Origin: Lujinxingiaceae bacterium
GTDB lineage: Bacteria; Myxococcota_A; Bradymonadia; Bradymonadales; Bradymonadaceae
Assembly: GCA_013697635.1 (NCBI GenBank)
Contig: JACCWM010000077.1
Location: forward strand, 1-34,460
Length of the DNA: 34,460 bases
Reading direction: 5' to 3'
The position numbers and the translations under genes were made by a program. Below, piece after piece: positions 1 to 34,460 of the stretch. Each line of letters starts with the position of its first letter. Within the stretch, counting starts at the first letter, position 1. The notes under the pieces were generated by a model. The model ran no database searches, was not told the DNA's origin, and saw only the letters and a program-made list of their open reading frames with translations.

Positions 1-729
1 GTGCACCACTTCATGGACAAGGACGGCTGGACCTTTGTGGCCGAAGACGGCGCCACGGGCGACACGCTCCACGGCCTGGACTTCCTACACCAGATCTACA
101 CCGGGGCAGACCCGGACTATTCGGGACGCGTCACGGTGCCGGTGCTGTGGGACAGCCGAGAGCAGACGATCGTCTCGAACGAGTCCTCCGAGATCATCCG
201 GATGCTGAACTCCGCCTTCGACGAGTGGGGCGACGCCTCGCTCGACTTCTACCCGCAGGCGCTGCGCGGCGAGATCGATGCCGTCAACGCGCTGGTCTAT
301 CCGGCGATCAACAACGGCGTCTACCGCGCCGGCTTCGCCACCAAGCAGCACGCTTACGAGGAGGCCGTCTACGAGCTCTTCGAGAGTCTGACACAATACG
401 AGCAGCTGCTCTCCAAGCAGCGTTTCCTCTGTGGCGACGTGCTCAGCGAGGCCGACATCGCCATGTTTCCCACGCTGTTGCGCTTTGACGCCGTCTACTA
501 CAGCCACTTCAAGTGCAACGTGCGCCGCATCATCGACTATCCAAACCTCTGGAACTATCTCAAGGACATCTACCAGATCGAGGGCGTCGCCGAGACCTGC
601 AATCTCGATCACATCAAGCACCACTATTATGCCAGCCACGAGAACATCAACCCCACGCGCATCGTGCCCGTTGGCCCGGCCATACGCTTCGATGAGCCCC
701 ACGACCGCGACCGCTTCAACAAGAAATAG
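1..729 (+). CDS. Glutathionyl-hydroquinone reductase (ECM4/YqjG-like GST), 5'-truncated
   Basis: This is the C-terminal 242 residues of a glutathione S-transferase-superfamily protein of the YqjG/ECM4 type. Family members reduce glutathionyl-hydroquinones in the cytoplasm. The stretch VPVLWDSREQTIVSNESSEI, followed by an IIRMLNSAFDEWG segment, is the highly conserved thioredoxin-fold part of this family, and the following all-helical domain (from about residue 90) fits GST_C. Full-length relatives have about 320 residues. The missing N-terminus would carry the catalytic CPWAHR-type cysteine motif, so the gene starts outside the window and the GTG at position 1 is most likely an internal Val codon. 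No terminator is obvious after the stop; the comM-like gene follows 115 bp downstream on the same strand. The family assignment is strong; the exact substrate is not known. Confidence 0.85.
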   Translation: MHHFMDKDGWTFVAEDGATGDTLHGLDFLHQIYTGADPDYSGRVTVPVLWDSREQTIVSNESSEIIRMLNSAFDEWGDASLDFYPQALRGEIDAVNALVYPAINNGVYRAGFATKQHAYEEAVYELFESLTQYEQLLSKQRFLCGDVLSEADIAMFPTLLRFDAVYYSHFKCNVRRIIDYPNLWNYLKDIYQIEGVAETCNLDHIKHHYYASHENINPTRIVPVGPAIRFDEPHDRDRFNKK

Positions 730-844
730 AAAATAACAGGCAACAACTCTCCCCTCGCGCTCGATAACAGATCGAGAGCTTCGCGCCGCCTGCGTGCGCC
801 AAGAGCTCTCGAAGAATTCAATCGACGCTTATGAGAGGAGAGTC

Positions 845-2404
845 ATGCTTGCACGCATAGCATCAGGGGCTGTTTTGGGAATTGACGCTTATCGCGTCGA
901 GGTCGAAGTCGACATCGCCTGCGGACTGCAGGTCTTTCACGTCGTCGGACTACCTGACGGCGCCGTACGCGAGAGCCGGCTTCGCGTGCCCTCGGCCATC
1001 GAGAACGCCGGCTTCGAGTTCCCCTTCGAGCGCATCACGGTCAACCTCGCGCCAGCCGACGTGCGAAAAGACGGCACCGCCTTCGATCTGCCCATGGCGA
1101 TCGGAATTTTGGCCGCCGAGCGCAAGATCCCGCTCACCCGCGAGCACTTCAACCTGGCCGACTACCTGATCGTCGGCGAGCTCAGCCTCAATGGCGAGGT
1201 GCGCCCGATCCGGGGCGCCCTTCCGCTGGCTGTGATGGCCCGAGACGCCGGACTTCGCGGCATCATACTGCCCCGCGAGAACGCTCACGAGGCCGGCGTT
1301 GTCGCCGGCATCGACGTCATCGCGGTCAACCACCTCACCGAGGTCACATCGTTCATTCGTGGCACCCTCGACATTGCGCCGACCGAAGTCCAGATTGACG
1401 ATCCCGAGGAGGTCTTTTCGAACTACGCCGTGGACTTCAACGAGGTCGCGGGCCAGGAGAGCGTCAAGCGAGCCCTCGAGGTCGCAGCTGCCGGCGGCCA
1501 CAACGTCTTGCTCATCGGCCCGCCCGGATCTGGAAAGTCCATGCTCGCCAAGCGCATCGCCACGATCTTGCCGGTCATGAGCTTTGAGGAGTCGCTCGAG
1601 ACCACCAAGGTCTACAGCGTCACAGGCCAGCTCGCCGCCGGTCACGGCCTGGTGCGCTGCCGGCCCTTTCGCTCACCCCACCACACGATAAGCGACGTCG
1701 GCATCGTCGGCGGAGGCAGCGGCATCCCTCGCCCTGGCGAGGTCAGCCTTGCTCACAACGGCGTGTTATTCTTGGACGAGCTGCCCGAGTTTCGCCGCAA
1801 CGTGCTCGAGGTCATGCGCCAGCCCCTCGAAGACGGCGTCGTCACGATCAACCGAAGCCTCACCACGCTCACCTATCCGGCCAACGTCATGCTGATCGCC
1901 GCGATGAACCCCTGTCGCTGCGGCTTCTTTGGCTCTCCGCAAAAGCGCTGCGTTTGTCCGATCGAGCAAGTGCGCGACTACCGAAACCGCATCTCCGGCC
2001 CGCTCATGGACCGCATCGACATCCACGTCGAGGTGCCGGCCGTGCCGTACCGAAAGCTCAAGGGCGTGCGCCGCGGCGAGTCGTCGGCCGACATTCGACA
2101 CCGCGTCCAGCAAGCGCGCAACCTGCAAGGGCGCCGCTTTGCCGACTGCGGCCTGCACGCCAACGCGCAGATGGGCCCCTCCCATCTGCGCGCTCACTGC
2201 CAGGTCGACGAGGCCGGCCACGACCTGCTCGAAATGGTCGTCGACCGCCTCGGCATGAGCGCGCGTGCTTACGACCGGATCTTGAAGGTCGCGCGCACCG
2301 TCGCCGACCTCGCTCAAAGCTCCACAATCGAGGCCAGCCACATCTCCGAAGCCGTACAATACCGCTCGCTTGATCGCCAGCTTGGCCGCGACCGGGCTGC
2401 TTGA
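845..2404 (+). CDS. comM: ComM/YifB-family Mg-chelatase-like AAA+ ATPase
   Basis: A 519-residue protein of the YifB/ComM family. Members are hexameric AAA+ helicase-like motors that promote branch migration during integration of transforming DNA. The N-terminal ChlI-like domain (about residues 20-140, with the GLPD..VRESR signature) is followed by a Walker A GPPGSGKS at 225-232, a Walker B VLFLDE near 307-312, and a Cys-rich loop after AMNPCRCGFF (about 353-372). The C-terminal Mg_chelatase_C domain runs to the end. The ATG at 845 is chosen because GGAG lies 5 nt upstream and the protein then begins MLARIASGAVLGID, as family members do; an in-frame start at 794 would add 17 atypical residues. 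A perfect bidirectional terminator follows directly. Many non-competent bacteria carry this gene, so natural competence is not implied. Confidence 0.93.
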   Translation: MLARIASGAVLGIDAYRVEVEVDIACGLQVFHVVGLPDGAVRESRLRVPSAIENAGFEFPFERITVNLAPADVRKDGTAFDLPMAIGILAAERKIPLTREHFNLADYLIVGELSLNGEVRPIRGALPLAVMARDAGLRGIILPRENAHEAGVVAGIDVIAVNHLTEVTSFIRGTLDIAPTEVQIDDPEEVFSNYAVDFNEVAGQESVKRALEVAAAGGHNVLLIGPPGSGKSMLAKRIATILPVMSFEESLETTKVYSVTGQLAAGHGLVRCRPFRSPHHTISDVGIVGGGSGIPRPGEVSLAHNGVLFLDELPEFRRNVLEVMRQPLEDGVVTINRSLTTLTYPANVMLIAAMNPCRCGFFGSPQKRCVCPIEQVRDYRNRISGPLMDRIDIHVEVPAVPYRKLKGVRRGESSADIRHRVQQARNLQGRRFADCGLHANAQMGPSHLRAHCQVDEAGHDLLEMVVDRLGMSARAYDRILKVARTVADLAQSSTIEASHISEAVQYRSLDRQLGRDRAA

Positions 2405-2406
2405 GG

Positions 2407-2458
2407 GCACAAAAAAGCCGTGCACGGGATCGGCGCCCCGTGCACGGCTTTTTTGTGC
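2407..2458. terminator. Bidirectional rho-independent terminator between comM and clpA
   Basis: Perfect 22-bp inverted repeat with arms at 2407-2428 and 2437-2458 and an 8-nt loop. The stem has a GC-rich core (GCCGTGCACGGG) flanked by A6 on one side and T6 on the other, so each strand gives a hairpin followed by a U-tract. It sits between the stop of the comM-like gene and the 3' end of the convergent clpA gene and can serve both. Confidence 0.93.
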
Positions 2459-2489
2459 CTGCATTGATCAGTGCAGCCACTGAGACCAG

Positions 2490-4808
2490 CTAAACCTGCT
2501 CTCTTGCTTCCTCTTCCTCTTCGCCGACCTTGGCGTTGGCGAAGAATCCAAAGGTGAGCTCGTCATTTTTGTCGACGTCGATCTCGACGTCGCCGCCGTG
2601 CTCCAGGCGCCCGAAGAGGATCTCTTCGGCCAGAGGCTGCTTGACGTGTCTCTGGATGATCCGGCCCAGCGGCCGGGCGCCAAGCTTCTCGTCGTAGCCG
2701 CGATCGGCGAGCCACTGGCGCGCTAGGTCGGTGAGGCTGATGCGCACCTCACGGTCGCCCAACTGCTCCTCGAGCTCGGTGATGAACTTGTCGACCACGC
2801 GCAGCATCACGTCGACATGCAAGGGTTTGAAGACGATCGTCGCATCGAGACGGTTTCGAAACTCCGGCGAGAAAGCCTTCTCCAGCGCCTTGGAGCTGCG
2901 CGAGAGATCGATGCCCTTGTTGAAGCCGACGACGTTTTGGTTCATCTCCTGGGCACCGGCGTTGCTCGTCATGATCAGGATCACGTTTCGAAAGTCCGCC
3001 TCACGCCCGTTGTTGTCGGTGAGCCGCGCGGTATCCATGACCTGGAGCAAGACGTTGTAGATGTCCGGGTGGGCTTTCTCGATCTCGTCGAGCAGCAAGA
3101 CGGCGTGCGGTGTCTTGCGAATCTGCTCGGTGAGCAGGCCGCCCTGATCGTAGCCCACGTAGCCCGGAGGCGCGCCGATCAAGCGGCTGACGGCGTGGCG
3201 CTCCATGTATTCGGACATATCAAAGCGGATAAACCCGATGCCAAGCGCCAGCGCGAGCTGGCGGGCGACCTCGGTCTTGCCCACACCGGTGGGCCCGGCA
3301 AAGATGAAACTGCCCACGGGCTTGTCCGGTCGCGTCAGACCGGCGCGGCTCATCTTGACCGAGGTGACGACGGCGTCGATCGCCTCGTCTTGGCCGAAGA
3401 CGTTGCTCTGCAGCGCGATGCGCAGGTCGTGGAGGCGATCCTTCTCGCTTCCCTGCACACGGATCTCTGGGATGCGCGCAATCTTGGCCACGACCTCCTC
3501 GATGTGGGCGACGTCGATGACGTTGTCCGCATAGCGATCGCGGTGAATGCGATGGCGCGAGCCGGCCTCGTCGATCACGTCGATCGCCTTGTCCGGAAGC
3601 GCGCGCTCGAGGATGTGCTTGGCCGCCAGCTCGGCCGCCAGGCGCAGGGCCTCGACGGTGTAGACCACGCCGTGAAAGTCCTCGTAGTGCTTCTTGAGCC
3701 CGAGCAGGATCGCGTGGGTCTCCTCGAGCGTGGGCTCGACGATGTCGACCTTTTGAAAGCGTCGGGCCAGCGCCCGATCACGCTCGAAGCTCTTGCGAAA
3801 CTCCTCGTGGGTGGTCGAGCCGATGCAACGAATCGCGCCGGTGGCAAGCGCCGGCTTGAGGATGTTCGAGGCGTCCATCGTGCCGCCGCTGGTGGCGCCG
3901 GCGCCGACGATCGTGTGGATCTCGTCGATGAACAAGATCGCGCCCTTGCGCTTTTGCAAAGCCTTGATCACGGCCTTGAGGCGCTGCTCGAACTGGCCAC
4001 GAAACTTCGTGCCGGCGAGCAGTCCGCCCAGATCGAGCGAGTAGATCGCCGAGTCCTTGAGCACGGCCGGAACCTCACCCAGCGCGATTTGGCGGGCCAA
4101 ACCCTCGGCCACGGCCGTCTTGCCGACGCCCGGCTCGCCGACAAAAATCGGGTTGTTCTTGCGGCGCCGACACAAGATCTGGATCGTGCGCTCGATCTCG
4201 CGCTCACGTCCGATCAATGGATCGATGTGGCCCTTGTTCGCCCGATCGACGAGGTTGGTGCAATAAGCCTCCAAGGGGTTGCGCAGGGCCTCACCCTCGT
4301 CCTCCTCCTCGTTGAAGGGATTGTCCTCCCACTCGTCTTCGGGAAAGTCGTCGTCCTCGCCCCCCTTGCCCTCCTCGACCTTGGAGATGCCATGGGCGAT
4401 GAAGGAGACCACGTCGAGGCGCGTGACGCCCTGGCTCTCCAAAAAATAGACCGCGTGCGAGTCCGGCTCGCTGAACAAGGCCACGAGCACGTTGCCCCCG
4501 TCGACCTCGCTCTGGCCCGAGGAGCGCACGTGCATGATCGCGCGTTGCATCACGCGCTGAAAGGCCACCGTCTGAACCGGCTCGGCCGTCGTGCCCGCAG
4601 GCAATCGGTCGAGCTGCTCATCTAAAAAGGTCTCCAAGTCCCGCTTGAGCTGCTCGACGTTGGCCCCGCAGCTGCGCAGGGTGCGCCGGGTCGTCTCGTC
4701 AAAGCAAAGCACGTAGAGCAGGTGCTCGAGCGTCAGATACTCGTGGCGACGTTGCTTCGCCTCGCGTACCGCCGAGTAAAGTGCGATCTCCAAGTCTTTT
4801 TGAATCAT
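2490..4808 (-). CDS. clpA: ATP-dependent Clp protease ATP-binding subunit ClpA
   Basis: ClpA unfoldase (772 residues from this start), the AAA+ partner of the ClpP peptidase. It has a double Clp_N repeat (about 1-140), an Asp/Glu-rich linker (about 145-175), D1 with Walker A GEPGVGKT at 224-231 and Walker B ILFIDEIH, and D2 with Walker A GPTGVGKT at 505-512 and LLLDEIEKAHP. A VGF tripeptide at 627-629 occupies the place of the ClpP-docking IGL/IGF loop, so a ClpP partner is expected, though clpP is not in the window. The ATG at 4808 gives the N-terminus MIQKDLEIAL that aligns with known ClpA. An in-frame ATG at 4847 has a better purine-rich leader (GAGGG) and would add 13 residues. clpS lies directly upstream, as in many proteobacteria. 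The C-terminus is unusually Glu-rich. Confidence 0.95.
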   Translation of the reverse strand: MIQKDLEIALYSAVREAKQRRHEYLTLEHLLYVLCFDETTRRTLRSCGANVEQLKRDLETFLDEQLDRLPAGTTAEPVQTVAFQRVMQRAIMHVRSSGQSEVDGGNVLVALFSEPDSHAVYFLESQGVTRLDVVSFIAHGISKVEEGKGGEDDDFPEDEWEDNPFNEEEDEGEALRNPLEAYCTNLVDRANKGHIDPLIGREREIERTIQILCRRRKNNPIFVGEPGVGKTAVAEGLARQIALGEVPAVLKDSAIYSLDLGGLLAGTKFRGQFEQRLKAVIKALQKRKGAILFIDEIHTIVGAGATSGGTMDASNILKPALATGAIRCIGSTTHEEFRKSFERDRALARRFQKVDIVEPTLEETHAILLGLKKHYEDFHGVVYTVEALRLAAELAAKHILERALPDKAIDVIDEAGSRHRIHRDRYADNVIDVAHIEEVVAKIARIPEIRVQGSEKDRLHDLRIALQSNVFGQDEAIDAVVTSVKMSRAGLTRPDKPVGSFIFAGPTGVGKTEVARQLALALGIGFIRFDMSEYMERHAVSRLIGAPPGYVGYDQGGLLTEQIRKTPHAVLLLDEIEKAHPDIYNVLLQVMDTARLTDNNGREADFRNVILIMTSNAGAQEMNQNVVGFNKGIDLSRSSKALEKAFSPEFRNRLDATIVFKPLHVDVMLRVVDKFITELEEQLGDREVRISLTDLARQWLADRGYDEKLGARPLGRIIQRHVKQPLAEEILFGRLEHGGDVEIDVDKNDELTFGFFANAKVGEEEEEAREQV

Positions 4809-4880
4809 TGCCTTAACTTCGGGAAAGCACCCATTTTTCGGAGGCATCCGCCCTCGAGCCTGTCATGCTTTCATCCGCCT

Positions 4881-5189
4881 CTATTCGGGTTCCATGGTGA
4901 CCATCAGCGGATGCCCTTCTTGACGGGCCCACTGCATGGTTGTCTCAACCTTCGTCTCAGCCACTTCCCGCGTGTAGATGCCAACCACGCTCAGGCCATG
5001 CTTGTGCACGCGCAACATGATCTGGGCGGCTTCCGCGGCGGACTTGTAAAACACCACCTCGAGCACATGCACCACGAACTCCATCGTCGTAAAATCATCA
5101 TTGTGAAAGATGACTTTGAAGAGCTTGGGCTTCTTGACTTGCGACTGCTTCTTGGTGACTACGTCGTCTTCAAGTTCGGACTGACTCAA
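4881..5189 (-). CDS. clpS: ATP-dependent Clp protease adaptor ClpS
   Basis: ClpS adaptor of 102 residues. It delivers N-degron substrates (N-terminal Leu, Phe, Tyr, Trp) to ClpA and binds the ClpA N-domain. The core KVIFHNDDFTTMEFVVHVL contains the NDD-x-T-T-M-E-F signature of the N-end-residue pocket and is followed by the conserved HKHG segment. A polar tail of about 23 residues precedes the core, typical for ClpS. The start appears to be TTG at 5189 with GGGAG about 9 nt upstream; the next in-frame Met lies inside the conserved core and would destroy it. The gene ends 33-72 bp before the clpA start, depending on which clpA start is used, so the two are probably cotranscribed. Confidence in function is high; the start is slightly uncertain. 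Confidence 0.93.
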   Translation of the reverse strand: MSQSELEDDVVTKKQSQVKKPKLFKVIFHNDDFTTMEFVVHVLEVVFYKSAAEAAQIMLRVHKHGLSVVGIYTREVAETKVETTMQWARQEGHPLMVTMEPE

Positions 5190-5466
5190 TTTTCTCGACT
5201 CCCAAATCGCCCACTAAGACAAAAAACTCAGGGCAGCTGCCCGTACCTTAGAAATTGCGCCACGCCCACACGCTCCGATTGAGCGCCAAGCGTTGCATTG
5301 AACCATCAAAGCAGCTACGAACTTGCTCGATGGGTCGGCGCCACAAGTATTTGGTTTGGCGGGGACGACCTATCTGTTACAGATCTTAAGCGCCTTTTTG
5401 AACAATCCCAACATTGCGAAGCTGAAAAATCCACTCGCTTTTTAAAACCTCGCCGCTGACAAACTT
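5190..5466. promoter_or_regulatory. Divergent clpS/pdxH intergenic region with ATCTGT-T-ACAGAT palindrome
   Basis: A 277-bp gap separates the divergent clpS and pdxH genes and should hold both promoters, but I could not fix clear -35/-10 pairs. The one obvious element is the perfect 6-bp-arm palindrome ATCTGT T ACAGAT at 5372-5384, about 83 bp upstream of pdxH. It could be an operator or chance; no ribosomal leader or riboswitch fold was recognised. Confidence 0.3.
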
Positions 5467-6072
5467 ATGCCTACTGTGCCCTTCAACGATCCCGTCCTGT
5501 GGTTTGATAATTGGTTCGCTCAAGCCCAGGCCCTGCCTGTGCCCGAGGCCAATGCCATGACCCTGGCCACGGTCGCCGACGACGGACAGCCGTCGCTGCG
5601 CATTGTGCTCCTCAAGGACTTTGACCGCAAGGGCTTTGTCTTCTACACCAACGGCCAAAGCCGCAAGGGCTATCAGCTCGCCCACCACCCGCTGGTCGCG
5701 CTCAACTTCTACTGGCGCGAACTCGCCCGACAGGTGCGCATCGAGGGCGGCGTCGAGCCCGTCAGCGACGAGGAGGCCGACGCCTACTTCGCCTCGCGCC
5801 CGCGCGAGAGCCAACTCGGCGCCTGGGCCTCGCTGCAAAGCCAACCGCTGGACAGCCGCGCTGCGCTGCTCGAGCGGCTGGCCGGCTTCGAGGCGCGCTT
5901 CGACGGCCAGTCCGTGCCACGACCGGCGCACTGGGGCGGCTGGCGCGTGCTGCCCTCACGCTTTGAGTTCTGGCAAGCCGGCGACTTTCGCCTGCACGAC
6001 CGCTGGGAATTTCGGCCCGCAGACGACCAGGCCGAGGGCCATCTCTGGCGCATCCAGCGACTTTTTCCTTGA
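5467..6072 (+). CDS. pdxH: Pyridoxamine/pyridoxine 5'-phosphate oxidase
   Basis: PdxH homologue of 201 residues, close to the usual length of about 215. It is an FMN-dependent oxidase that converts pyridoxine/pyridoxamine 5'-phosphate to pyridoxal 5'-phosphate in the cytoplasm. Visible family signatures are PNAMTLAT-like EANAMTLATV near residue 30, the FMN-binding RIVLLKDFDRKGFVFYTN stretch, the SRKGYQL segment, FYWRELARQVRIEGGVE, SRPRESQLGAWAS, and the C-terminal PLP_oxidase_C block with WGGWRV and FEFW. The penultimate motif RLFP replaces the more common RLAP. No convincing Shine-Dalgarno sequence precedes the ATG, but no better in-frame start is seen. The unknown membrane protein follows after 37 bp and may be cotranscribed. 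Confidence 0.93.
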   Translation: MPTVPFNDPVLWFDNWFAQAQALPVPEANAMTLATVADDGQPSLRIVLLKDFDRKGFVFYTNGQSRKGYQLAHHPLVALNFYWRELARQVRIEGGVEPVSDEEADAYFASRPRESQLGAWASLQSQPLDSRAALLERLAGFEARFDGQSVPRPAHWGGWRVLPSRFEFWQAGDFRLHDRWEFRPADDQAEGHLWRIQRLFP

Positions 6073-6109
6073 ACCCCCTGACGAATTGACCTTTCACTGG
6101 GAGAACGCC

Positions 6110-7147
6110 ATGCAAGCAAAAGCACCTCAACAAAGCTATGCCAAACAGGCCGTCTCGCTGATCACGGCGACCCTGCCCATGCTCGGCGTCAACATGGCCG
6201 TCTACGCCGCCTTCTTCGTCGCAAGCGTGATCTGGTTTGCCTTCTGGGCAGGCCTCTCCTTTTTGTTTGCCAAGATCTCACCGGCGATTGCCTACGTCTG
6301 CATCTTCTTTGCCGTGGGCGCCGGCGCCGGGCTGGTGCGCTTTGCCAAGCGCTACATCTTGTACATGGTCAAGGGCGCCCACATCGCGGCGATGACCGAG
6401 AAGCTCAAGGGACGCCACGTTCCCGGCGGCCTGGCCCAGCTCAGCTACGGGCGCAGCATCATCGAGAAGCACTTCAAAGACGTGAGCATGCTCTTTGGCC
6501 TCGACATGCTGATCAACGGCACGCTCAAGATGATTTCGCGGCGCGTGATCAACATTACCAGTTGGATTCCGCTGCCCGACGGCGCCAAGAGCTTTGTTCG
6601 CATCCTCATCGAGATCCTCAACCGTTCGCTGAGCTACGTCGACGAGGCGATCCTCTCCTATGCGATCTACCGCGAGGAGGACAACGTCTGGAACAGCGCG
6701 CGCCACGGCATCGTGCTCTACGGCCAGTGCTACAAGCCGATCTTGATCACCGCCGCCAAGGTCTACCTGATCGGCAAGGTGTTCTTCATCGGCCTGCTCA
6801 CGATGTTCCTGTTGCCGGCCGCCGCGATCATCTATTTGCTGCCCGACTCCGCCTCGACCGGCATGATCGTGGTGCACATCCTGATCCTGGTCAGCGCTCT
6901 CTTCGCCGCCCGCCTCGTCGAGCTCGCCCTCTTCGAGCCCTTCGCACTGGCCTACACCATGGTCACCTACCACGCCGAGATCGCCGGCAAGGTGCCCGAT
7001 CCGGCCTGGGACCAGCGCCTGCAGGGCATGTCCGACTCCTTTAAGAAGATCGTCGAGCGCGCCGGCTCCGCCGTGAGCAAATCACCGGTCGCACAGCTCG
7101 CCCCGGCCCAGTCGCCGCCCGGCAACGGCGGAAATACCGGCCTCTGA
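6110..7147 (+). CDS. Uncharacterised multi-pass membrane protein
   Basis: A 345-residue integral membrane protein that I do not recognise. A strong GGGAG lies 7 nt before the ATG. A polar N-terminus (MQAKAPQQSYAKQ) is followed by hydrophobic segments near residues 20-45, 55-80, 225-250 and 265-290. Between them lies a long amphipathic middle part containing GLAQLSYGRSIIEKH, LINGTLKM and SYVDEAILSYAIYREEDNVW. The C-terminal 45 residues are polar and probably cytoplasmic, ending in a Ser/Pro/Gly-rich tail. No catalytic motif, lipobox or nucleotide-binding loop is visible. It follows pdxH by 37 bp, but that neighbour gives no clear functional hint. A remote likeness of the YVDEAIL..Y..R...VW..AR.G..LY segment to choline-transporter-like (SLC44) proteins was considered, but is only an impression. 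Confidence 0.8.
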   Translation: MQAKAPQQSYAKQAVSLITATLPMLGVNMAVYAAFFVASVIWFAFWAGLSFLFAKISPAIAYVCIFFAVGAGAGLVRFAKRYILYMVKGAHIAAMTEKLKGRHVPGGLAQLSYGRSIIEKHFKDVSMLFGLDMLINGTLKMISRRVINITSWIPLPDGAKSFVRILIEILNRSLSYVDEAILSYAIYREEDNVWNSARHGIVLYGQCYKPILITAAKVYLIGKVFFIGLLTMFLLPAAAIIYLLPDSASTGMIVVHILILVSALFAARLVELALFEPFALAYTMVTYHAEIAGKVPDPAWDQRLQGMSDSFKKIVERAGSAVSKSPVAQLAPAQSPPGNGGNTGL

Positions 7148-7235
7148 TTGGCCGTTGTTTGTCGAACTATGATGTTGTATCCCTAGCCCTGCGAACCTTA
7201 GGCGTTTGACCTGGCAACTCGATCGAGGAGCAACA

Positions 7236-8498
7236 ATGAAACTGCGCAGAAGAATCTTTGTGGTCGGCGGTGATCTCACCCCCTTTATCGGCAAAATGCA
7301 CCCGGACTTCATCTGGAAGAAGCACCCGGACTTCGGCACCCGCGAGAACCCCACCCTCGAGCAGTCCCTGTCGGCGGCGATCAACGGCGCGCTGGAGTCG
7401 ACCGGCGTCGACGCCGCCCAGATCGAGAAGGGTTTTATCGGCAACTTCGCCGGTGAGCTCTTCTCCAACCAGGGCCATATGGGCGCGCTCGCGGTTCGCG
7501 CCAACGCCGGGCTGCACGGCAAGCCCTTTAGTCGCGTCGAGGGCGCCTGCGCCTCCGGCGGTCTGGCGATCGTCAGCTGCATCGACGCGCTCTTGGCCGG
7601 CTACGACGTGGTCATGGCCGCCGGCGCCGAAGTGCAGACCTCGGTCAGCGCCCGCGACGGCGCCGGCTATCTCGCCCGCGCCGCCCACTGGGACGAGGAG
7701 CGCAGCATCGACGAGTTCACCTTCCCGGCCATGTTCGCCCGCCGTGCCAAGGCCTACAAGGCCAAGTACGACGTCACCGACGAGGACATCGCCCACGTCG
7801 TGGCCAAGGCCTATGCCAACGCCAACAAAAATCCCAACGCCCACATGCGCGAGGTCAAGGTCGATCTGGCCCACGCCTCCAAAGCCGGCGACACCAACCC
7901 CTGCTTTTTGGCCAACACCGAGCTCAAGGACCACCTCAAGGTCAGCGACTGCTCCCAGGTCAGCGACGGCGGGGCGGCGATCATCTTGGCCAGCGAAGAG
8001 GGCCTCAAGAAACTTGGCAAGCGCCCCGAAGATTGCGTCGAGATCTTGTCCTACGGCCAGGCCACCGGCCCGCTCGGCCAGGTCGCCGACTACACCGTGC
8101 TCGACACCACGGCTCTGGCCGCACAGGAGGCTTATCGCGACGCCGGCATCGGCCCCGACGACGTTCAGGTCTGCGAGGTCCACGACTGCTTCGCCGTCAC
8201 CGAGGTGCTCATGTACGAGGCCCTGGGCTTTGCCGCGCCCGGCAAGGGCACCGAGCTTGCCAAGCAGGGCGAGACCGGCATCGAGGGCCGCATCCCGGTG
8301 AACACCGGCGGTGGCCTGATCGCTTTTGGTCACCCCGTCGGCGCCACCGGCGTCAAACAGGTCCTCGAAATCTTTCGCCAGATGAAGGGCCTTTGCGGCG
8401 ACTACCAGATCCCCAACAGCCCCAAGATCGGCCTCACGGCGAACATGGGCGGCGATGATCGCTCCAGCGTCTGCATCACCTTGCGAAACGTCGAATAA
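7236..8498 (+). CDS. Thiolase-family acetyl-CoA acetyltransferase (SCP2-thiolase type)
   Basis: A 420-residue thiolase-fold enzyme that probably forms or cleaves a C-C bond next to an acyl-CoA. The nucleophilic Cys is C105 in EGACASGG. The second active-site block is H316-D-C318-F, and the third is H366 in GHPVGATG. The HDCF block marks the SCP2-thiolase/SCPx-like branch rather than classical FadA, whose last Cys sits in a CxGxG motif near the C-terminus. The C-terminal NMGGDDRSSVC segment also fits this branch. The ATG at 7236 follows GAGGAG by 5 nt, an excellent Shine-Dalgarno sequence. No other beta-oxidation gene is adjacent, so whether it acts in fatty acid, sterol or branched-chain metabolism cannot be told. 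Confidence 0.9.
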   Translation: MKLRRRIFVVGGDLTPFIGKMHPDFIWKKHPDFGTRENPTLEQSLSAAINGALESTGVDAAQIEKGFIGNFAGELFSNQGHMGALAVRANAGLHGKPFSRVEGACASGGLAIVSCIDALLAGYDVVMAAGAEVQTSVSARDGAGYLARAAHWDEERSIDEFTFPAMFARRAKAYKAKYDVTDEDIAHVVAKAYANANKNPNAHMREVKVDLAHASKAGDTNPCFLANTELKDHLKVSDCSQVSDGGAAIILASEEGLKKLGKRPEDCVEILSYGQATGPLGQVADYTVLDTTALAAQEAYRDAGIGPDDVQVCEVHDCFAVTEVLMYEALGFAAPGKGTELAKQGETGIEGRIPVNTGGGLIAFGHPVGATGVKQVLEIFRQMKGLCGDYQIPNSPKIGLTANMGGDDRSSVCITLRNVE

Positions 8499-8516
8499 GG
8501 CGCGCGCATCGATCGT

Positions 8517-9269
8517 TTAGCGCTCGCTCGCTCGCCAGGCAGCGATCAGTTTCTCGGCGTGCTCACGCGCGCCGGCGGTGTCGACGTCCTGCCACTGGCG
8601 CTCGCCGATGTCCCACAACCAGAAGGCCTTTTGTGCGTGCAAGGCGCTCACGGCATCGGAGGTGTCGCAGTCGCCGCGGCGGTCGAACTCGGCTCGCAGC
8701 GCCTGGACAAAGCCCCGCCCGCACCAGAAGAGGCCGACATCGATCGCGCTGAAGCCGTAAATATCTTTGCCAATGGTCAGGCCGCCCTGCTCTAAGTAGA
8801 GCTTGTTGGCGTCGGGCATGTCGAAGATCGTATCGAGCTTGTAATCGATCATCAGGCTGCCCTGCCAATGCGCCTGGCGCTCGGCCTCGAAGCGCTCGGC
8901 CAGATCGTCGAAGAGGCCCGGCTCGATGATGTGATCACCCATGGTCAACCAAAACGGCTCGCCGCCGCACACGGCATCGACGCCGGCCAACACCGAGATG
9001 CCATTGCGGCCCTGGAAATTCGGGTTGAAGGCCACGTGAAGGCGCATGCCCTCAGGCAACGGCCAGTTCTCGAGCGTCTCTGCGAGCGCTTCGTGGCGGT
9101 AGCCCGTGACCACGGTCAAATCGCTCACGCCCAGGCGCGCGAAGTTGTTGATGTGGTAGTCGATCAACGGGCGACCACCGACCTGCGCCAGGATCTTGTG
9201 GCCTTCATCGGCGGCGAGCCTGCTGCCCAGGCCGGCGGCCAATATCATGGCATGACGGGTGTGCTCCAC
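8517..9269 (-). CDS. NTP transferase, IPCT-like (inositol-phosphate/phosphocholine cytidylyltransferase type)
   Basis: A 250-residue nucleotidyltransferase of the GT-A-like NTP_transferase fold. The N-terminal signature MILAAGLGSRL and the following HKILAQVGGRPLIDY bind the nucleotide; LTMGDHI carries the metal-binding Asp. The later blocks IGKDIYGFSAIDVGLFW and WQDVDT resemble the cytidylyltransferase half of bifunctional CTP:inositol-1-phosphate cytidylyltransferase/DIPP synthase, where WxDVDT is also near the end. No CDP-alcohol phosphotransferase half is attached or adjacent. The start is GTG at 9269 with GAGGAG 7 nt upstream. It converges with the thiolase gene, leaving 18 bp between the stops. 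Family confidence is good; the sugar or polyol phosphate and the nucleotide are inferred. Confidence 0.85.
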   Translation of the reverse strand: MEHTRHAMILAAGLGSRLAADEGHKILAQVGGRPLIDYHINNFARLGVSDLTVVTGYRHEALAETLENWPLPEGMRLHVAFNPNFQGRNGISVLAGVDAVCGGEPFWLTMGDHIIEPGLFDDLAERFEAERQAHWQGSLMIDYKLDTIFDMPDANKLYLEQGGLTIGKDIYGFSAIDVGLFWCGRGFVQALRAEFDRRGDCDTSDAVSALHAQKAFWLWDIGERQWQDVDTAGAREHAEKLIAAWRASER

Positions 9270-9451
9270 GGCTTTGCTCCTCGCATCGTTGGGGGAGGTG
9301 TGTCGAGCACTCCCGGGTCAAAATCAGCGACGAGATAACCCGATGCGCGCCTCCCATGCAAGCCTGACAACAAAGGGCCCGTGCCGACTTGGCCAGGCCT
9401 TGGCTTTTCGCTACCGAGATTGTCGCTTTGGAATGAAACCTGGCCAATGTC

Positions 9452-9479
9452 TTGTTTTTAACTCGTCGTAGGTTACTAT
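9452..9479 (+). promoter_or_regulatory. Weak sigma-70-like promoter candidate
   Basis: TTGTTT at 9452-9457 and TACTAT at 9474-9479 are separated by 16 bp and lie about 55 bp before the membrane-protein start at 9536, in an AT-rich island of a 266-bp divergent intergenic region. Each box matches the consensus at about four of six positions. This is sequence likeness only. Confidence 0.3.
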
Positions 9480-9535
9480 CAACGAGTATAAAGTTACGTA
9501 TTGCTTGTCCTTTACCATACGCGACGAGACCTTCC

Positions 9536-10201
9536 ATGAAGACCCACAAGCGCACGGACGGAAAAAAGAGTTTTTGGACCGAGTTGCTCATGTGGGCTCT
9601 GGCCAGCACCTTGTCCAGCACGCTGGTCGTGGGCGGCGTCTATCTCACCTCGTCGATGCTCGAATGGGGCATGACGTTGCGAACCTTCGCCTTGCTCGGG
9701 GCCGCCCTGCTCTCGCTGACCTGGGGCAGCTGGGCCAGCCTGATCTGGACGGAGAACCGGGCGCTGCGCGTGGTCATGGAGGCCTTGACGATCGTGCCCG
9801 GCATCCTGATCTTGGCCATGGGCCTGCTGGGTCTGTACATCGGCTGGGGTAGCTGGTACCTGTGGGCCGGTCTACTGGTTCCAAGCGCCGGCACGATTGC
9901 CGCCGCGCTCTTGCTCTCCAATGACACCGTCATGCGCATGAAGACCACCCCTGGCTCTTTGAAATACCTGCTTGGTTTTACGCTCTTTCCGGCCGCCACG
10001 GCACTCTCCGCGGCGGCCATCGCCTATCTCTGGTGGGGCTTTGTCACCCGCCCGGTCGAGTCGGACTGGCGCTCACTGCTCAACGTGGCTTCGTTCATGG
10101 TCAGTGTGCTCTCCATTGCTCTGGTCACCACCGTGATCCCGGCCATGGTCAGCCGCACTTGCCGCCAACTGGCGGCTTCTTGGCGCAATCGAAGTCTCTA
10201 G
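9536..10201 (+). CDS. Uncharacterised membrane protein with about six transmembrane helices
   Basis: A 221-residue hydrophobic protein not assigned to a family. A short basic N-terminus (MKTHKRTDGKKSFW) precedes roughly six transmembrane segments. They are visible as WALASTLSSTLVVGGVYL, TFALLGAALLSLTWGSWASL, ALTIVPGILILAMGLLGLYI, WAGLLVPSAGTIAAALLL, LLGFTLFPAATALSAAAIAYL and VASFMVSVLSIALVTTVIP. Loops are short, and no catalytic or metal-binding pattern is seen. The ATG at 9536 is preferred to upstream in-frame codons because it yields a membrane protein with a positive-inside N-terminus; the Shine-Dalgarno sequence (GACGAGAC) is weak. A response regulator gene starts 93 bp downstream on the same strand, so a signalling link is possible but unproven. 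Confidence 0.75.
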   Translation: MKTHKRTDGKKSFWTELLMWALASTLSSTLVVGGVYLTSSMLEWGMTLRTFALLGAALLSLTWGSWASLIWTENRALRVVMEALTIVPGILILAMGLLGLYIGWGSWYLWAGLLVPSAGTIAAALLLSNDTVMRMKTTPGSLKYLLGFTLFPAATALSAAAIAYLWWGFVTRPVESDWRSLLNVASFMVSVLSIALVTTVIPAMVSRTCRQLAASWRNRSL

Positions 10202-10294
10202 AAATCCCGCAGCAATCTCCTCGCAGAGGCAGGCCCCGCCGCGGTCGAAGCGCCCAATTACAGTCTATTGTTCCCGAAGTTTGGAGCAACACCC

Positions 10295-11665
10295 ATGAGC
10301 AGTCCCCAGACCCTCGACGAGCCCGCGCGCCTCGAAGAGGACACGGCCTTGAGCCCGATCACCGAGGGCGAGTATCCGCGCATCCTCGTGGTCGACGACG
10401 AAGTGCACATTCTCAAAGCCGTTCAACGCATGTTCCTTGGCCGAGACGTCGAGATCGTGGTCGCGACCAACGGTGAAGAGGCGATCGAGAAATTAGCGGA
10501 GAGCCCGATGACCGTTCTGGTCTCGGACCAACGCATGCCCGGCTTGAGCGGTACAGCCCTGCTGCGCCATGCCCGCACGCATTTTCCGCTGACCGTGCGC
10601 GTGATGTTGACCGGCAACAACGACCTGGCGACCGCGATCGATGCGATCAACCAGGGCGCAGTCTTTCGTTTTGTCAGCAAACCCTGGGATCACAACGAGT
10701 TCATAGCGATCATCGACGCAGCCATCGAGCACCATGAGTTGCTCCGATCCAAGACGCGCTACGACCAGTTTGTCGAGGAGCAAAACCTCAAGCTGCGCGA
10801 GCTCAACGAGAAGCTCGAATCCCGGGTTCAGGCCCGCACAGCCGAGGTGAGAAAGCTTTACCGCGAGCTCGAGCTGAGCTTCGATGCCTCGATCAAGGCG
10901 TTGCTCTCGATCATGGAGCTCGGTGACATTCGGATCGTCGACCATTGCCAGCACACCGCCCAACGCGTGCGCGATTTCAGCGAATACCTTCAGCTCGACG
11001 ACGTCGTCAGTCGCACCCTCGAGCGTGCCGCTTTGTTGCACTGGCTGGGCTTGATCAATGCCCCGGCCGAGCTGTTTCGAAAGCCCATCCGCGACTTTGA
11101 CGCCAGCGAGCAAGCGAGCTGGGAGTTTCACCCCCTGCTCGGCCAGCAGGCCATCGACCACGTGCCGGCCCTCAAGCCGGCCGGCGAGGTGATCCTCAAT
11201 TATCTGCGCAACTACGATGACGAGAGCTTTCGTCCCGGAAAAGTCGTTGAGGGACACGACGTCACCCTCGACGCGAACACCGTGCTCTCCTGCCGGATTT
11301 TGAACATCTGCAGCGCCTTCGAGCGCGCCTTTACACGGCATCGGCGCCGCGGCATCACGGATCCACACGCTTCGTTTGAGGATGCCATCAAAATCCTCAA
11401 AGCCGGCCGCGCCACCGTCTACGATCCCGATCTCGTCGATCACTTCATCGAGCTCGTCTCCGGTGAACACGTCGTCACGCACAACCAGGAGCTGGCGATT
11501 GGCTTCGACGCGCTTGTCCAGGGCATGGTCCTCTCACGCCCGCTCGAGACCGCGCAAGGCATTCCCGTCGCCCCGCGCGACATGATCATCACCGGCGAGC
11601 TGCTCGCGCGCCTCAAACGCTTCAACGACTCCAACGGCTTGAGCGAGATCTTTGTCTGGGAATGA
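10295..11665 (+). CDS. Response regulator with REC domain and degenerate HD-GYP-like output domain
   Basis: A 456-residue protein. The N-terminal receiver domain (about residues 30-150) has RILVVDDE, the phospho-acceptor D78 in VLVSDQRMPG, a Thr in MLTGN and the Lys of VSKPWD, so it is probably phosphorylated. A coiled coil (about 160-200) follows. The C-terminal part has the layout of an HD-GYP phosphodiesterase, but the defining residues are missing: the HD pair reads H249-W250 (LLHWLGLINAPAELF) and the GYP region reads LRNYDDESFRPG. It is therefore unlikely to hydrolyse cyclic-di-GMP and may be a sensor or scaffold. The ATG at 10295 has GGAG upstream; a TTG at 10268 is less likely. No histidine kinase is adjacent, so it is an orphan here. 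Confidence 0.85.
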   Translation: MSSPQTLDEPARLEEDTALSPITEGEYPRILVVDDEVHILKAVQRMFLGRDVEIVVATNGEEAIEKLAESPMTVLVSDQRMPGLSGTALLRHARTHFPLTVRVMLTGNNDLATAIDAINQGAVFRFVSKPWDHNEFIAIIDAAIEHHELLRSKTRYDQFVEEQNLKLRELNEKLESRVQARTAEVRKLYRELELSFDASIKALLSIMELGDIRIVDHCQHTAQRVRDFSEYLQLDDVVSRTLERAALLHWLGLINAPAELFRKPIRDFDASEQASWEFHPLLGQQAIDHVPALKPAGEVILNYLRNYDDESFRPGKVVEGHDVTLDANTVLSCRILNICSAFERAFTRHRRRGITDPHASFEDAIKILKAGRATVYDPDLVDHFIELVSGEHVVTHNQELAIGFDALVQGMVLSRPLETAQGIPVAPRDMIITGELLARLKRFNDSNGLSEIFVWE

Positions 11666-11723
11666 GCGCTCAAAGCGTCGCAGACCCTGACATTCTCGGC
11701 CATAGTCTGTAGCGTAGTCGTCG

Positions 11724-14510
11724 ATGGTTGATGACTGCTCATGGAGATCGACTTTGACCGGGCGCGCGTTCGTAATCCTTGTGGGACTGATCGGCCTGCT
11801 CCTTATGTCGCCACCAGTGAGCTCCCAGCAGATCGATCCGACCTTTGCATTCCTGCAAAAAGTCATCGCCGTCCAGGGTGCCAAGTCCCCCGTGTTTGGC
11901 CCTTCGGGCCAGGGCGCGCGTGGTGCGCTCGATATCCATGGCACGGCGGCGCTGTTGCGCTTCGACCAGGAATTGGACGAGGCGCAGCTCGCCGCCCTGG
12001 AGAAACAAGGCGTGCGCTTTGAGCGCCGCCACGACGGCCAGCTGGCTCGCATTGGCACGATTTACCGCGCCTGGATCCGCTGGTCGGCGCTCGAAGCGCT
12101 GTCCGATCATCCCAATCTGATCCGAGCCGAAGCGGGCTGGGCACCGGGCGTCTTGCTTCCCTTGGAAGTGACCGGCGAAAAACTGGGCGCCCATGCCGCC
12201 CATATCTTGCCCGGCCTCGGCGTCGACGGAAAAACCACGCTCATCGGAAACATCGACTCGGGCATCGACGTGCTGCATCCGGCCTTCTTTCACGCCGATG
12301 GCGGCCTGTTTGATTGGATCGACGTCAACGCCAACGGACGCTTCGATGCGGGCATCGACGCAGTCGACCTCAACAAAAACGGCGTCGCCGATCGCAACGA
12401 GGTGCTGCGCGTGCTCGACGGCTCCTGGGTTCAGGACTTTCGCGCCGGCCAGGTTCAAAACCGCGACGGCGTCTTGCAGACACGCCTGGATTGGCTCTAC
12501 GCCGATATGAATCGCGACAGCGAGCGCAATGTTGGACGTACGGCCGGCTTTGACGAGCAAAGCCCGGCCTACGGCGAGCCGCTCTTCGTCGTCGACGACG
12601 TCAACGCCAACGGACGCCTCGATCCGGGCGAAAAGCTCGTCTTGCTCAAGACCTCGAAGATCAAAAAGTACATCGATAACGCCACCGTCTACGAGCGCGG
12701 CATCAACCTGATCGACGCCGGCCAGGCCGAGGGCCTGGCCAATGCCCATCACGGCACCGGCGTGAGCGGCATCCTCGTCGGCGGCCAGCCCGGCTACCAC
12801 GATCGCATCGGCCTTGCGCCGGGAGCAGACCTGATCGTGTACGGCTTCTCCTTTACCGAGGGCTGGGAGACCACGATCATGGCCAGCTTTATCGAGGACG
12901 CCCTGCACGAGCAGGTCGATGTGCTCTTGCACGAGTGGACCAACTGCTTTACCCGCAGCCTTGATGGGTCGACCAATATGGAAGCAGCCATGGACCATGC
13001 GCGAGCTCAGGGCATGATCCAGATCAACCCGCTGGGAAACTTGAACCGCTCACAAAAGCACATCCGCCGCGAGGTCGTCGCCGGAGCCCAGGGTCTGCTC
13101 AGCTTCGAGGTCGGCAATGGCTTTGCCTTTGGCCCGGATGTCTTCCCCTACACCCTGATCTACGGCACCGTTCAATGGCGAGGTCCGATCTCGCCGGCCT
13201 TTGCGCTGCGCCCCCCGGGCGGTGAGCCCGTCCATGTCTATCTCAACGCCGACACCGTCGCCGTGGGCAACGCCCTGACCCATTGGACCCATGAGGCGAC
13301 GCTTCGCGACACCAACATCGCCACCTTCTATCTGTGGAGCGCCGATCAGCAAGTCCCGGTGCAAGCCGGCGAGTGGGCGGTGATCATCGACGACGTCTTT
13401 GAAGACGAGAGCTTCTTCGGGCGTATCAGCGACAGCTACTCGGGCTGGAGCCTGGGTGTGGGCTGGAAACAGAGCACCACCGATGCTATGACCCTGTGCT
13501 TTCCAGCGACCGCCGACTCGGCCGTCGCCGTTGGGGCCTACGGGGGCCGCCACGACCTGGTGACTCAAGACGGCAGCCGCGTCGGGCAACTGCGCAATTT
13601 TTCCGGGCGCGGGCCTCGGCTCGACGGCCGCGCCAATGTCGCGCTCACGGCCCCGGACGACCCCTTCACAGCGCTCGCTGCCACACCTCAAATCGTGGCC
13701 ACAGGCTGGGGCCGCAGCTGGTATGCGACCTTTGGCGGGACCAGCGGCGCCGGGCCTCACGTGGCTGCCGCCGCCGCTCTGGTGCGCGAGCGCTATCCCC
13801 AGTGGACGGCCGCCCAGATCGAGCAACGCCTCTTTGAATCCGCCGATCGCGACGCGCTCGTGCCCGAGCCGGCGAGCTATCCCGACAACCACTGGGGCTG
13901 GGGCAAGCTCAACGTCTACCGCGCCCTCTACGGTGCGCCTGCCCGCGCAAACCGCGCGCCAACGGCCGTGCTCAGCGTCGACGTCGGCGAGCAGGCTGTC
14001 GTCTTCGACGCCGGTGCGAGCAGCGACCCGGACGGAGATCGCATCGAGTTTCGCTTCGACTTCGACTACGACGGTGTGTGGGACGAAGGCTGGACGAGCG
14101 CGCCGCGCGCGTCGGTCGCGCGCGAATTCTTTGAGCTCGATCGGCCCTACTTCGCCCGCCTCGAGGTGCGCGACGGATTCGGCGCACGCGCCGGCGCCTT
14201 GGTCGAGTTCACCCTCTTCGACCCGACGCCCGATCCGGTCGACGTCGGCGCCGATGAGGACGTCGCGAGCGCTCCGAACAACGCCGCCAAGCCGACGACG
14301 ACATGCCTGTGCGCAACGAGCACCAGCACTCCATCCAACCACTTGTTTTTATTGCTACTTTTGGCAACCGCGGCCATTGTGCGCCGAAGCCGCCGGCGCC
14401 CGCTCAGCAGGAATTGCCATCGTTCAAGGGCTGTTGCCACAGGGCCAAATGGTGTAAGAAACAACGAGCAGTCGCTCAAACCGGAGCCAACACATGGATT
14501 TGACCTATAA
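11724..14510 (+). CDS. Secreted subtilisin-like serine protease (S8) with PKD domain and MYXO-CTERM-like tail
   Basis: A 928-residue exported protease. A signal peptide occupies about residues 1-35 (hydrophobic VILVGLIGLLLM, then SPPVSSQ). The S8 triad is D178 (NIDSGID), H343 (HHGTGV) and S674 (GGTSGAGPHVA), with oxyanion N439 in PLGN. Between D178 and H343 lie three dockerin/EF-hand-like calcium loops (DVNANGRFD, DLNKNGVAD, DVNANGRLD). A PKD-like domain (about 744-831, DAGASSDPDGD) follows. The tail has two Cys (861, 863), a hydrophobic run and RRSRRRP, like MYXO-CTERM sorting signals, but translation continues about 35 residues past the Arg cluster and overlaps the next gene by 17 bp. The ATG at 11724 lacks a good Shine-Dalgarno sequence. 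It probably processes peptides in the envelope or outside the cell. Confidence 0.9.
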   Translation: MVDDCSWRSTLTGRAFVILVGLIGLLLMSPPVSSQQIDPTFAFLQKVIAVQGAKSPVFGPSGQGARGALDIHGTAALLRFDQELDEAQLAALEKQGVRFERRHDGQLARIGTIYRAWIRWSALEALSDHPNLIRAEAGWAPGVLLPLEVTGEKLGAHAAHILPGLGVDGKTTLIGNIDSGIDVLHPAFFHADGGLFDWIDVNANGRFDAGIDAVDLNKNGVADRNEVLRVLDGSWVQDFRAGQVQNRDGVLQTRLDWLYADMNRDSERNVGRTAGFDEQSPAYGEPLFVVDDVNANGRLDPGEKLVLLKTSKIKKYIDNATVYERGINLIDAGQAEGLANAHHGTGVSGILVGGQPGYHDRIGLAPGADLIVYGFSFTEGWETTIMASFIEDALHEQVDVLLHEWTNCFTRSLDGSTNMEAAMDHARAQGMIQINPLGNLNRSQKHIRREVVAGAQGLLSFEVGNGFAFGPDVFPYTLIYGTVQWRGPISPAFALRPPGGEPVHVYLNADTVAVGNALTHWTHEATLRDTNIATFYLWSADQQVPVQAGEWAVIIDDVFEDESFFGRISDSYSGWSLGVGWKQSTTDAMTLCFPATADSAVAVGAYGGRHDLVTQDGSRVGQLRNFSGRGPRLDGRANVALTAPDDPFTALAATPQIVATGWGRSWYATFGGTSGAGPHVAAAAALVRERYPQWTAAQIEQRLFESADRDALVPEPASYPDNHWGWGKLNVYRALYGAPARANRAPTAVLSVDVGEQAVVFDAGASSDPDGDRIEFRFDFDYDGVWDEGWTSAPRASVAREFFELDRPYFARLEVRDGFGARAGALVEFTLFDPTPDPVDVGADEDVASAPNNAAKPTTTCLCATSTSTPSNHLFLLLLLATAAIVRRSRRRPLSRNCHRSRAVATGPNGVRNNEQSLKPEPTHGFDL

Positions 14511-14883
14511 AATCGTGCGACGCCTGCTTCGCGACGACGACGTCAAGTTCAGTCGCAATCGCAACTTCGAGGCCTTCGAAGACGCCCGCGTCAAACGCGC
14601 CGTGCGGATCTACCGCCACCTGCGAAGTCTCGAGCGCGACTTGCTTGCTTTGCACGACACCAGCGGCGCCGTGCGCCTCGAGGCCGTTGACTGTGAAGGC
14701 GATCAGATGACAGTGCGACTGACCTTTGCCGAGCGGCGTGGCCTTCGGGTAAGCTATTTGACCAGACGTGAGTGGTTGTTGCTCTTGGAGAACGAGCGGG
14801 TCTCCGATATTCTTCGCCAACTCATGGCAGTGGCCGGCGAGGACACCCAACGCGTGTTGCGCGAGAGTCTGGCGATTGCCTGA
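14494..14883 (+). CDS. Conserved-looking small protein of unknown function
   Basis: A 129-residue soluble protein not recognised. The ATG at 14494 has GGAG 7 nt upstream, a good Shine-Dalgarno sequence inside the end of the protease gene. The protein is charged, begins MDLTYKIVRRLLRDDDVKF and is probably mostly helical. A central beta-like stretch (RLEAVDCEGDQMTVRLTFAE) is followed by LRVSYLTRREWLLLLENERV and a helical end. There is no signal peptide, lipobox, transmembrane helix or metal motif. It overlaps the protease by 17 bp and is followed 71 bp later by a lipoprotein gene, so it is probably part of the same transcription unit. The function is open. Confidence 0.75.
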   Translation: MDLTYKIVRRLLRDDDVKFSRNRNFEAFEDARVKRAVRIYRHLRSLERDLLALHDTSGAVRLEAVDCEGDQMTVRLTFAERRGLRVSYLTRREWLLLLENERVSDILRQLMAVAGEDTQRVLRESLAIA

Positions 14884-14954
14884 GTCGATGATTTCAACCC
14901 AAGCCCCCGGGCTCTCAATTGCGAAATTCCATGACGACTATGAGCGGAGAAACT

Positions 14955-15434
14955 ATGCGGGCACAGAGACGATTGCAGCTTGGAATGTTTGTTGTTTTCA
15001 TCGCCGTGACAAGCTTGGTGCTGGGCGCTTGCAAGACCAACCCGCCGGTTCCCACGGCACGCGATATGCCGGCCGGCAAGAATTTCTCGGGTTTGTGGTA
15101 TTCACCGCACTACGAGCACATGTACGTCACCCAGGTCGGTGACACGGTACGCGGCGTCTACGCCTACAACAATGGCGGTGAGTTCCAGGGCACGGTCAAC
15201 GGCAACATGTTGACCTTTCGCTGGATCGATCCGGGCAACCGCCAGAATGCCCGTCGTCCGATCGAGGGCCATGGCTACTTGCAGCTCTTCGTCGAAGGCG
15301 ATCGCACCCTGCTCAAGGGCGCCTGGGGCTACGACGACGCCAAGACCGGCGGCGGTCCCTGGGAGGCGGAGTACGTGCGCCCCCTGGAGAGCGAAGATCC
15401 CCAGACCATCGAGCAGATCAAAGCAGTCCACTGA
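14955..15434 (+). CDS. Lipoprotein with beta-rich domain, unknown function
   Basis: A 159-residue lipoprotein. The ATG at 14955 (GGAG 6 nt upstream) starts a signal sequence with hydrophobic core MFVVFIAVTSLVL and lipobox LGAC, giving Cys26 as the lipidated residue. The mature part is rich in Gly and aromatic residues and looks beta-stranded: GLWYSPHYEHMYVTQVGDTV, then YNNGGEFQGTVNGNMLTFRW, then GHGYLQLFVEGDR and GAWGYDDAKTGGGPWEAEYV. The spacing suggests a small lipocalin-like or beta-barrel domain that tests ligand or glycan binding, but no family name can be given. It is followed 30 bp later by a lipid-anchored TldD-like peptidase, and both are likely envelope proteins of one operon. Confidence 0.8.
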   Translation: MRAQRRLQLGMFVVFIAVTSLVLGACKTNPPVPTARDMPAGKNFSGLWYSPHYEHMYVTQVGDTVRGVYAYNNGGEFQGTVNGNMLTFRWIDPGNRQNARRPIEGHGYLQLFVEGDRTLLKGAWGYDDAKTGGGPWEAEYVRPLESEDPQTIEQIKAVH

Positions 15435-15464
15435 GCCCACCCCCAACCTGCGCAGCGAGCCTAC

Positions 15465-17231
15465 ATGAGCCACCCACTTCACACCGTAGTTTCGCGCGTT
15501 GACCGACGCATCTACCTGGGCCTGTTCGTGGCGCTTTTGGGGTGCGCGGCCACCCCCACCAAAGCCCGCAAGGCCGATGACACAGCCCATCTCAAGCTCG
15601 AGCTCGAGAAGCGTGAGACGGTCCTCGGCGCGATGAAGACCGAGCTCGAGCGCTCGATGAGCCTGCTCAAGCTCGACGACTACGAGGCGCCCTACTTTTT
15701 GGGCTACCAGATCAAAGACGAGCACGTCGTCACCATCGCCGGCAAGTACGGCGCGCTCACCGGCGTCGACGAGACCCGCCAGCGCTATGTCTATGTCGAG
15801 ACCCGTGTGGGCGATTATGCCTTCGACAACTACGCCAACGTCGACTCGGAGAGCTATCGCCAAAGTGACTTTCGCGCCGACCGGCGCGCGCCGGTCGAGG
15901 CCGACGTCGCCGCGCTTCGCGGCACCCTGTGGCTGCTCACCGACGAGGGTTACAAAAAAGCGCTCAGCGACTATCTCACCAAGCGCGGCGGCGCCGTCTA
16001 CACCACGCGCGACAAGGCCGAGGTACCTAGCTTCTCCAAGGAAGAGGCGCTCGTCCAACGCGCCCCGGCGCAGCCCTTGAGCCTCGACAAGGAGCGCTGG
16101 GAGCGCCTGGTGCGCGAGGCCACGGCCAGTATGCGCACCGCGCCCTTTCTGCTCGACTCGAGCATGGAGGTCTCCGCACGTCGCGTGGTGCGCTATCTGG
16201 TCACCTCCGAGGGCGCCGACATCATCGATGAGCATACGATCTACTCGATCAACGCCCAGGCCTACACCCGCGCCGAGGACGGCATGCTGCTCGAGAACGG
16301 GCGCATGTTCTACGCGCGCGATTTGGCGCGCTTGCCCGATGACGCCGCGATCAAGGCATCGATCACCGAGATGGTCGCCGAGCTCTTGCTGCTGCGCGAT
16401 GCACCCGCGATCAATCCCTACACGGGCCCGGCGATCCTCGATGCCGAGGCCGCCGGCGTGCTCTTTCACGAGGCCGTGGGCCATCGACTCGAAGGAGAGC
16501 GACAACGCGACGAGCAGGAAGGACGCACCTTCAAAGGCCGCGTGGGCCAGGTGGTCATCCCCACCTTCTTGTCCGTCTACGACGACCCGACCCAGGCCGA
16601 GCACGAAGGCGTCCAACTCAACGGCTACTATGCCCATGACGACGAGGGCGTGGTGGCCCAGCCGGTCACCTTGATCGAGCATGGCATCCTTCGCGGCTTC
16701 TTGATGAGCCGAACACCGATCGAGGGCGTCTTGCGCTCCAACGGCCACGGCCGCGCCCAGGGGATCTACAAGCCGCGCGCGCGCATGGCCAATCTGATCG
16801 TCAAGGCCGATCCCGAGCACGCCGTCAGCCGCGAGCGCCTCCAGGAGATGCTCATCGAGGAGGTCAAGCGCCAGAACAAGCCCTACGGCCTGATCATTCG
16901 CGACATTACCGGCGGCTCGACCAATACCCAGGGCTACGGCTACCAGGCCTTCAAGGGCATCCCTCGCCTGATCTACCGTGTCGATCCGGAGAGCGGCGCC
17001 CAGACCCTGGTGCGCGGTGTCGAGCTCGTCGGCACGCCCCTGTCGAGCATCAACAAGATTGTGGCCGCCAGCAATAAGGCGGGCATCTTTAATGGTTATT
17101 GCGGTGCCGAAAGTGGCTACGTTCCCGTCTCCACGGTGGCCCCGGCACTGCTGACCACCGAGATCGAGTTGCAGCGCACACAGCAAGGCCGCGAGAAGGG
17201 CCCGATTCTGCCACCACCCTGGAATGAATAA
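15465..17231 (+). CDS. Lipid-anchored TldD/PmbA-family metallopeptidase
   Basis: A 588-residue protein of the TldD/TldE (modulator of DNA gyrase) zinc peptidase family. The zinc motif is H335-E-A-V-G-H340, and a third ligand candidate, C546, lies in GYCGAESGYVPV, matching the position of Cys454 of E. coli TldD (CGKGGQSVPV). GSTNTQGYGYQAFKG and the GRAQGIY segment also fit the family. Unusually, the N-terminus has a signal sequence with lipobox LLGC (Cys27), so it should sit in the periplasm or at the outer membrane rather than in the cytoplasm like classical TldD. The protein is about 100 residues longer than E. coli TldD, mostly in the N-terminal half. No TldE partner gene is near. The ATG lacks a strong Shine-Dalgarno sequence (GCGAGC). 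Confidence 0.9.
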   Translation: MSHPLHTVVSRVDRRIYLGLFVALLGCAATPTKARKADDTAHLKLELEKRETVLGAMKTELERSMSLLKLDDYEAPYFLGYQIKDEHVVTIAGKYGALTGVDETRQRYVYVETRVGDYAFDNYANVDSESYRQSDFRADRRAPVEADVAALRGTLWLLTDEGYKKALSDYLTKRGGAVYTTRDKAEVPSFSKEEALVQRAPAQPLSLDKERWERLVREATASMRTAPFLLDSSMEVSARRVVRYLVTSEGADIIDEHTIYSINAQAYTRAEDGMLLENGRMFYARDLARLPDDAAIKASITEMVAELLLLRDAPAINPYTGPAILDAEAAGVLFHEAVGHRLEGERQRDEQEGRTFKGRVGQVVIPTFLSVYDDPTQAEHEGVQLNGYYAHDDEGVVAQPVTLIEHGILRGFLMSRTPIEGVLRSNGHGRAQGIYKPRARMANLIVKADPEHAVSRERLQEMLIEEVKRQNKPYGLIIRDITGGSTNTQGYGYQAFKGIPRLIYRVDPESGAQTLVRGVELVGTPLSSINKIVAASNKAGIFNGYCGAESGYVPVSTVAPALLTTEIELQRTQQGREKGPILPPPWNE

Positions 17232-17295
17232 AGCGACACGCACCCGCAATCGCGGTGAATGAGTTGACCTGGAATGCCTGATGGAGGAACCATCC

Positions 17296-18072
17296 ATGAA
17301 CACGACGGACGCACCCAACGAGGAGATCAAAGGCCTCAAGATGGACGGCGCGGGATTTATCTCGCACGAGGAAAAACACTACAGCGACGAGGAAAACGCC
17401 ATCTGGAAGTTGCTCTGCGAGCGGCGCATGGAGAAGCTGCCGACGACGGCGTCATCGGCCTACCTCGAAGGCCTCGAGAAGCTCAAGATGCCTATGGATC
17501 GCATTCCGCTCTTTGACGAGCTCAACGCCAACCTCGAGCCGCTCACCGGCTGGACGCTGCGCGCGGTCAACGGCTTTATCCCGGCCAAGATGTTCTTTGG
17601 CTCGATGGCCCTTCGCCAGTTCCCTTCGACGCTCGAGATTCGCCCGATGGGCCGCCTCGAGTACCTCCAGGAGCCGGACATCTTCCACGACGTCTTTGGC
17701 CACGTGCCCATGCACACCGACTCGCTCTTCGCCGACTTTGTCGCCGAGTACGGCAAGCTCGTCACCGAGTACGAGGTAGGCTCGGAGCGCTTCGACGCCA
17801 TGGCAAGGCTCTGGTGGTACACCGTCGAGTTCGGCCTGATCCGCGAGAATGACGAGGTGCGCCTCTACGGCTCGGGCCACATGTCCTCATTTGGTGAGGC
17901 CGACAATGTCTTTTTGGGTGGCCCGGAGATCCGTGACTTCAATCTCGACGAGGTGATTTCCACACCCTTTCGCATCGACATCTACCAGCCGGTGCTCTGG
18001 GTGATCGACGGCTTCGAGCAGCTTCGCCTGGCCGTCGACGAGCTGCGCCGGCGCTGGGACGTGAGCAACTGA
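17296..18072 (+). CDS. phhA: Phenylalanine 4-monooxygenase
   Basis: A 258-residue tetrahydropterin-dependent aromatic amino acid hydroxylase that converts Phe to Tyr. The iron ligands are visible: H131 and H136 in DIFHDVFGHVPM and E178 in YTVEFGL, the two-His-one-carboxylate facial triad of the family. Bacterial enzymes are single-domain and of similar size. The RPMGRLEYLQEPD segment and the C-terminal FRIDIYQPVLWVID stretch are also typical. The ATG at 17296 follows a GGAGGA sequence by 6-7 nt; an in-frame ATG at 17281 overlaps that Shine-Dalgarno sequence and is unlikely. A pterin-4a-carbinolamine dehydratase (phhB) gene is not adjacent. A strong terminator follows at 18091-18129. Confidence 0.95.
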   Translation: MNTTDAPNEEIKGLKMDGAGFISHEEKHYSDEENAIWKLLCERRMEKLPTTASSAYLEGLEKLKMPMDRIPLFDELNANLEPLTGWTLRAVNGFIPAKMFFGSMALRQFPSTLEIRPMGRLEYLQEPDIFHDVFGHVPMHTDSLFADFVAEYGKLVTEYEVGSERFDAMARLWWYTVEFGLIRENDEVRLYGSGHMSSFGEADNVFLGGPEIRDFNLDEVISTPFRIDIYQPVLWVIDGFEQLRLAVDELRRRWDVSN

Positions 18073-18090
18073 TTTAGGCCGACACCGAAC

Positions 18091-18129
18091 AAAAAAGGCC
18101 CCGGCGCAATGCGCGCCGGGGCCTTTTTT
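18091..18129. terminator. Bidirectional rho-independent terminator after phhA
   Basis: Perfect 17-bp inverted repeat (arms 18091-18107 and 18113-18129, loop AATGC) with a GGCCCCGGCGC core flanked by A6 and T6. It sits between the phhA stop and the 3' end of the convergent cupredoxin-like gene and can end transcription from both sides. Confidence 0.93.
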
Positions 18130-18145
18130 TGTGACTAAAACGTCT

Positions 18146-18520
18146 TTACTCGACGATCAGCGTAAGGCTCATGGCCTGGCTGAAGCGGTTGCTCACGGCG
18201 AACTCGCCCTTGGTCGAGAAGGTGTGGCTCCAGGACTGGTTCGGGTCGACGTTGTGGTCGACGTTGAGCGCGGCGATGTTGACGTTGTGGCGCTCGGGAT
18301 CCTTGTTCTGGAAGGTGACCTTGGTTCCAGCCGGGATCGTCAAGGTGTTGGGGTTGAACTTGAACTGGTACATGACGATGGAGCGATCTTTGGGGGCACT
18401 GGTCTGCTGGGCGTTGTTCTGCTGAGGCACGGGATCGGAACCACCACAAGCCGTTGCAGCAAAAGCGAAGCTGCAAAGTGCGCAAAGAACCACGAGACGA
18501 ACCACAAACGATTGGGACAT
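18146..18520 (-). CDS. Cupredoxin-fold lipoprotein with degenerate copper site
   Basis: A 124-residue lipoprotein with an exact Shine-Dalgarno sequence (AGGAG, 5 nt before the ATG at 18520). The signal sequence ends in lipobox ATAC, so Cys25 is lipidated, followed by a Pro/Gln/Asn-rich linker. The rest has the plastocyanin/azurin-like layout: FKFNPNTLTIPAGTKVTFQN, DPERHNVNI with H78 at the first copper-ligand position, then TFSTKGEF. At the C-terminal ligand loop, where type I copper proteins have Y-x-C...H...M, the sequence is F107-A-V-S-N-R-F-S-Q-A-M117. The Cys and second His are absent; only a Met remains. It is probably a structural or ligand-binding cupredoxin rather than an electron carrier. 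Confidence 0.85.
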   Translation of the reverse strand: MSQSFVVRLVVLCALCSFAFAATACGGSDPVPQQNNAQQTSAPKDRSIVMYQFKFNPNTLTIPAGTKVTFQNKDPERHNVNIAALNVDHNVDPNQSWSHTFSTKGEFAVSNRFSQAMSLTLIVE

Positions 18521-18569
18521 TGGAACTCCTCTAAAATAGCATCGTTGGAGATAACTAAACTTAAAAACG

Positions 18570-18596
18570 GGGGGCTGCTACGAAAACCAGGCCCCC
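18570..18596 (-). terminator. Terminator-like hairpin upstream of the cupredoxin gene
   Basis: Read on the minus strand, a GC-rich hairpin (arms of six G/C plus three inner pairs with one bulge, 18570-18577 with 18588-18596) is followed by GTTTTTAAGTTT. This lies about 50 bp before the lipoprotein start. It could be an attenuator in its leader or simply stop read-through from beyond. No leader peptide or known riboswitch was recognised. Confidence 0.35.
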
Positions 18597-18721
18597 AAAA
18601 CGCTTTTGTTCACGTCGAACAAAGTTGAAGCCTTCCGAGTCGACACAATACCCGACTTCAAAAGATTGTCAATCCACGCAGGCCGACCCTCCGAAGTGGC
18701 GTAAATTTAGCACGAATTACT

Positions 18722-18749
18722 TTGTCGTGCCTGAACTCCTTGCTATGAT
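18722..18749 (+). promoter_or_regulatory. Sigma-70-like promoter of the kinase gene
   Basis: TTGTCG (18722-18727) and TATGAT (18744-18749) are spaced by 16 bp; the -10 matches five of six consensus positions. Transcription would start near 18756, leaving a short leader that carries the AGGAGG at 18767-18772 and the TTG start at 18781. The ATG at 18745 lies inside the -10 box and so is not the translation start. Confidence 0.5.
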
Positions 18750-18780
18750 TTTCACGTTGAGCCAAGAGGAGGTCGTCGTT

Positions 18781-21657
18781 TTGAGTCAGCCGCTTCACCA
18801 GCAAATCGCAACTATCGCATTCGAGCAAGGCCTCCTCAGCTTTGAACAGCTGTGTGACATCCTCATGGAACTCGGTCGCGAGCAGCTCGAGCCAGCGCCG
18901 GATTCGGTCAACGTATGGTTGCGTCGGCGCTGGCTCAATACGGCTCAGATCGTCGACATTCTCGGCCAACTCGGTGAGATCTCCGATGACTTCGTCGTGC
19001 CCTCCCAAAGTCGCAATACCGACGACTTTCTGCACGCGGATACCGCCGTCTTCGAATCGATCAACCGAAGCCAGGAGTTGGACACCGCCGAATCGATCAA
19101 CCAGACGCTGACCAACTCGCCCAGCATTCTGTCCTCGGCCCGCTCGAGCCTCGAGCAGCCATCGGCCACAGCCGTCTTTCAGCTCCCGGGCTTGTCCAAG
19201 ACAAGGGGCGCCTTTGACGGTGAAGTCACCGAAGCCAGCGACGATGCCGCAGCTCACTTCCACGGCTTCGTGCACGCGGACACGGCGATTTTGCCGGCAC
19301 GTTTGCTTGAGCCTCAGCCAGGTTCCGAACCAGCGCGTCATGCGGCTGCTCGCTATGTCCTCGGCCACGAGCTCGGAAGTGGGGGCGGCGGCCGCGTCGT
19401 TCGCGCATTTGACGAGGTGCTCGGGCGCACCGTGGCTATGAAGATTTTGCACCCGGCCGCGCTGGTCGTACCCAAGACTTTGGCGCGCTTTGTCGCCGAG
19501 GGCCAGGCCACCGGTCAACTCGAGCACCCCAATATCGTGCCCATCTACGACCTGGGCACCCTGCCAAGCGGTGAGCTCTTCTACACCATGCGCGAGGTGC
19601 GACGGCACACACTGCGCGAGGTGCTCGTCGGCCTCAAGCTCAACGACGCCCACTACGCCGACGAGTACACCCTGGTGCGTCTGATCAACATCCTCAAACA
19701 GATCTGCCAGGCCGTGCACTACGCCCATGTCAGCGGCGTCATTCATCGCGATCTCAAGCCAAGCAACATCATGATCGGCGACTACGGCGAAGTGCTCGTG
19801 ATGGATTGGGGTCTGGCGCGCGTCCTCGACCGCAGCGTCCAGACCGATTTGAGCCGCCAAGGTGGCGAGCTTCACGAGGAGGGCCAGACGCTGGGAACGC
19901 CGGCCTACATGCCCCCCGAGCAAGCCCGCGGTGAGCTCAATGACGTCGACGAGCTCAGCGATACCTACAGCCTGGGCGCGATCCTCTACGAGATGCTCAC
20001 GCTCGACGCGCCCTTCGACGGCACAACGGCTATCGAGATCATGTGGAAGGTGGTCGACAGCGAGCTCGACTTGCCGAGCAGCCGCGCTTTAGCTGGACGC
20101 GTCGTGCCCGAAGAGCTCGAGCGCATCTGCATGCGCGCCATGCACAAAGAAAAGGAGCAGCGCTTTTCCAGCGCCAAGGAGCTGCACGACAACCTCGAGG
20201 ACTGGATCGAGGGAATCCAGCCGCGTGAGGCGGCGCGCAAGGTGCAGGCAGGCGCCGAGGCCGCCCACAGTTATGCGCGATCGCTCGAGCAGATTGGCGA
20301 GCTCGACGAACAGGTGCGCCGCATGGCCACCTCGATCGAAGACTGGGAGCCGATCGAGCGAAAACGCGAGCTCTGGACCCTCGAGGATCAACGCGAGCAG
20401 ACCCAGGCCACAAGCGCGCACGCCTTTGGCGAGGCCGTGGCCTGCTTCACCCAGGCCTTGGCCTACCAGGCAGACAACGCCCTGGCACGCACGGGATTGG
20501 CCGATCTGTGTTGGCAGCGCTTCGCTCAGGCTGAAGCCCATGGCGATGTGGCCGACAGCATCTATTTTCGCGCGCTCGTCGAGCAGTACGACGCCACCAA
20601 ATACGCCCGCCAGTTCGAGGGCAACGTCAACTTGCGCGTCTTCACCGAGCCCGAGGATGCGCGGGTCACCTTGTTTCCCTTCCAGGAAGTCGACCGACGC
20701 CTGGTCGCAAGCGATGAGAGCACACTTGGCAACTCGCCACTGCTCGCCGAAAACCTGAGTATTGGCAGCCACTTGCTGGTCATGGAACACCCCGATCACC
20801 CGACGATTCGACAGCCCATGTTTCTCGAGCGCGGCCGCGACCTCAATTTGCACATCCGCCTGCCACATCACGACGAGTTGCAAGCCGGCTTTGTCTTCGT
20901 TCCTGGCGGTGAGTGCATCATCGGTGGCGACAGGCGAGCCTTTGATCCGATGCCGTCCAAACGCACCTTTGTGGCGTCGTTCTTTTGCGCACGCTTGCCG
21001 GTGACCTTTGGCCAGTACCTGCAGTGGGTCAACGCGCTGCACGAGCAGGACGCCGACGAGGCGCTGCGTCGCGCGCCCCAGACGCGCGGCTCCGAAGGGT
21101 TGCTGATACGCTACGACATCAGCCTGGGAGAGTGGGTGCCAGACGAGATCCTGATCGAGGGTCCCGCACGAAAACTCTATCCGGTGGGCAAAGGACACGA
21201 GGCCAAACTGCCGGTCGTTGGCATTCGCGCCGAAGACGCCGAAGCCTATGGGCGCTGGCGAGGCCAGATCGACGGGCGCCCCTACCGCCTGCCAAGCGCC
21301 CAGGAGTGGGAGAAGGCCAGTCGCGGGGTCGACGGGCGCTGGTTTCCCTGGGGTAACCGCTTCGACGCCACGTTTTGCAAGATGCGCTTCTCGCGACCGG
21401 ACTTGCCTCAACTCGAGCCGGTCGGCAGTTTTGTCGACGACACATCGCCCTACGGCGTGCGCGACATGGGCGGAGGCGTCCAGGAGTGGTGCGCGGAGGC
21501 CGACGCCGTGATCGTCGATCGGCCGATCAAAGGCGGAGCCTGGAACCAGGATGCACGCTCCTGTCGGCTGGCCAGTCGCCTCGACGTTTTGGCCGCCGCG
21601 CGCACCGCCGGCATCGGCTTTCGTCTGGTCTACAGCTATGACCACATCTCGGACTAA
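18781..21657 (+). CDS. Hanks-type serine/threonine protein kinase fused to FGE-sulfatase (SUMF1-like) domain
   Basis: A 958-residue multidomain protein. An N-terminal region of about 190 residues of unknown function precedes a complete kinase: Gly loop LGSGGGGRVV (from about 198), K221 in AMKIL, H322-R-D-L-K-P-S-N with catalytic D324, D342-W-G in place of DFG, and GTPAYMPPEQARG. A helical segment with SYARSLEQ and TPR-like repeats (about 480-600) and a PEGA-like beta domain (from about 614) lead to a C-terminal FGE-sulfatase domain (about 702-955: FVPGGECIIGG, LPSAQEWEKASRG, FPWGN, GGAWNQD, GFRLVYS). The Chlamydia Pkn1 kinase shares this fusion. I chose TTG 18781 because AGGAGG lies 8 nt upstream. 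There is no transmembrane helix, so it is probably cytoplasmic. corA overlaps its end. Confidence 0.9.
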   Translation: MSQPLHQQIATIAFEQGLLSFEQLCDILMELGREQLEPAPDSVNVWLRRRWLNTAQIVDILGQLGEISDDFVVPSQSRNTDDFLHADTAVFESINRSQELDTAESINQTLTNSPSILSSARSSLEQPSATAVFQLPGLSKTRGAFDGEVTEASDDAAAHFHGFVHADTAILPARLLEPQPGSEPARHAAARYVLGHELGSGGGGRVVRAFDEVLGRTVAMKILHPAALVVPKTLARFVAEGQATGQLEHPNIVPIYDLGTLPSGELFYTMREVRRHTLREVLVGLKLNDAHYADEYTLVRLINILKQICQAVHYAHVSGVIHRDLKPSNIMIGDYGEVLVMDWGLARVLDRSVQTDLSRQGGELHEEGQTLGTPAYMPPEQARGELNDVDELSDTYSLGAILYEMLTLDAPFDGTTAIEIMWKVVDSELDLPSSRALAGRVVPEELERICMRAMHKEKEQRFSSAKELHDNLEDWIEGIQPREAARKVQAGAEAAHSYARSLEQIGELDEQVRRMATSIEDWEPIERKRELWTLEDQREQTQATSAHAFGEAVACFTQALAYQADNALARTGLADLCWQRFAQAEAHGDVADSIYFRALVEQYDATKYARQFEGNVNLRVFTEPEDARVTLFPFQEVDRRLVASDESTLGNSPLLAENLSIGSHLLVMEHPDHPTIRQPMFLERGRDLNLHIRLPHHDELQAGFVFVPGGECIIGGDRRAFDPMPSKRTFVASFFCARLPVTFGQYLQWVNALHEQDADEALRRAPQTRGSEGLLIRYDISLGEWVPDEILIEGPARKLYPVGKGHEAKLPVVGIRAEDAEAYGRWRGQIDGRPYRLPSAQEWEKASRGVDGRWFPWGNRFDATFCKMRFSRPDLPQLEPVGSFVDDTSPYGVRDMGGGVQEWCAEADAVIVDRPIKGGAWNQDARSCRLASRLDVLAAARTAGIGFRLVYSYDHISD

Positions 21658-22852
21658 GGGCTATGTGAAGAGCTTCAAGCGCTACATCCCGATCAAGGAG
21701 CTGCGCGACCAGATCCGCAGCACGCTGCGCCCCGTCGAGATCCGGCGAAATCAGCCCGGCGCGCCGCCAGGAACGCTGATCAGCGTCCACGAAGCGCCTG
21801 CGCCCACCGTTGACGTGCTCGCCTTCAAGGCCGATGACTTCGTCGAGGCCACGCTCGAAGATCTGACCAAGCTCGACGACTTTTTGGGCAAGTGGCCGGT
21901 GTGCTGGATCAACGTCGTTGGCCTGGGCGATGCCGAGGTCATTCGCCAGATCGGTGAGCGCCTCGATCTGCACAAGCTCGCGCTCGAAGACGTGCTCAAC
22001 GTGCCCCAGCGGCCCAAGCTCGAGGCCTATGACGACAAGCTCTTCTGCATCGCCCGCATGCCCCGATCCGGCGGCCAGGTCAGCGACGGCATCGAGCAGG
22101 TCAGCATCTTCATCGCCAAGAATTTCGTTCTCACCGTCCAGGAGCGACCCGGCGACGTCTTCGCGCCCGTGCGCCAACGCATTCGCTCCAGCCGCACGCG
22201 CGTGACCCGCCTGGGCACCGACTACCTGGCCTATGCGATCCTCGATGCGATCATCGACAGCTACTTTCCACTGCTCGAGGAGTTCGGCGAGGAGCTGGCC
22301 GAGGTCGAGGCGATCATTTTGAGCGGCGTCGTCGACCAGACGATCGCGCGCATCTACCGGCTCAAACGCGATCTACTCACGATCCGCCGCGCGATGTGGC
22401 CCCAGCGCGACGCGATCTTTGCGCTCTACCGCGAGCCCACCGAGTTGGTCTCAAGCGACACCCAGATCCACCTTCGCGACTGCGCCGACCACTGCAACCA
22501 CATCATCGATCTGCTTGAGAACTACCGTGAGATCAGCGCAAGCCTCGTCGACCTCTATTTGTCGATGACCAGCCAGCGCATGAACGAGATCATGAAGGTG
22601 CTCACGGTCATTGCCACGATTTTCATTCCCCTGACTTTTGTCGTCGGTGTCTATGGCATGAACTTCAACCCGGACGTCTCGCCATGGAACATGCCCGAGC
22701 TCAACTGGCGCTATGGCTATGCCGTTACGATGGGCGCCATGGGAACCCTGGCCCTGGGTATGCTGGCCTACTTCTGGCGCAAGGGCTGGATTGGCGGACA
22801 GGCCGTGGTGCTAGACGACGTCAGTGCGAGCGATAGGCGGCGCCAACTTTGA
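21638..22852 (+). CDS. corA: CorA-family magnesium/cobalt transporter
   Basis: A 404-residue CorA-type channel for Mg2+ and possibly Co2+ or Ni2+. The large cytoplasmic N-terminal domain ends in two C-terminal transmembrane helices. The signature G340-M-N342 in VYGMNF closes helix 1 and is followed by the periplasmic loop NPDVSPWNMPELNWRYGY, containing the conserved MPEL. The cytoplasmic part has LEDVLNVPQRPKLEAYDD and the usual QERPGDVFAPVRQRI segment. The ATG at 21638 overlaps the kinase gene by 20 bp; a GTG at 21665, just after the kinase stop with AAGGG before it, is an alternative start. The overlap or adjacency suggests translational coupling with the kinase. Confidence in the family is high. 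Confidence 0.93.
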   Translation: MTTSRTKGYVKSFKRYIPIKELRDQIRSTLRPVEIRRNQPGAPPGTLISVHEAPAPTVDVLAFKADDFVEATLEDLTKLDDFLGKWPVCWINVVGLGDAEVIRQIGERLDLHKLALEDVLNVPQRPKLEAYDDKLFCIARMPRSGGQVSDGIEQVSIFIAKNFVLTVQERPGDVFAPVRQRIRSSRTRVTRLGTDYLAYAILDAIIDSYFPLLEEFGEELAEVEAIILSGVVDQTIARIYRLKRDLLTIRRAMWPQRDAIFALYREPTELVSSDTQIHLRDCADHCNHIIDLLENYREISASLVDLYLSMTSQRMNEIMKVLTVIATIFIPLTFVVGVYGMNFNPDVSPWNMPELNWRYGYAVTMGAMGTLALGMLAYFWRKGWIGGQAVVLDDVSASDRRRQL

Positions 22853-22989
22853 GTCTGTGCCAGGAGCAAGGCCGTTCGAAACACAGCAATTGAGTGCAAA
22901 TGCCCTCGTTTCTTGCTAAGTTGAACTTCAGTGCTTTGCTCACCTTTGGGCTGGCATAAACCAGTTATCTTTAGCTTGCGGTCTGACTC

Positions 22990-24786
22990 ATGACAAATCG
23001 ACTCTTCGGTGCAGCGATCCTCATCCTGTTTGCGCTTTTGGGCTTGGCCGGCTGCACCTATGAATCGAACAGCCTGGCCGGGATCGCTTGTCCCGACGAA
23101 GGCGCACGAAGCGGCGCGTTGATCTGTCTCTCGGGCGTCTGGGTCAACGATGCCCAAACGTTGCTCGACGTGGTAGGCGATGACGTGCCCGACGTGCCCG
23201 ACGGGACCGACATACCCGATGTGCGCATTGCCGACGTCGACAAAGACACCACCGACACACCGTCTGTGCCCGATACCAGCGACGGTGGCGACGTCGATCC
23301 CTGCGTGCCCGAGAGCGATACTCAGTTTTGCGAACGCCAGACCACCATCTGTGGCCCGCTCAGCGCCCTCGACAACTGCGGCGTCACACGCAACGTCGAC
23401 GAGTGCGGCTCCTGTCAGTCAGACGAGCGGTGCCAGCAAAACCTGTGTGTGCCAGCCTCATGCAACGACCTCGTCAAGAACGGCACGGAGACCGACGTCG
23501 ACTGCGGCGGCAATTGTCCGCCCTGCGCAACCACGCAAGCCTGCCTGGTGGGGCCTGACTGCCTCAGCGGCGTCTGCGGAGCCAACAAGGCTTGCCGGGC
23601 CGCGACCTGTGAAGACGGCGTCAAGAATGGCAGCGAGAGCGCCATCGATTGCGGAGGAAGCTGTCCCAACGCCTGCGCCACCGACATGGGTTGCAACGGC
23701 CCTGCCGACTGCCAGAGCCGCGTGTGCATCGGCGACACATGCCGTGCACCGACGTGCAGCGATGAGGTCAAGAATGGCAGCGAGAGTGACGTCGATTGTG
23801 GTGGGAGTTGCCCGCTAAAGTGTACCACCAACAAAGCCTGCAGTGGCCCCGGCGACTGCCAAAGCGGCGTTTGCACCAATGATGTCTGCCTGGCTGCCAC
23901 CTGCTCGGATGGCGTTCAAAATGGCCAGGAGACCGACATCGACTGCGGCGGCCCGACCTGTGAGAGCTGCGTGACCCGTTACACCCAGATCAGCGCCGGT
24001 GGCAGCCACACCTGCGGCCTTCGGCCCAACGGCACGATCGCCTGCTGGGGCAACGACGGCAATGGCCAGGCCACGATCCCAAACGGCACCCACACCTACA
24101 AACAGGTCGCCGCCGGCTTCGCCCACACCTGCGCGATTCGCAGCGACGACGCCGTGGTTTGCTGGGGCAAAGCCGGTCCCTGGCGCACGCCGCCAGCCGG
24201 CGCCTTCCTTCAGATCAGCGCCGGCTTCGAGCACAACTGCGGCATCCTCACGGACTCCAAATTGCTCTGCTGGGGCAACCCGGGTGATGATCGCCTCGTA
24301 ACCGGGACCGGTGCCTCAGGTTGGGGACAAGTCAGTGCCGGCACCAAGCACTCCTGTGTGACGATGACGACCGACATCAGCAACAACTCGCGCTGCTGGG
24401 GCGACTCGTCCGAAGGTCGCGCAAGCCTCGGTACAGGCTCGAACAACAAGTACAAACGGATCAGCGCCGGCGAGGAGCACACCTGCGCGATCAAGTTCTC
24501 CGACAACACCCTGGCCTGCTTTGGTAACTCCGCCGAGAGCTGGGTGAACCAGCGCCCGAGCGGCACCTACACCGAGGTTTCCTCTCGCCACAAGTACAAC
24601 TGCGCGGTTCACACCAACGGATCGCTGGCCTGCTGGGGCGAGTCCAACTCGAATCGCACGATGCACCCGGTGGGAAACAACTTCGTTCAGGTCAGCGCCG
24701 GTTGGCTTCACGCCTGTGCGCTGACCGCGCAGCAACACGTCGTCTGCTGGGGCAACGCCGGCGACGGGCGCACCAACGTGCCTTGA
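22990..24786 (+). CDS. Lipoprotein with Cys-rich repeats and seven RCC1-like repeats
   Basis: A 598-residue exported protein. The signal sequence has lipobox LAGC (Cys22). An Asp/Pro/Thr-rich spacer (residues about 60-100, with repeated DVPD units) leads to four Cys-rich repeats (23461-23972) of the form C-x-D-x-V-x-N-G-x-E-T-D-V-D-C-G-G-x-C-P, with two to four further Cys each; the last is shortened. Then come seven RCC1/BLIP-II-like repeats (from about 23976), each with an ISAG-x-x-H-x-C start and a CWG end, likely a seven-bladed beta propeller with one disulphide per blade. Such proteins occur on the surface of Myxococcota. No Shine-Dalgarno sequence is visible before the ATG. A terminator hairpin follows the stop. 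The ligand is unknown. Confidence 0.88.
   Translation: MTNRLFGAAILILFALLGLAGCTYESNSLAGIACPDEGARSGALICLSGVWVNDAQTLLDVVGDDVPDVPDGTDIPDVRIADVDKDTTDTPSVPDTSDGGDVDPCVPESDTQFCERQTTICGPLSALDNCGVTRNVDECGSCQSDERCQQNLCVPASCNDLVKNGTETDVDCGGNCPPCATTQACLVGPDCLSGVCGANKACRAATCEDGVKNGSESAIDCGGSCPNACATDMGCNGPADCQSRVCIGDTCRAPTCSDEVKNGSESDVDCGGSCPLKCTTNKACSGPGDCQSGVCTNDVCLAATCSDGVQNGQETDIDCGGPTCESCVTRYTQISAGGSHTCGLRPNGTIACWGNDGNGQATIPNGTHTYKQVAAGFAHTCAIRSDDAVVCWGKAGPWRTPPAGAFLQISAGFEHNCGILTDSKLLCWGNPGDDRLVTGTGASGWGQVSAGTKHSCVTMTTDISNNSRCWGDSSEGRASLGTGSNNKYKRISAGEEHTCAIKFSDNTLACFGNSAESWVNQRPSGTYTEVSSRHKYNCAVHTNGSLACWGESNSNRTMHPVGNNFVQVSAGWLHACALTAQQHVVCWGNAGDGRTNVP
23461..23972. repeat. Four degenerate Cys-rich coding repeats of about 150 bp
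   Basis: DNA-level repeats inside the RCC1 lipoprotein. The phrase GTCAAGAATGGCAGCGAGAG recurs exactly at two copies and in altered form in the others. Each unit encodes one Cys-rich module of about 48 residues, and the fourth stops after about 24. The units are too diverged to be simple polymerase slippage but could still recombine. Confidence 0.75.
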
Positions 24787-24837
24787 ACGGCTGCAGCCTT
24801 GCTCAGTACCCCGAAGTCGTTGGAGAGAAAATGACGA

Positions 24838-24868
24838 AAACGGCCACGCCTGTTGCGCGTGGCCGTTT
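24838..24868. terminator. Terminator between RCC1 lipoprotein and sdhB
   Basis: Inverted repeat with 12-bp arms (AAACGGCCACGC at 24838-24849 and its complement at 24857-24868) and a 7-nt loop. The plus strand continues with GTCTTAG and the minus strand with TTCGTCATTTTC, so the U-tracts are short. It lies between the two convergent genes and probably serves both. Confidence 0.75.
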
Positions 24869-24871
24869 GTC

Positions 24872-25633
24872 TTAGAACTTGCTGAAGATCGCTCGCAGAT
24901 ACTCGCGCTTCATCACTGCGATGTTGTCGAGCGAGATCTCCTTGGGACAGGCCGCCTCGCACTCGCCCAGATTCGAGCAGTTGCCAAAGCCCTCGATGTC
25001 CATCTGATCGACCATGCGCGCCACCCGGCGGTTGCGCTCGGCGTCGCCCTGGGGGAGCAAGGAGAGCTGGGTGATCTTGGCGCCGGTGAAGAGCGAGGCG
25101 CTGGCGTTGGGACAGGCCGCCACGCAGGCGCCGCAGCCGATGCAGGCTGCCGCGTCGAAGGCGCGATCGGAGATGTCCTTGTTGATACGCATGCCGTTGG
25201 CATCGGGCTTGGGTCCGGTGTTGACCGAAACATAGCCGCCGGCGGCAATGATCCGATCGAGCGCGCCCCGATCGACGACCAGATCCTTGATCACCGGAAA
25301 GGCCTTGGCGCGAAACGGCTCGACGACGATCGTGTCGCCCTCGCGAAACGAGCGCATGTGAAGCTGGCACACGGTCGTGCCCCGCTCGCCGCCGTGGGCC
25401 TGGCCGTTGACCGTCAGGCTGCACTGCCCGCAGATGCCTTCGCGACAATCGCCGTCAAACTCGATCGCCACCTCGCCGCGGTGGATCAGCATCTCGTTGA
25501 GCACGTCGAGCATTTCCAAAAAGGACATGTGCTCCGAGATTCCCGGCACGGCCTTGTAGTCCACGAAGGCACCGGCCGCTTCGGGGCCAGCCTGGCGCCA
25601 CACCCTCAAATTCAACTTCATGTCGTCGGACAT
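24872..25633 (-). CDS. sdhB: Succinate dehydrogenase/fumarate reductase iron-sulfur subunit
   Basis: A 253-residue SdhB/FrdB protein, the electron-relay subunit between SdhA and the membrane. A 2Fe-2S site (C63, C68, C71 in CREGICGQC, plus a later Cys) is followed by a ferredoxin-like [12 protein letters not shown] motif for a 4Fe-4S cluster and [15 protein letters not shown] for the remaining clusters. The sequence style and length resemble the type found with five-helix cytochrome b subunits in delta-proteobacteria and Bacteroidetes rather than E. coli. The ATG at 25633 has AGGAG 7 nt upstream. It is the last gene of sdhCAB, 21 bp after sdhA, and ends at the terminator hairpin. Confidence 0.95.
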
Positions 25634-25654
25634 CCCGTACTCCTTCTGGGCTCG

Positions 25655-27574
25655 TTACTTGTAGCTACGTTGCGAAAGTTCGACGTTCTCAAAGACGAGC
25701 GCCTCTTTGTGCAGCGCGGGCTCCTCGCCGGGGCCCTTGAACTGCCAGGCGCCGGCGTAGGCGAAGTTTTCGTCGTCGCGCAAGGCCTCGCCATCGGCGG
25801 TCTGGAACTCCTCACGAAAGTGGCCGCCACATGACTCGTTGCGATGCAGGGCATCGCGCGTCATCAGCTCACCGAGCTCGATGAAGTCAGCCACGCGCCC
25901 GGCCAACTCGAGCATCTTGTTGAACGATTCCGAGGTGCCCGTGAGCAACAAGTTGGTCTCGAAGCCCTGCTTGATCTCGGCGATCTGGCCAAGAGCCTGC
26001 TTCAATCCCTCCTCGGTGCGCGACATGCCGACCTTGTCCCAGAGCACCTCGCCGAGGCGGCGATAATACTCGTTGACGGTCGTGTCGCCCTTGGTGCCGC
26101 GCTCGATAAAGCCGTTGATCTGGCGCTTGACGTCGGCCTCGGCCTCCTTGAACGCCGGATGCTCAACGGTCACACCGGAGGCCTTCTCGCGGGCCAGGTA
26201 ATTGCCCACGGTAAAGGGCAGCACGAAATAGCCGTCGGCCAAACCCTGCATCAGGGCGCTTGCACCCAGGCGATTGGCGCCGTGATCGGAGAAGTTCGCC
26301 TCGCCGGCCACGAACAAGCCGGCCACCGTGCTCTGCAGCTCGTAGTCGACCCACAACCCGCCCATCGTGTAATGGATCGCCGGATAGATGCCCATCGGCG
26401 TCTCGTAGGGGTTCTCGGCCGTGATCTTGGCGTACATATGAAACAGGTTGCCGTACTTGTCCTCGATCGCCTTTTGACCCTGGCGCGCAATCGCGTCACT
26501 AAAATCGAGGTAGACCGCGCGCCCGGCGCCCACACCACGGCCCTCATCGCAGACCGACTTGGCGTTTCGCGAGGCCACGTCGCGCGGCACGAGGTTTCCA
26601 AAGCTCGGATAGCGCGTCTCCAGATAGTAGTCGCGGTCCTCGTTGGGAATCTGGTGGGCCGGCTTCTTGACGTCCTCTTTTTTCTTGGGCACCCAGACGC
26701 GGCCGTCGTTTCGAAGGCTCTCGCTCATCAAGGTGAGCTTGGACTGATAGTCGCCAGCCTGGGGAATGCAGGTCGGGTGGATCTGCACATAGCTCGGGTT
26801 GGCAAAGTAGGCGCCGCGCTTGTAGCAGCGCCAGGCGGCCGTGGCGTTCGAGTTAAAGGCGTTGGTCGACAAGTAGTAAGCGCGCCCGTAGCCGCCCGTG
26901 GCCAAGATCACGGCGTTGGCCGCGTATTTTTCGATCGAGCCGTCGACCAGGTTGCGCACGATGATCCCGCGCGCCTTGCCATCGACGACCACCAGATCGA
27001 GCATCTCGCGGCGCGTGAACATCTCCACCTTGCCCGCGTCGACCTGGCGAAGCAGCGCCTGATAGGCGCCCAAGAGCAGTTGCTGGCCGGTCTGGCCGCG
27101 CGCATAAAAAGTGCGCGAGACCTGCGCGCCGCCAAAGGAGCGGTTGGCGAGCTCGCCGCCGTACTCGCGGGCAAAGGGCACGCCCTGGGCCACGCACTGA
27201 TCGATGATCGCGTTGCTCACCTGGGCCAGACGATAAACGTTGGCCTCGCGAGCGCGAAAGTCGCCGCCCTTGATCGTGTCGTAGAACAGACGCCAGACGC
27301 TGTCGCCGTCGTTGGGATAGTTCTTGGCCGCGTTGATGCCGCCCTGAGCGGCGATGCTGTGCGCACGCCTGGGCGAGTCCTGGATGCAAAACGCTTTGAC
27401 GTTGTAGCCGAGCTCACCCAGGCTTGCCGCCGCCGAAGCGCCCGCCAAACCCGTGCCGACCACGATCACGTCCATCTTGCGCTTGTTGGCCGGCGAGACG
27501 AGCTTGACGCTTTCCAAATAGCTGTCCCACTTATTCTGCAGCGGGCCGGCCGGTACTTTTGAATCGAGCGTCAT
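25655..27574 (-). CDS. sdhA: Succinate dehydrogenase/fumarate reductase flavoprotein subunit
   Basis: A 639-residue SdhA/FrdA flavoprotein that oxidises succinate to fumarate in the respiratory chain and citric acid cycle. FAD binding is shown by [20 protein letters not shown] near residue 40, and the covalent-flavin His lies in [12 protein letters not shown]. The dicarboxylate site segments ([49 protein letters not shown]) are intact. ATG 27574 is chosen: it follows the sdhC stop by 1 nt (TGACATG), indicating translational coupling. A GTG at 27586 would overlap sdhC by 11 bp. Length and residue style match the B-type enzymes with about 640 residues. Confidence 0.96.
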
Positions 27575-27575
27575 G

Positions 27576-28280
27576 TCAAACCCCACTCTGCGTGATGTAG
27601 ATGAAGATCGGGATGAACAAAAAACCGGCCGCGAGCAGTATGCCGATCAATGCGCCAACGGCATAAAGCGGCTTGGACCAGGCCGGCTTCATCAGGCCCA
27701 TCGATTGCAGCGAGCTCCAGATGCCGTGGCTCAAGTGCGCACCCAAAAACAGCATGACCAGCGTATAGAAGGCCACGTTGATCGGCTGGGTGAAGACCTC
27801 AATTGCGATTGCATACAGGTTCGAGGCCGCAACACCGCCGATCTCGACGTCGTCGGTGCGCCCGACCTTGCCGATGCGAAACTGCCAGATATGCACGATC
27901 AGAAACACGAACAAAACCAGCCCGGTGACGATCATGCTGCGCGAGACCAGGCTGAGATGGCTCGGCCCGCCCTTGGTCACCACGCCCGAAGCGTAGTTTT
28001 GCTTGCGCGCGGCCTTGTTGCGAAGCGTGATCCGAATCGCCCACACGATGTGGATGATGAACACCGCCGCCAGGCCAATCTCGGCGACGACCAGGAGCGG
28101 CCCAAAGCTCGCCAGAAACGCGCCATACTCGTTGAGCATCACGCCGCCCTCAGGCCCGAGGTAGAGCGTCATGTTGCTCAGCACATGGCTGATGATGAAG
28201 CCGACCAGCGCGATGCCCGAAATCGACATGACAAACTTTCTGCCGATCGAGGAATCGAGCGCTTTCTTGAGTGGAATCAT
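27576..28280 (-). CDS. sdhC: Succinate dehydrogenase cytochrome b subunit (five-helix type)
   Basis: A 234-residue membrane anchor of the succinate dehydrogenase, of the single-subunit, five-helix type that carries two haems b. Hydrophobic segments start near residues 18, 60, 115, 165 and 205. Candidate haem-ligand His residues lie in [24 protein letters not shown] and [10 protein letters not shown]. The preceding polar N-terminus ends with [13 protein letters not shown], typical for the family. It begins with ATG at 28280 and GGAG 8 nt upstream, and is the first gene of the sdhCAB operon, so no SdhD is needed. A perfect palindrome, CCGACCGGTCGG, lies about 20 bp before the start and may be regulatory. 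Confidence 0.92.
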
Positions 28281-28300
28281 GAATCAAACTCCGATTGTAA

Positions 28301-28312
28301 CCGACCGGTCGG
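28301..28312. promoter_or_regulatory. CCGACCGGTCGG palindrome upstream of sdhC
   Basis: A perfect 12-bp palindrome lies 20 bp upstream of the sdhC ATG, in the likely leader or promoter of sdhCAB. It could be an operator for a dimeric regulator. In a GC-rich genome such a palindrome can arise by chance, and no second copy was seen upstream of other operons here. Confidence 0.25.
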
Positions 28313-28477
28313 GGCGCATCTGTCGCTTGGCTCGTTGGAGCGGCGCATTCGCGGCTTTACATCGTGACGTCTCTGGTCGGATGATTGCACGAGCGTACTT
28401 GGCGCAAGTGCTTAACACGATTATTGCCGCCACAAAAGACTTTCGCACCATTTCCAAGCCATCTCCCAGCCCAACTG

Positions 28478-29947
28478 ATGGAACCCGATCTGCACGAGGA
28501 AATTTCCCAATTTCGCCGCGACGGAGCGCTCGCTGTGCTGCTCCACGGCAGCCGCCACCTAAGCTACCGGATTGTGGTGGCTTTTTTTGTGCTGGGCTCG
28601 CTGGCACACCTGTGGCTGGCCGATGCCTGGGAGTGGGATTGGCTTGTCTCCAACCTGGTATTCTTGGCCGGCCTGGCGCTGCTCCTCTGGCGCGGCGCGG
28701 CGCTTGGCTGGCTGTTGTGCGCGCTTGCCAAGCTGATCAGCCTGCTCTTCTTGCGCGACCAGCTCACCCAGTCGATGGTCTTGCTCTTCTTTGGCATGGC
28801 CGGCTTCGTATTCATGGCCTACGACGGCTGGCGGGCCACGCGCTCACCGCGCGGTGCGCCCACACTTGAGACGAGTTACGGCGCGCTCAGCTCGGGCGAG
28901 GCGTCGTTTTTCGATGTCTTTCGGGCGATCACCGTGCTCGTCTACGCGCTGGCCGCGCTTCACAAGCTCAACCGCGATTTCATCGACCCGACCTTGAGCT
29001 GCGCAAGCTACGGCCTGCAAAAGCTCGCCCACTACTGGCATGTCGAGCTGGCCGCGCTGCCCGAAACACTCGTCGGGGCTTCGCCCTCGCTCGTGCTCGC
29101 CACCGAGATCGGCATCGTCGCGCTCTTCTTGTGTGGTCTTCGTCGCGCGGCCTGGTGGCTGGCCGTGGCCTTTCACATCCCGCTGACCCTGACCATGGCC
29201 CCGGCCTACGCCTTTGTCATGCTCGCAGGTCACGCCGCCTTTGCTCGCCCCGACGACATCGCTGCAATCCAGCTCGTTTTGAGCCGCTTCTGGGGGCCGA
29301 TCGCCGCCGTGGCCACCCTGCTCACGGCCCTGAGCCTCTACCGCCACGGCCGCTGGCCGGAGGCCTCCATGGTCCCCAAGGAGTGGCTGCTCTGGGCGCT
29401 GCTCGCCACGCTGAGCTTGCTGATCGCGCGCCACGGCCTGGCCCGCTACCCGCTCAAGGGGCGCCTGCGCTTTCGGCCTGCACCGGCGCTGATCGTTTTG
29501 CTCTTCGCGCTCAACGGCCTCTCACCCTACCTCGGACTTCGCTTCCACCACACCGGCGCCATGGTCAGCAACCTGCGCATCGACGAGGGCTGCTGGAACA
29601 GCCTGATCTTCTCCGAGCGCATGCGCATCAGCGAGGACTACGTGCGCGTCGACTTCACCTACATGCGTGAGCCCGGCTTCATGCCCACCTACGAGCGCAT
29701 CGTGCTCGAGCAGCTCTGGAGCCCTCCGCAGATTCGCCAGATGCGCCGAAACTGGTGCAAGCAGCGCCTGCGCCCCTTCTATCTCGAAGGTACCTTTCGC
29801 GGTCAGGGTTTTGCCATCGAAGACCTGTGCGACGATCAGCGCCTGCCCTTTGGGGCCGACGGCGTCTTTGGCATCGAGCTTTTTGAAGACTCGCTGCGCT
29901 TTCAAAAGAACTTGATGCGCCAATGCCCCAAGACCTGCATTCACTGA
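28478..29947 (+). CDS. HTTM-like multi-pass membrane protein
   Basis: A 489-residue membrane protein with roughly nine to eleven hydrophobic segments and a soluble C-terminal part of about 120 residues. The segment AALHKLNRDFIDPTLSCASY resembles the HKLN-type signature of bacterial HTTM (vitamin K-dependent gamma-carboxylase-like) proteins, and the distribution of helices also fits. The canonical carboxylase activity is not proven for bacterial members. The C-terminal region has NSLIFSERMRISEDYVRVDF and several Cys in the last 60 residues (CDD, CPKTC). The ATG at 28478 lacks a clear Shine-Dalgarno sequence. It lies divergently from sdhC and convergent with the lipoprotein pair, leaving 6 bp between stops. 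Family assignment is moderate. Confidence 0.7.
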   Translation: MEPDLHEEISQFRRDGALAVLLHGSRHLSYRIVVAFFVLGSLAHLWLADAWEWDWLVSNLVFLAGLALLLWRGAALGWLLCALAKLISLLFLRDQLTQSMVLLFFGMAGFVFMAYDGWRATRSPRGAPTLETSYGALSSGEASFFDVFRAITVLVYALAALHKLNRDFIDPTLSCASYGLQKLAHYWHVELAALPETLVGASPSLVLATEIGIVALFLCGLRRAAWWLAVAFHIPLTLTMAPAYAFVMLAGHAAFARPDDIAAIQLVLSRFWGPIAAVATLLTALSLYRHGRWPEASMVPKEWLLWALLATLSLLIARHGLARYPLKGRLRFRPAPALIVLLFALNGLSPYLGLRFHHTGAMVSNLRIDEGCWNSLIFSERMRISEDYVRVDFTYMREPGFMPTYERIVLEQLWSPPQIRQMRRNWCKQRLRPFYLEGTFRGQGFAIEDLCDDQRLPFGADGVFGIELFEDSLRFQKNLMRQCPKTCIH

Positions 29948-29953
29948 GCCTGC

Positions 29954-30664
29954 TCAGCGCACCAAGATGTGCAGGTCGTACTCGACCTGGGGAGCGCGCT
30001 GGGGATCGCCTTGATCGACCGACTCGACGGCGAAGCGAAAACCACCGACGCTGTTTCTTCCCGTGGCAGGAAACTTGACGATCACCTTGCGGGTGGTCGC
30101 GTCCGGCGGCGGGCAGTAGACATTGACGTGATCGCAGTCGTAGCTCTCCACCTTCAGGTCCAGCAGCCCCGGGTCACAACCGCCTTTGACGGTCAGGCTA
30201 ATTTCGATGAAGAAGTCGTGCGTGCTGCAGTCGACCGTGTTCATCTGATACCAGTCGGCCGGCTCATTGGCACACATGATGCGCGAGAGCGTCTCGTCGA
30301 TCACCACGAATTCGCCGCTGCCGTGGCAGCCTACAGCACGGTTGGTGAAGTAGACCGCCTGCGACCAGGTGTTGTTCTCCTTGAGCTCTGGATCGTCGCA
30401 GGTCGCCGTAAACGGATTGAGAACACACTTGCGCCCAAGGTTGGTGCCATTATTGCCCGTGTTATTGCCCGCATTGTTGCCCGTGTTGTTGGTGGTCGAG
30501 TTGTTCAAAGAGCTATCGTCGGTGACTTCGCACGCGTTGTTGATACACAGCTCGCCGTCAAAACAATCCGTGGTTTTTCGACAATACAAGCCGCGTTCTT
30601 CGCTCGCGCAGCCGATCGCAAGCACGGCGGCCATCAACCCAACACTCGCCACTCTCCTCATCAT
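29954..30664 (-). CDS. Lipoprotein with Asn-rich linker, paralogue of its neighbour
   Basis: A 236-residue exported lipoprotein with lipobox AIGC (Cys19). A small Cys module follows (C-x5-C-x5-C-x5-C, CRKTTDCFDGELCINNAC), then an Asn/Thr/Gly repeat linker (NNTGNN units) and a C-terminal beta-rich domain with conserved pairs of Cys (CVLNPFTATCDDP, CGS/HG, CANEPADWYQM, CDPG, CDHVNVYC). No enzymatic motif is seen. It overlaps the paralogous upstream gene by 4 bp (ATGA), so both are surely cotranscribed and translationally coupled. Shared features with the neighbour include the CFD-E-C motif, the CVxNPxTxTCDDP motif and the final QVEYDLHI/QIEYDMSV end. Function unknown. Confidence 0.85.
   Translation of the reverse strand: MMRRVASVGLMAAVLAIGCASEERGLYCRKTTDCFDGELCINNACEVTDDSSLNNSTTNNTGNNAGNNTGNNGTNLGRKCVLNPFTATCDDPELKENNTWSQAVYFTNRAVGCHGSGEFVVIDETLSRIMCANEPADWYQMNTVDCSTHDFFIEISLTVKGGCDPGLLDLKVESYDCDHVNVYCPPPDATTRKVIVKFPATGRNSVGGFRFAVESVDQGDPQRAPQVEYDLHILVR
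30449..30496. repeat. 12-nt tandem repeat in the lipoprotein linker
   Basis: Four tandem 12-nt units (ATTATTGCCCGT, GTTATTGCCCGC, ATTGTTGCCCGT, GTTGTTGGTGGT), read on the minus strand, encode NNTG/NNAG-type units of the linker. Short coding repeats like this can change length between strains. Confidence 0.8.
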
Positions 30665-31410
30665 AGCAGGTACACCCGCACGCTCATGTCGTACTCGATC
30701 TGCAGCGCCTCGCGCGGGCTCGCCAACTGCTTTGCACGCACCGCCCAGTAAAACGCTCTGGCATCATTGCGCAAAGCGACCGGTACACGCACGATCATGC
30801 GCTGCGTCGCGCCTACGGCCTCCGGACAGTAGACGTCTTCATGGCTACAATCGTAGCCCTGATTCCCGGCTACGAGCTCGATGTCGGCCAGGTCACAGCC
30901 GTTTTTCACGGTCAACTTCAGCTCGATGAAAAAAGGCTGTTCGCGACACGTCACCATGTTGAGGCTGTACCAGTCCTCCAATTCCGTGGCGCAGATCACA
31001 CGCGACACACTGCGATCCAGGGACTCGAAACCTTGGTCCAGGCAGCCAACCGCCTTGTTCGAATTGGTCGACGCGGCCTCGACCCTACTGTTATTCGTGT
31101 GGGCTTCGGGATCGTCGCAGGTTGTGGTCAACGGGTTGACCACGCACTTGCCCACCGGCGTGCTGGTATTGTTGTCGTTGCCACCCCCGGACGTCTCGTT
31201 CAAATCGGCGTCTCGATCCGTCTGGCCCCCGGCATCGGGATGATTGGCTGCGAGCTTGCAGGTGTTTCTCAGGCAGATCTCGTCGTCGAAACACTGCGCC
31301 TGCGAGCTGCACGACGCTGGACGAGCGGAATCGAAGGAGCACCCGCCCAGCAGTGCGATGGCGATTGGCCAGACAATCGCAGCTAAGGCACGGTGAAAAG
31401 GACGGTTCAT
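30661..31410 (-). CDS. Lipoprotein, first gene of a paralogous pair
   Basis: A 249-residue lipoprotein with lipobox LGGC (Cys24) and a Cys module (CSSQAQCFDDEICLRNTC). Instead of the neighbour's NNTG repeat it has an Asp/Gly/Asn-rich spacer (DRDADLNETSGGGNDNN). The C-terminal domain has CVVNPLTTTCDDP, CLDQGF, CATELEDWYSL, CDLADIEL and CSHEDVYCPE in the same order as the downstream paralogue and ends QIEYDMSVRVYLL. The ATG at 31410 has GGAG 6 nt upstream; longer in-frame readings upstream add residues unlike a signal peptide. The stop overlaps the next start (ATGA). The pair probably arose by tandem duplication and then diverged. No enzymatic motif is seen. Confidence 0.85.
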   Translation of the reverse strand: MNRPFHRALAAIVWPIAIALLGGCSFDSARPASCSSQAQCFDDEICLRNTCKLAANHPDAGGQTDRDADLNETSGGGNDNNTSTPVGKCVVNPLTTTCDDPEAHTNNSRVEAASTNSNKAVGCLDQGFESLDRSVSRVICATELEDWYSLNMVTCREQPFFIELKLTVKNGCDLADIELVAGNQGYDCSHEDVYCPEAVGATQRMIVRVPVALRNDARAFYWAVRAKQLASPREALQIEYDMSVRVYLL

Positions 31411-31567
31411 GGGCGCTCCGAGCAATCCTGTCAGACAAAGCATCGCATACTTTGGCCTCCTTTCTATCACAACGCCCACCCACATTTCACGCCCGATCGC
31501 TTCGCCGCTTGCGGTGCCCACCTTCTTGTCTGGATGAGTGCCCTGGAACCAAAGAGCGATCAATCTC

Positions 31568-34330
31568 ATGACCGACAGCCCACTTGCCGCCCAAAAGCTC
31601 CCCGACCAGGACCAGCCCTGGCACACCCTGGCGGCCGACGAGGTTTTGGCCCACCACGCGCTTGACCCCTCAAGCGGGCTCAGCCAAACCGAGGCCACTC
31701 GCCGCCTGGCGCACTACGGCCCCAACCGTTTGCAGACCAGCGAAGGCCCGCGCTGGTGGCGCCTGCTGCTCAAGCAGTTTCTCGATCCGCTGATCTACAT
31801 TCTGATCGCCTCGGCCCTGGTCGCCCTGTTTTTTGGCAAATACATTGACACGGCCGTGATCGCCGCCGTGCTGATCATCAACGCGAGCATTGGCTTCGTC
31901 CAGGAGCTGCGTGCACGCCGCGCGATTGCGGCGCTGGCCCAGATGGCCGCTCCCAGGGCCGAAGTGCTGCGCGATGGCCACAGCGACGAAATCTCCAGCC
32001 AAGATGTCGTGCCCGGCGATCTCGTGCAACTGCGCGCCGGCGCGCGCGTGCCGGCCGATGTGCGCCTGATCGAGGCCAACGAGCTCGAGCTCGACGAATC
32101 GGCGCTCACCGGCGAGTCGGTGCCCACGCCCAAATCCGTTTCGCCACTCGATCAGGCGGAGCTCGTGCCCGGCGATCAGTTCAACATGGCCTTCTCGACC
32201 ACGATCGTCACCCGCGGCCGTGGCCGCGGTGTGGTCGTTCGCACGGGCACCCACAGCGAAATCGGCAAGATCGCCGCAGCCGTCAGCGAGATCGAAGACA
32301 CCCGAGCCCCGGTCCAGCACAAGGTCGAGACGCTGGGCAAGTGGATCGGCGCGGCCGTCGGCGCGCTCACCGTCGTCGTCACGCTCACCGGCATCTTACA
32401 AGGCCGCGGCGTCGACGACATCGTATCGATGGTCATCGCGCTGGCCGTGGCGGCCATCCCCGAGGCGCTTCCCGTGGTGCTCACCGTCACCCTGGCCGTG
32501 GGCGTTCGCCGCATGGCCGAGAAAAACGCGATCATCCGCTCGCTGCCCGCGGTCGAGACGCTCGGCAGCACGACGCTCATCGGCTCGGACAAGACCGGCA
32601 CGCTCACCCGAAACGAGATGACCGTTCGCGCCCTGTGGACCGGCGCCGAGCGCTTTGAGCTCGACGGCGGCGGCTACCACACCGAGGGCAGCATCACGCT
32701 GGCCGGCCAACCGGCGAGCCCTGGCGAGCATCGCGCCCTCGAGCTCACCTTGCTCATCGGCGTGCTCGCCAACGAGGTCGACCACCTGCCCTCCGAGCAG
32801 CACCCGGCAAGCGGCGACCCCACCGAGCTGGCCTTGCTCGTCGCCGCTACAAAGGCCGGCATCGACATCGAGGAAGTGCGCGCCCGACATCCCGAGCGCG
32901 AGCTCATACCTTTTGAGTCCGAGCGCCAGTTCATGGCCTCGCTCCACGCCCTGGCCGACGGCCCGGCCGCCCTCGTCAAAGGCTCTCCCGAGGCCGTGCT
33001 CGCCATCTGCACCCACCAGATCGGCCCCGACGGCGAACGACTCTCGCTCGACTCAGCCGCCGTGGTCGACAACGCGCGACGGCTGGCATCCGAAGGCCTT
33101 CGCGTGCTCGCCATGGCCTATCGCCCCGACACCCAGGCAGGGCTCGAGCAGGCGCTCGCTTCCAAGGATTTTGTCTTCGTCGGCCTGCAAGCCATGGAAG
33201 ACCCGGTTCGTCCCGAGGCCATCGAGGCCGTCGCCGCCGCGCGCGATGCCGGCATCCGCGTGATCATGCTCACCGGCGACCACCTCGAGACGGCCCAGGC
33301 GATCGGCCACCAACTGGGCCTTGGCGAGCGCAACGCGCGCGCCATCGAAGGGCGAAAGCTCGCCCAACTCGACGCCCACGCGCTCGATCAGACCGTTCGC
33401 GAGGTCGACATCTATGCCCGCGTCGCCCCCGAGCACAAGCTGGCGATCGTCGAGCAGCTCAAGCGCCAGGGCCACATCGTCGCCGTCACCGGCGACGGCG
33501 TCAACGACGCCCCCGCGCTTCGCGCAGCCCACCTCGGCGTCGCCATGGGCAAGAGCGGCACCGACGTCGCCCGCGAAGCCAGCGACATGGTGCTCAGCGA
33601 CGACAACTTCGCCACCCTCGCCGCCGCCGTCGAACAAGGCCGCGTGGTCTTTGCCAACATCCGCAAGGTCACCTACTTTTTGCTCTCCACCGGCGTCGGC
33701 CTCGTGCTCACGATCCTCTTCGCCCTCTTTGCCGGCTGGCCGCTCCCCTACCTGGCCGCCCAGGTGCTCTGGATCAACCTCGTGACCAAGGGCCTGCAAG
33801 ACGTCGCCCTGGCCTTCGAGCCCGGCGAGCCCGGCCTGCTCGAGGTGCCACCACGCGACCCCGACGAGGGCGTGCTCAATCGCCCCGTACTTGTCCGAAT
33901 GCTCACCATCGGCCTGTATCTGGCCGCCGTCACCCTGGCCGTCTTCTGGTGGGCGCTCCAATCAACGGGCGACCTCGTCCTGGCCCGCAGCATCGCCATG
34001 ACCCAGATGGTGCTCTTCCAGTTCTTTCATGTCGGCAACTGCCGCTCACTGCACCGCTCAATCTTCACCCTATCCCTGACCTCCAACCGCTTCCTCTTTC
34101 TCAGCGTTCTCGCCGCCCTGCTCGCCCAGATCGCCATCCTCTACGTCCCCGCACTCCAATTCGTCTTCCAAACCGCCCCCCTGGCCCTCGAACACTGGGT
34201 CATCATCACCCTGATCTCCACCACCATCATCGCCGTCGCCGAGCTCGACAAGTGGTGGCTTCGCCACCGCGGCCTCGGCCCCGGCCTCGCCCCGCAAAAG
34301 CCCGTTCACAATGCCATCACAACGCGATGA
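31568..34330 (+). CDS. P2-like cation-transporting P-type ATPase with altered ion site
   Basis: A 920-residue P-type ATPase. Visible motifs: actuator LTGESVP, phosphorylation site D341 in SDKTGTLTRNEM, nucleotide-domain KGSPEAV, hinge MLTGDH, GDGVNDAPALR, and TM4 PEALP. N-terminal (cation_ATPase_N) and C-terminal (ATPase_C) regions are present, as in Ca2+-type P2 ATPases. By eye the ion-binding residues differ from SERCA: the M5 stretch reads LSTGVGLV where SERCA has N768/E771, and M6 reads N737-L-V-T740-K741-G where the SERCA D800 site would be. The PEGLP Glu is kept. Ca2+ transport is therefore unproven, and the ion could be Na+, K+ or another cation. The ATG at 31568 has a weak Shine-Dalgarno sequence (AAGAG). 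Confidence 0.9.
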   Translation: MTDSPLAAQKLPDQDQPWHTLAADEVLAHHALDPSSGLSQTEATRRLAHYGPNRLQTSEGPRWWRLLLKQFLDPLIYILIASALVALFFGKYIDTAVIAAVLIINASIGFVQELRARRAIAALAQMAAPRAEVLRDGHSDEISSQDVVPGDLVQLRAGARVPADVRLIEANELELDESALTGESVPTPKSVSPLDQAELVPGDQFNMAFSTTIVTRGRGRGVVVRTGTHSEIGKIAAAVSEIEDTRAPVQHKVETLGKWIGAAVGALTVVVTLTGILQGRGVDDIVSMVIALAVAAIPEALPVVLTVTLAVGVRRMAEKNAIIRSLPAVETLGSTTLIGSDKTGTLTRNEMTVRALWTGAERFELDGGGYHTEGSITLAGQPASPGEHRALELTLLIGVLANEVDHLPSEQHPASGDPTELALLVAATKAGIDIEEVRARHPERELIPFESERQFMASLHALADGPAALVKGSPEAVLAICTHQIGPDGERLSLDSAAVVDNARRLASEGLRVLAMAYRPDTQAGLEQALASKDFVFVGLQAMEDPVRPEAIEAVAAARDAGIRVIMLTGDHLETAQAIGHQLGLGERNARAIEGRKLAQLDAHALDQTVREVDIYARVAPEHKLAIVEQLKRQGHIVAVTGDGVNDAPALRAAHLGVAMGKSGTDVAREASDMVLSDDNFATLAAAVEQGRVVFANIRKVTYFLLSTGVGLVLTILFALFAGWPLPYLAAQVLWINLVTKGLQDVALAFEPGEPGLLEVPPRDPDEGVLNRPVLVRMLTIGLYLAAVTLAVFWWALQSTGDLVLARSIAMTQMVLFQFFHVGNCRSLHRSIFTLSLTSNRFLFLSVLAALLAQIAILYVPALQFVFQTAPLALEHWVIITLISTTIIAVAELDKWWLRHRGLGPGLAPQKPVHNAITTR

Positions 34331-34360
34331 CCGCTCACGCGCCGAGGGCGGGACCTCAGC

Positions 34361-34421
34361 GTCCGCCGTAGGCTCCGCGGACTCGTCGGCTAGCGCCGAC
34401 TCGAACCGCTTTGCCTACGGC
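34361..34421. repeat. Nested inverted-repeat cluster (REP-like structured element)
   Basis: GCCGTAGGC at 34365-34373 pairs with GCCTACGGC at 34413-34421, bracketing inner hairpins including GTCGGC-TAGC-GCCGAC (34385-34400) and a CCGCGG centre. It lies 30 bp after the ATPase stop and is not coding. It resembles the palindromic intergenic repeats often dispersed in large genomes. No second copy was found in the window. Confidence 0.5.
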
Positions 34422-34439
34422 TACCGAAGAAACTAACCA

Positions 34440-34460
34440 CCTCCCTATCGGGAGGCTCTT
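34440..34460 (+). terminator. Probable terminator at window edge (partial)
   Basis: Hairpin CCTCCC-TATC-GGGAGG at 34440-34455 followed by CTCTT at the window end. The next bases are not visible, so the U-tract cannot be judged. It could end transcription of the P-type ATPase gene. Confidence 0.5.

Follow-up and report, generated by a model that had tools for sequence, protein, structure and literature searches.

A kinase-FGE fusion gene overlapping corA in a Lujinxingiaceae bacterium, probably placed together by a lineage-specific rearrangement

Results

Gene content and gene starts

The window, a 34,460-nucleotide stretch of DNA, makes up contig C207 of an assembly totalling 6.2 Mb. On its + strand, open reading frames were called at 18625-21657 (kinase-FGE) and 21551-22852 (corA), within which the following genes and neighboring features were placed:

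794-2404, + strand: YifB/ComM-type AAA gene (PF01078, 313.2 bits), 16 kb upstream of the kinase gene
18146-18520, - strand: small, divergent cupredoxin-like gene (PF13473, 44.9 bits), with a lipoprotein-like N-terminus by eye
18767-18772, + strand: Shine-Dalgarno sequence AGGAGG, 8 nt 5' of TTG 18781
18781-21657, + strand: Ser/Thr kinase-FGE fusion gene, 958 aa, from TTG 18781 to TAA 21655-21657
21638-22852, + strand: corA magnesium/cobalt transporter gene (TIGR00383, PF01544), alternative start GTG 21665

The TTG start of the kinase gene fits the alignments of relatives that reach the N-terminus, which begin at query residue 3-5 (7 rows). With ATG 21638 as its start, corA overlaps the kinase gene by 20 nt, and with GTG 21665 a 7-nt gap separates them; open reading frames, Pfam matches, and coordinates thus confirmed the overlap, or abutment through GTG 21665, described in an earlier note on this DNA. 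No terminator-like site was called at the junction in a simple consensus scan. Among the 15 genes compared within the window, a second overlap, of 17 nt in the ORFs as called, was found between 11724-14510 and 14494-14883.

The corA product scored 323.7 bits against the curated equivalog TIGR00383 (cut-off 200.75) and 215.1 bits against PF01544, and its translation contains the GMN motif (YGMNF). No notable difference from the family was seen, and the second gene is a normal CorA.

Domain architecture of the kinase-FGE protein

The protein combines a kinase domain (Pkinase, 131.3 bits, above the cut-off) with a C-terminal FGE-sulfatase domain (PF03781, 106.3 bits, cut-off 23.3) on one chain, an architecture that is conserved, and was divided as follows:

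aa 2-63: N-terminal helical part, moderate confidence in the AlphaFold2 model
aa 67-187: linker, low confidence in the AlphaFold2 model
aa 192-468: PknB-like kinase domain
aa 465-603: long helices with a TPR-like part
aa 615-693: PEGA-like beta region
aa 703-950: FGE-like domain

The names PEGA and TPR derive from weak Pfam matches in 2 of the 14 aligned members each, and neither was matched in the window protein itself. The AlphaFold2 model, built from 14 sequences, has a mean pLDDT of 77.3 and a pTM of 0.51, at which the placement of the domains relative to one another is unreliable. The 50 Foldseek matches listed were kinase structures throughout, with PknB on top; the FGE part of the model was unmatched among them.

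Within the kinase part, K221, N329, D342, W343, and G344 were invariant in 24 sequences, and R323 and D324 were kept in at least 90% of them, so that the catalytic Lys, HRD Asp, and DxG Asp of PknB-type (Hanks) Ser/Thr kinases are all present. The match to the PknB PASTA kinase equivalog NF033483 (247.6 bits) fell under its 450-bit cut-off, and hydropathy gave no membrane span (top 19-residue mean, 1.27). From these sequence features, the product is most likely a soluble, cytoplasmic PknB-like Ser/Thr kinase.

Active site of the FGE-like domain

The active-site cysteines of human SUMF1/FGE are described as Cys336 and Cys341 (PMC4505483). In a by-eye alignment, the corresponding loop of the window protein, GGAWNQDARSCRLAS, is 3 residues shorter than human SUMF1 between GG and RxA and contains one Cys, so that the SUMF1-type pair is missing. 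The Cys-x4-Cys of true FGEs was found in none of 21 sequences (the window protein and 20 orthologues), whereas the Cys preceding Arg/His was kept in 20 of the 21, the exception being L058; L062 has a second Cys, as Cys-x-Cys. C866 of the kinase-FGE protein was invariant in 24 sequences. Because the FGE active site is missing, the domain probably does not produce formylglycine, which supports the suggestion in the earlier note that its role is probably non-catalytic or unknown; with that site absent from all 21 sequences, the family name misleads.

A sulfatase gene near an FGE gene is common, not obligatory. None of the nine PF00884 matches in the genome lies on contig C207, and the remark that the domain lacks a neighboring sulfatase therefore stands. 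The possibility that another gene of this genome encodes a true FGE was also considered and rejected: 15 PF03781 stretches were present, and none of the 13 with a readable active-site loop contained Cys-x4-Cys, the other two being a piece on C105 without the loop and a stretch on C110 that ends within it. The C83 and C60 loops each contain a pair of Cys, but spaced more widely than in Cys-x4-Cys.

Related systems

Pkn1 of Chlamydia trachomatis is described as an N-terminal Ser/Thr kinase with a C-terminal FGE-sulfatase domain (PMC3581485), the architecture found here, and the likeness to Pkn1-type fusions drawn in the earlier note was borne out by that published description; compared with Pkn1 as so described, the window protein has an additional N-terminal part and the TPR/PEGA-like middle. 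In Planctomycetota, the sulfatase-modifying-factor domain is reported as the third most abundant kinase-associated domain, occurring in almost all species (PMC11032199); those kinases are described in the same source as mostly single-span membrane proteins with the domain in the periplasm, whereas the window kinase lacks a span by hydropathy. FGE domains are also treated as a C-type-lectin fold or subtype in conflict and diversity-generating (DGR) systems (PMC10907252, PMC7159879), where a sensing role has been proposed (PMC10907252) or the domain is placed among miscellaneous effector domains (PMC7159879); as described there, these domains occur in STAND or VMAP-ternary proteins, whereas that of the window occurs in a kinase.

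A literature search for the FGE-sulfatase domain with a protein kinase domain under those terms gave no match; one combining Bradymonad and protein kinase returned, by title, gut, rumen, or vaginal sample studies only; and one combining FGE-sulfatase, kinases, and domain architecture returned only pseudo-orthocaspase work. The kinase-FGE fusion is nonetheless already in print, the window gene is an ordinary further member, and neither it nor corA represents a new kind of gene.

Distribution of the kinase-CorA pair in relatives

The window genome was compared with 38 relatives (39 genomes in all, among which its genus is represented by one genome). Kinase-FGE matches at E <= 1e-80 were obtained in 32 relatives and CorA matches at E <= 1e-20 in 17, both being present in 13. 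Among the matches listed, the two were adjacent in none of these 13: they lay on separate contigs in 11, and in G005 and G010, each assembled as one contig, the closest kinase and CorA matches listed were ∼3.3 Mb and ∼1.1 Mb apart. A pair might be missed, since scoring covered 21 candidates in each genome and the assemblies of most relatives are fragmented. Within the family, 14 of 20 relatives have a kinase orthologue at E <= 1e-175 and five of the 20 have CorA at E <= 1e-50; in G010, the only one with both, the two are separated by >2 Mb of the same contig.

Of 170 loci, 141 matched the kinase and 31 matched CorA, and no locus apart from the two copies of the window itself had both, although many of the other loci had a flank of only 1.5 kb. 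At least 80 of these, named genome loci collected by alignment to the kinase, contained no CorA match; the number of loci overstates the strength of this control, because most of them match the kinase part alone and only 14 ORFs match both kinase and FGE, one of them weakly. On the relatives and loci examined, a conserved kinase-corA module or operon was accordingly rejected.

Gene neighborhoods of corA

Seventeen of 19 relative CorA loci were examined (L078-L087, L049-L055), the weak L056 and L057 being excluded. A join was considered tight where a same-strand ORF of >=90 aa ended <=45 nt from, or overlapped, the start of CorA homology, from which distances were measured rather than from a proven start codon. 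Such an ORF preceded CorA in eight loci and was named by Pfam in seven: ParB (L078, L080), Phe/aromatic amino acid hydroxylase (L079), MBL hydrolase/metallo-beta-lactamase fold (L082, L084), HisRS (L085), and MscS (L052). The eighth, in L081, had no Pfam match and may not be a gene. The remaining nine loci had wider gaps or no such ORF (in L083, a citrate transporter lies 71 nt from CorA); thus, a tight join is common, not universal, and with different named genes joined to CorA in 7 of the 17 loci, it is not specific to the kinase.

Gene neighborhoods of the kinase

Twelve of 14 same-family kinase loci were examined (L058-L062, L064, L065, L070-L073, L076); those of G008 and G019 were left out as their contigs end too near the kinase. 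Ten of the 12 have YifB/ComM on the downstream side of the kinase, and none has CorA there; the two without YifB downstream are L073 and L076. The distance was within ∼300 nt in nine loci and ∼1 kb in L064, which has an intervening ORF with a weak, borderline MqsA-like match; nine of the YifB genes are convergent with the kinase, and that of L065 shares its strand. In the window, YifB instead lies upstream, still adjoining the first gene (1-729, presumably glutathione-transferase-like), as in L070 and L072. Since YifB has kept this neighbor, the block appears to have moved relative to the kinase, and since YifB is upstream here and downstream in most same-family relatives, the kinase-CorA junction most plausibly marks a breakpoint of a lineage-specific rearrangement.

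Upstream of the kinase, the window keeps the neighbor order of same-family loci. Eight of the 11 same-family loci that have an upstream flank carry the divergent cupredoxin gene there (missing in L059, L073, and L076; L072 lacks the flank); Phe hydroxylase is upstream in six and a TldD-like protease in seven. In eight orthologue loci outside the family (L063, L066-L069, L074, L075, L077), none of the six neighbors checked was found within the flank. The divergent cupredoxin is the conserved neighbor that best, if weakly, hints at the process in which the kinase acts.

G005 lacks a close kinase orthologue. Its CorA gene overlaps one for an aromatic amino acid hydroxylase and lies ∼3 kb from a gene homologous to the first of the window. 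As the window, too, has a hydroxylase of that type near its kinase, the tie of CorA to the kinase region may be older than the rearrangement implies.

Discussion

Two ordinary genes set side by side by a lineage rearrangement, with no functional link needed, account for the locus with a probability of roughly 0.8, a chance neighbor being the most likely explanation because the pair did not recur in the relatives examined. The FGE-like domain, of C-type-lectin fold by family, together with the TPR- and PEGA-like parts, would most likely bind a ligand or partner protein, and such binding would set the place or time of kinase action, with the TPR/PEGA-like middle transmitting the signal or recruiting partners. 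CorA would perhaps be translated partly through coupling to whichever gene precedes it.

The earlier note had raised the possibility that tight coupling reflects co-expression, with the kinase modifying CorA or responding to Mg2+. In its fullest form, this would be a lineage-specific operon in which the overlap couples translation and the kinase either regulates CorA, whether by phosphorylating it or through stoichiometric co-expression, or responds to Mg2+. The shared strand, the 20-nt overlap, and the junction free of a called terminator-like site are consistent with such an operon, but the pair was found in none of the 13 relatives carrying both genes, which by the gene-order criterion of the earlier note speaks against the link, 7 of the 17 CorA loci have an unrelated named gene in the tight upstream position, the window itself contains another overlap of 17 nt, and a full-text literature search found, in titles and abstracts, nothing on phosphorylation of CorA by a Ser/Thr kinase. 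A functional kinase-CorA link is therefore not supported, and the operon is very improbable, the least probable of the alternatives weighed here.

The remaining alternatives concern what the kinase protein does. An active oxidase with EgtB/PvdO-like chemistry on a small molecule or peptide, controlled by the kinase, would agree with the match of PDB chains of PvdO, OvsA, and EgtB to the domain, by sequence or profile, and with the Cys kept before Arg/His and the invariant C866; the absence of the FGE Cys pair and of any further metal-binding domain in the window protein by Pfam argue against it, and we regard it as unlikely. Slightly less likely again, even when taken jointly, are two further scenarios: that in this one lineage the kinase gene captured corA, with translational coupling giving a lectin-fold sensor kinase control of Mg uptake, or that the cupredoxin lipoprotein is the true conserved partner in a copper- or redox-linked signaling pair.

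The rearranged placement of two ordinary genes, the preferred reading, carries a caution for gene-order arguments, in that a tight same-strand gene overlap is weak evidence of shared function. More generally, CorA in these bacteria lies repeatedly end-to-end with unrelated upstream genes, as in the 7 of 17 loci above.

Kinase paralogues and FGE-sulfatase domains in the genome

The genome that carries the kinase-FGE gene has a large set of Ser/Thr kinases; searched genome-wide, the kinase-FGE query gave 112 matches, most of them confined to the kinase part, and both the kinase and the FGE parts were covered in three paralogues, located on contigs C81, C83 and C135. Nine sulfatase-type (PF00884) matches were found across the same genome, and the Cys-x4-Cys pair of true FGEs was absent from all 13 of its 15 FGE-sulfatase (PF03781) stretches that have a readable loop.

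Gene neighborhood of the kinase and CorA

Two further genes flank the kinase-CorA pair:

18146-18520, (-) strand, small cupredoxin-like gene pointing away from the kinase gene (divergent); its start is lipoprotein-like
22990-24786, (+) strand, RCC1-repeat protein 3′ of corA, with a lipoprotein-like start (judged by eye)

At the CorA locus of the single-contig relative G005 (L079), CorA and the end of an aromatic amino acid hydroxylase gene overlap, with a homolog of the first gene of the window (1-729) ∼3 kb from CorA; an aromatic amino acid hydroxylase is also close to the kinase in the window.

The cupredoxin-like gene adjoins the kinase at eight of 11 same-family loci, and is a better candidate than CorA for a functional neighbor of the kinase.
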